Shown here: in pieces, positions 1 to 64,000 of the stretch
Numbering within the stretch: the first letter of the stretch is position 1
Layout: the number at the start of each line of letters is the position of its first letter
Assembly: GCA_036271555.1 (NCBI GenBank)
Contig: DATBAK010000083.1
Location: 62,001 to 126,000 of the forward strand
Length of the DNA: 64,000 nucleotides
Origin: Acidimicrobiia bacterium
GTDB taxonomy: Bacteria; Actinomycetota; Acidimicrobiia; IMCC26256; PALSA-610
Direction: 5' to 3'
Notes under the pieces: model-generated
The model's input: the letters and a program-made list of their open reading frames with translations, nothing else
What the model was told of the DNA's origin: nothing
The model's database searches: none
Made by a program: the position numbers and the translations under genes

Positions 1-627
1 CTCTACAAGATCGGCGTGAAGCTCGACATGACCGGCGCGACCGCGGCCGACGCGCGCACCGAGGTGCTCGAGCACGAACGACCCGAGCGCAGAGCCGAGA
101 TGCCCGCGCCCGACCTCAGCGACCTCGAGCGCGCCGCGATCGAGATCGTGCAGCAGGATCTGCCCGACGATCCGCGACCGTTCGCGGTGATGGGTGCGAC
201 GCTCGGCATCGACGAGGACGCGATGCTCGCGCTGCTCGAGCGGTTCAAGGCGCGCAAGCTCATGCGCCGCTTCGCGGCGGTGATGAACCACCGCACCGCC
301 GGTTTCAAGGCGAACGCGATGGGCGTGTGGGCGGTGCCCGAAGCGCGACTCGAGGAGATCGGTCCGCAGATGGCGAGCTTCGCGGCGGTGAGCCACTGCT
401 ACCGCCGCCCGACCTACGAGGACTGGCCCTACACCGTCTTCACGATGGTCCACGGCCAGAGCGCGCGCGACTGCGAGGCGACGATCGAGGCGATCCGCGA
501 CGACACCGGCATCGCCGAGTACGCGCTGCTGTGGTCGATCAAGGAGTACAAGAAGGTGCGGTTGCGCTACTACACGCCCGAGTGGCAGGCGTGGAGCGAC
601 CGGCACCTCACGCCCGCGTCCGCCTGA
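1..627 (+). CDS. Siroheme decarboxylase-like protein (AhbA/AhbB, Lrp/AsnC family), 5'-partial
   Basis: The reading frame is open from the first base, so the start lies upstream of the window. The visible 208 residues begin with a segment (LYKIGVKLDMTG) that looks like the end of a preceding AsnC-type ligand domain. A charged linker follows, then a complete AhbB/NirD-like unit with an HTH region and the motif SHCYRRPTYEDWPY. Members of this family decarboxylate siroheme to 12,18-didecarboxysiroheme, toward heme or heme d1. The layout suggests a fused AhbA-AhbB protein, but the first half cannot be seen. An ordinary Lrp/AsnC regulator is the alternative, and the HxYRR-type motif argues against it. 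The 3' end overlaps the convergent SDR gene by 20 bp. Confidence 0.72.
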   Translation, partial: LYKIGVKLDMTGATAADARTEVLEHERPERRAEMPAPDLSDLERAAIEIVQQDLPDDPRPFAVMGATLGIDEDAMLALLERFKARKLMRRFAAVMNHRTAGFKANAMGVWAVPEARLEEIGPQMASFAAVSHCYRRPTYEDWPYTVFTMVHGQSARDCEATIEAIRDDTGIAEYALLWSIKEYKKVRLRYYTPEWQAWSDRHLTPASA

Positions 628-1663
628 CGTGCACGCGCCGCGCGACTCGCGTGGCACCGATACCGGCACCTACGGTGCCGACGAGTGCCGCGGTTGCAAA
701 CGCGACGCGCTTCGGCGTGACGGCCGGCGCGGCGAGCCGCGGTGACGTGAGGATCGCCGACTCGTTCGTGTGCTCCGGTCGCCAGCCCGCGGCGCGCATG
801 CGGTCGTTCGCGACGACCCACGAGTGACGGAGATACGGCAACAGCTCGGGTGACGCCTCACCCAGCCCGCTCGACGAGAGCGCGCGCAGGACGCGGCGCG
901 CGAGGTCGTCGGGCAGCGCGGGCGCGCCCGCACCGACGAGGCCTCGCACCGAGTCGGCAGAGAGCCAGCCGTCGGCCGCGACGTTGCACGCGCCGTCGAC
1001 CTCGCCGCGCACCGCGAGCGCGAGCGCGCTCGCGACATCGTCGACGTGCACGACCTGGATCTGGCGGTCGACACCGCGCACCGAGACGGGAGGGCGCCCG
1101 AGCGCGGCGCGGGCGAAGACACCGTGCGCGCCGGGACCGACGACCGGGGCGAGCCGCAGCGTCGTCGCGCGCGCTCCCGGATGTTCCTCGCACCAGCGCG
1201 CGACGCGGCGCTCGTTCTCCGCGTCGTGGAGCGCGGGCAGGAAGCCGGGGTTCGGCCGCAGGGGCGCCGCCTCGGTGATGGGCACCGGATTGTTCGGCCA
1301 CGCGCCGTACACCGCGGCGCTCGACGTCTGCACGAAGCGGCGCACCCCGACGGTTCCCGCCGCCGCGAGCACGCGCCGCGTGCCGTCGAGGTCGACGTGC
1401 CGCAGCAGGGCACGGTCGGACGTGCTCTCGACGACGCCCGCGAGGTGCACGACCGTGTCGACGCCGTCGAGCAGCGGCGCGAGGTCGTGTGACGCGATGT
1501 CGACGCGATGGAACTCGAAGCCGCGGATCCGGCGCGCCGGCTCGCGTACGTCGAGACCGACGACACGCGTCACGTCGTGCATCGCGTCGATCTGCAGCAA
1601 CAGCCGTTGCGCGAGCAGACCGGCGACGCCGGTGACGGCGATTGCGGCGGGGGGCACGTCCAT
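608..1663 (-). CDS. NAD(P)-binding SDR-family epimerase-like protein lacking the YxxxK motif
   Basis: This 351-residue extended-SDR protein has a degenerate N-terminal glycine motif (TGVAGLLAQ), VVHLAG after the third strand and TSSAAVYG at the usual active-site Ser position. Where extended SDRs carry Tyr-x-x-x-Lys, this protein reads LHDAENERR, so the catalytic pair appears absent. The C-terminus has a hydrophobic stretch followed by Arg-rich residues, possibly a membrane anchor. I chose the ATG at 1663 because an upstream ATG at 1690 would overlap the divergent gene, and the Rossmann strand starts right after 1663. The protein is probably a non-classical SDR that binds nucleotide in a structural or redox-sensing role, which is inference. 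Confidence 0.75.
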   Translation of the reverse strand: MDVPPAAIAVTGVAGLLAQRLLLQIDAMHDVTRVVGLDVREPARRIRGFEFHRVDIASHDLAPLLDGVDTVVHLAGVVESTSDRALLRHVDLDGTRRVLAAAGTVGVRRFVQTSSAAVYGAWPNNPVPITEAAPLRPNPGFLPALHDAENERRVARWCEEHPGARATTLRLAPVVGPGAHGVFARAALGRPPVSVRGVDRQIQVVHVDDVASALALAVRGEVDGACNVAADGWLSADSVRGLVGAGAPALPDDLARRVLRALSSSGLGEASPELLPYLRHSWVVANDRMRAAGWRPEHTNESAILTSPRLAAPAVTPKRVAFATAALVGTVGAGIGATRVARRVHVRRTRA

Positions 1664-1674
1664 AGACTGATCGG
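1663..1674 (+). promoter_or_regulatory. Leaderless -10 element of the DUF2342 gene
   Basis: TAGACT at 1663-1668 lies six bases before the GTG at 1675. No Shine-Dalgarno sequence precedes that GTG. The hexamer overlaps the start codon of the divergent SDR gene, so transcription of the two genes may interfere. Confidence 0.5.
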
Positions 1675-2913
1675 GTGAGCGACGATCCACAAATGGGCCC
1701 CGCGGGGTGGCCGTTCGGGCCCGGTTTCGACTTCAACGAGCTCATGCGCATGCTCCAGACGCCCGGTCCCGTGAACTGGGAGCTGGCCCGGCGCGTCGCC
1801 GCGGAGACGAGCACGACCGACCGCGAGACGCACCAACCGATGATCGAAGCACCCGTCGACGCGTCCGAGCGCGCGCAGATCCTCGACCTCGTGCGCGCCG
1901 CGCAGACGCACGTCGCCGGCGCGACCGCGTTGAGCCACGCGCTCACGCTGCCCGCCGATGTCGTCGACCGCACCGGTTGGGCGCACCGCACGCTCGACGG
2001 ACTGCGCCCGGTGCTCGTCGCGCTCGCGGAGGCGGTCAGTCCCGACGTCGAGGATCTGCAGATCTCACCCGACGATCCCGAGATCGCGAACAACCCGTTC
2101 GGACTCGGTCCCGACATGCTCTCGGGGATGATGTCGGCGCTGTCGCCGGTGCTGCTCGGCTGGCTCGCAGGCTCGCTCTCGGGATTCCTCGCGCAGTTCG
2201 CGCTCGGGCAGTACGACCTGCCGCTGCCGCTCGAAGGCGAGCCCGCGCTCGCGTTCGTCGGATCGAACGTCGACGCGTTCGGAAACGACTGGTCGCTCGA
2301 CACCACCGACCTCCGTTTCGCGCTCGCGCTCCGCGAGGTCGTGCACGGCGCGCAGCGATCGGTGCCGTGGGTCCGGGATCGGCTCGTGCGACTCTCGAGC
2401 GCGTACGTCCGCGGCTACGAGCTGCGCCCCGAAGCGCTCGAGCAGCAGTTCGAAGCGCTCACGAACTTCGACCCGTCGACGTTCGATCCGACGAACCCCG
2501 GCGCGTTCGCCGACATCGAGCTCCCCGATCCCGGTGCGTTGCTCGACGCGATGCAGACGCCCGCGCAACGACCGGTGCTCGAAGAGCTCCAGCGGTTCTC
2601 CTCGGTGCTCGAGGGCTACGCCGACACCGTCGTCGACGCGGTCGGCGAGCCGCTCGTGCCGTCGCTGCGGCAGATCGAGGAGGCGCTGCGGCGTCATCGC
2701 GTCGACCGCGGTCGCGCCGCCGAGTTCGTCGATCGGATGCTCGGCCTCGAGCTCGGGCGCGAGCACTACGAGCAGGGCCACGCGTTCTGCCTGGGTGTCG
2801 TCGAGCGCGGTGGTCAGGAAGCGCTCGACCGGCTGTGGGAGTCGGAGGCCATGGTGCCCACTCCCAACGAGATCACCGCCCCCGGCCTCTGGCTCGCGCG
2901 CATCGAGCTGTAG
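1675..2913 (+). CDS. DUF2342-family zinc-metalloprotease-like protein with degenerate HExxH
   Basis: This 412-residue protein has the order typical of DUF2342 (the 'zinc-dependent metalloprotease / F420-associated' family of actinobacteria). It has a Met-rich N-terminus, a central hydrophobic LGWLAGSLSGFLAQ segment, the block around the catalytic helix followed by VPWVRDRL, and a C-terminal HYEQGHAFC...LPT/TPNE...PGLW block. In the catalytic helix the sequence is Arg220-Glu-Val-Val-His224 where family members have HExxH, so the first zinc-binding His is missing. The protein is therefore probably inactive or repurposed. The GTG start follows a -10 hexamer directly, consistent with a leaderless mRNA. 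It is convergent with the Eis-like gene. Confidence 0.8.
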   Translation: MSDDPQMGPAGWPFGPGFDFNELMRMLQTPGPVNWELARRVAAETSTTDRETHQPMIEAPVDASERAQILDLVRAAQTHVAGATALSHALTLPADVVDRTGWAHRTLDGLRPVLVALAEAVSPDVEDLQISPDDPEIANNPFGLGPDMLSGMMSALSPVLLGWLAGSLSGFLAQFALGQYDLPLPLEGEPALAFVGSNVDAFGNDWSLDTTDLRFALALREVVHGAQRSVPWVRDRLVRLSSAYVRGYELRPEALEQQFEALTNFDPSTFDPTNPGAFADIELPDPGALLDAMQTPAQRPVLEELQRFSSVLEGYADTVVDAVGEPLVPSLRQIEEALRRHRVDRGRAAEFVDRMLGLELGREHYEQGHAFCLGVVERGGQEALDRLWESEAMVPTPNEITAPGLWLARIEL

Positions 2914-2975
2914 GGCGACGCGACGACGCGCTCGTCACACGCTGCCGAAGCCGCGAGCGGAGCGAGCGAGAGAGC

Positions 2976-4187
2976 TCAGAACCACGTAGGGCTGGCGGGC
3001 GCGGGATAGGACGCGAGCATCGCGTCGACGCGCGCGACGGCGCCCGGCGTGTGCTCGACGATGCGACCCGCCGCCGCGTGGAGCTCGGCGCGGGTGCCGC
3101 CGAGATAGATCGAGCCGAGGGTCGCGATCCCGAGCTCGAGATCCGCGTCGGCCGTCGTCGCCCGGCAGGTCGCGCCCTCGGGACCACCGTCGAGCTCGAC
3201 GCGCGTCGTTCGGTCGTCGTGGCGAACTGCGAGCACGAGCGTGTCGGAGGTCGTGTACCGGCGAGCTTCGAGCGCGCGCTCGACGTCGAGGATCTTCAAC
3301 CAGAGGTGGTCGAACAACGCGTGGATCCGAAGCTTGCGGGAGTCGGCGAGGAGGAAGCGCAGCGGTTCGTCGATCGGGAACCGCGCGCCGGAGATCGTCT
3401 CGATGAGGTCGACCGAGCAGGCGAAGTCCCACAGCGCGGCGCGCGCCGACGGCGTGGTCGTGATCAGGTCGACGACGTGGAGCGTCGTGTGGTGGGTGCC
3501 GTGCTCGAAGTCACCCGACACCTCGTACGCGAGGAAGCCGTCGTCGACGCCGTCGCGATCCTCGTGCACGACGAAGAAGCTCGCCTTGTCGGCCGGCAGG
3601 AACTGCGCGAACGACTCCTCCCACCACGGCTCGGGACGCGACACCATGCCCGCGCGTTGCGTGCACGCGCGCGCGTACACGAGCGGGAAGCGCTGCAGCG
3701 CGTCGTCGCGGTCGACGTACCGAACCCGCCCCTGGTCGAGCGGTGCGGTCGCGAGCGCGGCGTGGGCGCGCGCGACGGAGAAGTTCATGCGCCAGGTGGC
3801 GATGCCGTAGCCGAAGCGCTCGTAGATACCGGCTTCCGACGCGGTGAGGATCGAGATCGCCTCACCGTGCTCGATCGCGTCCGCGTCGAGCGCAGCCATC
3901 ATCTTGCGCAATGCGCCCCGGCGGCGGAACGTCGGCGCGACCGAGATCCAGCTCACGCCCGCGGCGGGCACGATCACCCCGCCCGGCAGCGTCAGCTCGA
4001 ACGAGTAGTTGCGGCCCGACGCGACGATCTCACCGTCGGCGACCGCGACGCGCGATCGGTCGAGCTCCGAGCTCGCGAAGCCGAGGGGCGTGTCCGGCGG
4101 GAGCGGCGGCTGACTGAACGCCATCGCGCCGACGCGCACGACCGCATCGAGCTCGCTTTCCTCGAAGGGCCGGAGCTCGAGGTCCAT
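2976..4187 (-). CDS. Eis-like GNAT N-acetyltransferase
   Basis: At 403 residues this matches the Eis family in length and layout. An N-terminal GNAT domain carries the acetyl-CoA loop RRRGALR (about residues 88-94). A second, degenerate GNAT domain and a C-terminal sterol-carrier-like domain follow. Tyr122 (GIYERFGYG) sits where Eis has its catalytic Tyr126. The protein ends in Phe, matching the Eis C-terminal carboxylate that acts in catalysis. Eis enzymes acetylate amines, including aminoglycosides and protein lysines; the substrate here is unknown. The ATG is preceded at six bases by CAGACT (4194-4199 on the complement), a likely leaderless start. Confidence 0.85.
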   Translation of the reverse strand: MDLELRPFEESELDAVVRVGAMAFSQPPLPPDTPLGFASSELDRSRVAVADGEIVASGRNYSFELTLPGGVIVPAAGVSWISVAPTFRRRGALRKMMAALDADAIEHGEAISILTASEAGIYERFGYGIATWRMNFSVARAHAALATAPLDQGRVRYVDRDDALQRFPLVYARACTQRAGMVSRPEPWWEESFAQFLPADKASFFVVHEDRDGVDDGFLAYEVSGDFEHGTHHTTLHVVDLITTTPSARAALWDFACSVDLIETISGARFPIDEPLRFLLADSRKLRIHALFDHLWLKILDVERALEARRYTTSDTLVLAVRHDDRTTRVELDGGPEGATCRATTADADLELGIATLGSIYLGGTRAELHAAAGRIVEHTPGAVARVDAMLASYPAPASPTWF

Positions 4188-4240
4188 CGGGGCAGTCTGC
4201 CGGGCCCGCCCGTCGCGCCGGTCCGAATTTCGGCGGCCGC

Positions 4241-5677
4241 CTACCCGCCGGCCGGAAAGGCGTCGGGCGGATCGTCGCGGCGAGCGCGGCTCGCGCGCGC
4301 CCGCCGATCACGGACGCGCGCACCGAGGTGGCGGCGCACCGCGCGCGCGGGCACCGCGAGGAGGTCGACGGGTTCCGAGGCCTCGTGCAGCCGGCCACTC
4401 CGCGCGAGCGACACCGCGCGCCGCGCGGTACCGAAGTACGAGAGGCCGGCGAACAGCAACACGAGCGCAAGCAGGAACAGCCCGCCGCGCTCGCGACCGG
4501 GAAACAACACCGCGAGCAGACCACCGAGCACCCACACGAGCTGGAACCGCGTCTCGAAGCGCGCGAACGCGCGGCCGCGCGCGGCGTCCGGCGCGTCGCG
4601 CTGGACGAGGCTGTCGAACACGAGTCGTCCGCACGCGGCGCCCGACGCGATCGAGAACGCGGCGATGCACAACGACACACGGCCCGCGCCGCGCGCCGCG
4701 AACACCAGCAGTACCCCGGGGATGAGCAACGATCCGCTGAGGATCCACTCCTCGCGGATCTTGCGTCTGAGAAACGGCGCAAGGATGACGCCGATGCCGT
4801 TGCCGCTCGCGCTCATCGACAGCACGAGCCCGTACACCCACGCGGCCTCGTGCTGCTTCTTCAACAAGAGCGCGACGAAGAACGTCATGAATCCGACCGC
4901 GCCGCGCAGCAGACCCATCGCGGTGCCCGCGACGACGATCGTCGCCGCCTGCAGCTCGCTGCGCTGCTCCGTCGTCTCCGGCGCCGCGACGTGAGGCGCG
5001 CGCTGGATACGGAACGCGGCGAACGTCGCCGCGATGAACACGAGCGCGCCGACGCGCAGCACCCATGAGCCGCCGACCGTCTTCAAGAATGCGGCCGCGA
5101 TCGACCCGCTGAGGATGCCCGCGAGCACGGAGATCAATTGGAGGCGCGAGTTGGCGCGGACGAGCTCGGCGTCGTCGGTGACGACGGTCGGCACCAACGA
5201 GCTCTTGGCGATGTTCTGGCCCTTCGACAGCACCAGCGAGCCGAACGCGAGCGGGTAGAGCGCCAGTCCTTTGATGTTGTTCGCCATGAAGACGCACAGC
5301 ACCGCGCGGCCGACGCACGCGAGCACGAACATCATGCGCCGGCCGCCACGCGAGCGATCGAGGAGTGGGCCGAGGATCGGCGCGACGACAGAGAACGGCG
5401 CCATCGTCAGCACCAGGTAGAGGATGACCTTCCCGCGCGCCGCGCTCGCGGCGACGTTGAAGAAGATCGAGTCTGCGAGCGCGACCGTGACAAACAGGTC
5501 GCCACTCACCGCGAGCGCGTACGCGATCGCGAGCTTCGAGAACGGCGAGGCGGAGCTCTCGATCTTCGTACGCACGTCCGTCCGGCACACGGTAGCGGTC
5601 AGGTGTCGGGGATTGCTCACGAGGCGCAGGCGCGACGGCGACCCGAACGAGTTGGTGACGTCGCCACCTGTCGGCAA
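4241..5677 (-). CDS. Major facilitator superfamily transporter
   Basis: This polytopic membrane protein of up to 478 residues has about twelve hydrophobic segments. An MFS-type loop after TM2 reads GPLLDRSRGGRR. It resembles the actinobacterial MFS group that has a conserved SKGQNIAKSSLVPT stretch in TM4. The first roughly 35 residues are polar and may not be translated; a GTG at 5575, just before the first membrane segment, is an alternative start. No clear ribosome-binding site decides between them. The C-terminus is Arg-rich. The substrate cannot be read from the sequence. The gene is divergent from ppk1 across a 230-bp gap. Confidence 0.8.
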   Translation of the reverse strand: MPTGGDVTNSFGSPSRLRLVSNPRHLTATVCRTDVRTKIESSASPFSKLAIAYALAVSGDLFVTVALADSIFFNVAASAARGKVILYLVLTMAPFSVVAPILGPLLDRSRGGRRMMFVLACVGRAVLCVFMANNIKGLALYPLAFGSLVLSKGQNIAKSSLVPTVVTDDAELVRANSRLQLISVLAGILSGSIAAAFLKTVGGSWVLRVGALVFIAATFAAFRIQRAPHVAAPETTEQRSELQAATIVVAGTAMGLLRGAVGFMTFFVALLLKKQHEAAWVYGLVLSMSASGNGIGVILAPFLRRKIREEWILSGSLLIPGVLLVFAARGAGRVSLCIAAFSIASGAACGRLVFDSLVQRDAPDAARGRAFARFETRFQLVWVLGGLLAVLFPGRERGGLFLLALVLLFAGLSYFGTARRAVSLARSGRLHEASEPVDLLAVPARAVRRHLGARVRDRRARASRARRDDPPDAFPAGG

Positions 5678-5893
5678 CGCGTTCGCAAGGTGACGGCCAC
5701 GTCACTCACTTACCGTGATTCGTGCAGCAAAGAGCTGCCCGGCCCCCCTCAGCCGGAGCCCGGTCCCACCCACCGGGCGCACCCGGCGCCGACGAGTCGT
5801 CACGGCCCGGCGCCAACCACCTGCGGCGGCCGCCCGTCCCGCCTCCCACGGGAACCGGGCGGCCGACCAGGTGGCAAATCGAGCCCCCTCTTC

Positions 5894-5907
5894 TACGATG
5901 ACGTGAG
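5894..5907 (+). promoter_or_regulatory. Leaderless promoter of ppk1
   Basis: TACGAT at 5894-5899 ends eight bases before the ATG of ppk1 with no ribosome-binding site, so transcription probably starts at or next to the start codon. I see no convincing -35. The rest of 5678-5893 is GC-rich and holds no other feature I can support. Confidence 0.5.
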
Positions 5908-8022
5908 ATGAGCCTGACGGACGCGGTGGTCGGAGAGCCCGTCGAGCCCGATGCCCGCTATGTGAACCGCGAGCTTTCGTGGCTCGACTTCAACGCACGC
6001 GTGCTCGCGCTCGCCGAGGACCGCGCGCTGCCGCTGCTCGAGCGCACGAAGTTCCTGGCGATCTTCTCGCAGAACCTCGACGAGTTCTTCCAGGTGCGCG
6101 TGTCGGCGCTCAAGGAGCAGATCGAGAGCGGCCTGCGCATCACCGCGCCGGACGGGCTCGATCAGGTCGCGCAGCTGAAGGCGATCCGGAACAGCGTCGA
6201 CGAGCTCGTCACCCGCCAGGCCGCGCTGTTCACGAAGGAGATCGCGCCCGCGCTCGAGCACGCGGGCATCCGCTTCGTGAGCTGGGACGATCTCGACTCG
6301 TCCGATCGCCAGCAGCTGAGCAAGGTGTTCGACGACCGCATCTTCCCGGTGCTCACCCCGCTCGCAGTCGACCCCGCGCATCCGTTCCCGTACATCTCGA
6401 ACCTCTCGTTGAACCTTGCGATCAGCGTGCGCGATCCCGCGTTCGGCGAAGATCTCTTCGCGCGCGTGAAGGTGCCGCCGTTGCTGCCGCGCTTCATCGC
6501 GCTCCCCGACGGCGAGCGCTTCGTGCCGCTCGAGCAGGTGATCGCGGCGCACCTCGACGCGCTGTTCCCCGGCATGCAGGTGCTCGGCCACGCCGTGTTC
6601 CGCGTGACGCGCGACGCCGACTTCGAGCTCTCCGACGAGTCCGAAGATCTGTTGAGCGCGATCGAGGTCGTGCTGCAACAGCGCACGCGCTTCGGCCGGT
6701 CGGTGCGGCTCGAGGTCGACACGTCGATGACGGTCGAAGTGCTCGACCTGCTCTGCCGCGAGCTCGAGCTCGGTCCCGACGCGGTGAGCGTCCTCGACGC
6801 GCCGCTCGACCTCGGCGGGCTCTGGGCCCTGTTCGACCTCCCGCGCGACGACCTGAAGTACCCGCCGTGGCGCGGCGTCGTCCCACCCGGGCTCGAGGGC
6901 GACGACATCTTCGCCGACATCCGCGCCGGCGACGTGCTCGTGCACCTGCCGTACGAGTCGTTCGCGGCGAGTGTCGAGGCGTTCGTCGCGGCCGCCGCGC
7001 GCGACCCGAAGGTGCTCGCGATCAAGCAGACGCTGTATCGCGCGGGCGGCGACGAAGCCGGCATCGTCGCGTCGCTCGCGAAAGCCGCGCGCCAGGGCAA
7101 GCAGGTCGTGACGCTCGTCGAGCTCAAGGCGCGCTTCGACGAGCAGGCGAACATCGAGCGGGCCCGCAGCCTCGAGCAGGCGGGCGTGCACGTCGTGTAC
7201 GGGCTCGTCGGGCTGAAGACGCACTGCAAGGTGCTGCTCGTCGTGCGCCAGGAGGCCGACGGCATCCGCCGTTACTGCCACATCGGTACGGGCAACTACA
7301 ACCCGAAGACGGCGACGTTGTACGAGGACCTCGGCGTCTTCTCCGCCGATCCCGCGCTCGGCGCCGACCTCTCCGAGCTCTTCAACTACCTCACCGGCTA
7401 CGGGCGACCGCGCGCGCTGCGCCGGCTGATCGTCGCGCCGTCGTCGTTGCGCCCCGAGGTGATGCGCCGCATCGAGGAGCAGGGTCGCGCCGGCGGTCGT
7501 ATCACGATGAAGATGAACGCGCTCGTCGACCCGGAGCTCATCGACGCGCTCTACGACGCCGCGCAGCACGGTGCCCAGATCGATCTGCTCGTCCGCGGCA
7601 TCTGCTGCCTGCGGCCCGGTGTGCCGGGGCTGTCGGAGCGCATTCGCGTGCGCTCGATCGTCGGGCGCTTCCTCGAGCACTCGCGCATCTTCCGCTTCGG
7701 CGGCGTCGACGGCCCCGCGGAGTACCTCATCGGGTCGGCCGACCTGATGCCGCGAAACCTCGATCGCCGCATCGAGGCGCTGCTCACCGTCACCGGGCCC
7801 GAGTTGCAGGCGCGGCTCGACGAGATCCTCGAGGTCGGCATGACCGACGACGTCGGCGCGTGGGAGCTCCTCGCCGACGGCACCTGGCGCACGGTGCGTA
7901 CCGAGCACGGCATCGACCTGCAACGGCGGCTCCAAGAGCTCGCGCTCGCGCGCGTGCAGGCGCGCGCGGCGGAACGAGCGTCGTCGGCAAAGGACTCGCG
8001 CGCCGCCGCCGACGACACGTGA
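5908..8022 (+). CDS. ppk1: Polyphosphate kinase 1
   Basis: Ppk1 reversibly polymerises the gamma-phosphate of ATP into inorganic polyphosphate. All four domains are present in 704 residues. The N-domain starts with YVNRELSWLDFNARVL, and the head domain follows. Two PLD-like C domains carry the conserved histidines His439 (KTHCK) and His458 (CHIGTGNYN), which flank the phospho-acceptor site. The length is normal for the family. The stop overlaps the GTG of the CHAD gene (GTGA), beginning a run of four overlapping genes. Together with the Pst/SenX3-RegX3 locus 6 kb away, this makes the region rich in phosphate metabolism. Confidence 0.97.
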   Translation: MSLTDAVVGEPVEPDARYVNRELSWLDFNARVLALAEDRALPLLERTKFLAIFSQNLDEFFQVRVSALKEQIESGLRITAPDGLDQVAQLKAIRNSVDELVTRQAALFTKEIAPALEHAGIRFVSWDDLDSSDRQQLSKVFDDRIFPVLTPLAVDPAHPFPYISNLSLNLAISVRDPAFGEDLFARVKVPPLLPRFIALPDGERFVPLEQVIAAHLDALFPGMQVLGHAVFRVTRDADFELSDESEDLLSAIEVVLQQRTRFGRSVRLEVDTSMTVEVLDLLCRELELGPDAVSVLDAPLDLGGLWALFDLPRDDLKYPPWRGVVPPGLEGDDIFADIRAGDVLVHLPYESFAASVEAFVAAAARDPKVLAIKQTLYRAGGDEAGIVASLAKAARQGKQVVTLVELKARFDEQANIERARSLEQAGVHVVYGLVGLKTHCKVLLVVRQEADGIRRYCHIGTGNYNPKTATLYEDLGVFSADPALGADLSELFNYLTGYGRPRALRRLIVAPSSLRPEVMRRIEEQGRAGGRITMKMNALVDPELIDALYDAAQHGAQIDLLVRGICCLRPGVPGLSERIRVRSIVGRFLEHSRIFRFGGVDGPAEYLIGSADLMPRNLDRRIEALLTVTGPELQARLDEILEVGMTDDVGAWELLADGTWRTVRTEHGIDLQRRLQELALARVQARAAERASSAKDSRAAADDT

Positions 8023-8921
8023 GCGGAAGCGCCGTCGCGGTCTCGGCCGTCCGCGACGCGCTCGACCGCGCGGTGCAGCGTCTCCTCGCCGCCGATCCCG
8101 TCGCCCGCATCGGCGACGACCCCGAAGGTGTGCATCAGGCGCGCGTCGCGACGCGCCGGCTGCGGTCGGATCTGCTCACGTTCGCACCGCTGCTCGATCC
8201 CGAGTGGGTCGAGTCGTTGCGCGCAGAGGCGAAGTGGTTGGGCACGGAGCTCGGCACGGTGCGCGAGTCGGAAGTGCTGCTCGGACACTTGCGAACGCGG
8301 TCGCGCGCGCTGCCGAGCGACGCCGAGCGCGCGGTGTGCAACCTCGTCGAGCACGCGGCCGGTGACCGCGAGGCCGCGTACGCGCGCGTCGTCGGGATCA
8401 TGCGCAGCACCCGATATCTCGAGCTCGTCGACCGATTGGTGCAGGGCGCGATCGCGCCTCGCGTGCAGCCCGAGGCCTTCAGGGCGGGTCGGCCCGAGCT
8501 CGCGCGCCTGGCGCGCCGACCGTGGAAGAAGCTCGAGCGCGACCACGGGCGGCTCGGATCGAACCCACCCGACGAGGTCCTGCATGCGCTCCGGATCCGC
8601 GCCAAGCGCGCCCGGTACGCGGTCGAAGCGGTCGCCGACTTCTTCGACTCCGACGCACCGCACGAGCTCGCCGCCGCGCTCACGAACCTGCAGGACGTGC
8701 TCGGCGCGCATCAGGACGCCGTGGTCGCGCAAACCTGGCTGCACGACGAGCTCGCGCGCGAGCACGCCGCGCGTCGCAACGGCGACCGCCCCGGCCCCGC
8801 GCAGACGTTCGCCGCGGGCATGCTCGCCGGCCTGCTGCGCATCGACGCGCTGGCGGCGCTCGAGGAGCTGCCCGAGGCGTGGCGCCGGACCGACCGAAGC
8901 CGCCTGACCTCGTGGATGTAA
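8019..8921 (+). CDS. CHAD-domain protein
   Basis: This 300-residue helical protein has the CHAD signature: GVHQARVATRRLRSDL near residue 35, and HALRIRAKRARYAVE in the second half. The conserved His/Arg/Lys residues line a basic channel. CHAD domains bind polyphosphate and localise to polyphosphate granules, which fits its place directly after ppk1. The GTG start overlaps the ppk1 stop by four bases (GTGA), implying translational coupling. No CYTH triphosphatase domain is fused, so this is the stand-alone type. A granule-associated or polyphosphate-handling role is inferred from family and neighbours. Confidence 0.92.
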   Translation: MSGSAVAVSAVRDALDRAVQRLLAADPVARIGDDPEGVHQARVATRRLRSDLLTFAPLLDPEWVESLRAEAKWLGTELGTVRESEVLLGHLRTRSRALPSDAERAVCNLVEHAAGDREAAYARVVGIMRSTRYLELVDRLVQGAIAPRVQPEAFRAGRPELARLARRPWKKLERDHGRLGSNPPDEVLHALRIRAKRARYAVEAVADFFDSDAPHELAAALTNLQDVLGAHQDAVVAQTWLHDELAREHAARRNGDRPGPAQTFAAGMLAGLLRIDALAALEELPEAWRRTDRSRLTSWM

Positions 8922-9316
8922 CGGTCGCAGCCGCAGGCGGGATCGTCACGCGGCGCGCGGCGGACGGGCGCGTCGAGGTCTTGCTCGTGCACCGGCCGAA
9001 GTACGACGACTGGACGCTCCCGAAAGGAAAACTCGATCCCGGCGAGCGCGACGAAGCGGCCGCGCGTCGAGAGGTGTACGAAGAAACCGGATACGAGTGC
9101 GCGCTCGGCGCGCGCGGACCGACCGTTCGCTATGTCGATGGCAAGGGCCGACCGAAGCGCGTGCGTTACTGGTTCATGACCGTCGTCGGCGGAAGCCCGG
9201 TCGTGCCGAACGCCGAGGTCGACGAGTTGCGTTGGCTCTCGGCCTCCGACGCGAGCACACTGCTCACGTATCCGCACGACCAGCCCCTCGTCTCGCGCCT
9301 CGGAGTCGCCCCATGA
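8912..9316 (+). CDS. Nudix hydrolase (N-terminal half of a MutT1-type pair)
   Basis: This 134-residue Nudix domain has a complete Nudix box: GKLDPGERDEAAAR followed by REVYEETGY. The GTG at 8912 overlaps the end of the CHAD gene by 10 bp. In mycobacteria, MutT1 is a Nudix domain fused to a histidine phosphatase and is encoded next to ppk1. MutT1 hydrolyses 8-oxo-(d)GTP and diadenosine polyphosphates. Here the same two domains are separate genes with an ATGA overlap. The nucleotide substrate is inferred from that relationship. WTLPKGK is typical of the Ap(n)A/MutT1 branch. Confidence 0.9.
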   Translation: MDVTVAAAGGIVTRRAADGRVEVLLVHRPKYDDWTLPKGKLDPGERDEAAARREVYEETGYECALGARGPTVRYVDGKGRPKRVRYWFMTVVGGSPVVPNAEVDELRWLSASDASTLLTYPHDQPLVSRLGVAP

Positions 9317-9786
9317 CGATCTATCTCGTGCGCCACGCGAAGGCGGGTGATCGGAGTCAGTGGCGCGACGAGGACTGGTTGCGCCCGCTGAGCCGCGCCG
9401 GCAGCGCCCAAGCGCGCGATCTCGTCACCGTGTTGCGGGACGCGCGCGTCGATCGCATCCTCAGCAGCCGGTACGTGCGCTGCATGGAGACGGTCGTGCC
9501 GCTCGCCGGTGCGCGCGGACTGCCGATCGAGGTCGAGGAATCGCTCGCGGAAGGCGGCGACACCGACGCGGTCCTCGCGCTCGTCCGCAAGCATCTGACG
9601 CCCGGCGCGGTGATGTGCAGCCACGGCGACGTCATCCCCGCGGTGCTCGCGAGTCTCGCGACGAACGGTGTCGCCCTGGGCCCGGACCCGCGTTGCCCGA
9701 AGGGCTGCATCTGGATGCTCGACGGCGACGGCTCCGATGTCACCCGCGCCACGTACCTTCCTCCGCCCAACGCGCCGGGCGAATGA
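9313..9786 (+). CDS. SixA-like histidine phosphatase (C-terminal half of a MutT1-type pair)
   Basis: This 157-residue histidine-phosphatase-superfamily protein has the catalytic motif LVRHAKAG at residues 5-12 and the second-His motif MCSHGDVIPAV. It overlaps the Nudix gene by ATGA and the next gene by ATGA. In MutT1 the equivalent domain takes 8-oxo-dGDP onward to the monophosphate. In SixA the domain dephosphorylates phospho-histidine. The gene order favours the MutT1-like role, though this is inference. Confidence 0.87.
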   Translation: MTIYLVRHAKAGDRSQWRDEDWLRPLSRAGSAQARDLVTVLRDARVDRILSSRYVRCMETVVPLAGARGLPIEVEESLAEGGDTDAVLALVRKHLTPGAVMCSHGDVIPAVLASLATNGVALGPDPRCPKGCIWMLDGDGSDVTRATYLPPPNAPGE

Positions 9787-10310
9787 TCACTTCGGTCGAC
9801 GAGCTGTTCGCGGTGCTCGCGGCCAGCACCGCGCACGCCGACGAGGAGGACGTCGACCTCCTCGCGCACGCGCTCCAGTGCGCGACCGGGTTGCGTGCGT
9901 CCGCGCCCGACGACGTCGAGCTGCAGGTTGCCGGGCTCGTACACGACATCGGCACCGCGCTGGTACCCGACGCGCCCGACGTGCACGCTCGCATCGGCGC
10001 CGACGCGGTCCGCACCCTGCTGGGCGCGCGGGTCGCACGGCTCGTGGCCGGTCACGCGGAGGCGAAGCGCTATCTCGTCTCCGTCGACACGGCGTATCGC
10101 GATGCGCTGTCGGCGCGCAGCGTGGTGACGCTCGCGGCGCAGGGCGGTCCGCTCGACGAGCGCGCCGCCGCGGCGTTCGCTCGCGGTCGCGACGCCGACG
10201 CCTTGGTCGCGCTCCGGCGCGCCGACGACGCCGCCAAGGTGCCCGGCGCCGACGCCGGCACCCTCGACGCCTGGAGGGCCGCAGTCACGGCGCTGACCGC
10301 GTCCCGCTGA
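9783..10310 (+). CDS. PhnZ/TmpB-like HD-domain protein (putative mixed-valence diiron oxygenase)
   Basis: This 175-residue HD-superfamily protein carries all likely metal ligands in order: His29 (AHALQCA), His54-Asp55 (HDIG), His68, His91 and Asp148. It has the PhnZ-type landmarks HAEAKRYL, a Tyr near residue 105 and AAQGGP. PhnZ and TmpB oxidatively cleave hydroxylated aminophosphonates to release phosphate. The loop between HD and the third His is shorter than in PhnZ, so the substrate may differ. No PhnY-like 2-oxoglutarate dioxygenase is adjacent. The ATGA overlap places the gene in the ppk1 operon, an unusual context. Confidence 0.78.
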   Translation: MITSVDELFAVLAASTAHADEEDVDLLAHALQCATGLRASAPDDVELQVAGLVHDIGTALVPDAPDVHARIGADAVRTLLGARVARLVAGHAEAKRYLVSVDTAYRDALSARSVVTLAAQGGPLDERAAAAFARGRDADALVALRRADDAAKVPGADAGTLDAWRAAVTALTASR

Positions 10311-10404
10311 CCTCGGCGTTCTCACCGAATCGTCAAGGTCCGGTGGGATTCGTGCCGATGGAACGGTCATAAGCTGCGCTCTTCTGTCCACGGACCGGCA
10401 CCGC

Positions 10405-10416
10405 CCGACCGGTCGG
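10405..10416. promoter_or_regulatory. 12-bp palindrome upstream of the peroxiredoxin gene
   Basis: CCGACCGGTCGG is a perfect palindrome 60 bp before the peroxiredoxin ATG. A TAAGCT hexamer at 10370-10375 could be a -10 element upstream of it. It might be an operator, but in GC-rich DNA a chance match is quite possible. Confidence 0.25.
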
Positions 10417-10476
10417 CACGCTTGGTCGTGTCGGCGCGGGCTGACCCGGCACGTCCCCATGAGGAGCAGCAGCAGC

Positions 10477-10941
10477 ATGCCCGTGCAGGTCGGCGATCAG
10501 GCCCCCGATTTCACGCTCAAGGATCAGACCGGAAACGACGTCACGTTGTCGAGCTTCCGCGGCGAGAAGAACGTCGTGCTCGTCTTCTATCCGTTCACGT
10601 TCACCGGCGTGTGCGAGGGCGAGCTGTGCTCGCTGCGCGACGACATCGGCGCGTTCGACACCAACGCCGCGCAGGTGATCGCGCTGTCGTGCGACACGCG
10701 CCACGCGCAGGCGCAGTGGGCCGAGCGCCAGGGCTTCACGTTCCCGGTGCTCTCGGACTTCTGGCCGCACGGTGCGGTGGCACAGGCGTACGGCGTCTTC
10801 AACGAGGCGCTCGGCTGCGCGAACCGCGCGACCTTCGTGATCGACAAGGCGGGCACGGTCGTCGACACGTTCGAATCGCCGAATCTCGGGACGCCGCGCG
10901 ATCGCGAGGCGTACGAGGCGGCACTGGCAAAGCTCGGATAG
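10477..10941 (+). CDS. AhpE/PrxQ-type peroxiredoxin
   Basis: This 154-residue thioredoxin-fold peroxidase has its peroxidatic Cys46 in PFTFTGVCEGELC, the AhpE-type active site. Cys51 lies five residues later, giving the CxxxxC spacing of PrxQ/BCP proteins, which use the second Cys to resolve the sulfenic acid. Mycobacterial AhpE lacks this second Cys, so the protein probably cycles as an atypical 2-Cys enzyme. Cys72 and Cys114 are additional cysteines. I chose the ATG at 10477 over one at 10459 because GAGGAG (10461-10466) is a ribosome-binding site in front of it. Confidence 0.92.
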   Translation: MPVQVGDQAPDFTLKDQTGNDVTLSSFRGEKNVVLVFYPFTFTGVCEGELCSLRDDIGAFDTNAAQVIALSCDTRHAQAQWAERQGFTFPVLSDFWPHGAVAQAYGVFNEALGCANRATFVIDKAGTVVDTFESPNLGTPRDREAYEAALAKLG

Positions 10942-10963
10942 AGCGAACGAGGAGTGGGTGGCG

Positions 10964-11374
10964 ATGCGGTTCTCTGACTTGATGGGCTCTGGCGACGACC
11001 GCGAGCCGAAGCCCTCCGACAGTGCCATCGACGCCGCGATCGCGCCCTACCTCGACGACCACGCCGAGGTCGCGCCGTCCCCGTTTGCGGACCACGCGGT
11101 CGAGCCGGTCGAGGTCGCGGCCGCGAGTGCGCCAATGGCTGCACCCGCGCCCGACCTCCCGGCTCCACCCGTCGTGCCGGCGGGCATCGCCTCCTTCGAC
11201 GTCGCGACTCCGGTCGATGCCGCGCCACCGCGGCGGGCGTGGCAACCCGAACGTCCGGTCACGGGGGCGGTCGAGACACCGACCGCAGCTCCCGATCCGG
11301 TCGCGGCGATCGCCACCGCCGTTGCCGACCTCACCCCGTTCTCCGACGACCTCCTGCCGTCCCGCCGCCGCTAG
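10964..11374 (+). CDS. Hypothetical low-complexity Pro/Ala-rich protein
   Basis: This 136-residue protein starts with a short conserved-looking MRFSDLMGS segment. An acidic stretch follows, then a long Ala/Pro/Val-rich region predicted to be disordered, and it ends in RRR. There is no recognisable domain, signal peptide or membrane segment. AGGAG at 10950-10954 sits nine bases before the ATG at 10964 and only three before an in-frame GTG at 10958, which favours the ATG. It lies 22 bp after the peroxiredoxin gene and may share its mRNA. The function is unknown. Confidence 0.6.
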   Translation: MRFSDLMGSGDDREPKPSDSAIDAAIAPYLDDHAEVAPSPFADHAVEPVEVAAASAPMAAPAPDLPAPPVVPAGIASFDVATPVDAAPPRRAWQPERPVTGAVETPTAAPDPVAAIATAVADLTPFSDDLLPSRRR

Positions 11375-11397
11375 TGCGGCCGATCCTCGCCGACGGG

Positions 11398-12657
11398 TCA
11401 GGGACTGAGCACGATCAGCTCGTAATCGAGGCACGCCGAGATCGCGTACAGGCGACCGTTCGCGATCGCCGGCGCACCGAGACAGGGTGAGTCGATCGAG
11501 GTCGGGCTCGCAGGCGCGATCGTCGCTCCAGTCGCCTCTGCGTAGTAGGTGATCGCGGAGGCGCCGTTCACGTATTGCGTCGTGAACATGATCCCGTTCG
11601 CGAGCGCAGCCGCCCCGGCCGCGTTCAAGTCCTTTGACCACACGGTCACGCCGGTCGTCGTATCGAACGCCGTCGTGATGTCGTGTCCTCCGTCGTTTGG
11701 ATTCAACACGTTGTCGAACAGCAACCCCGCCCCGCTGTCGAGCGACAGATAACCGCCGTCGGATCCAAGGTCGTCGCTGGCCCAGAGCCGATCGCCGGTC
11801 TTCGTATCGAATGCTTCGACGTCCTGGTTGGTGGCGTTCATCGCGTACACGACCGTCTTCGTCGCGACCGGAGCATCCATGTCACTGATTCCCGCGATCC
11901 CTCCGTTCGCGAAGGTCTTCGTCCAGATTTGTCGCCCGGTCTTTGCGTTCAGCGCCGTGAGACCGCCTCCGCCGCCGTTGTTCGTCACGAACACCCGACC
12001 GCCCGCGACCGCGACCGCACCCCACCCACCGCCACCGCTTCCCGCGACCGGCGCGCGCCAGAGGCGGGTGCCCGAAGCGAGCGCGAACGCCGTGACATGA
12101 GTCTCGAGACTTCCGTAGTCGGCGACATAGGCGACTCCGCCGCTGATCGTCGGGGAGGCCTCGGAGTAGCCGGTGAGAAGGTGCTTCCACTGAACCGCAC
12201 CCGACTTCGTGTTCAACGAAATCGCCGAGCTCGGTCCGGAGTGCTTCGGCTGAGTCACGACGACGACGTGATCGCCGGAGACCGCGGGTGTCGTGTAGTT
12301 CTCTCCACCGACGGACAGCTTGTGGCTCCAGCGAACGGCGCCATCCGCCGTGTACGACGTCACCGACGATCCGACGACATACACGTTTCCGCCGCTCACC
12401 GCGGGCTGCGACCCGACCGCAGGAAGCGGAATCGCGGCGATCTGATGAACCTGGGCGACGCTCGAAGCTGTCAGCGCAGTGTCGGTCGCGTTGAACGCGC
12501 TGTGCGACGCATCTCTCTGGAGCTGCGGCCACGCATCGGTCGATACCAGAGAGGAGCGGGAGCGCGAAGGCGCCGCGGTTGCGCTCGTCGAGCTCACGAT
12601 CGGCGCCGCGATCAAGACCGCGAGCACCACCAGCCCACATCGACGCACGCGCCGCAT
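11398..12657 (-). CDS. Secreted PQQ-like beta-propeller repeat protein
   Basis: This protein of about 419 residues has an N-terminal signal peptide (Arg-rich, then GLVVLAVLIAAPIVSSTSATA). After it come repeated beta-propeller blades of the PQQ-enzyme type, with recurring W-x-G/A-x-VAGGRVFV, LNAKTGRQIW and FDTKTGDRLW units. No PQQ dehydrogenase active site is evident, so a binding or structural role outside the membrane is likely. The ATG at 12657 follows a GGGAGGG ribosome-binding site; an upstream ATG at 12690 is possible. By eye the codon third positions are less GC-rich than in neighbouring genes, hinting at different ancestry. Confidence 0.85.
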   Translation of the reverse strand: MRRVRRCGLVVLAVLIAAPIVSSTSATAAPSRSRSSLVSTDAWPQLQRDASHSAFNATDTALTASSVAQVHQIAAIPLPAVGSQPAVSGGNVYVVGSSVTSYTADGAVRWSHKLSVGGENYTTPAVSGDHVVVVTQPKHSGPSSAISLNTKSGAVQWKHLLTGYSEASPTISGGVAYVADYGSLETHVTAFALASGTRLWRAPVAGSGGGGWGAVAVAGGRVFVTNNGGGGGLTALNAKTGRQIWTKTFANGGIAGISDMDAPVATKTVVYAMNATNQDVEAFDTKTGDRLWASDDLGSDGGYLSLDSGAGLLFDNVLNPNDGGHDITTAFDTTTGVTVWSKDLNAAGAAALANGIMFTTQYVNGASAITYYAEATGATIAPASPTSIDSPCLGAPAIANGRLYAISACLDYELIVLSP

Positions 12658-12748
12658 CTGCCCTCCCGATCGACGGACCAGGCGCCACATCGGCCCCGAC
12701 CATCCCAGATCGCGGACGCTAGCAAGCCCTTCCTCGCGCCGCCGACGC

Positions 12749-13462
12749 TCAGACGCGGGGCTTCTCGTAGCGGTAGCCGACGCCGCGCACGGTCACGATG
12801 CGCGTGGGACGCGCGGGATCGCTCTCGACCTTCGCCCGCAGCCGCTTGATGTGCACGTCGAGCGTCTTGGTGTCGCCGAAGTAGTTCGGGCCCCAGATCC
12901 GGTCGATGAGCACGTCGCGCGTGAGCACGCGCCCCGCGTTCGTCAGCAGGAACTCGAGCAGCTCGAACTCCTTCAGCGGCAGCGCGGCGATCTCACCGCG
13001 CACCCAGACCTCGTGGCGCGCGGTGTCGACACGCACGTCGCCGATCTCGAGCTGGTCGGGGCGGTCGACCTGCTCGACGTCGACGTCGGTCGGCACGCGC
13101 CGCAGCGCGGCGCGCACACGCGCGATGAGCTCGCGCAGACGGAACGGCTTCGACACGTAGTCGTCGGCGCCGACCTCGAGCCCCACGACCGCGTCGATCT
13201 CGCCGTTGCGCGCGGTCACCATGATGATCGGCACGCGCGATCGCGTGCGGATCTCGCGGCAGACGTCGATACCCGAGATCTTCGGCAGCATGACGTCGAG
13301 TAGCACGAGCGCGGGCTTCGTCGCGTCGAAGCGCTCGATCGCCTCGGCGCCGTCGGCCGCGGTCACGACGAGGAAGCCCTCGCGCTGCAGCGTGACCGAC
13401 AGCGCGTCGCGGTACGACTGCTCGTCGTCGACGACGAGTACGAGCGGCGGATCGTCGGCCAT
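12749..13462 (-). CDS. regX3: RegX3-like response regulator (phosphate two-component system)
   Basis: This 237-residue OmpR/PhoB-family regulator has a receiver domain with the acidic pair DDE near residue 12, phospho-acceptor Asp in LLDVMLP and Lys in SKPF. A C-terminal winged helix ends TVRGVGYRYE. Its start overlaps the senX3 stop (ATGA). It is the last gene of an operon that begins with pstS, so it probably controls that operon through the PHO-box-like repeat at 18649-18670. RegX3 in mycobacteria activates phosphate-starvation genes; the assignment rests on sequence type plus location. Confidence 0.9.
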   Translation of the reverse strand: MADDPPLVLVVDDEQSYRDALSVTLQREGFLVVTAADGAEAIERFDATKPALVLLDVMLPKISGIDVCREIRTRSRVPIIMVTARNGEIDAVVGLEVGADDYVSKPFRLRELIARVRAALRRVPTDVDVEQVDRPDQLEIGDVRVDTARHEVWVRGEIAALPLKEFELLEFLLTNAGRVLTRDVLIDRIWGPNYFGDTKTLDVHIKRLRAKVESDPARPTRIVTVRGVGYRYEKPRV

Positions 13463-14676
13463 CAGGATGCCTCGGACAGGTCACGGGCGGCCGGCGGGGT
13501 CGCGGGCAGCAACAGGGTGAACGTGGTGCCTTCGCCCTCGTGCGACTCGACGGTGACCTCACCGCCGTGCGCCTGCGCAGTGTGGCGCACGATCGCGAGC
13601 CCGAGCCCGGTCCCGCCGGTCTGGCGGCTGCGCGCGCGGTCGACGCGGTAGAAGCGCTCGAAGATCCGTTCGAGATCGCGCGACGGGATGCCGATGCCGT
13701 GATCGCGCACGACGATCGCGGCGCGGTCACCCTTCCGGACGGCCGTCACCTCGACCGGCTGGCCCGGCTCGGAGTACTTCACCGCGTTGTCGAGCAGGTT
13801 GAAGATCGCGCTCACGACCTGGCGCCGATCGCACTCGATGCGCAGGTCGGGCGGAACGCGCGTCGCGTCGATCGAGATGCCGCTCGTGTCGGCCGCGCCG
13901 CGCACCTGATCCACCGCGTCGGTGACGAGCGCAGCGACGGGGAGGGGCTCGCGGCCCGAGCGCTCCTGTGCCTCGAGCAGGCTGAGATCGAGCAGGTCTT
14001 CGACGATGCGCGCGAGCCGTTCGCTCTCGCGCACCATGCGCTCCGCGAGCTGCGCGGTGACCTCGCTCTCGCTCCCACCCGCGATGGCCTCGGCCAGCAC
14101 CGCGAGCGCACCGATCGGTGTCCGCAGCTCGTGACTCACGTTGGCGACGAAATCGCGGCGCATGTTCTCGGTGCGGCGCGACTCGGTGACGTCGCGCACG
14201 AACGCGACCGCACCGCTCGCCGCGCCGTGCTCGGGAAGCGGCAACGCGCGCAGCTGCAAGGTCTGCCGGGGCGGGCCGAACAGGATGAGCTCGCGCTCGA
14301 CCGGTTGACCGGCGAGCGCCTGGTCGAGCAGCTCGCTGATCGCCTGCTCCGCGACCGCGTCGGAATGCCGCGCGCCGGTGAAGCGACTCGCGGCCGAGTT
14401 GGACACGAGCACGCGCCCCTCGACGTCGACGACCATGAGCCCGTCGGTGACCGCCTGGAGCGCGGCCGTCAGCCGGTCGCCGTCGACCCGCAGCTGCTCG
14501 GCGTCGAGACGCAGCTGGGCCAGCATCGCGTCGGCGCCGTCCTCCCCGACCGCCGGCTCGGCTTCCCGCGCGTCGGCGAGCGACGCGACACGACGGTCCA
14601 ACCGGCGCGCGGCCACGAGCACCGCGACGAGCAGCGCGAGCGCGCAGCCGAAGAAGACGACCGCGAGCGCGGTCAT
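13462..14676 (-). CDS. senX3: SenX3/PhoR-like sensor histidine kinase
   Basis: This 404-residue kinase has one N-terminal membrane helix (residues about 3-22), a short coiled linker and a PAS domain (about residues 70-170). The HisKA motif is FVANVSHELRTPIG, and a HATPase domain follows with the N, G1 (DHGIGIP) and G2 (GGTGLGLAI) boxes. The PAS-containing, nearly all-cytoplasmic layout matches SenX3 and PhoR, which sense phosphate status through the Pst/PhoU complex rather than an external ligand. It starts 16 bp after pstB and overlaps regX3 by ATGA. Confidence 0.9.
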   Translation of the reverse strand: MTALAVVFFGCALALLVAVLVAARRLDRRVASLADAREAEPAVGEDGADAMLAQLRLDAEQLRVDGDRLTAALQAVTDGLMVVDVEGRVLVSNSAASRFTGARHSDAVAEQAISELLDQALAGQPVERELILFGPPRQTLQLRALPLPEHGAASGAVAFVRDVTESRRTENMRRDFVANVSHELRTPIGALAVLAEAIAGGSESEVTAQLAERMVRESERLARIVEDLLDLSLLEAQERSGREPLPVAALVTDAVDQVRGAADTSGISIDATRVPPDLRIECDRRQVVSAIFNLLDNAVKYSEPGQPVEVTAVRKGDRAAIVVRDHGIGIPSRDLERIFERFYRVDRARSRQTGGTGLGLAIVRHTAQAHGGEVTVESHEGEGTTFTLLLPATPPAARDLSEAS

Positions 14677-14692
14677 CGCCCCACCCTCGCCG

Positions 14693-15562
14693 TCATCCGA
14701 ACCTGCCGGTGATATAGCCCTCGGTACGGGGATCGCTGGGGTTCGTGAAGATCACGTCCGTGCGGTCGTACTCGACGAGCCGGCCACGTCGGTGACCGTC
14801 GACGACCTCCGCCGTGAAGAAACCGGTGCGGTCCGAGACGCGTGCGGCCTGCTGCATGTTGTGCGTGACGATCACGATCGTGTACTCGCGCTTGAGCTCC
14901 GTCATGAGGTCCTCGATGCGCGCCGTCGCGATCGGGTCGAGCGCGGAGCAGGGCTCGTCCATGAGGATCACGTCCGGCTGCACGGCGATCGCGCGCGCGA
15001 TGCAGAGCCGTTGCTGCTGACCACCGGAGAGCGCGAGCGCGCTCTTCTTCACCTTGTCCTTGACCTCGTCCCAGAGCGCGGCGCGCGTGAGCGCCGACTC
15101 GACGAGGTCGTCGAGCTCGCCGCGCTTCACCCCGTTGATGCGCGGCCCGTACGCGACGTTGTCGTACACCGACTTCGGGAACGGGTTCGGCTTCTGGAAG
15201 ACCATGCCGATCCGCCGCCGCACCTCGGCCGCGTCGACCTTGGGTCCGTACAGATCTTCGCCGTGGTAGCGAACCGTGCCGCTCACACGCGCACCGGGAG
15301 TGAGGTCGTGCATGCGGTTCAGCGTGCGCAGCACGGTCGTCTTCCCGCAGCCCGACGGACCGATGAACGCCGTGATCTCCTGCGCGGAGATCTCGAGGTC
15401 GACCTCCTCGACGGCGAGCACGGGGCCGTACGACACCGACAGCTGCGCGAGGTCGAAGACGGTCACGCGTACATCGTCGTCGATCGCGGCCGGCGCCGGC
15501 GCGGTGGCCTGGAGACGGGGCATCACGGTGGTGGTCTCGGGCACGGCTTCCTCCGAGGTCAT
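14693..15562 (-). CDS. pstB: Phosphate ABC transporter ATP-binding protein
   Basis: PstB powers phosphate import. The 289 residues contain Walker [10 protein letters not shown], the Q-loop VFQKPNPFP, signature LSGGQQQR, Walker [14 protein letters not shown] and the switch His in VTHNMQQ. The N-terminus carries an unusual extension of about 35 Ala/Pro/Thr-rich residues before the first strand. A shorter product is possible, but the ATG at 15562 forms the typical ATGA overlap with the pstA stop. A GC-rich 16-bp gap leads to senX3. Confidence 0.95.
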
Positions 15563-16458
15563 GACGCGGTGGTTCGGCGCGAGTACACGGCGGTCACGAC
15601 GCGGGCGATCACCGTGAAGATGAACACGATCCCGACGAGCGTGAGCGCGGCCGCCCATGCTCGGTCGGTCGATGCGGCGAAGGGCGAGTTCGTGCCGCGG
15701 AAGATCTGGAGCGACAGCGTCGTGTTCGGGCCGTTGAACAGTGAGTGGTTGGTCTTGTAGACGATGCCGACGACGAAGAGCAGCGGAGCGGTCTCGCCCG
15801 CGGCGCGCGCGATCGCGAGGAGCGCACCGCTGACGATGCCCGGTGCGGCGGCCGGCAGGACGACGCGCACGATGGTGCGCGCCTGCCGGCTGCCGAGCGC
15901 CACGCTCCCCTCGCGCAACTCGCCCGGAACGAGGCGCAGCATCTCGTCGGTCGTGCGGATCACGATCGGCAGCATGAGGCACCCGAGCGCGATCGCGCCG
16001 GCGAAGGCATCCGCCTTTTGCGTGTGCAGGACGATCGCGGTGTACACGAAGAGTCCCATCACGACCGACGGCACACCCGTCATGATCTCGGCGAAGAAGC
16101 GCAGGATGCGGGCGATGAATCCCTCGGCGCCATACTCGTTCAGGTAGACGCCGCCGAGCACGCCGAGCGGCACGGCCATCGCCGACGCCGCGCCGGTGAC
16201 GAGCAGCGTGCCGTACACCGCGGGCCCCATACCCGGTCCCGCCTGTGTCGGGATCGGGATCTCCTTCGTGAGGAACGACCAGCTGAACACGGAATGGCCG
16301 CGCAGGACGATGGTGACGACGAGCCAGACGAGCGGCACCGCGACGACGAAGAACGACAGCACGATGCACGCGGTCGCGATCCCGTTCTTGATCGCCCGCG
16401 CGCGGTGCTTCGCGGCCGGACCGAGTCGGATCGCCGGCGTCGTCGTGACGGCGGTCAT
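15559..16458 (-). CDS. pstA: Phosphate ABC transporter permease PstA
   Basis: This is one of two inner-membrane channel subunits of the high-affinity phosphate importer. The 299-residue protein has six membrane helices and the EAA-type loop that contacts PstB (around [21 protein letters not shown]). The N-terminus is cytoplasmic and basic. Both ends overlap their neighbours by ATGA, as expected for a tightly coupled operon. Confidence 0.95.
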
Positions 16459-17429
16459 GCGCCCGTGCTCCGTTGCTCGAAGCGGGCGACGAGTCCACGC
16501 GCCGCGACCCCGATCAGGATCGTGAGAAAGAACAGCACGACTCCGAGTCCGACGAGCGCGGCGCGGTAGTCGCCGGTTGCCTCACCGAACTGGCTCGCGA
16601 TTCCCGCGGCCATCGTGTTCCCCGGCGAGAACAGGCGCCCGGTGAGCGAGGTCGCCGATCCGATGACCAGCGTGACCGCGATCGTCTCGCCCATCGCACG
16701 GCCGAGCCCGATCAGCACCGCGCCGACGATCCCGCTCCGGCTGTGGGGAAGGACGGCGCCGCGGATCATCTCCCACCGGGTCGCGCCGAGCGCCGTCGCG
16801 CCCTCCTTCTGCGCGACGGGAACCGTCGCGAACACCTCACGCGTGATCGACGTGATGATCGGCGTGATCATGAGCGCGACCACGAGGCCCGCGGTCATGA
16901 AGCCGAGACCCGTGATCGGACGTCCCGAGAACATCGTGCCGATCAACGGAATCGAGTGCGTCCAGTGGCTCACGTCGGTGTAGAGGCCCGTCAACTTCGG
17001 CGCGACGTAGAGGAACCCCCAGAGGCCGAACACCACCGACGGCACCGATGCGAGCAGGTCGATCACGTACACGATCGAGTTGCGGAGCCGCCGGGGCGCG
17101 ATCTCGGTGATGAACAGCGCGATCCCGATGCTCACCGGCACCGCGAACACGAGCGCGATCGCGGAGACGACGATCGTGCCGTAGAGGAACGTGAGCGTCC
17201 CGAACCGGTTGTGCGGTGGATCCCACGTCGTCGCGGTGAAGTACGAGAGTCCTTGATGGGTGAACGCGGGCCACGCCTGCTGCGTCGTCGAGAACGCGAT
17301 CAGCCCGAGGATCACCAGCACCGACAAGCCCGCGAGCAGCGCGACGGCCCGGAACGCACGATCCGCGAGGAGACCGGGTGCGCGTTGACCGTCGGCGAGA
17401 TGGGAGACGGGCGGTGAGGCAGCGACCAT
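16455..17429 (-). CDS. pstC: Phosphate ABC transporter permease PstC
   Basis: This is the second permease subunit (324 residues). It has a first helix near residues 27-47, a large loop and five more helices. The EAA-like loop reads [22 protein letters not shown] and contacts PstB. It starts 51 bp downstream of the pstS stop with no strong ribosome-binding site, and its stop overlaps the pstA start. Confidence 0.95.
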
Positions 17430-17480
17430 GAAGGCAGCGAGTCCGGGCGGACGAACGGGTCGTCCGCCCGGAAACGAAGA

Positions 17481-18575
17481 CTAGGGGACCTGGATCTTGT
17501 CGACCTGGGCCTTGGCCTTGGCGAGCAGCGCGTCGGGCAGCGGTGCGAAGTCGAGCGCCGTCGCCTTCTGCTGACCGGGGCCGAGCACATACTCGAGCAA
17601 GGCCTTCACCGCGAGACCCTTGGCGTGGTTCGACTGCGTCGAGTACACGATGAGGTACGTCGGCGAAGTGATCGGATACGCGTCCGCGCCCGGCGCGTTC
17701 ATCGGCGACACCGTGACGTCGGCGGTGACCGTCGCCGACGCCATCGCCGCGGTCGCACCGTCGAGCGTCGGCGCGACGACGCTCCCGGCCGAGTTCTTGA
17801 TCGACGCGAACTTCAAGCCGGCCTGCGTGGCGTCGGCGAAGTCGACGTATCCGATGGCGCCGTCGGTGCCCTTGATCTTGCTGGCGACGGCGGGGTTGCC
17901 TTCCGCGCCGACCGTCGAGCTCGCCCAGGCGACGGTCTTGTCGCTGCCGAGCGTCCAATCACTCGGCGCCGCGGCGGCAAGGTACGACGTGAAGTTCGAC
18001 GTCGTGCCCGAACCGTCGCTGCGGTGCACGACCGTGATCGAGGTCGATGGCAGATCGACGCCGGGGTTGTCGGCCTTGATCGCCGAGTCGTCCCACGTCT
18101 TGATCGACGTCGAGAAGATCTTCGCGAGCGTCGACGCCGACAGCGTGAGCTTGTCGACCCCGTTCACGTTGAACGAGATCGTGATCGGAGCCGACGCGAT
18201 CGGGATGTAGAGGAACGAGCCCTTGAACGACGACTTGTCGGCGTCCTTCACGAGGCTGTCCGAGCCCGCGAAGTCGGTGACGCCACCCGCGAGGTCGGTC
18301 TGGCCCTGACCGGAACCCACGGGGTTGTAGTTGACCGTGACGTTCGGCTGCGCCTCACTCGTGAAGTCACGGAAGACGGCTTCGTCGAACGGGTCCTGGA
18401 AGGTCGAGCCGGAGCCGGACAGCGTCGTCTGCGACAACTGCGCTCCGGTCGATCCGGTCGATCCGGAGGTGTTGCTCGCGCCGCCATTGCTCGAGCTGCT
18501 CCCACACGCGGCGGCGAGCACGACGATCAGAACAGCAAGCGGGGGGAGCGCATGACGGCGGATGAACTTGGTCAT
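17481..18575 (-). CDS. pstS: Phosphate-binding lipoprotein PstS
   Basis: This is the periplasmic-face phosphate receptor of the Pst system (364 residues). A lipoprotein signal (HALPPLAVLIVVLAAAC) is followed by a Ser/Gly/Thr-rich linker. The PstS fold follows with phosphate-contacting motifs GSGSTFQ, HRSDGSGTTSNF and TYLIVYS. The ATG at 18575 is preceded by AGGAGG at 11 bases. A candidate -10 (CAGACT, 18616-18621 on the complement) and a PHO-box-like repeat lie upstream, so the gene should be induced by low phosphate. Confidence 0.95.
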   Translation of the reverse strand: MTKFIRRHALPPLAVLIVVLAAACGSSSSNGGASNTSGSTGSTGAQLSQTTLSGSGSTFQDPFDEAVFRDFTSEAQPNVTVNYNPVGSGQGQTDLAGGVTDFAGSDSLVKDADKSSFKGSFLYIPIASAPITISFNVNGVDKLTLSASTLAKIFSTSIKTWDDSAIKADNPGVDLPSTSITVVHRSDGSGTTSNFTSYLAAAAPSDWTLGSDKTVAWASSTVGAEGNPAVASKIKGTDGAIGYVDFADATQAGLKFASIKNSAGSVVAPTLDGATAAMASATVTADVTVSPMNAPGADAYPITSPTYLIVYSTQSNHAKGLAVKALLEYVLGPGQQKATALDFAPLPDALLAKAKAQVDKIQVP

Positions 18576-18648
18576 CGGGTGGAGGGCCTCCTCGAGGGGG
18601 CTGGGTACAGAACGCAGTCTGCGACCCGCGTGCGGACGCCTCCTGGAC

Positions 18649-18670
18649 GACGAATGACGAACGGGTGAAC
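18649..18670 (-). promoter_or_regulatory. PHO-box-like 11-bp direct repeat upstream of pstS
   Basis: Read on the minus strand, two adjacent 11-bp units are GTTCACCCGTT (18670-18660) and CGTCATTCGTC (18659-18649). Both fit the actinobacterial PHO unit G(G/T)TCA-YYY-R. They lie about 75 bp before the pstS ATG and 28 bp before a CAGACT hexamer that could be the -10. This is the expected place for RegX3/PhoP-type activation. The remaining part of the 286-bp pstS-phoU gap holds no other feature I recognise. Confidence 0.6.
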
Positions 18671-18861
18671 AAAGGGCGACTTCTCGGTACGCCCGCGTTG
18701 ACCAGGCGCGATGCGCGCGCCAGGTGTACGTGAAGTGACATCGAGGCGAACGCAACGGGAACATCGCCACGAAATCGCGGCACGGATCTCAACGGCGGCG
18801 CCTCCGCGGCGCATGATGGAACGCAGGCCGAACGCCGGGCGACACGACGCAGGAGAACGGG

Positions 18862-19563
18862 TTGACGATGACCGAAGCGGGTGGGAGACACGGTTTCCAG
18901 GAGGCGCTCGGCGACTTGCGCGGCGACGTCATCAAGCTCGCCGCGCTGGTGACCGAAGCAATCGGCGCGGGCACGCACGCGCTCCTCGACGCCGACCTCG
19001 CGCTCGTCGACCAGCTCATCGCGGACGACCGCCAGATCAACGAGCTCAACCACCACATCGAGCTGGGCGCGTACCGGTTGCTCGCGATGCAGCAACCCAC
19101 GGCCGGCGACCTGCGCGCCGTCCTCGCGGTGTTGCGCATCCTCCACGAGATCCAGCTCAGCGCCGACCTCATGGTGACGACGGGCAAGGCCGCGCGTCGT
19201 CTCTATCCGCAAGAGCTCCCGCCACGCGTGCGGGGCATCCTCGAGCGCATGGGCGACCAGGCCCAGGTGCAGATGCGCGCCGCGGTCGACGCCTTCGCCG
19301 ACCTCGACCTCGCGCTCGCCGCCGCGTTGCCCGACATGGACGACGTGATGGACGACCTGCAGAAGGACCTGTTCCGCGCCATCCTCGTCGCCGATCCGAG
19401 AGGACTCGACGAGAGCGTGCTCCAGCGCGCGGTACAGATGGCGTTGGTCGGGCGCTACTACGAACGAGTCGCCGACCACGCGGTGCAGATCGGCCGCTGG
19501 GTCTCGTTCATGGTGACGGGCGATCTACCGCGTCCCGGCGACGACTCGACTGTCACCGTCTAG
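18862..19563 (+). CDS. phoU: Phosphate signalling protein PhoU
   Basis: PhoU connects the Pst transporter to the sensor kinase and represses phosphate uptake. The 233-residue protein consists of two repeats of a three-helix bundle with metal-binding E/D-rich motifs (DDRQINELNHHIE in repeat one, DLDLALAAALPDMDD in repeat two). AGGAG at 18851-18855 is six bases before a TTG at 18862 and twelve before an ATG at 18868, so either may be used. It is divergent from pstS, and its stop codon is inside a hairpin shared with the next, convergent gene. Confidence 0.93.
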   Translation: MTMTEAGGRHGFQEALGDLRGDVIKLAALVTEAIGAGTHALLDADLALVDQLIADDRQINELNHHIELGAYRLLAMQQPTAGDLRAVLAVLRILHEIQLSADLMVTTGKAARRLYPQELPPRVRGILERMGDQAQVQMRAAVDAFADLDLALAAALPDMDDVMDDLQKDLFRAILVADPRGLDESVLQRAVQMALVGRYYERVADHAVQIGRWVSFMVTGDLPRPGDDSTVTV

Positions 19564-19579
19564 CGCTCGCGGGCGCTAG
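19560..19579. terminator. Bidirectional hairpin between phoU and the convergent small gene
   Basis: A perfect 7-bp inverted repeat, CTAGCGC / GCGCTAG with a 6-base loop, contains the phoU stop (19561-19563) in its left arm and the stop of the minus-strand gene (19576-19578) in its right arm. There is no T-tract, as is common in high-GC actinobacteria. Confidence 0.5.
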
Positions 19580-19860
19580 GCGCCTTCGTCGTAGCCGAGG
19601 TCCCAGTCGAGGATCAGATGCTCGCGCTCCGCGTCGCGCGCGACCCGCTCGCGGTTGCGGCGGAACTGCGGGTCGTGCGGCGGGAGCAGCTGGAGGCGCG
19701 CCTGCGCGCGCTGCGCGAACTCGTCGATCGCCTTCGGGTCGCCGAACACCCGGTGGATCTCCCAGTGCGGCGCGACCGGACCGAGGTAGACGACGCGCAC
19801 GTGTCCCTGCGGCGGGACGTTCTCGAGCTCCTCGGGGTCCATTGCCATGGGCCCCGACAC
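19576..19860 (-). CDS. Hypothetical acidic protein
   Basis: This protein of up to 94 residues has no recognisable family. It contains a beta-like HVRVVYLGPVAPHWEI segment, then a helix and an Arg/Glu-rich tail. A GTG at 19860 is followed by ATGs at residues 4 and 6, and the true start is uncertain. It lies 37 bp after the HtrA gene in the same direction and may be co-transcribed with it. Its function is unknown. Confidence 0.55.
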   Translation of the reverse strand: MSGPMAMDPEELENVPPQGHVRVVYLGPVAPHWEIHRVFGDPKAIDEFAQRAQARLQLLPPHDPQFRRNRERVARDAEREHLILDWDLGYDEGA

Positions 19861-19897
19861 TACCGGCGGCGCCGCCGGCGGCTCGGATCCCCCGTGA

Positions 19898-21334
19898 TCA
19901 GCCCGCCGAACGGGTCGCGAGCGTGATGCGGAACGTGCGGGACGCGCCCGCGCGGTTGACGACGACCGTCACCTTCGTGCCCGGCTTGAGCGCCCCCACC
20001 GCGTCGGTGAGCTCCTGCGCGGTGTCGATGACCGTGGAGTCGAGCCGCACGATCACGTCGTTCGGTCGGATGCCCGCCGCGCTCGCGGGCGCGCCCGACG
20101 TCACCTTGATGACGAATGCACCGCGGTTGATCGAGAGATGCTCGGCCTGCGCGACCGACGCGTCGACCGACTCGACCTCCACACCGAGGTAGCCGGTCGT
20201 CGCGGGCGCGCCCTGGCCCGCTTCGAGATGCTTCAACGTCGGCTCGGCCGACGAGATCGCGATCGCAAAGCCGATGTTGTTCGCGTCCGCCGGCGACGCG
20301 ATCGCGGTGTTGATCCCGATGACCTTGCCGCTGGAGTCGACGAGCGGACCACCCGAGTTGCCGGGGTTGATCGCGGCGTCGGTCTGGATGACGTCGCTGA
20401 GCTTCGTGCTCTCCTCCGTCGAGATCGTGCGGTGCAGCGCGGAGACGATGCCCGACGTGACCGTCGGCGTGCCTTCGAGCGCGAGCGCGTTGCCGATCGC
20501 GACGACCGAGTCGCCGACCTCGAGCGCGTTGGAGTCGCCGAGCTCGACGATCGGCAGGTTCTTCAAGCCGATCTTCAGCACCGCGAGGTCGTGGGTGCGG
20601 TCGAGCCCGATGACGGTGCCGCTCGCGGTGCGCGAGTCGGCGAGTGTCACCTTGATGTGCACCGCGTCCGCGGCCACGTGCGCGTTCGTCACGATGAGCC
20701 CGTTGCTGCCGACGACGAAGCCGGTGCCCGTGCCGCTGCCGTCGGGCGACGTGACGTCGATGCGCACGACGGCCGGCTGCACCTTCGCGAGGATCGACTG
20801 GATGTCGCCGTCGTGCACGATCACCGACGCCGGTCGCAACGGTGCATTCGTCGACGACGCGGAGTCGTGATCGCGTCCGAAGACCAGGAACGCACCCGCG
20901 GTCACGAGCGACGCGACGAGCGCACCGACGATGCCGCCGATCAGCGCCGACTGCGACGCGCCCCGGCGGGTGCGCGTCGCGACCGGCGCCGGTGGTGGCG
21001 TCCACTCGGAAGTCGACGACGACGGGGCCGGCGGAGTCCAGCTCGCGGGCTCGTAGCGGAAGGGGTCGATGCCGGGCGGAGCCCAGGGGCTCGACGCCTG
21101 GCTCCACCCCGGCGGCTCGCCGATCGGGGGTACCGGCGAACCGGCCGAGGGGACACCCGGGTCGCCCGGGGGGGCGGTCGACGACCCGGGGTGGGTGGAG
21201 GTGACGGGGCCAACGGCTCCGGTGGGTTCGTCATTCCCGCTCGCGCCGGGGGTCGCGCTCACGGGCGTCTCCGACGTCGGTACTTCCGACTCGGGTCCGA
21301 CCACCGGCTCGTCGTGATCGTCGTGCTCCGTCAT
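19898..21334 (-). CDS. HtrA/DegP-type membrane-anchored serine protease
   Basis: This 478-residue S1C protease acts in envelope protein quality control. A Pro/Gly-rich cytoplasmic N-terminus of about 140 residues is followed by one membrane helix (SALIGGIVGALVASLVTAGAF). The trypsin-like domain has an intact triad: His in VTNAHVA, Asp in HDLAVLKI and Ser in NPGNSGGPL. A PDZ domain completes the C-terminus. I chose the ATG at 21334 because GGAGG lies just before it; an ATG at 21367 is in frame. It is a paralogue of the protease-like gene at 37879, which has lost its triad. Confidence 0.92.
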   Translation of the reverse strand: MTEHDDHDEPVVGPESEVPTSETPVSATPGASGNDEPTGAVGPVTSTHPGSSTAPPGDPGVPSAGSPVPPIGEPPGWSQASSPWAPPGIDPFRYEPASWTPPAPSSSTSEWTPPPAPVATRTRRGASQSALIGGIVGALVASLVTAGAFLVFGRDHDSASSTNAPLRPASVIVHDGDIQSILAKVQPAVVRIDVTSPDGSGTGTGFVVGSNGLIVTNAHVAADAVHIKVTLADSRTASGTVIGLDRTHDLAVLKIGLKNLPIVELGDSNALEVGDSVVAIGNALALEGTPTVTSGIVSALHRTISTEESTKLSDVIQTDAAINPGNSGGPLVDSSGKVIGINTAIASPADANNIGFAIAISSAEPTLKHLEAGQGAPATTGYLGVEVESVDASVAQAEHLSINRGAFVIKVTSGAPASAAGIRPNDVIVRLDSTVIDTAQELTDAVGALKPGTKVTVVVNRAGASRTFRITLATRSAG

Positions 21335-21519
21335 TCGTCCTCCGTTCGCGGGAGCCGGATCAGCCAACCGCGATGAACCAATGCGATCCTTTGGGCGTCT
21401 GAGAGGGTGCTGAGAGTGTCCCCACCGGCTGAGTCGCCGCTGAAAGAATTCGACTCGTTCGTTCGACGGCCTGAACTCGGGGAACCAAAGATCCGTACCT
21501 GGCCTTTGGAGGCGAGCGC

Positions 21520-21771
21520 ATGGAAGAGTCCCCGGACGACTACAGCTGGATGCTCCGAGCCAAGTGTCGCGGCGCCAGCCCCTCCGAGTTCTTTCCGTCC
21601 GACGGAGTCGGTGTCGACTTCGCGCAACGCATCTGCGGCAACTGCCCGGTGCGCATGGAGTGCCTCGAGTACGCGCTCAAGTTCCGCATCGAGCACGGCG
21701 TGTGGGGCGGCGCATCGGAGCGCGAACGCCGCCGCATCCTGCGTCGCCGCCGGCAGCTGAACCCCACCTGA
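21520..21771 (+). CDS. WhiB-family iron-sulfur transcription factor
   Basis: This 83-residue Wbl protein has the four cluster-binding cysteines (one in AKCRG, two in RICGNC, one in RMECLEY), the GVWGG turn and a basic C-terminal RERRRILRRRR that contacts DNA or sigma factor. GGAGG precedes the ATG by about nine bases. It is a different Wbl subtype from the one at 24079, which resembles WhiB2. The 185-bp gap to the divergent HtrA gene should hold both promoters, but I cannot assign them. Confidence 0.93.
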   Translation: MEESPDDYSWMLRAKCRGASPSEFFPSDGVGVDFAQRICGNCPVRMECLEYALKFRIEHGVWGGASERERRRILRRRRQLNPT

Positions 21772-21780
21772 CTGCGCTGT

Positions 21781-21856
21781 CTGCTCGCACTCGCTGACGC
21801 TCGCCGCTCCTGACGCCTCAGCATCACGACGGACGGGCCGCAAGCGACCCGTCCGC
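21781..21856 (+). repeat. Dispersed intergenic repeat, copy with hairpin
   Basis: The core CTCGCCGCTCCTGACGCCTC is followed by an inverted repeat GGACGGG (21831-21837) / CCCGTCC (21848-21854) whose loop contains CAAGCGA. Related copies are at 40115, 42297, 47431, 56590, 58672, 59779 and 60721. This one lies between the convergent WhiB and TatA genes. Confidence 0.6.
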
Positions 21857-21875
21857 TCCGGCCGATCCCGCGAGC

Positions 21876-22052
21876 TCAGCTCGTGGTCTTGCCGTCGCCG
21901 GTCTTCTCGTCCTTGTCCTTGTCGTCCACGCCCTTCTTGAACTCACGCGACGCCTCGCCGAGCGAACGGGCGAGCTTCGGCAGCTTCGCTCCTCCGAACA
22001 GCAGCAGCACGATGAGCAAGATGATGATCAGCTCAGGAGCGCCCAGACTCAT
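21876..22052 (-). CDS. tatA: Sec-independent translocase component TatA
   Basis: This is a 58-residue Tat subunit. It has a short N-terminal membrane helix ([14 protein letters not shown]), the FGG-AKLP hinge with conserved Phe-Gly, an amphipathic helix ([16 protein letters not shown]) and a charged tail. TatA oligomers form the pore for folded proteins. The ATG at 22052 is preceded by AAAGG. No tatB or tatC is present in the window. Confidence 0.9.
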
Positions 22053-22126
22053 GGGTGGCACCTTTCCGGTGGCCGAGGTCTTTCCAGGGTAGCCCCGGCA
22101 TTTCCGGGTCGAGTCGGCCGCCGCCC

Positions 22127-23116
22127 CTACCGGCCGAGCGCCTCGCCCAGGAGGGCGACGTCGTCGAGGTCGCCGACCTGGAACGGCAATGCGCCCGCGC
22201 CGACGATGATCGTCTCGATGCCGAGCGACTCCCACTCGTCGAGCTGCGCGCGCACCTCGTCGACGGTGCCGACGAGCCGGCCCTTGCGCCAATCGTCGAG
22301 CGACACGCCGTCGAGCACACCCTTCGGCGTCGCCGCGCGCAGCCGTTCGAACCGACGCGCGAGGTCGCGCTCGTCCTCGCCGCACAGCGCGTAGAGACCG
22401 AGCGTCCGCCAGATCGTCGCGGGATCACGATCGACGCGCGCGCACGCGGCGTCGAGCACGGCGAGTCGCTCGCGGTAGTCGTCGGGAGTCCACGCCCAGC
22501 ACGTGTTCCAACCGTCGCACCGTTCGGCAACGAGTTGGAGGAGTCGATCGCCCTTGCCGCCGACGAACACGCGCGGGCGCGGTGACTGCAACGCGGCGGG
22601 CAGGTTCACCGCGCCGCGCGCGACGTGATGGCGGCCTTCGTACTCGAGCGGTCCGCCGCCGAGCAGTCCCGTCACGACGTCGATCGCCTCGCGCAGTCGC
22701 TCGAGCCGCTCGCCCGGTCGCGGCATCTCCATCCCGAGCGCGCGGTACTCGGGTTCGTACCAACCCGCACCGAGCCCGACGTCGAGCCGTCCTCCCGAGA
22801 TGCGATCGAGCGACGCGAGCGCCTTGGCGAGCACCGCGGCGGGACGCAGCGCTTCGAGCAGGACCAGCGTGCCGAGGCGCACGTCCGGTACGACGCGACT
22901 CAACGCCGCGAGCGTGACGAGTGGTTCGTACACACCTTGTGGCTCCGGCGGTCCGCCGTACTTCGCGATGTCGAGGAAGAGATGGTCGCTGAGCCACAGC
23001 GACGTGAACCCCGCGCCGGCCGCAGCCTGCGCGTGACGCACGATCGTCTCGAATTGCAACGGTCGCTCGCCCGCGACCGAGTAGTCGTACTGAGGGAGCG
23101 CCAACCCGAACTGCAT
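22127..23116 (-). CDS. LLM-class oxidoreductase (F420-dependent type)
   Basis: This 329-residue luciferase-like monooxygenase-fold protein starts with [12 protein letters not shown] and contains [27 protein letters not shown] and a C-terminal [13 protein letters not shown]. It resembles the F420-dependent LLM group rather than flavin-only enzymes; the substrate is unknown. The ATG at 23116 is preceded at seven bases by TACCCT (23124-23129 on the complement), so a leaderless start is likely. An upstream ATG at 23173 would add an Arg-rich stretch and is disfavoured. Confidence 0.85.
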
Positions 23117-23183
23117 CCCTCGCAGGGTACGCGGTGCGCGCGAGTACGCGCACCGCCTCGAATTGCGCAACACTCACTGCTTC

Positions 23184-24029
23184 ATGCTCGAGTGCGTGGT
23201 GAACGTCTCGGAGGGGCGCGTCGACGGCGCGGTCGACGGGATCGCGCGTGCCGCGGGCGCGGCCCTGCTCGACGTGCACCGCGACGGCGACCACAACCGC
23301 AGCGTCGTCACGGTCGCAGGCGGCACGCACTCGACGCTGACGGCGACGCGGCGGATCGCCGCCGCGACGGCAGCGGCGCTCGATCTGTCGAATCACGACG
23401 GCGTGCACCCGCGTCTCGGCGCGCTCGACGTCGTGCCGTTCGTCGCGCTCGGTGCAACCGCCGGCGGTCGCGCGGTCGCGTCGGCGCGTGCGTTCGCGAC
23501 GTGGTGGGCGAAGGTCTACAACGTCCCGTGTTTCTTCTACGACGACGCGGATCCGCGCGGGCGCGACCTGCCGTCGCTGCGACGGGAGGCGTTCGTCGAG
23601 CGCGAGCCCGACCTCGGACCGGCGAAGCCGCACCCGCGTCTCGGTGCGACGGCCGTCGGCGCGCGCGCACCGCTCGTCGCGTTCAACTGCGTGCTCGACG
23701 GCGGAACGACCGACGACGCGCGCGCGATCGCGCGTGAGGTCCGAGCGCGCGACGGCGGTCTACGCGGCGTGCGCGCGCTCGGCTTCTGGCTCGAGAGCCG
23801 GGCGCGCCCGCAGGTGTCGATGAACCTGATCGACCTCGAGGAGACCGGGGTCGACGCGGCGTGGACCCGGGTGGTCGAGCTCGCCGCGGCGCGCGGCCTC
23901 GGACTCGAAACGGTCGAGCTCGTCGGATTGCTCCCGGCGGCCGAGCTCGACCGCTGCGGACCCCGCGTCCGAGCGGCGGCGGGCCTCGACGAACGCCGGA
24001 CGATCGAAGGCCGGTTCGCCCGACCTTGA
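23184..24029 (+). CDS. Glutamate formimidoyltransferase-like protein (FTCD N-domain)
   Basis: This 281-residue homologue of the formiminotransferase part of FTCD opens with MLECVVNVSEGR. It includes LDVHRDGDHNRSVVT, the active-site-like NHDGVHPRLGALD and MNLIDLEETG. The enzyme moves the formimino group of formiminoglutamate to tetrahydrofolate in histidine breakdown. No other hut gene is nearby and no cyclodeaminase domain is attached, so the role could be general folate one-carbon chemistry. I chose the ATG at 23184, since the family begins with this motif. Confidence 0.85.
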   Translation: MLECVVNVSEGRVDGAVDGIARAAGAALLDVHRDGDHNRSVVTVAGGTHSTLTATRRIAAATAAALDLSNHDGVHPRLGALDVVPFVALGATAGGRAVASARAFATWWAKVYNVPCFFYDDADPRGRDLPSLRREAFVEREPDLGPAKPHPRLGATAVGARAPLVAFNCVLDGGTTDDARAIAREVRARDGGLRGVRALGFWLESRARPQVSMNLIDLEETGVDAAWTRVVELAAARGLGLETVELVGLLPAAELDRCGPRVRAAAGLDERRTIEGRFARP

Positions 24030-24078
24030 TGGTCGAGCGCTTCGTTCGCGCGCTCGGCCGCGCCCGTCGCTCGGGCTG

Positions 24079-24366
24079 TTAGGCGGAGACGATCCCCCGG
24101 CGGGCCAGGGCCCGCTGCCGGCGGAGGCGCCGGCGCTCCCGCTCGGACATCCCGCCCCAGATCCCGAACTTCTCGCCGTGTCGTAGGGCGTATTCGAGGC
24201 ACTCGGGCCGGACCTCGCACCCGTGACAGACCGACTTCGCCTCCTTGGTGGAGGCCCCGCGCTCGGGGAAGAAGAGGTCGGGGTCGACGCCGAGACAGTT
24301 CGCTCGCTCCTGCCAGCGCCGATCTTCCTGGATGTGGGTGTCGAGCATCTCGACGATGTCCCGCAT
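24079..24366 (-). CDS. whiB2: WhiB2/WhmD-like iron-sulfur regulator
   Basis: This 95-residue Wbl protein closely matches the WhiB2/WhmD subtype. It has WQERANCLGVDPDLFFPE, then STKEAKSVCHGCEVRPEC, the FGIWGG turn and an Arg-rich RERRRLRRQR tail. All four cysteines are present. WhiB2 homologues control septation and sporulation genes in actinobacteria. GGGGAG lies six bases before the ATG. A short relatively AT-rich region (24385-24420) upstream probably contains the promoter. Confidence 0.92.
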   Translation of the reverse strand: MRDIVEMLDTHIQEDRRWQERANCLGVDPDLFFPERGASTKEAKSVCHGCEVRPECLEYALRHGEKFGIWGGMSERERRRLRRQRALARRGIVSA

Positions 24367-24529
24367 CGGCTGCTCCCCTCGTTCAAATGCCGCCGATGGA
24401 ATTACAACGGTGAGATACTGACCGCGGCGACCGGCGGGACGCAAGGGGGAGGCCGACTTTTCCCAGAAACCCTGCTTTTTCGCGCGCGAGCGCGGCTGTT
24501 CGGCCACGCTGCGCGCGAAGAGCGGGCGG

Positions 24530-24943
24530 TTACGACGCTTCCGGCTCGAAGCGCAGCGACGCCGAGTTGATGCAGTAGCGCTGGCCGGTCGGACGCGGGC
24601 CGTCGGGAAAGAGGTGCCCGAGGTGCGCGCCGCAGTGGTCGCACCGAACCTCGGTCCGTACCATCCCGTGACCGCGGTCGACCTCCTCCTCGATCTCGCC
24701 GCCCTCGGCGGGTTGCCAGAAGCTCGGCCAGCCGGAGCCCGAGTCGTACTTGTGCTCGGACGTGAAGAGCGGCGCACCGCAGCACACGCAGACGTAGGTG
24801 CCGTCGTCGTGATTGTCCCAGTACTCGCCGGTGAAGGCCCGCTCGGTGCCCGCCTTGCGGGCGACCTGGTACTGCTCGGGCGTCAGCTTCGCCTTCCACT
24901 CGTCGTCGGTGGTCGGCAGCTGCTCACGCGGAATGACCGTCAT
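24530..24943 (-). CDS. msrB: Peptide-methionine (R)-S-oxide reductase
   Basis: MsrB reduces methionine-R-sulfoxide in proteins. The 137-residue protein has two zinc CxxC pairs (CVCCGAPL and [10 protein letters not shown]), the [10 protein letters not shown] substrate pocket and the catalytic Cys in [14 protein letters not shown] precedes the ATG. It stands alone, with no msrA in the window. Confidence 0.97.
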
Positions 24944-25016
24944 GGTTTGCCTTTCTGGTCGCTGCCCCGCTCAACGCGCGCCGATCGCGCTTTGGTCCCG
25001 ATCGGCAGGGAAATCC

Positions 25017-27014
25017 CTACCCGGCGCGGCGGTGGGCGCGGCGCTGGTCGAGGAAGTCGACGAGGACGTAGTCGCCGAGGTTCTCGGGCGTGGTGATGAA
25101 CGTGCGGCCGCGGTTCATTCGCATCATCCGCTCGACGAACTCCTGGAGATACGGGCTCTCCTCGAGCATGAAGGTGTTGATGCGGATCTGCTCGCGCGTG
25201 CAGCGCTGCACCTCACGCAACGTCGCCTCGATCGTGCGGGGGTCGGGCGGGTAGTCGAAGAAGGTGCCGTTGCCCTCGATGTGGGCGGTCGGTTCGCCGT
25301 CGGTGATCATGATCACCTGCTTGCGGCCGTGCTCGTGGGCGAGCATCTTGCGGGCGAGCAGCAGCGCGTGCTGCATGTTCGTGCCCCACTCGAAGTCCCA
25401 CGTCGCCTCGGGGAGGCGTTCGGGCTTCACCTCGCGCGCGACGCGCCCGAACGACACCATGCCGAGGTAGTCGCGCGGAAACTGGCTGGAGATGAGCGCG
25501 TGGAGCGCCATCGCGACCTTCTTCGCCGCGAGGAAGCGACCGCGCATCTCCATGGAGAGCGACACGTCGAGCATCAGCACGGTCGCGGTGCGCGTGAGCA
25601 CCTCGGTGCGCTCGACCTCGAAGTCGTCGGGCGTGAGCCGCACCGGCGTTCCCGAGCCCTGACGCGTCACCGCGTTGCGGATCGTCTGGTTCACGTCGAG
25701 AAGGAACGGGTCGCCGAACTCGTAGGGCTTGTGCTCGAAGGCGCGCTCGTGGCCGTAGCCGCCGCGCTCGATGTCGTGGTTGCCCGAGCGATCCTGGAGG
25801 AGCCGCTTGAAGAGGTCGCCGAGCGCGCGCTGGCCGATCCGGCGCACACCCTTCGCCGTGAGCTCCATGCGCCCCTCGCGCTGCTCGATGAGCCCCGCGT
25901 CCTCGAGCATCTTGGCGAGCTTCGCGAGCTCCTCGAGCGACGCCGCGGCGTCTTCACCGAGCAGCTCGCGCGCCTGGTCGAGGTCGACTTCCGCGAGCTG
26001 GCCCGGTTGCGTCGCGTTGCGGAGCAGGTGCTCGAGGGAATCGATGTCGCCGAGCTGGTCGAGCAGTGAGCCCATGCTGCCGAGCGGCACCGGCTCGTCG
26101 CCGCGGAAGTTCATCCGCTGGCCCCAACCCATCTGCGGAAACGCGTTCTGGAGGTTGCGCGACAGCTCGTCCATCTGCCAGCGCAGGTCGAGATCCTCGA
26201 GCAACGAGTTGGCGAGCTGCTGCAGTTGCGCGCGCTGCTCGGGCGACATCGAGTTCAGCATCTGCTGCATCGCGGCCATCGAGCGCGCCATCTGCTCGAG
26301 CAGCTCGTCGAGCGACTGCGGGTTGTCGGGGAAGAGGTCGCCGTACTTGTCCATGAACCCTTGGAAGTCGGGTTCCTCGCCCTGCTCGCGCTGCTCGAGC
26401 ATGCGGTTGAGGTCGGCGAGCATGTCCTTCATGTGCTGCAGCTGCTCGGGTGACATGTTCGACATGCCCTCCGACAGCTGGTTGAACATGTTGTCGAGCA
26501 GCTGCTGGCGCAGCTCCTGCATCAGCTCCTCGAACTGCTGACGCGCGGCGTCGTCCATCCAGTCGTATTCCTGGAGCGATTGCACGCGACCCGCGAGGTC
26601 GGGTGGAAGCTCGTCGAGCTCCTGACGCCGTTGCTTCGCGAGATCGTCGAGCAGGTCTTCGCGTCGTTGGTCGCCGGACTGACGCGCTTCGTCGACGCGC
26701 CGATCGATGCCTTCGCGCTCCTGCTCGACGACCTCGTCGAGCCGGCGTGCGATGTCGTCGTACACACCGCCGAGGTCGTAGCGGTCGAGCAGCTCGCGGC
26801 GTTGCTGGCGCAGCTTCTCGAGCATCTCGCGCAGGCCCTCCACGTCGCGGCCGTCGCGATCTTGGAAGCCCTGCTGGAGCGCGCGCCGCAGCGCCGCGTT
26901 GAGGTCGCCGTGGTACAGGAGGTCGTCGGTGAGCTCGGAGAGCAGATCGTCGGCGTCGAGGTCGAAGCCGACCTGGGTGCCGTCCCAGCGCGAGTAACGA
27001 AACGCGCTCGGCAT
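25017..27014 (-). CDS. VWA-domain chelatase-like protein, partner of the upstream AAA ATPase
   Basis: This 665-residue protein has a long Gln/Leu/Asp-rich coiled and helical N-terminal region (about residues 1-400) and a C-terminal von Willebrand A domain. The MIDAS motif is complete: LDVSLSM, the Thr in GTNMQHAL and MITDGEP. It overlaps the ATPase stop by ATGA. In M. tuberculosis the corresponding neighbours are Rv0958 and Rv0959. By analogy with BchI/BchD and MoxR/VWA pairs it likely forms a remodelling or metal-insertion complex, but the client is unknown. Confidence 0.87.
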   Translation of the reverse strand: MPSAFRYSRWDGTQVGFDLDADDLLSELTDDLLYHGDLNAALRRALQQGFQDRDGRDVEGLREMLEKLRQQRRELLDRYDLGGVYDDIARRLDEVVEQEREGIDRRVDEARQSGDQRREDLLDDLAKQRRQELDELPPDLAGRVQSLQEYDWMDDAARQQFEELMQELRQQLLDNMFNQLSEGMSNMSPEQLQHMKDMLADLNRMLEQREQGEEPDFQGFMDKYGDLFPDNPQSLDELLEQMARSMAAMQQMLNSMSPEQRAQLQQLANSLLEDLDLRWQMDELSRNLQNAFPQMGWGQRMNFRGDEPVPLGSMGSLLDQLGDIDSLEHLLRNATQPGQLAEVDLDQARELLGEDAAASLEELAKLAKMLEDAGLIEQREGRMELTAKGVRRIGQRALGDLFKRLLQDRSGNHDIERGGYGHERAFEHKPYEFGDPFLLDVNQTIRNAVTRQGSGTPVRLTPDDFEVERTEVLTRTATVLMLDVSLSMEMRGRFLAAKKVAMALHALISSQFPRDYLGMVSFGRVAREVKPERLPEATWDFEWGTNMQHALLLARKMLAHEHGRKQVIMITDGEPTAHIEGNGTFFDYPPDPRTIEATLREVQRCTREQIRINTFMLEESPYLQEFVERMMRMNRGRTFITTPENLGDYVLVDFLDQRRAHRRAG

Positions 27015-28411
27015 CAGCGCGCGCGGTAGGACGCGCGGCCGCCGAGCGAGTCCTTGTTCAAACGCTTCGTGAGGTGCAGACCCTCGAGCACGAATTCGAG
27101 CGCCGACGCGACTCCGGCGGGCGACTCGCCGACGCCGAGGTCCGCGAGCACCGCGGGCATCGCCGGCAACGCGGCCAGCGCATCCGCGTACTGGGACGCC
27201 GCGAGGTCGTCGCCGGTGTGCACGACGAGACCGCCCTCGAACGCGCCGACGACCTCGGGGAGCAGCTCGGGCTGCACGCGCGAGCGGAACACTTCGAGGA
27301 CCGCGGCCTTCATGATGCGGTCGATGACGAGGCCCTCGCGTCCGTCTTCGAGCGTCTCGATCTCGATCTTGCCGGCGGTCGACGACGCGAGCGACTCGAG
27401 GTCGCTGATGCGGGGCACGACCTCGCGCTCACCCGACGCGAGCGCGCGGCGGGTCGCGTTGGCGACGAGCGTCTCGTAGTTCGTGATCGACATACGCGCG
27501 GAGACACCCGAGCGCTGGTTGACGTGCGGGGAGCGCCGCGCCATCTGGCTGACCTCGGCCACGATCTCGGTGATGAAGTCGGGCACGGACACGCTGAGGC
27601 CCTCCGCCTGCAGCGGCGTGCTCTCCTGCTCGATGATCGCCATCTCGAGCTCGGTCTCGAGCGGGTAGTGCGTGCGGATCTGCGCGCCGAACCGGTCCTT
27701 GAGCGGCGTGATGATGCGGCCGCGGTTCGTGTAGTCCTCGGGGTTCGCCGAGGCGAACAGCACGATGTCGATCGGCAGCTGGATCTTGTAGCCGCGGATC
27801 TGGACGTCGCGCTCTTCGAGCACGTTCAGCAGACCGACCTGGATCCGCTCCGCGAGGTCGGGGAGCTCGTTGATCGAGAAGATGCCGCGGTTCGTGCGCG
27901 GGACGAGTCCGTAGTGGATCGTGAGCTCGTCGGAGAGGTAACGGCCCTCGGCGACCTTGATGGGGTCGACCTCACCGATGAGGTCGGCGATCGACGTGTC
28001 GGGCGTCGCGAGCTTCTCGCCGAAGCGCCGGTCGCGGTGCACCCACTCGATCGGCGTGTCGTCGCCGCGGTCGTTGATCAGGTGACGCGCGTGCGCGGAG
28101 ACCGGGTTGTACGGATCGTCGTTGATCTCGCTGCCCGAGACGATCGGCGTGTACTCGTCGAGCAGACCCGTGAGCGACCGGATGATGCGCGTCTTCGCCT
28201 GCCCACGCTCACCGAGGAAGATCACGTCGTGGCCGGCGAGCAACGCGTTCGCGAGCTGGGGCATGACGGTGTCGTCGTAACCGACGATGCCGGGTACGAG
28301 CGACCGCCCTTCGGACAGGCAGCGCACGACGTTCGCTCGCAGCTCGTCCTTCACCGGACGGGACTGCCAGCCGCTCGCGCGGAGCTCTCCGAGTGTTGCG
28401 GGACGGGACAT
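27014..28411 (-). CDS. AAA+ ATPase of the magnesium-chelatase ChlI/MoxR type
   Basis: This 465-residue AAA+ ATPase has a modified Walker A (GERGQAKTR, with Ala where Gly is usual), a Walker B-like FSINELPDL with Asn in place of Asp, sensor-1 ASANPEDYTNRG and an arginine-finger region RIITPLKDRFG. These variations look like features of its subfamily rather than decay. I chose the ATG at 28411 because GAGGAG is six bases upstream. The next gene encodes its VWA partner. Confidence 0.87.
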   Translation of the reverse strand: MSRPATLGELRASGWQSRPVKDELRANVVRCLSEGRSLVPGIVGYDDTVMPQLANALLAGHDVIFLGERGQAKTRIIRSLTGLLDEYTPIVSGSEINDDPYNPVSAHARHLINDRGDDTPIEWVHRDRRFGEKLATPDTSIADLIGEVDPIKVAEGRYLSDELTIHYGLVPRTNRGIFSINELPDLAERIQVGLLNVLEERDVQIRGYKIQLPIDIVLFASANPEDYTNRGRIITPLKDRFGAQIRTHYPLETELEMAIIEQESTPLQAEGLSVSVPDFITEIVAEVSQMARRSPHVNQRSGVSARMSITNYETLVANATRRALASGEREVVPRISDLESLASSTAGKIEIETLEDGREGLVIDRIMKAAVLEVFRSRVQPELLPEVVGAFEGGLVVHTGDDLAASQYADALAALPAMPAVLADLGVGESPAGVASALEFVLEGLHLTKRLNKDSLGGRASYRAR

Positions 28412-28566
28412 CACGACTCCTCGCAGCCGGCGCGCGGGTACTCGGCGGAGTGTAGGTGGAGATGTCGAACCCCGATTCGGCACCCTCGAAGGGCGCGGAG
28501 GTAACGTCCGCACAAGAGCACGAGCGCGACAACACAGGCGTTCCGGGTGACGTCCGGGAGACTCGA

Positions 28567-29439
28567 ATGGCGCAGACGATCGAGGGAGGCGACGCCGGGA
28601 GCGGGTCGTCTCCGCGGCTCCATACGGAAGCCGCGCCGGTGCAACCACGACCGCGCCGGCGCGCACCGTGGCCGATCGAGTTCTACCGATCGGCGGTCGG
28701 CAAGAAGTGGGTGATGGGCGTCACCGGCATCATCCTGCTGGGCTTCGTCCTGGCCCACATGATCGGCAACCTCAAGTTCTATCTGTCGAAGCAGGAGATC
28801 GACCTCTACGGCGAGGCCCTGCGCGACATGCCCGGCCATCTGCTGCCGCGCACGGTGCTGCTCTGGACGATCCGCGTCGTCCTCATCGCGGCGTTCGTCC
28901 TCCACATCCACGCCGCGTACGCGCTGACGCGGATGAACAAGCGGGCGCGGCCCGTTGGCTATCAGGCTCCGCGCGACTACGTCGCCGCGAACTTCGCGTC
29001 GCGCACGATGCGCTGGACCGGCGTCATCGTGCTCGCCTTCCTCGCGTTCCACCTCGCGGATCTCACGTGGGGCGCCGCGAACACGAGCCATTTCGTGCGC
29101 GGTGATCCGTACGACAACCTGGTCTACAGCTTCCGCCGCCCGATCGTCGCGATCTTCTACGTGATCGCCAACCTCGCGCTCGGCGTGCACATCTACCACG
29201 GTGCCTGGAGCCTCTTTCAGAGCCTCGGCGTGAACAACCCCCGCTACAACAAGGCGCGCACACGCTTCGCGCAGGGGTTCGCCGCCGTCATCGTCGTCGC
29301 CAACATCAGCTTCCCGATCGCGGTGCAGCTGCACGCGGTGACGCCGAAGTGCCCGAACGAGCGGCCGCCGACCGCGGAGTGCCCGGCGAGCACGAGCGCG
29401 CTGCCCGGCGTGCTCACCGTCCACGCGGCGAAGGGGTGA
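28567..29439 (+). CDS. sdhC: Succinate dehydrogenase cytochrome b subunit
   Basis: This is a single-subunit diheme membrane anchor of 290 residues with five membrane helices, the type-B (Bacteroidetes/Sdh1-like) organisation without a separate SdhD. Candidate heme-binding His residues are in [25 protein letters not shown] and [10 protein letters not shown] Pro/Arg-rich N-terminus of about 40 residues precedes the first helix. GGGAG lies seven bases before the ATG at 28567. Two bases separate it from sdhA. Confidence 0.93.
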
Positions 29440-29441
29440 CG

Positions 29442-31358
29442 ATGACGCTCGAATCGCACGTCCCGGCCGGACCGCTCGCCGACAAGTGGGACGGGCACAA
29501 GTTCGCGGTGAAGCTCGTGAACCCGTCGAACAAACGCCGGTTCCGGGTGCTCGTCGTGGGCACCGGCCTCGCGGGCGCGGCGGCCGCGGCGACGCTCGCC
29601 GAGCTCGGGTACCAGGTCACGGTCGTCACGTTCCACGACTCGCCGCGGCGCGCGCACTCGATCGCCGCGCAGGGCGGCATCAACGCGGCGAAGAACTACA
29701 AGAACGACGGCGACAGCGTGCAGCGCCCCTTCTACGACACGATCAAGGGCGGCGACTACCGCTCGCGTGAAGCCAACGTCTACCGGCTCGCGCAGGTGTC
29801 GGTGAACATCATCGACCAGTGCGCGGCGCAGGGCGTCCCGTTCGCGCGCGAGTACGGCGGTCAGCTCGACAACCGCTCGTTCGGTGGCGCGCAGGTCTCG
29901 CGGACGTTCTACGCGCGGGGCCAGACGGGCCAGCAGTTGCTGCTCGGCGCGTATCAGGCGCTCGCGCATCAGGTCGCGCTGGGCACGGTGAAGCTCTACA
30001 GCCGAACCGAGATGCTCGACCTCGTCGTGAAGGACGGGCAGGCGTGCGGCATCACGTGCCGCGACCTCATCACGGGCGAGATCTTCGGTCTCTCCGGGCA
30101 CGCGGTCGTGCTCGCGACCGGTGGTTACGGCAACGTCTTCTTCCTGTCGACGAACGCGATGAACTCGAATGTCACCGCGGCCTGGCGAGCGGCGAAGAAG
30201 GGCGCGTACTTCGCGAACCCCTGCTACACGCAGATCCACCCGACGTGCATCCCCGCGAGCGACGAGTTCCAGTCGAAGCTGACGCTGATGTCGGAATCGC
30301 TGCGCAACGACGGTCGCATCTGGGTTCCCGAGCAGATGGACGACGCGCGGTCCGCCGACCAGATCCCGGCCGCCGACCGCGACTACTTCCTCGAACGCCG
30401 CTACCCCGCGTTCGGCAACCTCGTGCCGCGCGACGTCGCGTCACGCGCCGCGAAGCGCGAGGTCGACGCGGGCCGCGGTGTCGGGCCGAAGAAGAACGGC
30501 GTGTTCCTCGACTTCTCCGACGCGATCGACCGTCTCGGTGAGCACGTCATCAAGGAGCGCTACGGCAACCTCTTCGAGATGTACGACCGCATCACCGGTG
30601 ACGATCCGTACCGCATGCCGATGCGCATCTACCCCGCCGTCCACTACACGATGGGCGGACTCTGGGTGGATTACAACCTGCAGAGCAACCTGCCCGGACT
30701 GTTCGTGCTCGGTGAGGCGAACTTCTCCGACCACGGCGCGAACCGGCTCGGCGCGTCGGCACTCATGCAGGGTCTCGCCGACGGCTACTTCGTGATTCCG
30801 GCGACGATCAACGACTACCTCGCGCCGATGCTCGGCCAAGCCTGCGTCGCCGAGACGGACCCGGTGTTCCAGGAGTCGCGCCAGACCGTGATCGACGGTG
30901 TGCGAAAACTGCTCGGCAACAAGGGCACGAAGTCGGTCGACCACTACCACCGTGAGCTCGGCAAGATCGTCTGGGACAACTGCGGGATGGGTCGCACCGA
31001 GCAGAGCCTCACGAAGGCACTCAGCGAGATCCCCGCGATCCGCGACGAGTTCCACAAGAACGTGCGCGTGCTCGGCGAGAACGAGTCGTTCAACCAGTCG
31101 CTCGAGCGCGCGGGCCGAGTGAGCGACTTCCTCGAGTTCGCGGAGCTGATGTGCCTCGACGCGCTGCACCGCAACGAGTCGTGCGGCGGCCACTTCCGCG
31201 AGGAGTACCAGACGCCCGACGGTGAGGCGTTGCGCGACGACGAGCACTTCGCGTACGTCGGCGCGTGGGAGTTCACCGGCGTCGGGAACGAGCCCACGCT
31301 CCACAAGGAGCCGCTCGTGTTCGAGAACGTGCACCTCGCGACCCGCAGCTACAAGTAA
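29442..31358 (+). CDS. sdhA: Succinate dehydrogenase flavoprotein subunit
   Basis: This 638-residue subunit oxidises succinate to fumarate. It has the FAD-binding [16 protein letters not shown], the covalent-FAD region [17 protein letters not shown], the active-site HPTCIP and the capping-domain motifs HYTMGGLWV and [14 protein letters not shown]. The length and insertions match the type-B (fumarate-reductase-like, Rv0248c-type) subgroup. AAGGGG precedes the ATG. Confidence 0.96.
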
Positions 31359-31449
31359 CGGAGCAGGCGAGCGATCAGCTCGAGAACCGCGTGGAAGGCC
31401 CGTGCCGCGACAAGCGAGCATGCGACCATGTAAAGGAACAGGATCGACG

Positions 31450-32223
31450 ATGGATCTCACGCTGAAGGTGTGGCGCCAGGCCGGGCCCGACTCGGTGGGT
31501 GGCTTCGAGACGTACGAGGCGCCCGGCGTGAGTCCCGACATGTCGTTCCTCGAGCTGCTCGACATCGTGAACGAAGACCTGCTCGCGCAGGGGCGGGAGC
31601 CGATCGCGTTCGACAACGACTGCCGTGAGGGCATCTGCGGCTCGTGCTCGATGATGATCAACGGGCAGGCACACGGACCCGAGCGCGGCACCGCGACCTG
31701 TCAGCTGCACCTGCGCAAGCTCGAGCAGCGCGGCGTGCGCGAGGTGACGGTCGAGCCGTGGCGCGCCGCCGCGTTCCCGATCATCAAGGATCTCTCGGTC
31801 GACCGTTCCGCGTTCGACCGCATCGTCGAGGCCGGCGGCTACATCACCGCGCCGACCGGATCCGCGCCCGACGCGAACCTGATCCCGGTGCCGAAGGAAG
31901 CGGCCGACACGTCGATGGACGCGGCCGCGTGCATCGGCTGCGGCGCGTGCGTGGCCGCGTGCCCGAACGGCGCAGCGCAGCTGTTCACGTCGGCGAAGCT
32001 CGCGCACCTCAACCTGATGCCGCAGGGTCAGGCCGAGCGCTGGGAGCGCACGGTCTCGATGGTGCAGACGATGGAGTCGTTCTTCGGTTCGTGCACGAAC
32101 CACCGTGAGTGCGAGGCCGCGTGCCCGAAGGAGATCTCGATCGACTTCATCGCGCTCATGAACCGCGACTTCGTGCGCGCGCAGCTCAAGCAGCGCCGTC
32201 TCGCGGGTCAGACCTTCCCGTAG
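31450..32223 (+). CDS. sdhB: Succinate dehydrogenase iron-sulfur subunit
   Basis: This 257-residue subunit carries electrons from SdhA to quinone. The [2Fe-2S] ligands are in NDCREGICGSCSM plus a Cys in TATC. The ferredoxin part has CIGCGACVAACPN and CTNHRECEAACPK for the [4Fe-4S] and [3Fe-4S] clusters. AGGA is about six bases before the ATG at 31450. The 91-bp gap after sdhA holds nothing I recognise. A long inverted repeat follows the stop. Confidence 0.95.
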   Translation: MDLTLKVWRQAGPDSVGGFETYEAPGVSPDMSFLELLDIVNEDLLAQGREPIAFDNDCREGICGSCSMMINGQAHGPERGTATCQLHLRKLEQRGVREVTVEPWRAAAFPIIKDLSVDRSAFDRIVEAGGYITAPTGSAPDANLIPVPKEAADTSMDAAACIGCGACVAACPNGAAQLFTSAKLAHLNLMPQGQAERWERTVSMVQTMESFFGSCTNHRECEAACPKEISIDFIALMNRDFVRAQLKQRRLAGQTFP

Positions 32224-32240
32224 GCCTTCACCGCGCCTCC

Positions 32241-32284
32241 GTGGTACTGCGTTATCGGCACATAGCCACTGAACGCAGTACCAC
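32241..32284. terminator. Perfect 13-bp inverted repeat between convergent sdhB and DUF1697
   Basis: The arms GTGGTACTGCGTT (32241-32253) and AACGCAGTACCAC (32272-32284) are exact complements, separated by an 18-base loop. The element starts 18 bp after the sdhB stop and touches the stop codon of the convergent gene. No T-tract follows. Its AT content is higher than the flanks. It may act as a bidirectional terminator or protect mRNA ends; an operator or a relic of a mobile element is also possible. Confidence 0.55.
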
Positions 32285-32808
32285 TAGCGGTCGTGGAGCA
32301 GGGCGAGCAGCTTGGTGACGGTGTTCCAGTTGCGCACGGTCGTCGGCACGTTCAGCTGCCGGTCGACGTGGAGCGGGAGCTTCGCCCGGCCCATGCCGTT
32401 GGGCAGGTGGTAGTACACCTCGCAGCCCTTCACGACCACTGCTTCGGGCAGGAAGCGCTCGTGATCGATCTGCTTCAGGGCCGCCGCGGCCGGCTTCTTC
32501 GCCATGAACCCGACGTGCACGTTCGACCGTTCGACCTTCTTGAACGGGTCGCCCGACACGACCTTCGCGAGCTCGGTGCGCGTGCGCAGCACGACCGGGA
32601 TCTCGAACCCGAACTCCGATCGCAGCGCCTTCTCGAACGCGGCCGGCGTGACCGCCTTGTTCGCGGCGAACACCACGTTGCCACTCTGGATGTAGGTACC
32701 GACCTCGGTGAGATCGAGCGACTCGCACAGGGCTCGAAGCTTCGCCATCGGAACCGCGTGCTTCCCACCGACGTTGATGCCGCGTAACAGCGCGATGTAC
32801 CGCGGCAT
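32284..32808 (-). CDS. DUF1697 family protein
   Basis: This 174-residue protein matches DUF1697 closely: MPRYIALLRGINVGGK at the start, TYIQSGNVVF, and a C-terminal TVRNWNTVTKLL. It is a soluble alpha/beta fold of unknown function, widespread in bacteria. Its ATG overlaps the stop of the upstream small gene (ATGA), so it is the last gene of the cbs-metB operon. Confidence 0.92.
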   Translation of the reverse strand: MPRYIALLRGINVGGKHAVPMAKLRALCESLDLTEVGTYIQSGNVVFAANKAVTPAAFEKALRSEFGFEIPVVLRTRTELAKVVSGDPFKKVERSNVHVGFMAKKPAAAALKQIDHERFLPEAVVVKGCEVYYHLPNGMGRAKLPLHVDRQLNVPTTVRNWNTVTKLLALLHDR

Positions 32809-33152
32809 CAGCGAGGCCCTTCCGTCGGCCAGTATGGGCCGCTGCTCACGACCAGCACATCGAGCCCGTCACTCACCTGCTTCACGGCGGCAGCGACCTC
32901 GGGGTGACGCTCGTGATGCATCTGCAGCGCGATCGGCGGACCGAAGACGCGAACGGCGGAACCAGCGGTAGCCCATCGAGATCCCGAGCCCTCCATCACA
33001 GGTGAGACGCCGTCCGCAGCGCGCGCACAGGTAACCGGCGCCTTCGGACACGTCGGGCATGACCCGACGTTCAGGCGGTCGAAGAGCGACGCGTGCGGCA
33101 GCGCCGCGATGATGCGCGCGGCAAGCTCCCGCGCGGAGGTCGCGTCGCTCAC
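32808..33152 (-). CDS. Small zinc-ribbon-like protein, possibly frameshifted
   Basis: A 114-residue frame starts at GTG 33152, overlapping the metB stop (GTGA). It begins with a helical segment and CPTCPKAP. In the alternative frame covering roughly 32950-33040 the sequence reads GYLCARCGRRLTC, which would complete a CxxC...CxxC ribbon. The codon third positions in that stretch fit the alternative frame better. The original frame then resumes with GPPIALQMHHERHPEV. This pattern suggests two compensating indels, either real or from sequencing. The family is not recognised. Confidence 0.45.
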   Translation of the reverse strand: MSDATSARELAARIIAALPHASLFDRLNVGSCPTCPKAPVTCARAADGVSPVMEGSGSRWATAGSAVRVFGPPIALQMHHERHPEVAAAVKQVSDGLDVLVVSSGPYWPTEGPR

Positions 33153-34309
33153 GCCACCGAGTCGAGGGCCTGACGGAGGTCGGCGACGAGGTCGCCGATC
33201 GTCTCGATCCCGACCGACATCCGCACGAGCGCGGCCGGCACCTCGAGCGGTGAGCCCGCGGCCGATGCGTGCGTCATCCGGCCGGGGTGCTCGATGAGCG
33301 ACTCCACCGCGCCGAGCGACTCCGCGAGCGTGAACAGCTCGGTCCGCGCGACGAGCGCGACCGCGGCGTCCTCGTCGCGCGCGAGGAACGACACCATGCC
33401 GCCGAACCCGCGCATCTGGCGCGCCGCGGCGTCGTGGCCGGGATGGTCGGCGAGTCCCGGATACAGCACGCGCTCGACCGCGGGATGGGCGACCAACAAC
33501 TCGACGATCACCGCCGCGTTCGCACAGTGGCGATCCATGCGCACGCCGAGCGTCTTGAGGCCGCGCAACACGAGAAAGCAGTCGAACGGCGACGGCACCG
33601 CGCCCGCCGCGTTCTGCAGGAACCGCACGCGCTCCGCCTGCTCGTCGTCGTCGAGCGCGACGAAGCCGCCGACGACGTCGGAGTGACCGCCGAGGTACTT
33701 CGTCGCCGAGTGCACGACGATGTCGGCGCCCTCGCGCAACGGTTGCTGGAGATACGGCGTGGCGAACGTGTTGTCGACGACGACGAGCGCGCCGCGCGCG
33801 TGCGCGAAGGCGGCGACGCGCGCGATGTCGACGACGCGCAGCATCGGGTTCGTCGGCGTCTCGATCCACACCATGCGCGTCGAGTCGCGCCACGCACCGG
33901 CGAGCGAGTCCGCGTCGACGAGGTCGACCGCGGTCCACTCGACTCCCGCGGGCTCGTGCACCTTCGCGACGAGCCGGTAGGTGCCGCCGTACGCGTCGTT
34001 CGGGATGACGATGTGATCGCCGGGCGCGAGCAGCCGCAGCAACGCGTCCTCCGCCGCGAGGCCGCTCGCGAACGCGAGGCCGTGGCGCGCGCCCTCGAGC
34101 GACGCGAGGCACGTCTCGTACGCGCGCCGCGTCGGGTTGTCGCTACGCGAGTACTCGAAGCCACCGTGCTTGCCGACCTCTTCCTGCGCGAACGTCGTCG
34201 CGAGGCTGATCGGCGTGACGACCGCGCCCGTCACCGGATCGGGCGCCTGCCCCGCGTGGATCGCGCGAGTCTCGAATCCCGCCGGCTCCTCGGGGCTCGC
34301 TTCGCTCAC
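33149..34309 (-). CDS. metB: Cystathionine gamma-synthase/lyase (PLP transsulfuration enzyme)
   Basis: This 386-residue Cys/Met-metabolism PLP enzyme has FEYSRSDNPTRRAYE, the cofactor-stacking YGGTYRL, VDNTFATPYLQQP and the PLP-binding Lys in HSATKYLGGHSDVVGG. A C-terminal RMSVGIETIGDLVADL closes the fold. Synthase and lyase activities cannot be separated by sequence alone; the neighbouring cystathionine beta-synthase favours the gamma-lyase direction (cysteine production). Both ends use GTGA overlaps. Confidence 0.93.
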   Translation of the reverse strand: MSEASPEEPAGFETRAIHAGQAPDPVTGAVVTPISLATTFAQEEVGKHGGFEYSRSDNPTRRAYETCLASLEGARHGLAFASGLAAEDALLRLLAPGDHIVIPNDAYGGTYRLVAKVHEPAGVEWTAVDLVDADSLAGAWRDSTRMVWIETPTNPMLRVVDIARVAAFAHARGALVVVDNTFATPYLQQPLREGADIVVHSATKYLGGHSDVVGGFVALDDDEQAERVRFLQNAAGAVPSPFDCFLVLRGLKTLGVRMDRHCANAAVIVELLVAHPAVERVLYPGLADHPGHDAAARQMRGFGGMVSFLARDEDAAVALVARTELFTLAESLGAVESLIEHPGRMTHASAAGSPLEVPAALVRMSVGIETIGDLVADLRQALDSVA

Positions 34310-35703
34310 GATTGCGTGCGCTCGCTGAGGAACGCGAGCACGTCGCTGCGCGTCAGCACCGCGCAGGGGCGGCCGCCGTCGAGCACGACGACCGCCGGGC
34401 CCTGGTCGAGCAGCTCGACGACGCGCGCCAGCGGTTCGCCGACACCGATCGTCGGCAGCGGCGGGCTCTGCACCTCGCTCACCGGCCGGTCGAGCACATC
34501 GGGATCGCGGGAGATCTCGTGCATGAGCTCGAGCTCGCGTATCGAGCCCTCGACCTCCTTCGCCTGCAGCGGCGGTTCCTGCGTTGCGACCACGAGCTGC
34601 GACACGTCGATCTTGCGCAGCAGCTTGATCGCCTCGCGCGCGGTCGCGTTCGGATGCACGCGCACGAGCGGAGGAAGTGTGTCGCTGCGCGCCTCGAGCA
34701 GGTCGCGCGTCGTCGGACGTTCGGCTTCGAGGAAGCCGTTCTCGAGCATCCAGTCGTCGTCGAAGATCTTCGACAGGTAGTTGCGCCCCGAATCCGGCAG
34801 CAGCACGACCACGACCGCGTCGGGTCCGAGCTCCGCGCCCACCTCCAACGCCGCGTGCACCGCGGTGCCGCACGAACCGCCGATCAGCAGTCCTTCTTCA
34901 CGGGTGACGCGCCGAGCCATGAGGAACGACTCCGCGTCGCTGACCTCGACGACGCGGTCGACGATCTTCGGATCGAACGTCGTCGGCCAGAAGTCCTCAC
35001 CGACGCCTTCGACGAGATACGGGCGGCCCGATCCGCCCGAGAAGACGGAACCCTGGGGGTCGGCGCCGATGATCTGCACGTCGGGGTTCTGGCGCTTGAG
35101 GTAGCGGCCGACACCGGTGATCGTGCCGCCGGTGCCGATGCCCGCGACGAAGTGCGTGATGCGACCGGCGGTCTGGCGCCAGAGCTCGGGACCGGTCGAC
35201 AGCTCGTGCGCGCGCGGGTTCGCCGGGTTCGAGTACTGGTCGGGACGGAACGCGCCCGGCGTCTCGCGAACGAGCCGCTCGGCCGTCGAGTAATACGAGC
35301 GCGGGTCCTCGGGCGGCACCGCCGTGGGGCACACGACGACGTCGGCCCCGTACGACCGCAGCAGCGCGACCTTCTCGTTGCTCATCTTGTCGCTCATCAC
35401 GAAGATGCAGCGGTACCCGCGCTGCGCGGCGACGATCGCCAGGCCCGCCCCGGTGTTGCCCGACGTCGGCTCCACGATCGTGCCGCCCGGCTTCAACAGC
35501 CCGGCTTCCTCGGCCGCGTCGATCATCGCGATCGCGGGCCGGTCCTTCACGCTCCCACCCGGGTTCACCGTCTCGACCTTGGCGAGCAGCTGGCACGAGA
35601 GGTCGCTGCCGACCCGGCGCAGGCGGACGAGCGGTGTGTTGCCGACGAGATCGAGGATCGAGTCCGCGACCTCCATCTCCGGCGAATTCGGCGGCGGGGA
35701 CAT
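34306..35703 (-). CDS. cbs: Cystathionine beta-synthase
   Basis: This enzyme condenses serine and homocysteine to cystathionine. The 465-residue protein has NPGGSVKDRPA with the PLP Lys, TSGNTGAGLA, the phosphate-binding GTGGTITG and GGSCGTAV. Two C-terminal CBS domains (from about residue 340) may bind adenosyl ligands. With metB it forms a reverse transsulfuration unit, as Rv1077-Rv1079 do in mycobacteria. Its promoter region overlaps that of the divergent response regulator, including the direct repeat at 35741. Confidence 0.95.
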   Translation of the reverse strand: MSPPPNSPEMEVADSILDLVGNTPLVRLRRVGSDLSCQLLAKVETVNPGGSVKDRPAIAMIDAAEEAGLLKPGGTIVEPTSGNTGAGLAIVAAQRGYRCIFVMSDKMSNEKVALLRSYGADVVVCPTAVPPEDPRSYYSTAERLVRETPGAFRPDQYSNPANPRAHELSTGPELWRQTAGRITHFVAGIGTGGTITGVGRYLKRQNPDVQIIGADPQGSVFSGGSGRPYLVEGVGEDFWPTTFDPKIVDRVVEVSDAESFLMARRVTREEGLLIGGSCGTAVHAALEVGAELGPDAVVVVLLPDSGRNYLSKIFDDDWMLENGFLEAERPTTRDLLEARSDTLPPLVRVHPNATAREAIKLLRKIDVSQLVVATQEPPLQAKEVEGSIRELELMHEISRDPDVLDRPVSEVQSPPLPTIGVGEPLARVVELLDQGPAVVVLDGGRPCAVLTRSDVLAFLSERTQS

Positions 35704-35740
35704 GGCGTCGACGGTAATCCCCGCCCGGGCCCGCGCCGTG

Positions 35741-35759
35741 CTCTCATCTCGCTCTCATC
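35741..35759 (+). promoter_or_regulatory. MprA-box-like direct repeat
   Basis: Two identical 8-bp units CTCTCATC (35741-35748 and 35752-35759) are separated by three bases, giving a 19-bp site. MprA boxes in mycobacteria are described as two 8-bp direct repeats separated by 3 bp. A -10-like TACCCT (35770-35775) lies seven bases before the regulator's ATG. The site probably mediates autoregulation. Confidence 0.6.
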
Positions 35760-35782
35760 CCACCGCAAATACCCTGCTGAGC

Positions 35783-36502
35783 ATGCGCATCCTGGTCGTC
35801 GAGGACGAGCCCAAGATGGCGGCGCTCGTCCGCCGGGCCCTGGAACGCGAGGGCTTCGCGTGCGATCTCTCGATCAACGGCACCGAAGCCCTGTGGGCCG
35901 CGGGTGAGGTGGCGTACGACGCGATCGTGCTCGACGTGATGATCCCGCCGCCCAACGGCTTCGACGTCTGCCGCCGGCTGCGCGCCGACGGCAACTGGAC
36001 GCCGGTCCTGCTGCTGACCGCGCGCGACGCCGTCGATGATCGCGTCGCCGGACTCGACGCCGGCGCCGACGACTACCTCACCAAGCCGTTCGCGATGGGC
36101 GAGCTGTTCGCGCGGCTGCGCGCGATCACGCGCCGCGAGCCCGCGGCCCGTCCGGTCGCGCTGCGCGTCGGCGACCTCGTCCTCGACCCCGCGCGCCACG
36201 AGGTGCACCGCGGCGGCAACGAGATCCGGCTCTCGCCGAAGGAGTTCGCGCTCCTCGAGTACCTCATGCGCCACGCGGGCGAGGTGCTCGGCCGCAGCCA
36301 GATCCTCGACCACGTGTGGGACTTCGCGTACGACGGCACGTCGAACGTCGTCGACGTGTACATGCGCTACCTGCGCGCGAAGGTCGACCGTCCGTTCGGT
36401 GTCGAGACGATCGAGACCGTGCGAGGCGTCGGCTACCGGCTGCGCGCCGAGCGCTCCGACGACGAGGACGCCGAGGAGACCGCCGAGCCCGCTCGGCAAT
36501 AG
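35783..36502 (+). CDS. MprA-like OmpR-family response regulator
   Basis: This 239-residue regulator starts RILVVEDEPKM. It has the phospho-acceptor Asp in IVLDVMIPPPNG, Lys in LTKPFAMGEL and a winged helix with LSPKEFALLEYLM and VRGVGYRLR. An acidic tail follows. The histidine kinase starts 34 bp downstream. The start is probably leaderless (TACCCT-N7-ATG). The pairing with a kinase and an HtrA-type gene mirrors mprA-mprB-pepD of mycobacteria, where the system answers envelope stress. Confidence 0.88.
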   Translation: MRILVVEDEPKMAALVRRALEREGFACDLSINGTEALWAAGEVAYDAIVLDVMIPPPNGFDVCRRLRADGNWTPVLLLTARDAVDDRVAGLDAGADDYLTKPFAMGELFARLRAITRREPAARPVALRVGDLVLDPARHEVHRGGNEIRLSPKEFALLEYLMRHAGEVLGRSQILDHVWDFAYDGTSNVVDVYMRYLRAKVDRPFGVETIETVRGVGYRLRAERSDDEDAEETAEPARQ

Positions 36503-36536
36503 GTCCCGGCACGCACCTGCCTAGGCTCCCGGGCCT

Positions 36537-37907
36537 GTGACGCTGCCGGCTGCGTTCCAATCGCTGCGGGCCCGCCTCGTGGCCCTCGCGTGCGTCGGTG
36601 CCGCGCTCATCGTCGTCACGACGAGCGGCCTGCTCGCCTTCAACCTCGACCACGCGCTCAACCGCGCCGTGAACGACGGCCTGCGCGCGCGGCTCGAGGA
36701 CATCGAGGGCGTGCTCGACCAGGGCAGCCTCCAGCTCAGCCAGGAGGAAGCGTTCGCGCAGATCATCGCGTCGAACGGTGAGGTGCTCTCGTCGTCGGCG
36801 AACATCGACGCCAACCGACGGCTGCTCACGCCCGACGAGCTCGCGCGCGCCAACCAGCACGGCGTGCGCATCGACCGCGCCATCCCCGGCATCGCGTCGA
36901 CGGGTCGTCTCGTCGCGATGCCGGACACCTTCCAGGGCCGGCACGTCGTCGTGGTCGTCGGCGCGTCGCTCGAGACCGAACGGCTGGCGCGCCGGCGCGT
37001 CGAGGTGTCGTTGCTGGTCGGCGCGCCGCTGCTCGTGCTCGCACTCGGTGTCGTGGTGTGGATCGTCACCGGTGCCGCGCTGCGTCCGGTCGAGCGCATG
37101 GCGCAGGAAGCCGAGGCGATCTCGATGTCGGAGCCGGGCCGGCGGTTACCCGAACCGGTCGGCGATCACGAGCTCGCCAACCTCGGCCGGACGCTCAACG
37201 CGATGCTCGAACGCATCGAAGCGGCGTTCGCGCGCGAGCGCGCGTTCGTCGACGACGCGAGTCACGAGCTGCGTACACCGCTCGCGATCCTGCGCGGCGA
37301 GCTCGAGCTGACCGCGGGCGACGCCGGCGATGCCGAAGCGGTACGGCTCGCGATGGCGAGCTCGCTCGAAGAGGTCGACCGGCTCGGGCACATGGCCGAG
37401 GACCTGCTCACGCTCTCGCGCGCGAACGCCGGCGCGCTCGCGCCGCGCCTCGTGCAGACCGACCTCTTCGACGCGGCGCAGAGCGCGATCGGCCGCATCC
37501 CCACCCCGCCGCCCGAGGTGTCGATCGAGGTGCGCGGCGAACGCGTGCTCGCGCTCGCGGATCCGCGCCTGCTCGAACGCATGCTCGTGAACGTGTTGAC
37601 GAACGCGACCCGCTTCGCGCGCACGCGGATCGTCGTCGACGTCGAGCCCGCCGCGGGCAACGGTGCTGCGACCGTCACCGTCGCCGACGACGGACCCGGC
37701 TTTGCCGACGAGCTGCTGCCGCGCGCGTTCGACCGGTTCGCGCGCGCGTCGGGACCGCGCGGTCGCGACACCGGCGGCACCGGTCTCGGGCTCGCGATCG
37801 TGTCCGCCCTCGCGAGCGCGCAGGGCGCGTCCGTCACCGTCGGCAACGGGCCGCCGTTGTCGGGGGGGATCGCGCGCATCACCCTGAGGACGGAAGCTTC
37901 ACGGTGA
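36537..37907 (+). CDS. MprB-like sensor histidine kinase
   Basis: This 456-residue two-helix membrane kinase has TM1 at about residues 15-35 and an extracytoplasmic sensor of about 120 residues. TM2 is near residues 160-182 (LLVGAPLLVLALGVVVWIV). A HAMP region, the H-box ASHELRTPLAIL and a HATPase with DDGPGFA and GGTGLGLAI follow. The GTG at 36537 is preceded at nine bases by TAGGCT (36522-36527), so it may have its own leaderless promoter in addition to read-through. Its end overlaps the convergent HtrA-like gene by 29 bp. Confidence 0.88.
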   Translation: MTLPAAFQSLRARLVALACVGAALIVVTTSGLLAFNLDHALNRAVNDGLRARLEDIEGVLDQGSLQLSQEEAFAQIIASNGEVLSSSANIDANRRLLTPDELARANQHGVRIDRAIPGIASTGRLVAMPDTFQGRHVVVVVGASLETERLARRRVEVSLLVGAPLLVLALGVVVWIVTGAALRPVERMAQEAEAISMSEPGRRLPEPVGDHELANLGRTLNAMLERIEAAFARERAFVDDASHELRTPLAILRGELELTAGDAGDAEAVRLAMASSLEEVDRLGHMAEDLLTLSRANAGALAPRLVQTDLFDAAQSAIGRIPTPPPEVSIEVRGERVLALADPRLLERMLVNVLTNATRFARTRIVVDVEPAAGNGAATVTVADDGPGFADELLPRAFDRFARASGPRGRDTGGTGLGLAIVSALASAQGASVTVGNGPPLSGGIARITLRTEASR

Positions 37908-39036
37908 CGACGAGTCTTCGAGTACCGCGCACCACCTTGAGCGGCAACGTCGTGTTCGACGGTTCCCGCGCTTCGCGCGAGAGATCCTCAGCGGTCGCGA
38001 CGCGTTCGCGGTCGGCCTGCACGACGATGTCGCCCGACCGCACTCCCGCGGTCGCGGCCGGCGAGTGCGGCACGACCGCGGCGACGAACGCGCCCGACTG
38101 CACGGGCAGGCCGTACGCGTTCGCGAGCGCGGGCGTGACGTCGATCGCTTCGACGCCGAGACGGTCTGCCGTCGCACGACCCTGCTCGAGCGCGCGGATC
38201 GCGTCGCCCGCGCGGTAGACGTCGACCGCGAAGCCCGGCGCCTGCTCGCCGTCGGCCGCGGTCGCCACACCGACCACAGCGCCGTGCGCGTCGACGACGG
38301 GACCACCGGCGTCGCCCGCGCCGAGCGGCTCGGTCACCTGGATCAGCCCGCTCAGGCGCGACGGAAGTCCGGTCGCGACATCACTCGCGGGGAGTGCGAT
38401 GGTGCGGTGCAACGCGGCGACGACCCCACGACCGACGGTCGGGCCTCCGGGCAGCGACAGCGCGTCGCCGAGCGCGACCACGTCGTCGCCGACGCCGAGC
38501 GCGTCACTGGTGGTGAGCCGCGCGATTGGGAGCGCGTGGGCCGAGACCTTGAGGAGCGCGAGGTCGGTCGCGAGGTCGCGCCCGAGGACCGTCGCTCGCA
38601 GCGCCCGCCCGTCGGCGAGACGAACCGAGATCGGCCGCCCGCTCGCGACGACCCCCGCCGACGTGAGGATCACGCCGTCGGAGCGGATGACGACACCCGT
38701 CGCGCTTCCCGGCGTCGCACGGGGCTGCTCGATCTGGCTGATGTCGACGGGCTCGGTACGGATCGACACGACCGCCGGGCCGACGGCCGCGAGCGCGCCC
38801 GCGACGGTCGAGGACGCCGACGGTGGGAGCGACGTCGACGGGGTCGCGGCCTTCGATCGGTCGTGGGCGACGACGGCACCGGCCAGGGCGCCGCTGAGCG
38901 CGGCCACGACGACGAGGACGAGGGTGCGCAGCGCGGGCGCGCGCGTCACCGTCGTCGGATCAACCGTCTGCTCGCCCGTCCCCTCCGCCGCGCGAGTCGA
39001 CGCCGTGGGCCGCTCCTGCGAAACCTTCACGTCCAT
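37879..39036 (-). CDS. HtrA/PepD-like pseudoprotease with lost catalytic triad
   Basis: This 385-residue protein has the HtrA layout: cytoplasmic tail, membrane helix (LRTLVLVVVAALSGALAGAVV), trypsin-fold domain and PDZ domain. In the active site, Gly128 replaces the His (LTSAGVV instead of LTNAHVV) and Ala243 replaces the Ser (GAGDAGGP instead of NPGNSGGP). Only the Asp158 (TDLALL) is retained. The fold motifs around both sites are otherwise preserved, so this is a conserved-looking pseudoenzyme rather than decay. A role as sensor or binding partner for the adjacent two-component system is inference. Confidence 0.88.
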   Translation of the reverse strand: MDVKVSQERPTASTRAAEGTGEQTVDPTTVTRAPALRTLVLVVVAALSGALAGAVVAHDRSKAATPSTSLPPSASSTVAGALAAVGPAVVSIRTEPVDISQIEQPRATPGSATGVVIRSDGVILTSAGVVASGRPISVRLADGRALRATVLGRDLATDLALLKVSAHALPIARLTTSDALGVGDDVVALGDALSLPGGPTVGRGVVAALHRTIALPASDVATGLPSRLSGLIQVTEPLGAGDAGGPVVDAHGAVVGVATAADGEQAPGFAVDVYRAGDAIRALEQGRATADRLGVEAIDVTPALANAYGLPVQSGAFVAAVVPHSPAATAGVRSGDIVVQADRERVATAEDLSREAREPSNTTLPLKVVRGTRRLVVTVKLPSSG

Positions 39037-39144
39037 CGTCCAAGCCCGGGGCGGGTGCAGGGGGGGCGCGTCACCGCGGGACGCCGAGGGTGCGCCGCGT
39101 CAGATGAAGCGACGGTGAGAACCCGGGTCGCGATGCGTGCTGCC

Positions 39145-39157
39145 TATGCTCCGCACC
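39145..39157 (+). promoter_or_regulatory. Leaderless -10 element
   Basis: TATGCT (39145-39150) lies seven bases before the GTG at 39158. This decides the start of the following gene against two upstream in-frame starts, one of which overlaps the hexamer. Confidence 0.45.
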
Positions 39158-39844
39158 GTGATCACAGAGGCCGACCGCCAGTCCTCACGGCCCGCGGATC
39201 GGCTCCGCCTCGCGTGGCAGCGGCGGCACGAGACCGACTACATCCTGCGGTTCCCGAGCGCGCTCGGATGGTTCGTGATCACGGGCGGCGGCTACGGCTT
39301 CTACGTCCTGTACCAGCTGCTGCGGCGCGGGCACGCACACAACCGCCGGCGGATCGAGCTCCTCGACGCCGCCACCGAGCTCGCGTGGGATCAGGCCCGG
39401 GCGCGCGGTCTCAATGAGGAGCTCCGCCCGCACTTCGAGCGGATCGCGGAGCGGGCACGCGCGCTGCAGGAGCTCAACGCCGAGTTCCGCGATCCGGCGC
39501 TGTGGGTGGTGCTCGCGGCCGCGACCCTCGGCCTCGCGCAGCTGGCGGCGTGGACCGCGGTCGACGGCGATCTCGCGCGCCACGACGACGCCGAGCGCGC
39601 GATCGAGATCGAGCTCGCCGCGATCTACTCGCGCATGGGCGCGTACCTCGCGGCGCCGAACGCGTCAGCGTCGACCCCGCGCCACCGCGCCCGGCGCCGG
39701 ATCGCGGCGACGATCGCGACGGCCGGCCTGTACGCGATCTGGTGGGTGCGCGACCTGATGCGCGAAGGCAACGACCACTTCCGGGACAACTGGCGCTTCG
39801 AGGACGACCTCGCCAACGCCTCGCGCTCCATGCTGCAGCTCTGA
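39158..39844 (+). CDS. Hypothetical membrane protein
   Basis: This 228-residue protein has a basic N-terminus, a first hydrophobic segment (FVITGGGYGFYVLYQLL), a helical Arg/Glu-rich middle part, a second segment (WVVLAAATLGLAQLAAW) and a third (AATIATAGLYAIWWV). A short acidic C-terminus follows. The arrangement recalls DUF4234-like proteins, but I cannot assign a family. The GTG start at 39158 is chosen from the leaderless promoter signature; an ATG at 39146 is the alternative. Confidence 0.65.
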   Translation: MITEADRQSSRPADRLRLAWQRRHETDYILRFPSALGWFVITGGGYGFYVLYQLLRRGHAHNRRRIELLDAATELAWDQARARGLNEELRPHFERIAERARALQELNAEFRDPALWVVLAAATLGLAQLAAWTAVDGDLARHDDAERAIEIELAAIYSRMGAYLAAPNASASTPRHRARRRIAATIATAGLYAIWWVRDLMREGNDHFRDNWRFEDDLANASRSMLQL

Positions 39845-39947
39845 AGCGCGCAATCTGCGGTCGTGAAATCGCGAACCGTGACGGAACGTCGGATGTTGAC
39901 AAAACCGGGTTGTTTCAACCGCCCCGTGAACGGCGCATGATCACGAT

Positions 39948-40109
39948 GTGAACACAGGGCTGTTCGTGCTGGTGATCGTGCTGGCGTGGTCGGTGTTGTC
40001 GGTCGTCGTGGCGCTGGCCGTCGGGGCGATGGCCCGGGCCCGGGATCTGGTGGGCGCCGCGCCGCCCGGCTTCCGGGCCCGCGACGAAGGCGTGCGCTCC
40101 GCCGTCTGA
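39948..40109 (+). CDS. Small single-pass membrane protein (53 aa)
   Basis: GTG at 39948 opens a 53-residue frame. It has one strong membrane helix (LFVLVIVLAWSVLSVVVALA) followed by a basic, Gly/Pro-containing tail. CATGAT (39936-39941) lies six bases before the GTG, a leaderless promoter arrangement. A GGTTG-TTT-CAACC hairpin (39908-39920) and a TTGACA (39896-39901) sit upstream, the latter at the wrong distance to serve this -10. Codon use is GC-rich at the third position. No family is recognised. Confidence 0.5.
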   Translation: MNTGLFVLVIVLAWSVLSVVVALAVGAMARARDLVGAAPPGFRARDEGVRSAV

Positions 40110-40114
40110 GCTTC

Positions 40115-40182
40115 CGGTCGCGCTCGCTGCGCTCGCCGCTCCACGACGCGGGGTGGGAGCGAGCGAGGTCGCGTGCTCGCCC
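40115..40182 (+). repeat. Dispersed intergenic repeat copy
   Basis: The segment starting GGTCGCGCTCGCTGCGCTCG matches, in inverted orientation, the copy at 59779-59860 over about 45 bp including GACGCGGGG(T/C)GGGAGC. It belongs to the family described at 21781. Confidence 0.55.
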
Positions 40183-40183
40183 C

Positions 40184-40204
40184 GCTTGTCGCTTGTCGCT
40201 TGTC
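40184..40204 (+). repeat. Short tandem repeat, three copies of GCTTGTC
   Basis: Three exact 7-bp copies run head to tail just upstream of the acyl-CoA ligase promoter, followed by a partial GCT. The repeat number could vary between strains and change the spacing to the promoter. Confidence 0.6.
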
Positions 40205-40238
40205 GCTGAACGAGGCGCTCCCCCTACATTTTCCGGCC

Positions 40239-41846
40239 GTGACTGACGAATCGTTCGGCGGCGCGTGGGCGACGGTGGCCGAGCTCGCGCCCGAGCGGCT
40301 CGCGATCGTGTGCGGCGAGCGGCGGTTGACGTTCGGCGAGCTGGCGGCGCGGGCCCGCGCGCTCGCGAGCGCGCTGCACGCCAACGGCCTGCGCGCGGGC
40401 GACAAGGTCGCGATCGAGCTCGTGAACTCACCCGAGTACCTCGAGACGTTCTTCGCCGCGCAGCTCCTCGGGTGCGTGCCCGTCAACGTGAACTACCGCT
40501 ACGTCGAGGACGAGCTCGCGTACCTGCTCGACAACTCCGACGCCGCCGCGATCGTGTTCCACGACGACTTCGCGTCGACCGTTGCGCGCGCGATCGAGGC
40601 GCGCGTGACGCCGATTGCGATCGCGCGGTATCAGGTGCGCCACGCCGGCGCCGAGCTCACGCGCGGCGCGCGTTGGTACGACGACGTGCTCGCGCACGGC
40701 GACGCCACGTTCGTCTCCGACCACGAACCCAACGGCGACGACCTGGTCTTCATCTACACCGGCGGCACGACCGGCGCGCCGAAGGCCGTGATGTGGCGCA
40801 GCGCCGACCTCGCGACCTCGTTGTGGCAGATGGCGCGACCCGGAACCGAGCCGCCGACCGCGCGGTCGACGATCGAGCGCGGCCGCGCCGCCGCGACCGT
40901 GCTCCCCGCGTGTCCACTCATGCACGGCACCGGGTTGTTCATCGCGCTGTCGACGTTGTCGGGCGGCGGCACGGTCGTGCTCGTCGACTCGCCGCGACTC
41001 GACCCGGTCGCGGTGTGGGACGCGGTCGAGCGCGAGTCGGTGCGCGTGCTCACGATCGTGGGCGACGCGTTCGCGCGCCCGCTGCTCGAGGCGCTCGAAC
41101 GCGAGCCCGATCGTTGGGACCTCGGTCGGCTGTCGGCGATCACGTCGTCGGGCGTGACGTGGAGCCCGGAGACGAAGCACGGTCTGCTCGCGCGGTTACC
41201 GGGCATCACGCTCATCGACTCACTCGGCGCGTCGGAAGGTTTGATGACGCGCAACGAGGCGCGCGAAGCGGGCGACGTGAAGCCCGCGGGCTTCGCTGCG
41301 AGCGACCGACTCGTCGTCGTCGCCGACGACGGCACCCGGTGCGAGGCCGGCGACGGCCGGATCGGCATGCTCGGCGTCGGCGGTTCGATCCCGCTCGGCT
41401 ACTACAAGGATCCCGAGAAGACCGCGGCGACGTTTCGCACGGTCGAGGGCCATCGCTATTCGATCCCCGGCGACTACGCGCGCATCGAAGCCGACGGCAT
41501 GATCACGCTGCTCGGCCGCGGCAGCGCGTGCATCAACACCGGCGGCGAGAAGGTGTATCCCGAGGAGGTCGAGCTCGCGCTGCGCTCGCACCCGTCGGTG
41601 TTCGACTGCGTGGTCGTCGGCGTGCCCAGCACGCGCTGGGGCGAGATGATCGTCGCGCTCGTGCAACCCGACACGGCGAGCCCGTTCGACGACGACGCGG
41701 TCGCCGCGCACTTGCGCACGCGCATCGCCGCGTACAAGTGCCCGAAGCGGTACGTGAAGCTGGCGTCGCTCGAGCGCTCGCCCGCGGGCAAGGCCGACTA
41801 CACGCATCTCCGCCGGGTCGCGTCCGAGGCCGTCGGCGAGGGCTGA
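40239..41846 (+). CDS. Acyl-CoA synthetase (ANL superfamily)
   Basis: This 535-residue AMP-forming ligase activates a carboxylic acid as acyl-AMP and then acyl-CoA. Motifs include the P-loop IYTGGTTGAPKAVMW, DSLGASEG near the acyl pocket, the core GDYARIEADG and the hinge GRGSACINTGGEKVYPEEVE. The catalytic Lys near the C-terminus is in SPAGKADYTHLR. The acid substrate is unknown; the sequence resembles fatty-acid FadD-like enzymes of actinobacteria. TACATT (40225-40230) lies eight bases before the GTG, another leaderless start. Confidence 0.92.
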   Translation: MTDESFGGAWATVAELAPERLAIVCGERRLTFGELAARARALASALHANGLRAGDKVAIELVNSPEYLETFFAAQLLGCVPVNVNYRYVEDELAYLLDNSDAAAIVFHDDFASTVARAIEARVTPIAIARYQVRHAGAELTRGARWYDDVLAHGDATFVSDHEPNGDDLVFIYTGGTTGAPKAVMWRSADLATSLWQMARPGTEPPTARSTIERGRAAATVLPACPLMHGTGLFIALSTLSGGGTVVLVDSPRLDPVAVWDAVERESVRVLTIVGDAFARPLLEALEREPDRWDLGRLSAITSSGVTWSPETKHGLLARLPGITLIDSLGASEGLMTRNEAREAGDVKPAGFAASDRLVVVADDGTRCEAGDGRIGMLGVGGSIPLGYYKDPEKTAATFRTVEGHRYSIPGDYARIEADGMITLLGRGSACINTGGEKVYPEEVELALRSHPSVFDCVVVGVPSTRWGEMIVALVQPDTASPFDDDAVAAHLRTRIAAYKCPKRYVKLASLERSPAGKADYTHLRRVASEAVGEG

Positions 41847-41859
41847 CAGACTGAGCCGT

Positions 41860-41949
41860 ATGGCCAGCCAGGCGCAGATCGAAGGCGCGGTCCGCCTCGC
41901 GTACGCCGTGAACCATCCGGTTCGAGCGCCGGAGATCGGAGCCGCATGA
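41860..41949 (+). CDS. Candidate 29-residue small ORF coupled to rhodanese
   Basis: An ATG at 41860 opens MASQAQIEGAVRLAYAVNHP and nine further residues. Its stop overlaps the rhodanese ATG as ATGA. CAGACT (41848-41853) is six bases before the ATG, the same arrangement as at the Eis-like gene. A leaderless small ORF that hands ribosomes to the next gene would explain the layout. It could equally be an untranslated spacer; GGAG before the rhodanese ATG would serve that gene alone. Confidence 0.4.
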   Translation: MASQAQIEGAVRLAYAVNHPVRAPEIGAA

Positions 41950-42290
41950 GCGATGTACCCCAAGTCGAACCGGACGACGCGCACACGATGCTCGAGGCCG
42001 GCGGCTTGCTCCTCGACGTGCGCGAGCAGGACGAGTGGGATGCCGGGCACGTGCCCGACGCGCAGTTCATCCCGCTCGGCGAGGTGGGCGCGCGCTTCGG
42101 TGAAATACCGCGCGACCGTCGCATCGTCGTGATCTGCCGGTCCGGCGCGCGCTCGGATCGCGCCGCGCAGTTCCTCGCGAGCCAGGGCTTCGACGCGGTG
42201 AACGTCAGCGGCGGGATGCGCGCGTGGGTCACCGGTGGTTACGACGACGAGGTCGTCGCGACCGACGGCCTCCCCGGCACCGTCATCTGA
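41946..42290 (+). CDS. Rhodanese-like sulfurtransferase
   Basis: This 114-residue single rhodanese domain has LLLDVREQDEWDAGHVPDA, the active-site loop CRSGARSDRAAQF with an intact Cys, and VNVSGGMRAW. Such proteins move sulfane sulfur to thiol acceptors. Its start overlaps a possible small ORF (ATGA). A second, divergent rhodanese follows 100 bp downstream. Confidence 0.92.
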   Translation: MSDVPQVEPDDAHTMLEAGGLLLDVREQDEWDAGHVPDAQFIPLGEVGARFGEIPRDRRIVVICRSGARSDRAAQFLASQGFDAVNVSGGMRAWVTGGYDDEVVATDGLPGTVI

Positions 42291-42296
42291 ACTTCA

Positions 42297-42376
42297 TGGT
42301 CGCACTCGCTTCGCTCGCCGCTCCCGACGCCTCAGTCGCCCAGTCGGGCGGGCCGTTGAGCGACCGGCCCGTTCCC
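42297..42376 (+). repeat. Dispersed intergenic repeat, copy with hairpin
   Basis: The core GCTCGCCGCTCCCGACGCCT is followed by the inverted repeat CGGGCCG / CGGCCCG with TTGAGCGAC in the loop. It is the closest match to the copy at 21781-21856. It fills the gap between the two rhodanese genes. Confidence 0.6.
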
Positions 42377-42390
42377 GCGCGTTAGCTGTC

Positions 42391-42774
42391 GTGCTCTTTC
42401 GCAAGCAGCCGGTTCCGCACGTCAACCTCGGCAGCGGCACGACTCTCGACGCGAAGGATGTGCTGCTCGACGTGCGCGACGAGGACGAGTTCCTCGCGGG
42501 CCACGCGCCGGACTCGTGGTTCTGCCCGGTGAAGGAGCTCGACTCGATCCGGTGGGACCTGCCGATGATGTTCCGCATCGTGTGCGTGTCGCGCACCGGT
42601 GACCGCGGGCACGTCGCGACCGACCAGCTGCGGCAGTGGGGATTCAACGCCGCCAACCTCACCGGCGGCATGATCGCCTGGCGCGACGACGGCCGGCCCG
42701 TCGTGCGCGAGGACGGCTCACCCGGGGTCGTCGCCGGCGCGGACCCCGATGAGAGCGAAGTGACGGACGGGTAA
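42391..42774 (+). CDS. Rhodanese-fold protein without the catalytic cysteine
   Basis: This 127-residue protein starts at GTG 42391. It has LLDVRDEDEFLAGHAPDS and NLTGGMIAW, so the fold is clear. The active-site loop reads SRTGDRG where the first rhodanese has CRSGARS, so Ser67 replaces the catalytic Cys. A Cys65 lies two residues earlier. It is likely a regulatory or binding rhodanese, or an enzyme with a shifted Cys. No clear ribosome-binding site marks the start. Nine bases separate its stop from the glpD GTG. Confidence 0.8.
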   Translation: MLFRKQPVPHVNLGSGTTLDAKDVLLDVRDEDEFLAGHAPDSWFCPVKELDSIRWDLPMMFRIVCVSRTGDRGHVATDQLRQWGFNAANLTGGMIAWRDDGRPVVREDGSPGVVAGADPDESEVTDG

Positions 42775-42783
42775 CCTCCGCCC
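42772..42783 (+). promoter_or_regulatory. Leaderless -10 element of glpD
   Basis: TAACCT (42772-42777) lies six bases before the GTG of glpD with no ribosome-binding site. It overlaps the end of the rhodanese-like gene. Confidence 0.5.
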
Positions 42784-44406
42784 GTGAGCTTCGACCGCGC
42801 CGAGAACATCCGGCGCCTCGGTGCCGAGTCGTTCGACGTCGTCGTCATCGGGGGCGGGATCACGGGCGTGGGCTGCGCGCTCGATGCCGCGTCCCGCGGG
42901 CTGCGCACGGCGCTCGTGGAGCGCGCCGACTTCGCGTCGGGCACGTCGTCGAAATCGTCGAAGCTCGTGCACGGTGGGCTGCGCTACCTCCAGCAGCGCG
43001 AAGTCGGCCTCGTGTACGAGGCGCTCGCGGAGCGCCAGATCCTGCGCCGCAACGCGCCCCATCTCGTGCGCACGCTGCCGTTCCTGCTGCCGGTGTTCAC
43101 CTCCGACGGGCTCATCAACCGCCGGCTCGCGCGCGCGCTCGGCACCGTGATGTGGATGTACGACCTCACCGGCGGCCTACGCATCGGCAAGCTGCACCGG
43201 CGCGTCGGGAAGGACGCCGCGATCGCGCACATGCCGACGCTGCGCGCGTCGCGGCTCGCGTCCGCGTACATCTACTACGACGCGCGCGCCGACGACGCGC
43301 GCCTCACGCTCACGATCGCGCGCACCGCCGCGGAGACGGGTGCCGCGGTCGTGAACCGCGCCGCGGTCGCGGGATTCGAGAAGGACGACAGCGGGCGCGT
43401 CTCCGGTGTGCGCGTGCGCGTCGACGGCTCGGAGATCGTGGTGCGCACGCGCTCGGTGGTGAACGCGACCGGCGTGTGGGCCGACGACGTGCGCGCGCTC
43501 GACGAAGGCTCGCACCCCGACTCGATCCGGCCCGCGAAGGGTGTGCACATCACGGTGCCGTGGTCGAAGATCCGCAACGACATCGCCGCGGTCATCCCGG
43601 TACGCAAGGACCGCCGTTCGGTGTTCGTCGTGCCGTGGGGCGACTTCACCTACATCGGGACGACCGACACCGACTACGAAGGCTCGCTCGACGATCCGCA
43701 GTGCACGCCCACCGACATCGAGTACCTCCTGCGCGCGATCAACGACGTCGTCACGACGCCGATCTCCGAGGCCGACATCCTCGGCACGTGGGCGGGCCTC
43801 CGGCCGCTCGTGAAGCGCGCCGGCAGCGAGCGGACCGCCGACCTCTCGCGGCGGCACTCGGTGATCTCGTCGAAGAGCGGCGTCGTGACCGTCACCGGCG
43901 GCAAGCTCACGACGTATCGCCGCATGGCCGCGGACGCGATCGACGCGGTCACGAGCGCGCTCGACACGAAGGCGCGCAGCGCGACCGCGCGACTCGCGCT
44001 GTCGGGTGCCGCGCAGTGGGACGCGAGTGGCGTGTCCGAGCATCTCGCGAGTCGCTACGGCAGCAACGGCACGTTCGTGAAGGCAATCGAGTCGGCGCGG
44101 CCGGAGCTCGCGGAGCCGATCGTGCCCGGCCTGCCGTACTCGAAGGCCGAGGTCGTGTACGCGGCGAGCGACGAGATGGCGTGCACGGTCGACGACGTGT
44201 TGAGCCGGCGAACCCGGGCCCGGTTGCTCGGGCGCGACGCGTCGGCGGACGCGGCCGCCGAGGTCGCGCGGCTCATCGCGCCGATCCTGGGCTGGGACGA
44301 GGCGACCGCGGCCGCGTCGGTCGCCGACTACCGCTCGCTCGTCGACGCGGAACGGACGAGTGCCGCGCTGCCCGAGACCGCGCTCGACGCGGCACTCGGT
44401 ACCTGA
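42784..44406 (+). CDS. glpD: Glycerol-3-phosphate dehydrogenase (FAD-dependent)
   Basis: This 540-residue GlpD-type enzyme oxidises glycerol-3-phosphate to dihydroxyacetone phosphate at the membrane surface. It has the FAD motif VVVIGGGITGVGCALDAASRG, SGTSSKSSKLVHGGLRYL and GTWAGLRPLV. The C-terminal domain is shorter than usual in its last helices but complete. The next gene starts one base after the stop. Confidence 0.93.
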   Translation: MSFDRAENIRRLGAESFDVVVIGGGITGVGCALDAASRGLRTALVERADFASGTSSKSSKLVHGGLRYLQQREVGLVYEALAERQILRRNAPHLVRTLPFLLPVFTSDGLINRRLARALGTVMWMYDLTGGLRIGKLHRRVGKDAAIAHMPTLRASRLASAYIYYDARADDARLTLTIARTAAETGAAVVNRAAVAGFEKDDSGRVSGVRVRVDGSEIVVRTRSVVNATGVWADDVRALDEGSHPDSIRPAKGVHITVPWSKIRNDIAAVIPVRKDRRSVFVVPWGDFTYIGTTDTDYEGSLDDPQCTPTDIEYLLRAINDVVTTPISEADILGTWAGLRPLVKRAGSERTADLSRRHSVISSKSGVVTVTGGKLTTYRRMAADAIDAVTSALDTKARSATARLALSGAAQWDASGVSEHLASRYGSNGTFVKAIESARPELAEPIVPGLPYSKAEVVYAASDEMACTVDDVLSRRTRARLLGRDASADAAAEVARLIAPILGWDEATAAASVADYRSLVDAERTSAALPETALDAALGT

Positions 44407-44407
44407 C

Positions 44408-45910
44408 GTGCCGTTCACTCCCGAGCGCGGCGCGCCGACGCCTCCGATCACGCTCGACGACCCCGCGACGGCTGCCGCGCGACTGGGCGCAGAGCGGGTC
44501 GAGCTCGACGACGCGTTCCTGCACCGGCTCGGTGACGTCTGCGCGAGCGTGACGACCGACGCGGCGACGCTCGCGGAATCGAGCCGCGACTGGTGGCCGC
44601 TCGCGATGCACTGGGCGCTCGCGCACGAGGTGCCCGCGCTCGCGGCTGCGGTCGCGCGACCCGCGTCGGCGCCGGAGGTCGCGGCGGTGATCGGCGCGTG
44701 CACCGCCGCGCGCGTGCCGGTGACGGTCGCCGCCGGCCGCAGTGGGGTCTGCGGTGCGAGCATCCCCGTGCACGGTGGCGTGGTGCTCGACCTGTGCGGG
44801 CTCGAGGGCATCGTCGACGTCGACCAGGAGTCGAAGGTCGTCGACGTGCGGGCGGGAACGTTCGGCGACGTGTTCGAGGACCGGCTGCGCGCCGACCACG
44901 GTGTCACCTGCGGGCACTGGCCCCAATCCATCGCGCTGTCGACGGTCGGCGGCTGGCTCGCGTGTCGCGGTGCGGGACAGCTCTCCACGCGCTACGGGAA
45001 GATCGAGGACATCGTCGTCGGGCTCGACGTCGTGCTCGCCGACGGGCGCACGATCCACACCGGTGGCGCGCCGCGCGCCGCCGTCGGACCGGATCTCACA
45101 CAGCTGTTCGTCGGCTCCGAAGGGACGCTCGGCGTGATCACGGGCGCGCGGTTGCGGGCACACACACTGCCCACGTCGGAGTGGCGGGGCGCGTACGGCT
45201 TCGACTCGTTCGTCGACGGTCTCGACGCGTGCCGGCGCATCCTGCACCGCGGCGCGACGCCGGCCGTGCTGCGGCTCTACGACGCGATCGAGGCGAACCG
45301 CAGCTACCAGACCGGTGAGCGCGCGGTGCTGCTCGTGATGGACGAGGCCGACGCGGCGTTGACCGCGGCGACGGCCGCGATCGTCGGCGACGAATGCCGC
45401 GCGGCCGAGCCGCTCGATCCGGCGCTGCTCGATCGCTGGTTGGAGCATCGCAACGACGTGTCGGCGCTCGAGGCGCTCACCCGACGCGGCATCGTCGTCG
45501 ACACGATGGAGATCGCGGGCTCGTGGCGCGATCTGCCGCGCATCTACGAGACGGCGCGCGCGGCGATCCTCGGCGTCGACGGCGCGCTCGTCGCGTCCGC
45601 ACACCAGTCGCACTCCTACACCGACGGGGCGTGCCTCTACTTCACCTTCGCCGGCCAGCCGGGCGACAACCCGCCCGACGTCTTCTACCGCGCCGCGTGG
45701 GACGCGGGGACGCGCGCGGTGCTCGCGGCCGGCGGCGCGCTGAGCCACCATCACGGCATCGGGCTCAATCGCGCGCGATTCGTGCGCGACGCGCTCGGCG
45801 ACGCGTTCGACGTGCTCGTCGCCGCGAAGCGCGCGCTCGATCCGAACGGCATCCTCAACCCGGGCAAGCTCGGCCTGCCCGACCCGTGGGGCGGTCCCGA
45901 GTGGCCATGA
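44408..45910 (+). CDS. Alkyl-dihydroxyacetonephosphate synthase-like FAD enzyme
   Basis: This 500-residue VAO/PCMH-type flavoprotein has an FAD-binding half with VAAGRSGVCGASIPV, STVGGWLACRGAGQLSTRYG and VGSEGTLGVIT. The C-terminal half has SHSYTDGACLYFTFA and SHHHGIGLNR, which match landmarks of alkylglycerone-phosphate synthase. That enzyme makes the ether bond of ether lipids from acyl-DHAP. A D-lactate/glycolate-type oxidase is the alternative. Its place between glpD and glpK, one base after glpD, supports use of a DHAP or glycerol-3-phosphate derivative. Confidence 0.8.
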   Translation: MPFTPERGAPTPPITLDDPATAAARLGAERVELDDAFLHRLGDVCASVTTDAATLAESSRDWWPLAMHWALAHEVPALAAAVARPASAPEVAAVIGACTAARVPVTVAAGRSGVCGASIPVHGGVVLDLCGLEGIVDVDQESKVVDVRAGTFGDVFEDRLRADHGVTCGHWPQSIALSTVGGWLACRGAGQLSTRYGKIEDIVVGLDVVLADGRTIHTGGAPRAAVGPDLTQLFVGSEGTLGVITGARLRAHTLPTSEWRGAYGFDSFVDGLDACRRILHRGATPAVLRLYDAIEANRSYQTGERAVLLVMDEADAALTAATAAIVGDECRAAEPLDPALLDRWLEHRNDVSALEALTRRGIVVDTMEIAGSWRDLPRIYETARAAILGVDGALVASAHQSHSYTDGACLYFTFAGQPGDNPPDVFYRAAWDAGTRAVLAAGGALSHHHGIGLNRARFVRDALGDAFDVLVAAKRALDPNGILNPGKLGLPDPWGGPEWP

Positions 45911-45985
45911 CCCGGAGCCGGTGCGCGTTCCGCTCGGCACTCGGGCGCACGTCCGTTCCGCGACGAGCGAGCAGGCGACGGTGAC

Positions 45986-47428
45986 ATGAGAGTTCTCGTG
46001 CTCGACATCGGCACCAGCAGCGTGCGGGCGTCGGTGCTGCGCGAGGACGGGAGCGTCGCCTTCGAGGTCGCGCGGGAGCAGCTGCCCGACTTCCCGGCTG
46101 ACGGACTCGTCGAGTTCGACGCGCTCGCGCTCGCCGAGTGCACGCGCGAGCTCGCGCAGCACGCGATCGCCGCGGAGGAAGGTGTCGACGGCGTCGGCAT
46201 CTGCAACCAGCGCGCGTCGACGATCGTGTGGGATCGCGCGACCGGTGAGCCCGTCGGCCCCGCGCTGGGATGGCAGGATCTCCGCACGATCGGTGCGTGC
46301 CTCACGTTGCGCGCCGACGGCATCCGCGTCGCGCCGAACCAGTCGGCGACGAAGCTGCAGTGGCTCGTCGAGCAGCACGACCCGTCGCGGTCGCGCGATC
46401 TCTGCTTCGGAACCGTCGACACCTGGATCGCGTGGAAGCTCTCGGGCGGCCACGTCTTCGTCACCGACCCCGGGAACGCGGGCCTCACCGGGCTCGCGCA
46501 TCACCGGGTGACCGAGTGGGATCCGGACGTGCTCTCGACGCTCGGTGTGAGCCATGTCGCGATGCCGGCGATCGTCGACTCGGAGGGCGCGATGGGCGTC
46601 GCGTCCGAGCTCGACGGCGCGCCGCCGTTCGTCGCGATCCTCGGCGACCAGCAGGCGTCGCTCGCGGGCCAGTCGTGCGTGCGCGTCGGCGACGCCAAGA
46701 TCACGTTCGGCACCGGCGCGATGCTCGACGTCAACCTCGGCGACCGGGCACCGGCGAAGGAAGAGCGCGCCGCGGCGGGCACGTTCCCGGTCGTCGCCTG
46801 GCGCGCCGGCGGCACGACGACGTGGGGATCGGAGGCGATCATGCTCGCCGCGGGCACGAACGTGCAGTGGCTGCGCGACGACCTCGGGTTGGTGAGCAGC
46901 GCGTCGGAAACCCACACGATCGCCTCGGAGTGCGACGACACCGGCGGCGTGTGGTTCGTGCCCGCCCCGCTCGGGCTCGGGACACCCACGTGGGACTACG
47001 GCGCGCGCAGCGGCTTCTTCGGACTGACGCGCGGCAGCGGTCGTGCCGAGGTCGTGCGCGCGGTGCTCGAAGGGATCGCGCACCGCGGTGCCGACCTCGT
47101 CGAGGCCGCGGAGACCGACACCGGCGTCACCATCGACACCCTGCGGGTCGACGGCGGGATGAGCGACAACCCGACGTTCGTGCAGGCCGTCGCCGACGCG
47201 ACGCAACGACCGGTCGAGATCTCGCCGGTGCGGGATGCGACGACGCGCGGCGCGGCCCTGCTCGCGCTCGTCGGGCTCGGTGCGCTGCCCGGTGTCGACG
47301 CGCTCGCGGAGTTGTGGGCCCCGCGCGCGCGCGTCGAGCCCGCACGGACGCTCGACCGGGACCGCTGGCACGAAGCCCGCCGGCGGGTCGAGCACTGGAT
47401 ACCGGAGTTGTCCGGCATCGACTTCTGA
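45986..47428 (+). CDS. glpK: FGGY-family kinase, probably glycerol kinase
   Basis: This 480-residue sugar-kinase-fold enzyme starts VLVLDIGTSSVRASV. It has GWQDLRT (GlpK-type WQDxRT), the catalytic Asp in GDQQASLAGQ, FGTGAMLDVN and RVDGGMSDNPTFVQAVAD. These favour glycerol over xylulose. The context with glpD supports conversion of glycerol to glycerol-3-phosphate. A 75-bp gap without a recognisable promoter separates it from the preceding gene. Confidence 0.85.
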   Translation: MRVLVLDIGTSSVRASVLREDGSVAFEVAREQLPDFPADGLVEFDALALAECTRELAQHAIAAEEGVDGVGICNQRASTIVWDRATGEPVGPALGWQDLRTIGACLTLRADGIRVAPNQSATKLQWLVEQHDPSRSRDLCFGTVDTWIAWKLSGGHVFVTDPGNAGLTGLAHHRVTEWDPDVLSTLGVSHVAMPAIVDSEGAMGVASELDGAPPFVAILGDQQASLAGQSCVRVGDAKITFGTGAMLDVNLGDRAPAKEERAAAGTFPVVAWRAGGTTTWGSEAIMLAAGTNVQWLRDDLGLVSSASETHTIASECDDTGGVWFVPAPLGLGTPTWDYGARSGFFGLTRGSGRAEVVRAVLEGIAHRGADLVEAAETDTGVTIDTLRVDGGMSDNPTFVQAVADATQRPVEISPVRDATTRGAALLALVGLGALPGVDALAELWAPRARVEPARTLDRDRWHEARRRVEHWIPELSGIDF

Positions 47429-47430
47429 TT

Positions 47431-47471
47431 CCTGGTCGCGCTCGCACGGCGGGCCGCCCGCTCCTGCGGGA
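47431..47471 (+). repeat. Short copy of the dispersed intergenic repeat
   Basis: CCTGGTCGCGCTCGCACGGC followed by GGGCCGCCCGCTCC after the glpK stop resembles the 5' part and hairpin arm of the family at 21781 and 42297, with the middle missing. Confidence 0.4.
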
Positions 47472-47516
47472 ACGTTCTCTAGGATGCGAGGCTCCGGGCC
47501 CGAAGGAGCTCCCCGC

Positions 47517-48623
47517 ATGGGTATGAAGTTCGCGCTCTTCTACGAGATCCCCGTCGCCCGGCCCTGGGACCCGGAGAGCGAGCACCGGGCCTACAAGAAC
47601 ACGCTCGAGCAGGCGATCCTCGGCGACCGCCTCGGCTTCCACAGCATCTGGACCGTCGAGCACCACTTCCTCGAGGAGTACTCGCACTGTTCGAACCCCG
47701 AGGTGCTGTACGGCGCGATCGCAGCGCGCACCGAGAACATCCGTCTCGGCTACGGCGTGCGACTGCTGCCCAAGCCGTACAACCACCCCATCCGCACCGC
47801 GGAGTCGGTCGCGGTGCTCGACCTGATCTCGGACGGGCGCGTCGAGTTCGGCACCGGCCGTTCGTCGACGCGCGCCGAGCTCGAAGGCTTCGACGTGCCG
47901 CCGCACGAGACGCGCGCGATGTGGAGCGAGGCGCTGCACCACATCGTCGGCGCGTGGACCGAGGAGTACTACCAAGCCGACGGCAAGTACTGGCACATGG
48001 GCGCGCCGCGGCGCGTGCAGCCGAAGCCGTTGCAGAACCCGCACCCGCCGATCTGGGGCGCGACGTCGAGCCCCGACGGACACCGCGAGATCGGCCGGCA
48101 CGGTGTCGGCCTCTGCTCGTTCACCGTGGGCGTACCGCCCGAGGAGCTGGGTGAGCGGTTGGCGTTGTACCGCGGCGGTTTGGCCGAGTGCACGTCACCC
48201 GTCGGGAAGTTCGTCAACGATCAGGCCGCGACGTTCACGATGGTGCACTGCGCGCCGACGACGGAGGAAGCGGAGCAGGACGCCGCGGAGTCGTTCGTCT
48301 GGTACGTGAAGCACGGCGCCGCGTTGATCGGCTCGGTCGCGGAGCTGCTCGAAGGCAAGGACCTCGGCACCTACCAGTACGCGGCCGCGCCGCTGCAGAT
48401 GGAGCGCGAGGGGATGTTCGAGCACATCACGTTCGACTTCCTGCGCGACTCGGGCTCGGCGGTCGTCGGCAATCCCGATCAGTGCATTGCGGCGGCGAAG
48501 CGCTACGAGGCGATCGGCTGCGACCTGCTCCTCTGCCTCGTGAATCCGTACAAGATCTCGCACGAGCGGGTCATGCAGTCGATCGAGCTCCTCGGCACGC
48601 ACGTGTTGCCCGCGTTCGCATAG
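47517..48623 (+). CDS. LLM-class flavin/F420 monooxygenase
   Basis: This 368-residue bacterial-luciferase-fold protein contains FHSIWTVEHHFLEEYSH, RLGYGVRLLP, VEFGTGRSS and PPIWGATSSPDG. These are typical of the alkanal/limonene-monooxygenase-like LLM branch. The cofactor may be FMN or F420. AGGAG is eight bases before the ATG, and a TAGGAT (47480-47485) about 30 bp upstream fits a leadered transcript, in contrast to the leaderless genes nearby. The substrate is unknown. Confidence 0.87.
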   Translation: MGMKFALFYEIPVARPWDPESEHRAYKNTLEQAILGDRLGFHSIWTVEHHFLEEYSHCSNPEVLYGAIAARTENIRLGYGVRLLPKPYNHPIRTAESVAVLDLISDGRVEFGTGRSSTRAELEGFDVPPHETRAMWSEALHHIVGAWTEEYYQADGKYWHMGAPRRVQPKPLQNPHPPIWGATSSPDGHREIGRHGVGLCSFTVGVPPEELGERLALYRGGLAECTSPVGKFVNDQAATFTMVHCAPTTEEAEQDAAESFVWYVKHGAALIGSVAELLEGKDLGTYQYAAAPLQMEREGMFEHITFDFLRDSGSAVVGNPDQCIAAAKRYEAIGCDLLLCLVNPYKISHERVMQSIELLGTHVLPAFA

Positions 48624-48702
48624 CGCGCTTCCTCCGCACTTCCCCTCTGTCGCGTCCGACGCGGCCATTCCCTTGGCCGTCAGTACTGCTCAGAGGGAGT
48701 CA

Positions 48703-49617
48703 ATGCCAACGGAACCCGCGCTTGCTCTGATCTCCGAGCTGAGCCGCCCGACGTTCGGCGTTTTCCGTGGTCGGGATGCGGTCGCGCTCGACATCACGCG
48801 CAATCGACTCACGACGCTCTGTGCGAGCGGTGTTCTCCTGCGCGTGCTCCCTGACGTGTACCGAATGACCGTCGTCGCTCCATCACCGATGCAACGGCTC
48901 GTCGCGGCGCTCCTCTGGGCGGGCGATGCGTCTGCCGCCGGGACGCGATCTGCGGGTGAGGTCTACGGGCTCGAGGGCGTCCGCGCTCAGAAGCCGGAGA
49001 TCGTCGTGCCCGGCGACAGCTGGCTGCGATCCGATCAGGTCGCCGTCGCCCGGCACCGCGACCGCGCGCACCTGATGATTCGCAACCACCGCGGGATGCG
49101 GGTGACGGGCGTCGAGGCGACGATCGTCGCGCTTGCGCACGCGCTCGACAGCGAATCGTTCGAGATCGCATGCGAGGACGCTCGTCGCCGGCGGCTCACT
49201 ACTGTCGCCGCACTCCGCGCGTACCTGAACCGTCACGGACGTCGTGGCCTGCAGGGCGTACGCGCGACGCGCGCGCTGCTCGACGAGCTCGACCCGTTCA
49301 CACCGTCGCGCTCGATGCTCGAGGTCAAGACTCGACGTCTGCTCGTTGCGAGCGGCTTCGGCGACTTCGAGCGCGAGCTCCCGCTCGAGTGGAACGGGCG
49401 CATCTACCGGTACGACTTCGCGTTGCGAGCGAGCCGCACGATCCTCGAAACGAACGGCCGCCGTTGGCACGACGACGCAGCCGACTACGAGCACGACAAC
49501 GAGAAATGGAGTGTCCCCGCGCGCTACGGCTGGCGCATCGTGTTCGCGACATGGGACAAGGTCACGCGGCGACCCGAATCGCTGCTCGCAGAGTTGGCGG
49601 CCGTGTCGGCGGCGTGA
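48703..49617 (+). CDS. AbiEi-like antitoxin-domain protein with DUF559-type nuclease-like C-terminus
   Basis: This 304-residue protein has an N-terminal winged-helix and AbiEi-like region (ITRNRLTTLCASGVLLRVLPDVYRM, then ALLWAGDASAAGTRSAGEVYGLEG). The C-terminal domain recalls DUF559/Vsr-type PD-(D/E)xK nucleases (YRYDFALRASRTILETNGRRWH). No AbiEii toxin gene is adjacent, so it is an orphan. GGGAG precedes the ATG at 48703. Codon third positions seem less GC-biased than in neighbours, consistent with accessory ancestry. Its stop abuts the stop of the convergent gene (TGATCA). Confidence 0.8.
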   Translation: MPTEPALALISELSRPTFGVFRGRDAVALDITRNRLTTLCASGVLLRVLPDVYRMTVVAPSPMQRLVAALLWAGDASAAGTRSAGEVYGLEGVRAQKPEIVVPGDSWLRSDQVAVARHRDRAHLMIRNHRGMRVTGVEATIVALAHALDSESFEIACEDARRRRLTTVAALRAYLNRHGRRGLQGVRATRALLDELDPFTPSRSMLEVKTRRLLVASGFGDFERELPLEWNGRIYRYDFALRASRTILETNGRRWHDDAADYEHDNEKWSVPARYGWRIVFATWDKVTRRPESLLAELAAVSAA

Positions 49618-50010
49618 TCAGGATTCGGTGGCGCGGGCGGTGCGTTCGTCGGCGAGGTCGCGGGCGAGCTTGAGACCGAGCACGGCCGAGCCGAGCGCGG
49701 CGGGGCCGACGAGGCGCCCACGCGCGGGCACGCCCGGCGAGGTGAGCGACACGAAGCCGTCGACCGCGTCGGCGATGCTGCCCATGCCGACCCACTCCGC
49801 GTCCTGCGTCCGCTCCTTCACGCACGTCAGCGCGCCGGCGCCGAGAATGAGATCGCGTATCCCGACCATCCGCAGCAGCGCGCGCGTGCGGGGCGAATGA
49901 TCACCGAGCCACAGGCGACCCGCGAGGCCGGGCAGGACGAGCAGCACGAGCCCGACGACGGCGCGGCTGCGCCCGAGGATCAGAGCCATCTTGCGCGCGT
50001 CGAGATCCAT
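49618..50010 (-). CDS. Hypothetical small membrane protein of the swivel operon
   Basis: This 130-residue protein has a basic N-terminus and hydrophobic segments at about residues 15-32 (SRAVVGLVLLVLPGLAG) and around 48-62. A weaker segment lies near residue 100. It resembles DUF4267-like small membrane proteins, but I do not assign it. AGGA lies seven bases before the ATG at 50010. The start overlaps the upstream gene's stop (ATGA), making it the last of four genes. Confidence 0.65.
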   Translation of the reverse strand: MDLDARKMALILGRSRAVVGLVLLVLPGLAGRLWLGDHSPRTRALLRMVGIRDLILGAGALTCVKERTQDAEWVGMGSIADAVDGFVSLTSPGVPARGRLVGPAALGSAVLGLKLARDLADERTARATES

Positions 50011-50660
50011 CAACCGATCCTCTCACGCGAGGGGAGGAACGACTCGATCCAGGCCGTGCCCCGGCGCCCGTCGACGCCGCCCGCCGCGCCGAGCGCGCGC
50101 GTCACGACACCCGAGTCGATCGGCACCAGCGCACGCGACCGCACGGCGATGTCGGCCCCGGCGCCGTCGGACCACGACCCGTCGTCCCACGCGACGATCG
50201 TGCGTTCACCGAACCCGACGACCGGCGCGTCCGCATGTGTGAACACGCCCGGCGTGTCGACGGGGATCGTGTCCCGACCGAGCAACACGTCGCCGCGCAC
50301 GCGGCCGCCTTCGTCGGTCGTCTCCCATTCGAGATCGAGACCGAACGCGACGCGCTCGCCGATCTCTCCGTTGAGCGCGTCCTCGGGTGTGTCGAGCGCG
50401 ACGGCGAACGCCTCGAGGCCGATGCTCCAGTGCTCGTCCGGCGTCTCGCACACGAGCTCGGCCCACAGCGAGTCGGCACGAATCTCGAGCGCACGCCCGC
50501 GCGGCAACGCGACCTCGTGATCGCGCACGACGACGGGCCCGAGACCCGGTCGCCACAGGTACGCCCAGTACCACGCGACCCGATCGTCGGGATGCAACGC
50601 GAGGCGTACGAACCCGCCGTCACCGTCGGCGGTCCCCCATTCGAACGACCAGGACCTCAA
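50010..50660 (-). CDS. Unknown beta-rich protein of the swivel operon
   Basis: This 216-residue protein is predicted to be mostly beta-strand. Conserved-looking blocks include AWYWAYLWRPGLGPVVVRDHEV, ADSLWAELVCETPDEHWSIG and GLDLEWE, reminiscent of AttH/lipocalin-like or DUF7064-like families. TTG at 50660 overlaps the upstream stop (TTGA) and is the only reasonable start. Its own stop overlaps the next gene (ATGA). The function is unknown; the coupling suggests it acts with the 376-residue protein. Confidence 0.65.
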   Translation of the reverse strand: MRSWSFEWGTADGDGGFVRLALHPDDRVAWYWAYLWRPGLGPVVVRDHEVALPRGRALEIRADSLWAELVCETPDEHWSIGLEAFAVALDTPEDALNGEIGERVAFGLDLEWETTDEGGRVRGDVLLGRDTIPVDTPGVFTHADAPVVGFGERTIVAWDDGSWSDGAGADIAVRSRALVPIDSGVVTRALGAAGGVDGRRGTAWIESFLPSRERIG

Positions 50661-51787
50661 GGAATCGGCGGGTAGTACACCGCCGCGTCCTGCTCGATCT
50701 CGGGCGTCGACTCGAACAGCTCGAGCAACGGATACAGGTCGAGGCTGTCGCGCGGCATCGACCAGTCGAGCTGATCGGCAACGCCCGCAGCCTCCGCGAA
50801 CGGGCGCAGGAACGTGAAGTACACGTACGCGCCCGCGTTGATCTTGTCGCGCCGATCCATGTCGGCGATGAGCCGGTAGAGCTTGCGCTGCGCGGCCTTC
50901 ACCGACTCGCCGAGCGCGAGCGCGTCCGACTCGATGATCGGAACCGCGCGGCCGCTCGTCGGATCGAAGAGACCGAACGCGACGAGGCGATCGAGATAGT
51001 CGGACGGATCGGTGACCGACGTACCGAAGTCGGTGACGTGGAAGTCGACGCCGTCGAGCACGAAGGCCGCGAGCACTGTGGAGTACGGCAGCTCCGCCGC
51101 GATGTCGTGGCTCCACGCGAAGTCCGACACACCGAAGCGGTTGAACGCGCGCAGCAGCAGCACGCGCCCGTCCGGAAGCAGATACGGACCGGTGTCCTGA
51201 TAACCGGCGCGCGTGTCGAAGTAGAGCAGGAAGAGATACGACGTCAGCAGCGCGTTGAGACGCGACAGGCGCGCGCGATGTTCGTCGTCGCGCACGGGCA
51301 GGCAGCCGGCGACGATCTCGTCGACGTGATCGGTATACGGCGTGACGACCCCGGCCGCGTCGGCCGCTTGCAGCGTGCCGTCGGCACGGAACTCTGCGGC
51401 GGCGCGCTTCCAGAAGTCGAGCACGACCGCGGTGCGCGAGATGTCGGCGTCGAAGTCGATCAAGCCGCCACCCGCGAGCACGGACCGGCCGACGAGGTAG
51501 ATGTTCGCGATCGACCAGAGGTGCACGGTGTCGATCTGGTTGCCGAGCTCGCGCCCGCGCGCACCGAGCGACTCCGGCGTCGTCGCGGCCGCGATCGCGG
51601 TCATGAGCTCGGGGTGCCGGCGGTAGCACTCGACTCCCGAGACGAGGATGTACGCGGTCACCGGGATGAGCGCGGACTCGAGCGCGGTCCGCTGCACCGT
51701 GAGGCCGTGCGCGATCTCGCCGTGGTACCGCAACATGCGGTTGACCTCGTCGCGATCCCAGCCGTCGGGAAGTGCGAGCGCGGTCAC
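50657..51787 (-). CDS. Unknown alpha-helical protein of the swivel operon
   Basis: This 376-residue soluble, mostly helical protein has no signal peptide, no ATP-grasp motifs and no family I recognise. Notable blocks are ECYRRHPELM, YLVGRSVLAGGGLIDFD, SYLFLLYFDTRAGYQDTGPY and DGVDFHVTDFGTSVTDPSDY. GTG at 51787 is one base from the swivel-domain stop, implying coupled translation. A catalytic partner for the swivel domain would be expected here, but I see no nucleotide-binding motif. Confidence 0.65.
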   Translation of the reverse strand: MTALALPDGWDRDEVNRMLRYHGEIAHGLTVQRTALESALIPVTAYILVSGVECYRRHPELMTAIAAATTPESLGARGRELGNQIDTVHLWSIANIYLVGRSVLAGGGLIDFDADISRTAVVLDFWKRAAAEFRADGTLQAADAAGVVTPYTDHVDEIVAGCLPVRDDEHRARLSRLNALLTSYLFLLYFDTRAGYQDTGPYLLPDGRVLLLRAFNRFGVSDFAWSHDIAAELPYSTVLAAFVLDGVDFHVTDFGTSVTDPSDYLDRLVAFGLFDPTSGRAVPIIESDALALGESVKAAQRKLYRLIADMDRRDKINAGAYVYFTFLRPFAEAAGVADQLDWSMPRDSLDLYPLLELFESTPEIEQDAAVYYPPIP

Positions 51788-51788
51788 G

Positions 51789-52136
51789 TCAGACGGTCCG
51801 AACGACGCCGGGCGTCGACGAGCAGTCGACCTCGACGAGCGCGTCGGTGTCGGGCTCGGCGTCGAGCGTCGCGGCCATGAGGCACGGCACGCGGTACTCG
51901 CGGCTCACGATGCCGATGTGACTCATCGGCGTGCCCGACAAACACACGACCGCGGTGAGATCGTCGAAGATCGGCGCGAGGAACGTCGCACCCGCGTCGA
52001 CAACGCACGCGACCACACCCTCGGCCGAGTCGTCGAGCAGGTCGAGCACGTCGTCGGGATTCGAGAGGCGGCGCCAGCGACCGCGCACCGGTGCCGCTTC
52101 GAAGACGATCGTGCCGGTTCCGATGTCGTCGCTCAC
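51789..52136 (-). CDS. Stand-alone PEP-utilising swivel (mobile phosphohistidine) domain
   Basis: This 115-residue protein corresponds to the mobile domain of PEP synthase, pyruvate phosphate dikinase and rifampicin phosphotransferase. Its core LSGTPMSHIGIVSREYRVPC aligns with their (T/S)xHxAIxARExxIP signature, with His73 as the candidate phospho-carrier. In known enzymes this domain shuttles phosphate between an ATP-binding domain and a substrate domain, neither of which is attached here. The GTG start has TAGGCT (52146-52151, complement) nine bases upstream. It heads a four-gene operon. Confidence 0.75.
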   Translation of the reverse strand: MSDDIGTGTIVFEAAPVRGRWRRLSNPDDVLDLLDDSAEGVVACVVDAGATFLAPIFDDLTAVVCLSGTPMSHIGIVSREYRVPCLMAATLDAEPDTDALVEVDCSSTPGVVRTV

Positions 52137-52145
52137 GGAGGGCGG

Positions 52146-52155
52146 AGCCTACGCT
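52146..52155. promoter_or_regulatory. Overlapping divergent -10 elements
   Basis: In the 10-bp sequence AGCCTACGCT the minus strand reads TAGGCT (nine bases before GTG 52136) and the plus strand reads TACGCT (seven bases before GTG 52163). The two hexamers share the central TA, so RNA polymerase can hardly occupy both. Confidence 0.5.
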
Positions 52156-52162
52156 GACGGCG

Positions 52163-52732
52163 GTGGACGCGCTCACCGACGAGCAATGGCTGCTCGTGCA
52201 CGAACTGCGCCTCCGCGGGGTGATGGAGGCGGGCGACGACGAAGGTGTCGACGTGATCGTGCAGTCGGGATACGCCGTGCGGAAGTCGACCCGCGTCGTG
52301 ATCACCGCCGAGGGCCGGACCGCACACACCGAGTGGGCGCGCTGCGCGCCGGCGAGCGATTCCGAAGCCGCACTGGAGCGCAGCTTCGACCGCTTCCTGC
52401 CGTTGAACGGCGAGCTGCTGCAGCTCTGCTCCGACTGGCAGGTGAAACGGAGCGGCGCGACGAACGACCATCGCGACGCCGCCTACGACTGGTCGGTGAT
52501 CCAGCGGCTCGTCGCGCTCGACGAGCGCGCGGGCGCGGTGGCGCGCCACGCGAGCCGCGCGCTCGAACGCCTCGCGCCCTACCGTGCGCGACTGCGCGAC
52601 GCGCGCCAGAAGGTCGAAGCCGGCGAGCACGACTGGTTCACGTCGCCGCGCATCGACTCGTACCACACGGTGTGGATGCAGTGGCACGAGGACCTCTTGC
52701 TCGCGCTGGGCCGGGAACGGGAGACGGAGTGA
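52163..52732 (+). CDS. Possible winged-helix regulator divergent from the swivel operon
   Basis: This is a 189-residue protein. Its first roughly 65 residues (LTDEQWLLVHELRLRGVMEAG, then a helix and ITAEGRTAHTEWARC) look like a winged-helix DNA-binding unit. The rest is helical and charged, ending before a Trp/His-rich SYHTVWMQWHEDLL. No family is certain. Location and the shared promoter region suggest control of the divergent operon, which is inference. Confidence 0.6.
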   Translation: MDALTDEQWLLVHELRLRGVMEAGDDEGVDVIVQSGYAVRKSTRVVITAEGRTAHTEWARCAPASDSEAALERSFDRFLPLNGELLQLCSDWQVKRSGATNDHRDAAYDWSVIQRLVALDERAGAVARHASRALERLAPYRARLRDARQKVEAGEHDWFTSPRIDSYHTVWMQWHEDLLLALGRERETE

Positions 52733-52784
52733 AGCCAGGCGCAGACCGAGGGCGGCCGGAGCCTCGTCGAGACGGGAGTGCACG

Positions 52785-53756
52785 ATGGCCCGAGGCCGAA
52801 GCCGCATGATGAACCGCCACGACGCGATGCACGAGACGTGGTATCCGGTCGGCGATCGGCTCGTGCACGCGGTCGAGTGGCACGCCGACGACGCGCGCAC
52901 CGACGCGCCGCCGGTCGTGCTCGTCCACGGGCTCGGTGGCAGCACGGTGAATTGGGAGCTGGTCGGCGGTCCGCTCGCGCGCCGGCTCGCGACACGCGTC
53001 GTCGCCTTCGACCTCGGAGGCTTCGGGCGCACCGCGCTCGGCACGCACCGCGCGAGCCTCGGCGTGAACGGCCACCTCCTCGCCGACCTCGTCGAGTCGA
53101 CGGGACCCGCCCTCGTGGTCGGCAACTCGATGGGCGGGGCGCTCGCCGCCGGGCTCGCGGCGCGTCGCTCGGAGCTGGTGCGCGGCCTCGTCCTCGTCGA
53201 CGCCGCGCTCCCCCGCCCGCTGCGACCGCCGGGGATGCGCGAGACCGTCGACGGACTCTTCAACCTGCGCGGTCTCGCGGCCGCGGCGGTGCCGATCGCC
53301 GGGCCCCGGCTCGTGCGGATGCGAATGCGCCAGCTCGGTCCCGCCGGCACCGTCGACACGAGCCTGCGCATCGTGTGCGCGCAACCACACGCCATCGACG
53401 CCACGCTGCGCCGGCACATGATCGACCTGACGCAGTACCGCGCGAGGGGGAACGACTCCGCGCGCGCGTATCACGACGCGATCCGTTCGCTGTTCGCCTA
53501 CACGACACGCGGCATGACCGCCGACCTGCGCGCGATCACCGCGCCGACGCTGGTCGTACACGGCGCGCTCGACCGGCTCGTGCCCGTGTCGCTCGCGCGC
53601 GGCGCGGCGCGCCGCCGACCGGACTGGACGCTGGAGGTCTTCGAGCACTGCGGCCACGTGCCGATGATGGAGCAGCCCGAGCGCTTCGTCGACGTCGTCG
53701 CGGGCTGGGCCAAGACCCATGTCGGCTACGACTCGGAGGTCGGCAGCTCGCGGTAG
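52785..53756 (+). CDS. Alpha/beta-fold hydrolase
   Basis: This 323-residue hydrolase has the oxyanion motif VLVHGLGGSTVNW, a nucleophile elbow GNSMGGALA with catalytic Ser, an acid in GALDRLVP and the His in EHCGHVPMMEQP. The substrate is unknown; the sequence type is common among actinobacterial esterases and C-C hydrolases. GGGAG precedes the ATG at 52785; further ATGs at 52806 and 52809 are possible. The 3' end overlaps the convergent CDF gene by 31 bp. Confidence 0.85.
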   Translation: MARGRSRMMNRHDAMHETWYPVGDRLVHAVEWHADDARTDAPPVVLVHGLGGSTVNWELVGGPLARRLATRVVAFDLGGFGRTALGTHRASLGVNGHLLADLVESTGPALVVGNSMGGALAAGLAARRSELVRGLVLVDAALPRPLRPPGMRETVDGLFNLRGLAAAAVPIAGPRLVRMRMRQLGPAGTVDTSLRIVCAQPHAIDATLRRHMIDLTQYRARGNDSARAYHDAIRSLFAYTTRGMTADLRAITAPTLVVHGALDRLVPVSLARGAARRRPDWTLEVFEHCGHVPMMEQPERFVDVVAGWAKTHVGYDSEVGSSR

Positions 53757-54655
53757 AGGTCGGGCTCGATGAACACGAGGCGCGCGGCGGGACACGCGGC
53801 CCGCAGCCGCGCTTCGGCACCGTCGATCGCGTGCGCGAGCTGTTCGATCGACAACGAACGATCGAACTCGAGCTTCGCGGCAACCATCACGTCGTCGGGG
53901 CCGAGGTGCTGCGTGCGCATGTGGATGATGCGTCGCACCGACGGCGCGCCGAGCAGCGCGTCCGAGATCGTCGCCACGTCTTCGGGCGACGCGGCCTCGC
54001 CGATGAGCAGGCTCGCCATCTCGATCGCGAGCACGATCGCGATTCCGACGAGCAGGACACCGATCGCGAGGCTGCCCATCGCGTCGAACCGCGGTTGGTG
54101 GAACACCTCCGCGAGCGCGATCCCGATCAGCGCGAAGGCGAGGCCGATGAGCGCGCCGAAGTCCTCGAGCAACACGACCGGGAGCTCGGGGTTCTTCGTG
54201 CGGTGGATGAACTGCCACCACGTGCGGTCGCCGCGCAACGGTCGCGCCTCGCCGATCCCCGTGCGGAACGACAGCGACTCGAGCACCACGCTGATCCCGA
54301 GCACGGCGTAGGCCCACACCGCGGACTCGAGCGCGTGCGGGTGGATCAGCTTCTCGACGCCGTCGACGATCGCGAACACGCCGCCGAGCGTGAAGAGCAC
54401 CACCGCGACGACGAACGCCCAGAAGTAGCGCGCCGGCCCGTATCCGAACGGATGCGCGGCGTCGGCGGGACGATCGGCACGCCGCGCGCCGAGCAGGAGC
54501 AGCGCCTGGTTGCCGGTGTCGGCGAGCGAGTGGATCGACTCGGCGAGCATCGCCGCCGAGCGCGTGAGCAGGAAGCCCGCGAGCTTGGCGAAGGCGATCC
54601 CGAGGTTGGCCAGGAACGCGGCGATGACCGCGCGCCGGGTGCCGTGCGCGCTAAT
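53726..54655 (-). CDS. Cation diffusion facilitator transporter with non-canonical start
   Basis: This CDF-family metal exporter has six helices and a cytoplasmic C-terminal domain. [15 protein letters not shown] carries the first metal-site Asp, and [15 protein letters not shown] and [10 protein letters not shown] follow. The first ATG (54550) falls after the first helix. Upstream, the same frame encodes [19 protein letters not shown], a typical CDF TM1, back to a stop. It contains no ATG, GTG or TTG. An ATT at 54655, overlapping the fumC stop (ATTAG), is the best candidate start and gives 309 residues. Metal specificity (Zn, Mn, Fe or Co) is undetermined. Confidence 0.83.
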
Positions 54656-56042
54656 GGATGATCCCGCCGCGGGTCATCGACTCGACGTCGAGCGCGCGGT
54701 CGAGCTCGTCGGCGGTCATCAACTTCTTGGCGAGCACGATCTGACGGATCGACTTGCCCGTCTTCACCGACTCCTTGATGATCTTCGCCGCCGCCTCGTA
54801 CCCGATGTACGGGTTGAGTGACGTGCCGATCGACGGCGACGCCTCCGCGTACTGCTTACAGCGCGCTTCGTTCGCAGCGATACCGCTGACGCACTTGTCG
54901 GCGAAGAGGCGCGACACGGTCGAGAGCAGGCGCAGCGACTCGAGCAGGTTGCGCGCCATCATCGGCATGTAGACGTTGAGCTCGAAGTTGCCCTGCGACG
55001 CTCCGAACGCGATCGCAGTGTCGTTGCCGAACACCTGCGCCGCGACCTGCGTGACCGCCTCGGCCATCACCGGATTCACCTTGCCGGGCATGATCGACGA
55101 ACCGGGCTGGAGATCGGGGATGAAGATCTCCGCGAGGCCGGTGCGCGGTCCGCTGCCCATCCACCGGATGTCGTTCGCGATCTTCACGAGCGACACCGCG
55201 TAGACGCGCGCGGCGCCCGAGAGGTCGACGAGCGCGTCGCGCGCACCCTGCGCCGCGAAGTGGTCGCGCGCCTCGGTGAGCGGCAGGCCCGTTTTCGTCG
55301 CGAGACCCTTGATGACACCGCGAGCGAACGCCTTCGGTGCGTTGATCCCCGTGCCGACCGCGGTGCCGCCGAGCGGCAGCTCGCCGACGCGCGGGAGCAC
55401 CGCCTCGAAGCGCACCGACGCGTCCTCGACCTGCGCTGCGTAACCGCCGAACTCCTGTCCGAGCGTGACGGGCGTCGCGTCCATGAGGTGCGTGCGACCC
55501 GACTTCACGACGCTCTTGAACTCACGCTGCTTCTTGCGCAACGCGCGCGCGAGATGCTGCACCGCCGGCAACAGATCGGCGACGACCGCTTCACACGCGG
55601 CGATGTGGATCGCCGACGGGAACACGTCGTTCGACGACTGCGACGCGTTCACGTGGTCGTTCGGGTGCACGCTCTGGCCGAGGCGCTCGGTAGCGAGCGA
55701 CGCGATCACCTCGTTGGCGTTCATGTTCGACGACGTGCCCGAACCGGTCTGGTACACGTCGAGCGGGAACTGGTCGTCCCACGTGCCGGCCGCGACCTCG
55801 TCGGCGGCGGCCGCGATCGCGTCGCCGATCGGCTTCGTGACACTCGGGACTTCCTTGAGCCGCGTGTTCACGCGCGCGGCTTCGCCCTTGACGAGCGCGA
55901 GCGCGCGCACGAGTCGCGGTTCGATGCGCAGCCCGGAGATGGGAAAATTCTCGACCGCGCGCTGCGTCTGCGCGGCCCAGCGGGCGTCGACGGGCACCCG
56001 AACTTCGCCCATCGAATCGTGCTCGATCCGGTATTCCGTCAT
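54651..56042 (-). CDS. fumC: Fumarate hydratase class II
   Basis: This 463-residue oxygen-stable fumarase interconverts fumarate and malate. It has [44 protein letters not shown] and the superfamily signature [10 protein letters not shown]. It lies 2.7 kb from mdh, on the same strand. The ATG at 56042 overlaps the ogt stop (ATGA) and also has TACCTT seven bases upstream (56050-56055, complement). It may therefore be made both from the ogt transcript and from its own leaderless promoter. Confidence 0.96.
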
Positions 56043-56557
56043 GCCGGCGAAGGTACCGCAACGTTCCGGGCAGGCGGGCATTGACCGCGGATGCGAACAC
56101 CCTCGCGTTCGAGCAACCAGCGCTTGAGCCCGAGCGCGTCCCGTCCGCCGCCGTAGCCACCGATCCGACCGCCCGCCGCGATGACGCGGTGGCACGGGAT
56201 CACGAACGGCACGACGTTGCCCGCCATGATCCGCCCGACCGCGCGCGCGGCGCGCGGACGGCCCGCGAGCTCCGCGAGCTCGCCGTACGACACGGTCTCG
56301 CCCCACGGCACCTCGGCGGCGAGCGTCTCGAGCACCGTGCGGGCGAGCGGCGCGAGATCGACGGGCCAGTCGACGTCGACCGCGAACGCGCGCCGCGTTC
56401 CGGAGAACCATTGCTCGAGCTCACGCGCGATCGCGCGGTCGCGACGTTCGAGCGCGTCGGCGACGAGCGACGCGGTGTCGAGCGCGTCGCCGTCGTCGCG
56501 CTCGAACCAGATTCGCCGCACGCCACCCGCCCCGGAGACGACGACGATCGCACCCAT
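56039..56557 (-). CDS. ogt: Methylated-DNA-protein-cysteine methyltransferase
   Basis: This 172-residue suicide repair protein removes alkyl groups from O6-alkylguanine. The active-site VIPCHRVI is intact, with the HTH motif [16 protein letters not shown] before it and IGGYGGG after. I chose the ATG at 56557 at the start of the N-terminal beta domain. The stop overlaps the fumC start. A copy of the dispersed repeat lies upstream, leaving little room for a promoter. Confidence 0.93.
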
Positions 56558-56589
56558 CGGCGTCGCCTGCGCCCACCACTGTGCTCTCC

Positions 56590-56655
56590 TGGTCGGGCTC
56601 GCAAGCTTCGCCCTCCCCGACGCCTCGGTGACCGGCCGAGGCCGCTCCGCTCGCG
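56590..56655 (+). repeat. Dispersed intergenic repeat copy
   Basis: TGGTCGGGCTCGCAAGC followed by TTCGCCCTCCCCGACGCCTC is nearly identical over about 38 bp to the copy at 60721 and, inverted, to the copy at 58672. It lies between the molybdopterin oxidoreductase and ogt. Confidence 0.65.
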
Positions 56656-56676
56656 CGCTCGTGCTGGCACGCGTCG

Positions 56677-58641
56677 TCAAGACGCGGCCGCGATCTCGAC
56701 GCGCGCGTCGTTGAAGGTCGCGCCGCCGGCGAGGTCGGAGAGCGAGTCGGGCGTGAGCGCGTTCGCGGTGAGCCCGCTCTTCGTCGCGCGACACCACAGG
56801 CCCTTCGGGATCGACACGACGCCGGCACGAAGGTCCGCGTCGAAGCGCACGGGCAGCTCCACCGCGCCGAGCTCGTTGAACACGCGCACCATTGCGCCGT
56901 CGACGAGCGCACGCGGCGACGCGTCGTCGGGATGCACGCGCACGACTGCTTCCGGTCCGTCGAACTCGCCGAACATCGAGTTGATCGTCTTCGGCGACGA
57001 CGGCGAGATCAACGCGAGCGGATACTCGGAGTCGAGCGGCTGGTACGTGGGCACGCGAATCTGGGTGAGCCGCGCGAGCTGCACGCGCTTCGATGCGAAC
57101 GACGGGAACGTGTCGCGGAATTGCACGGTCTCGCCCTCGTCCCGCAGGGGGCGCGCTCCCGACGCGCCGCCGGCGTCGGTCACCGCGCCCCCGAGCACGG
57201 TCGCGGGGTCGGCGTCGAAGCGCTCGGCCGGGTAGTCGAAGCGCTCGGCCAGCGCGGCGCCGAGCTCGTTGTTCGAACGACTCTCGCCGACTCGGTCGAT
57301 GACCTGCGGTGTCTCCTGGAGCACGTACGCGCCGTACGACACCGCGAGGTCGCGCGCCTCGAAGTGCGTCGTCGCGGGCAGCACGACGTCGGCGAACCGC
57401 GCGGTGTCGGTGATCACCTGGTCGTGCACGACCGTGAAGAGATCGTCCCGCAGCAGGCCCGCGTGCACCGCGCGCTGGTTCGGGTTCGACGCCGCGGGGT
57501 TCGCGCCCTGCACGAACAGCACCGCGATCGGCGGGTCGAGATCGTCGTCGTTGAGCATCGCCCCGAGCCGGTTCATGTTCACGTGACGCGGGCGCGGATC
57601 GTGACGTTCCGCGGGATCGCTCGGACCGGTCGTCAACGGCGCGGCCTCGCTGAGCGACGCGAAGATTCCCGCGCCCGGCACGCCGAACTGCCCGGTGAGC
57701 ACCGGCAGCGCGAACACCGACGCGCACGCGGAACCGCCGTTGCGGCTGCGTTCGAGCCCCCAGCCCGCGCGCACCATCGCCGGGCGCGACGCCGCGAGCT
57801 CCTCCGCCGCCTCGGCGATCTCGGTCGCGGCGATGCCGCACACCGGTGCCGCGACCTCGGGCGTCCACCGGCGTGCCGCCTCCAGGTACTCGTCGACACC
57901 CTCGGCGTGCTGCGACAAGAACGCGTCGTCGAGCAGATTCGCGCGCTCCAGGTGTGCAGCCATCGCGAGCGCGAGCACGACGTCGGTTCCGGGCGTCGGC
58001 GCGAGATGGCGGTCGGCGCGGCGCGCCATCCCGGTGCGGCGGGGATCGACCACGACGAGGCGCGCGCCGTTGCGGCGCGCTTCGTTCACCAACGGTGGGA
58101 AGTGCACGTTCGACACCGTCGGGTTCGCGCCCCACACGACGATCAGTCGCGAGTGCACGACGTCGCGCGGATCGGCCGACAGCATGTCGCCGAACATCTC
58201 GAACCACGCGGCTCCGTGCGTTGCCGCGCAGATCGTGTGGTCGACGCGCGACGCGCCGAAGCGCTTGAAGAAGCGGTCGACGAGGAGACTCTGCATCGCG
58301 GGCGCCGACGAGTTGTAGACGTACGGCACGACCGACTGCGCGCCGAAGCGCTGCGCCGCGTCACGCATCCGCGAGACGACGAGGTCGAGTGCCTCGTCCC
58401 ACGACGCGGCGCGGAACTCCCCCGCACCCTTCTCGCCCGTGCGTACGAGCGGCGTGAGCACGCGCTCGGGCGCGTAGACGCGCTGCGCGTGATGCTTCAC
58501 CTTCTGGCAGATGAAGCCGTCGGTGAGCGGGTTCCCGGGGCCCGCGTCGACGGCGACGAGTCGGCCGTCGTCGACCGTGACCGTCAGCGAGCACGTGTCG
58601 GGACAGTCGAGCGGGCACGCGGTGCCGAGCAGCTCGCGCAT
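56677..58641 (-). CDS. Molybdopterin-dependent oxidoreductase with [4Fe-4S] cluster
   Basis: This 654-residue DMSO-reductase-family enzyme has an N-terminal cluster motif Cys9-x3-Cys13-x3-Cys17-x27-Cys45, MGD-binding VVWGANPTVSN and FVQGANPAASNPN, and the C-terminal molybdopterin domain. Cys138 (HTICAATHGAAW) sits where formate dehydrogenases and nitrate reductases have the Mo ligand, though a Cys ligand is inferred. No partner subunit or Tat-signal sequence is present, suggesting a soluble cytoplasmic enzyme. TAGACT lies seven bases before the ATG. The substrate is unknown. Confidence 0.88.
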   Translation of the reverse strand: MRELLGTACPLDCPDTCSLTVTVDDGRLVAVDAGPGNPLTDGFICQKVKHHAQRVYAPERVLTPLVRTGEKGAGEFRAASWDEALDLVVSRMRDAAQRFGAQSVVPYVYNSSAPAMQSLLVDRFFKRFGASRVDHTICAATHGAAWFEMFGDMLSADPRDVVHSRLIVVWGANPTVSNVHFPPLVNEARRNGARLVVVDPRRTGMARRADRHLAPTPGTDVVLALAMAAHLERANLLDDAFLSQHAEGVDEYLEAARRWTPEVAAPVCGIAATEIAEAAEELAASRPAMVRAGWGLERSRNGGSACASVFALPVLTGQFGVPGAGIFASLSEAAPLTTGPSDPAERHDPRPRHVNMNRLGAMLNDDDLDPPIAVLFVQGANPAASNPNQRAVHAGLLRDDLFTVVHDQVITDTARFADVVLPATTHFEARDLAVSYGAYVLQETPQVIDRVGESRSNNELGAALAERFDYPAERFDADPATVLGGAVTDAGGASGARPLRDEGETVQFRDTFPSFASKRVQLARLTQIRVPTYQPLDSEYPLALISPSSPKTINSMFGEFDGPEAVVRVHPDDASPRALVDGAMVRVFNELGAVELPVRFDADLRAGVVSIPKGLWCRATKSGLTANALTPDSLSDLAGGATFNDARVEIAAAS

Positions 58642-58648
58642 GCCGCCG

Positions 58649-58654
58649 AGTCTA
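58649..58654 (-). promoter_or_regulatory. Leaderless -10 element of the molybdopterin oxidoreductase
   Basis: On the minus strand TAGACT ends seven bases before the ATG at 58641, with no ribosome-binding site between. Confidence 0.45.
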
Positions 58655-58671
58655 CGGATGGTTCTCGCCAG

Positions 58672-58753
58672 AGCGCGCGAGCGGAGCGAGCAGCGCGGCT
58701 TCGATCGGCGACTGAGGCGTCAGGGAGGCGAAGCTCGCGAGCCCGACCAGACC
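58672..58753 (-). repeat. Dispersed intergenic repeat copy, inverted
   Basis: The complement of 58711-58750 reads CTGGTCGGGCTCGCGAGCTT then CGCCTCCCTGACGCCTCAGT, matching the copies at 56590 and 60721. It lies between mdh and the molybdopterin oxidoreductase. Confidence 0.65.
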
Positions 58754-58762
58754 AGCGGAGAC

Positions 58763-59752
58763 CTACCCCAACAGGCCCAGGTCCGCGACCGCGTCGCGCT
58801 CTTCCTGGAGCTCGGCCACGCTGGCGTCGATGCGCGCACGCGAGAAGGAGTCGATCTCGAGGCCCTGCACGACCTCGTAGGTGCCGCCCTTGGTGGTGAC
58901 GGGGAAGCCCGAGATCAGACCCTCGGCGACGCCGTACGAGCCGTCGGAGCACGTTGCCATGCTCACCCAGTCGTTCTTCGGCGAGCCGAGCATCCAGTCC
59001 CGCACGTGGTCGACCGCGGCGTTCGCGGCCGACGCCGCGGACGAGGAACCGCGCGCCTCGATGATCGCGGCGCCCCGCTGCTGCACGGTCGGGATGAACG
59101 TCTGCTCGATCCACGAGCGGTCGCCGATCACGTCGGCCGCGTTCTTGCCGCCGACCTCGGCGTGCAGCACGTCCGGGTACTGCGTCGACGAGTGGTTGCC
59201 CCAGATCGTCATGCGCGTGACGTCGGCGACCGGCACGCCCGCCTTCGCCGCGACCTGTGCCTTGGCGCGGTTGTGGTCGAGCCGCGTCATCGCGGTGAAG
59301 CGGTCGCGGCCGATGCCCGACGCGTTGTTCATCGCGATGAGGCAGTTCGTGTTCGCGGGGTTGCCGACGACGAGGATGCGCACGTCGCTCGCGGCACCCG
59401 CGGCGAGGGCCTTGCCCTGCACCGTGAAGATCGCGCCGTTGGCCTCGAGCAGATCCTTGCGCTCCATGCCCTTCGTGCGCGGACGCGAACCGACGAGCAG
59501 CGCGATGTTCACGCCGTCGAACGCGTGGTTCGCGTCGTCGGTCTGCACGACACCCTGCAGCAACGGGAACGCGCAGTCGTCGAGCTCCATCACGACGCCG
59601 CCGAGCGCGCCGAGCGCGGGCGTGATCTCGAGCAGGTGCAGCACGACCGGCTGGTCGGGGCCGAGCATCGCGCCGCTCGCGATGCGGAACAGCAAGCTGT
59701 ACCCGATCTGACCGGCGGCGCCCGTGACCGCGACCCGGACTGGATTCTTCAC
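58763..59752 (-). CDS. mdh: Malate dehydrogenase
   Basis: This 329-residue NAD-dependent enzyme is of the cytosolic/actinobacterial type. It has the NAD motif [18 protein letters not shown], the substrate-loop Arg pair [26 protein letters not shown], the catalytic Asp/His in TRLDHNRA and [13 protein letters not shown], and a SWIEQTF stretch. It works with fumC and sdhCAB in the citric acid cycle. The 5' gap to the J-domain gene holds a dispersed repeat. Confidence 0.97.
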
Positions 59753-59778
59753 GTTCCACGCCCTTCCAGTGCGTCACC

Positions 59779-59860
59779 GGCAAGCGGCGAGCGAAGCGAG
59801 CAAGCGACCCGATCTGCTCCCGCCCCGCGTCCGGAGCGGCGAGCGCAGCGAGTGCGACCC
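59779..59860 (-). repeat. Dispersed intergenic repeat copy, inverted, with duplicated core
   Basis: On the complement, GGTCGCACTCGCTGCGCTCG begins a copy very like 40115-40182. A second CTCGCTTCGCTCGCCGC core follows within 60 bp. It separates mdh from the J-domain gene. Confidence 0.55.
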
Positions 59861-59873
59861 AAGGACATCGACG

Positions 59874-60656
59874 CTAATCGCCGGCTGCGGGAACCGCCGA
59901 AGCGGCCGCGAATCCCAGCAGCACGTCACGCGCCTCGCTGAGCTCGGCAATCCGCTCCGCGGCTTCGTGGCGCGCGCCGCCGTGATCGGGGTGCGCGTCG
60001 CGCAGCAGGCGCCGGAAGCGCCTGTTGATGTCGTCGCGATCCAGCCCCATGCCACCCCGCAGGCCGAGCACCTCCATCGCCCACCGGCGCTCCGACGGCA
60101 CCCCCGACCACTCGACCTCCTGCGGCGGGCGACCACGGTCCCAGTGCGTTCCCGGCATCGGCGGCGCGGGCTGCGGGACGCCGTACTCGAGCCGGCGCAG
60201 GATCACGCCGTCGGGAAAGCGGTAGCGCCGTTCGAGCACGAGGCGGATCGCGTGGATCGCGGCGTCGCGACTCGTCGGGATCATCGACCCGGCCGCGAGC
60301 ACCGCGCCGAGCACCTGTGGCACCGACGCGCCGTGCACGTCGAGCTCGACGACGACGCGGCCGTCCTCACCGAGCACGCGGTGACGCGAGCGGTCGAGGC
60401 CGTGCACGTCGGTCTGGAGCCGGTAGCGCAGCGCGATGCGCGGGACGCCGAGCCCGCGCCGCGCGTCGTCGAGCAGGCGCGGGAAGAGCTCGATCTGCTC
60501 CTCGTCGAGGGTGGCGAGGTTCTCGGCGACGACCGTCTGGAGCAGCAGGCGCCCGTGCCCGGCACCCGTCATCGGCAGGTAGGCGTGATCGAGCGCGACC
60601 CGTCGGGTCGGCATGTGACGTCGGGTGTGACGGACGGTCAGCTCGGCGAGCAGCAC
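59874..60656 (-). CDS. J-domain-containing protein
   Basis: This 260-residue protein has an unrecognised N-terminal part (about residues 1-190, with HAYLPMTGAGHGRLLLQ and VVVELDVHG). A C-terminal J-domain-like segment reads INRRFRRLLRDAHPDHGG, then AAERIAELSEARDVLL. The HPD motif needed to stimulate Hsp70 is present. J domains at the C-terminus are less common than N-terminal ones. The GTG at 60656 has GGGAG six bases upstream. The N-terminal part may be a client-binding module; this is inference. Confidence 0.78.
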   Translation of the reverse strand: MLLAELTVRHTRRHMPTRRVALDHAYLPMTGAGHGRLLLQTVVAENLATLDEEQIELFPRLLDDARRGLGVPRIALRYRLQTDVHGLDRSRHRVLGEDGRVVVELDVHGASVPQVLGAVLAAGSMIPTSRDAAIHAIRLVLERRYRFPDGVILRRLEYGVPQPAPPMPGTHWDRGRPPQEVEWSGVPSERRWAMEVLGLRGGMGLDRDDINRRFRRLLRDAHPDHGGARHEAAERIAELSEARDVLLGFAAASAVPAAGD

Positions 60657-60720
60657 AGGTGACTCCCACCGCTATTCGACACCAGCCATCGTGCCGTACG
60701 GGCGCGGCCGCCGGCGATTT

Positions 60721-60800
60721 CTGGTCGGGCTCGCAAGCGTCGCCCTCCCCGACGCCTCAGCTCCCGGCTCGGGCGGACCGCAAAGCGGCGCCGCCCGTTG
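60721..60800 (+). repeat. Dispersed intergenic repeat, copy with hairpin
   Basis: CTGGTCGGGCTCGCAAGCG then TCGCCCTCCCCGACGCCTC matches the copy at 56590. An inverted repeat CGGGCGG / CCGCCCG follows with CCGCAAAGCGG in the loop, like the copies at 21781 and 42297. Confidence 0.65.
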
Positions 60801-60831
60801 TGGCGGCCTGACGCCGTCCCCGCAAATTGGG

Positions 60832-61041
60832 CTAGCGAGCGAGCAGCACCACGCAGAGGGTGGCGGCGTACACCGCGACGAACAGGAGACCGAAGAACAC
60901 GAGCACGCGGCCGGTGAACGGATCGCGCCGCCCCGGACCGCCTTCCTGCGCGAGCCCGCACGCCCCGCACCGGTCGACGCTCGCGAGCGGCGCGCCGCAG
61001 AGCATGCAGACACCGGGCACCGGACCCGCGGGTGCGGTCAC
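60832..61041 (-). CDS. Small zinc-ribbon membrane protein
   Basis: This 69-residue protein has two CxxC pairs (CMLCGAPL and CGACGLAQ) forming a zinc ribbon, followed by one membrane helix (VLVFFGLLFVAVYAATLCVVLL). GTG at 61041 overlaps the folD stop (GTGA), so it is translated with folD. No function is assigned; similar small ribbon-plus-helix proteins often act as membrane-bound adaptors. Confidence 0.75.
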   Translation of the reverse strand: MTAPAGPVPGVCMLCGAPLASVDRCGACGLAQEGGPGRRDPFTGRVLVFFGLLFVAVYAATLCVVLLAR

Positions 61042-61898
61042 TTCTTCGCCCGCCGTTCCGCGCACTCGACCGCGTTGCGGAAGAGCATCGCGATCGTCGT
61101 CGGGCCGACGCCGCCGATGCGCGGCGTGATCCAGCCCGCGACCTCCTCGCAGCGCTCGTCGACGTCGGGCAGGAGCTTGCGGCCCTCGTAGCGCACGCCC
61201 CCACCGACCACGACTCCGCCGGGCTGGACGTGCTCGGGCTGCAGGATCCCGGGCACGCCCGCGGCCGCGATCACGATCTCGGCGCGCCGGGTGTAGCGCG
61301 GCCAGTCGGGTACGCCCGTGTGCACCACCGTCACCGCCGCGTTCGCGGTCGGCCGCTTCTGCGACAGCAGCAGCGAGAGCGGACGCCCGAGCGTGAAGCC
61401 CCGCCCGAGGATCACGACCTCGCGTCCCGACACGGGGATCTCGTAGTGCGCGAGCAGCGCTTCGATGCCCGCGGGCGTGCACGGCACCGGGCCGGGGACG
61501 CCGAGCGCGAGCCGCCCGAGGTTCGTCGGGTGCATCCCGTCGACGTCCTTGTCGGGATCGACCTCGATGAGCGCGGCCTCGTAGTCGATCTGTCGCGGCG
61601 TCGGGTGTTGCACGAGCATCGCGTCGACCGAGTCGTCGTCGTTGAGCTCGCGGATCGCGGCGAGGAGGTCGAGTTGCGACGCGTCCTCGGGCAGGTGCAC
61701 GTGCGGTGACGTGAACCCGACCTCGACCGCCTTCTCCTGCTTCATGCGGATGTAGCCCGCGCTCGCGCCGTCGTCGCCGACGAGGATCGTCGCGAGACCC
61801 GGCCGATGACCGGCGTCGATCAGCGCCGCGATGCGCGGCGCGAGATCCGCGAACGTCGCCGCCGCGACGGGCGCACCGGGCATGAGGATCGCGCTCAA
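61038..61898 (-). CDS. folD: Methylenetetrahydrofolate dehydrogenase/cyclohydrolase
   Basis: This 286-residue bifunctional enzyme of one-carbon metabolism makes 10-formyl-THF for the purine enzymes encoded upstream. The catalytic Lys is in [20 protein letters not shown] lies in the active site, and the nucleotide motif is [14 protein letters not shown] (instead of GRSxxVGxP). [11 protein letters not shown] is also present. TTG at 61898 overlaps the purH stop (TTGA); an ATG at 61883 would cut into the N-terminal strand, so TTG is preferred. Confidence 0.92.
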
Positions 61899-63415
61899 TG
61901 GTTGAAGTGCCTCTCGCCCGTGAGCACCATCGCCATGCCGAGCTCGTCGGCCGTCGCGATCGCGGCGTCGTCGTTCGTGCTGCCGCCGGGCTGGGCGAGC
62001 ACGGCGACCCCGGCCGCGGCCGCGGCCTCGACACCGTCGGGGAAGGGATAGAAGCCGTCGGTCGCCGACGCCCCGCCCTTCGCGCGCCCCGCGGCCTTGC
62101 GCGCCGCGATCTCGGCCGCGTCGACGCGACTCTGCTGACCGGCGCCGATCCCGACGGCCTGGCCACCGGACACGAGCACGACGGCGTTCGACTTCACGTA
62201 CGCACAGATCCGCCACGCGAGCTCGAGATCGCGCCATTGCTCGTCGGTCGGCTGCAACTTCGTGACGACGCGCCACGTGTCGCGTGTCGCCGCGAAGTGG
62301 TCGGGTACTTGCACGAGAAAGCCGCCCGAGCTCTGACGGAAGTTCCGAAGCGGCCGTTCGGGTGGTTGCGCTTCGAGCACACGCGTGCGCTTGCGCTTCG
62401 CGAGCAGACGCTCGACGACACCGGGTGCGTAGCCCGGCGCGATCACGACGTCGGCCTGCGGTGCCGGGATCATCTCCTCGACCGTCGCGTCGTCGACCAC
62501 GTGGTTGAACGCGACGATGCCGCCGAACGCGGACTTGTCGTCGCAATCGAGCGCGAGCCGGTACGCCTCCGCGAGTGAGTCGGCGACACCGACCCCGCAC
62601 GGGTTCGCGTGCTTCACGATCGCGCACGCCGGTCCGGAGCCCAGGTCGTGCACGAGCCGCCACGCGGCTTCGGCGTCGTAGAAGTTGAGGTACGACAGCG
62701 CGAAGTTGCCGTGCTTCACCGCGGTGTCCCAGAACCCGGGCGCGCCGATCTCGCGGTACCGCGCGGCACGCTGATGCGGGTTCTCGCCGTAACGCAACTC
62801 GTCGTCGGTGCGCTCGAGTGGGAGCAACACGTGCTTCGGCAACGGATCGTCGTCGCCTTCGAGCCATCCCACGATCGCGGCGTCGTACGCAGCCGTGCGC
62901 GCGAACGCCTCGACCGCGAACGCGCGCCGGGTGTCGTCGCCGACCGTGCCGTCGTTCGCGCGCAGCTCCGCGAGCAACGGCTCGTACTGCTCGACGCTCG
63001 TGACGATCGTGACCCACTCATGGTTCTTCGCCGCTGCGCGCGTCATCGCGGGCCCGCCGATGTCGATGGTGTCGATGCTCGGCTTCCCGCGGAACGGATA
63101 CAGGTTCGACACGACGAGCTCGATCGGCGTGATGCCGTGCTGCTCGAGATCGGCGCGGTGCTCGGGTTTGCCGAGGTCGGCGAGCAGGCCGCCGTGCACG
63201 CGTGGGTGGAGCGTCACGACGCGGTGGTCGAGGATCTCCGGAAAGTCGATCACGCTCGACAACGGGGTCACCGGGATGCCGGCGGCTTCGATCGCCCGGG
63301 CCGTGTTGCTCGACGACACGAGCTCGACGCCGAGCTCGTGGAGCGCGCGCGCGAGGTCCTCGATCCCGGCCTTGTCGAACACCGACAGCAGTGCGCGCTT
63401 GACCTTGATCCTCAT
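61895..63415 (-). CDS. purH: Bifunctional AICAR transformylase/IMP cyclohydrolase
   Basis: This 506-residue enzyme performs the last two steps of IMP synthesis. The IMP cyclohydrolase domain (about residues 1-200) has [10 protein letters not shown] and [10 protein letters not shown]. The transformylase domain has the catalytic [17 protein letters not shown] and a C-terminal [16 protein letters not shown] lies about ten bases before the ATG. It follows purN by 49 bp and overlaps folD. Confidence 0.97.
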
Positions 63416-63464
63416 ACGGCTACGACCTCCGGCTCGACCCCGCCGCCGGTCTGCGCCTGGCTCC

Positions 63465-64000
63465 TCATCGCACGGCCTCGTCGTGCTCGCGGACCACCTG
63501 CATGATCACCTCGGGATACAAGCGGCGCTCGACCTCCTTGATGCGTTCGTGCAACGTCTCCTCCGTGTCGTCGTCGAGCACCGGCACCGCTTCCTGGGCG
63601 AGGATCGGCCCGTCGTCGACGTCCAACATCGCGTAGTGCACCGTGCAACCGGTGATCTTCACGCCGGCCTCGAGCGTCTCGCGAACCGCGTGCCAGCCCT
63701 TGAACGCAGGCAGCAACGCGGGGTGCGTGTTCAGGATGCGCTTCGGGAACGCGTCGTGGATCGGCTTCTCGAGGATGGTGCCGAATCCCGCCATCACGAC
63801 GAGCTCCACACCGTGCGCCGCGAGCTCGTCGACGACGCGATGTGTGTACGCGACCCGGTCGAAGGTCGATCCGTAGTCGTCGCGTTCGACGAGCGCCGCG
63901 GCGATACCCGCGTTGCGCGCAATGTCGAGCGCCGCACACTGGCGGTCGGCGATGACGACGACGACCGGCACGCCCCGGTCGAGGATCGCTTGCAGGTTGG
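63465..64000 (-). CDS. purN: Phosphoribosylglycinamide formyltransferase, N-terminus beyond window
   Basis: The frame stays open to the last base; the final visible residues (NLQAILDRG) are the family's TNLQAxxD block, so roughly 10-15 residues are missing. The enzyme uses 10-formyl-THF to formylate GAR. The catalytic Asn and His are in ILNTHPALLPAFKG and the Asp in VHYAMLDVDDGPIL. The order purN-purH-folD on one strand forms a purine/one-carbon operon. Confidence 0.95.
   Translation of the reverse strand, partial: NLQAILDRGVPVVVVIADRQCAALDIARNAGIAAALVERDDYGSTFDRVAYTHRVVDELAAHGVELVVMAGFGTILEKPIHDAFPKRILNTHPALLPAFKGWHAVRETLEAGVKITGCTVHYAMLDVDDGPILAQEAVPVLDDDTEETLHERIKEVERRLYPEVIMQVVREHDEAVR

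Follow-up and report, generated by a model that had tools for sequence, protein, structure and literature searches.

A stand-alone PEP-utilizer swivel domain, a 376-aa protein of an unnamed family (p376) and a 189-aa Rv1126c-type protein (div189) form a conserved and apparently undescribed multi-component system; a literature search for swivel/p376/div189 clusters returned no description of them. On balance, we lean towards reading the three proteins as parts of a PEP-utilizer/dikinase-type histidine phosphotransferase that has several components and is split differently from the known ones. In the window, by which we mean the whole analyzed stretch of 64,000 nucleotides, the locus consists of five genes:

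51789..52136, (-) strand: swivel (115 aa), a stand-alone PEP-utilizer swivel (mobile) domain with the predicted phospho-acceptor His73 in CLSGTPMSHIGIVSRE
50657..51787, (-) strand: p376 (376 aa), unnamed family, predicted acceptor/substrate subunit
50010..50660, (-) strand: b216 (216 aa), short DUF7064/DUF7065-type protein, a recurrent but variable fourth partner
49618..50010, (-) strand: small membrane protein (130 aa) with a translationally coupled gene, probably outside the core
52163..52732, (+) strand: div189 (189 aa), Rv1126c-type, winged helix plus four-helix bundle, proposed donor-docking subunit

All five genes were verified at these positions, as the preliminary description of this DNA had given them, and have homologues in many genomes; their GC3 values lie between 0.88 and 0.91. 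The p376 gene starts with GTG after a 1-nt gap behind the swivel gene, and b216 starts with TTG within a TTGA overlap, both as described earlier. The last junction had to be corrected, since it reads TTGATGG and the ATG start of the 130-aa gene overlaps the preceding stop codon as TGATG, not as ATGA. The div189 gene is divergent from swivel, with 26 bp between the two starts. Neither p376, b216, the 130-aa protein nor div189 exceeded a Pfam or NCBIfam cut-off, and searches with these libraries revealed neither an ATP-grasp nor a PEP-binding domain in the operon proteins. The ATP-grasp domain by which a dikinase would be recognized (PPDK_N) is thus absent from both the swivel protein and the window operon. 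The window belongs to a genome of 4.7 Mb that has actinobacteria among its relatives; a scan of genome contigs gave one locus. Next to the operon, a 314-aa protein (48673-49617) showed weak, sub-threshold matches to the AbiEi antitoxin and MTES_1575 nuclease families.

The swivel domain and its His73, which had been proposed from the DNA alone, were borne out. The protein matched PF00391 with E=1.7e-7 (31.1 bits against a Pfam cut-off of 23.1), and its profile matched the swivels of PEP synthase, rifampin phosphotransferase and Enzyme I in the PDB. Residue 73 is indeed a histidine, located after a Gly-containing loop, and it is invariant together with the surrounding G...SH...R in 26 aligned homologues. 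Moreover, it is present in all 63 swivel homologues printed in our pairing survey, in which we identified the SH by eye. This conservation speaks against the very improbable alternative that phosphotransfer has been lost and the swivel is now a purely structural subunit of p376, a notion that would fit the motif C..GT, which replaces the canonical T..GG...H in the majority of window-type copies.

Swivel and p376 are a near-obligate pair. A swivel gene was located within 600 bp of p376 in 58 of the 67 copies examined, mostly directly upstream and on the same strand; the nine exceptions comprise copies at contig ends, three pairs spaced 0.66-8 kb apart and two pairs in divergent orientation. Fusions of the two have arisen in several lineages and were observed in one genome (G463, locus L188) and on Rhodococcus plasmids, and plasmid pROB02 of R. 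opacus B4 encodes a single 793-aa protein composed of swivel, p376 and div189. We detected p376 in 32/198 relatives and in 46/395 genomes sampled within the class. Across the phylum, by contrast, only 6/396 genomes had it, four of which are from the class. The preliminary description had asked whether its four genes co-occur elsewhere: the swivel/p376 pair does, whereas the b216-type partner is recurrent yet variable, and the distribution of the 130-aa gene is local. Since the pair recurs widely and the p376 family is unnamed, we retain the earlier designation as a candidate new system.

In a quick tree, the window p376 fell into a 35-row clade of class members, apart from plasmid and accessory copies (SH-aLRT 99). 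Two genomes (G027 and G037; loci L069 and L035) contain up to eight p376 matches each, with three or four swivel-p376 pairs adjacent on one contig, an arrangement that suggests substrate diversification. The p376 genes of the betaproteobacterium Methylibium (L120) and of an actinobacterial genome (L184) are closely related, with tree branches of 0.05 and 0.11, and share their gene order, which likely reflects recent horizontal transfer.

The p376 family was compared with known proteins. None of 36 members had a Pfam match, and NCBIfam gave no match either, so that p376 could not be assigned to a known unrelated enzyme family, an outcome considered at the outset. Sequence searches of the PDB, with p376 alone and as a profile, yielded nothing at E<=1 or E<=10. 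The AlphaFold model (pLDDT 92.8, pTM 0.92) comprises a helical N-terminal part, a beta sheet and two C-terminal helices; it found no credible relative in the PDB (Foldseek, VIA re-alignment) and none in BFVD, which falls short of proving a new fold. There was no sequence match to the PEP TIM barrel or to the RIF-binding type, including a four-sequence RIF-binding-type/PRK05865 profile, and no credible structural match to either in the searches run. In the alignment, Arg, Gly-Pro-Tyr and Trp positions are invariant and Asp is nearly so, and no nucleotide-binding motif was recognized in any family search. By analogy with dikinases, we favor a role for p376 as the putative acceptor subunit rather than the donor.

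The third component, div189, belongs to the swivel/p376 system. Homologues were present in 43 of 46 genomes with p376 compared to 4 of 34 without it (Fisher p=2e-14, uncorrected for phylogeny), and the three p376 genomes lacking div189 are 72-85% complete. In two families (f27 and f28), div189 and p376 are present or absent together. This link is not merely one of adjacency, since the two genes are on different contigs in many genomes. The preliminary description had suspected a divergent regulator, and a winged helix was indeed found, but the co-occurrence and the R. opacus B4 fusion make div189 more than that, namely a member of the system. Its model (pLDDT 96) consists of a winged helix (residues about 1-60) followed by a four-helix bundle (63-185). 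Residues 1-60 superimpose on MarR (Z 9.4, rmsd 2.1), the top Foldseek match is PadR (E 0.13), and no Pfam regulator family exceeded its cut-off.

A div189 homologue adjoins VadK in genome G286 (L194; A3 profile E=2.7e-47, 31% identity), which we took as Mycobacterium from a PRK05865 match over cut-off beside a polyketide-synthase end. VadK (Rv1127c) is a truncated pyruvate phosphate dikinase (PPDK), and Rv1126c is its operonic partner in M. tuberculosis (PMC13400623). Coexpression of Rv1126c improved the solubility of VadK, and 2 M NaCl was used to separate the two proteins (PMC13400623). This purification protocol suggests that Rv1126c physically binds VadK, a PPDK-family protein, and the partners of the div189 family may in turn bear on VadK function.

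The same features could be read as a regulatory module, in which the swivel would sense the PPDK/PEP state, div189 would be a DNA-binding regulator and p376 a ligand sensor or scaffold, in a PTS-like signaling system without a product. The MarR-like winged helix with its PadR match, the divergent orientation of div189 at 26 bp from swivel and the proposal that VadK regulates enzymes through binding (PMC13400623) are consistent with such a module. In contrast, the fusion of div189 with swivel and p376 in one chain, the several paralogous pairs per genome and the catabolic appearance of plasmid clusters rich in alcohol- and acid-activating enzymes argue against it, and we regard it as rather unlikely.

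We also examined where a phosphoryl group could come from. The absence of a donor domain noted in the preliminary description applies to the operon only, as the window genome encodes a PPDK and related operons encode PPDK-like proteins with ATP-grasp and swivel. Apart from the stand-alone swivel, the window genome contains one PF00391 and one PPDK_N domain (E<=0.001), both within one 912-aa frame on another contig that represents a full-length PPDK (ATP-grasp, swivel and PEP-binding domain). The trio is accompanied by an ATP-grasp+swivel protein without a full PEP-binding domain on plasmids of Rhodococcus and Paraburkholderia as well as in G352, G321, G027 and G037, although the G321 protein retains a weak partial match to that domain. 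Since these proteins sit with the trio, PPDK-family proteins are the obvious candidate donor. PPDK as a universal linked donor was nevertheless rejected: PPDK_N showed no statistical association with p376 (37/46 carriers versus 30/34 noncarriers), and eight near-complete carriers lack it.

Seven of these eight carriers contain a 512- to 625-aa open frame with swivel and PEP-binding domain ("headless" PPDK; L227, L226, L228, L224, L236, L237 and L239, one of them in a single-contig genome). Four comparable noncarriers without PPDK_N had no such frame (0/4) and no PF00391 at E<=0.001. The comparison (7/8 versus 0/4; p=0.01) involves few and related genomes and is thus suggestive only of a preferential retention of headless PPDK by carriers that lack PPDK_N. 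Four headless PPDKs, three of them from distinct genera, were checked with Pfam and had neither PPDK_N nor the Enzyme I (EI) N-terminal domain. The remaining near-complete carrier, G518, has neither PPDK_N nor a PEP-binding domain. As judged from these domain contents, what the carriers appear to have in common is the phosphohistidine domain of PPDK, and ATP, PEP or both could serve to charge it.

Alternatively, p376 itself might be the phosphoryl donor, as a new nucleotide- or phosphoester-using enzyme charging the swivel without PPDK. We consider this improbable: its unmatched predicted fold, its conserved Arg and Asp and the eight near-complete carriers without PPDK_N would be compatible with such a role, but accessory operons add an ATP-grasp protein, headless PPDKs occur in seven of those eight carriers and the family searches recognized no nucleotide-binding motif.

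In the phosphotransferase that we prefer, a PPDK-family protein (the full PPDK in the window genome, VadK-like or headless forms elsewhere) would generate phosphohistidine from ATP or PEP, and div189 would dock this donor. His73 of the stand-alone swivel would accept the phosphoryl group from the phosphohistidine of the donor or at its nucleotide/PEP site. The charged swivel would then swing to p376, which may hold the putative acceptor; this is probably a small compound, for example an alcohol or enol. We infer the phosphotransfer, its donor, its direction and its acceptor from the observed domains, pairing, fusions, co-occurrence and conserved histidine. Several points stand against this model: PPDK_N does not track p376, the PPDK of the window genome is unlinked to the operon, the carrier G518 has neither PPDK_N nor a PEP-binding domain, p376 resembles no known acceptor domain by the four-sequence profile, and VadK-like donors already possess a swivel of their own, which leaves the second one unexplained. 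The system most likely operates in the manner of a dikinase whose PPDK-type donors are exchangeable; we did not file it as a dikinase because the window operon has no linked ATP-grasp and the acceptor domain is unmatched. A more tentative possibility is a PTS-like His-to-His relay, in which a PPDK-family protein charged by ATP, PEP or both would take the place of Enzyme I and the swivel carrier that of HPr, with an Rv1126c-type adaptor, an acceptor site of new fold in p376 and paralogous pairs for different substrates.

Known systems share some of these features. In the two-component small-molecule dikinases HpeHI/CreHI/PpsAB and in rifampin phosphotransferase, a swivel histidine carries phosphate to an acceptor domain, and a separate protein may supply the ATP-grasp (PMC12167813); indeed, swivel and acceptor domain of the HpeHI dikinase work with a separate ATP-grasp protein (PMC12167813). 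In contrast, the swivel described here is usually a protein of its own, apart from the putative acceptor; the profile comparison showed no relation between p376 and RIF-binding-type acceptors, there is an additional div189-type subunit, and the window operon lacks an ATP-grasp gene. The system resembles VadK/Rv1126c in that div189 is homologous to the VadK-adjacent Mycobacterium gene and VadK-like proteins accompany the trio elsewhere, but the Mycobacterium (G286) locus shows no swivel/p376 pair and the window genome has a full PPDK instead. Enzyme I/HPr of the PTS would be similar as a phosphohistidine relay with a swivel, and headless PPDK resembles Enzyme I in combining swivel and PEP domain; however, the headless PPDKs checked lack the HPr-binding EI N-terminal domain, and the putative carrier is a swivel and not HPr. 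Rv2047c-type proteins (PRK05865) are likewise actinobacterial swivels without ATP-grasp in the same chain, but they combine an epimerase and another middle domain in one chain, and the profile including this type was unlike p376. The 25-hydroxysteroid kinase was also considered for comparison; it is reported to bear little similarity to known phosphotransferases.

The remaining operon genes and the neighborhoods of the trio were examined for hints about the acceptor. The window b216 itself has no DUF7064/DUF7065 match; among 17 homologues, six match DUF7065 (best E 6e-13) and five match DUF7064 (best E 3e-25), and DUF7064/DUF7065 proteins are located beside the trio on four plasmids. The 130-aa protein reached DUF4267 only below cut-off (E=5.6e-4), and its homologues are found mainly in the window's own family. 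Plasmid neighbors of the trio include acyl-CoA ligases, alcohol and aldehyde dehydrogenases and biotin carboxylase subunits; in Methylibium, they include a methylmalonyl-CoA mutase family protein and B12 genes. From this gene neighborhood, an alcohol or ketone is a reasonable guess for the acceptor of the plasmid copies; no clear indication comes from the chromosomal copy. Glycerol-type genes (alpha-glycerophosphate oxidase/dehydrogenase, FAD oxidase, FGGY kinase) were disregarded as a clue to function because they are syntenic neighbors on the opposite strand. A Rhodococcus plasmid operon (L115, L116) combines two swivel/p376 pairs and a fusion with acyl-CoA ligase, div189-type, VadK-like and biotin carboxylase genes, and is reminiscent of the phosphorylation-carboxylation Hpe pathway.

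Swivel, p376 and div189 thus represent a conserved, putative phosphotransfer set built around a family that neither Pfam nor NCBIfam contains. They provide a hypothesis for VadK and other truncated dikinases, as VadK-like proteins and Rv1126c-type partners are accompanied elsewhere by a swivel and by a dedicated subunit that is the putative acceptor. In plasmid clusters for alcohol or ketone degradation, the set may point to the activation of small molecules by phosphorylation.
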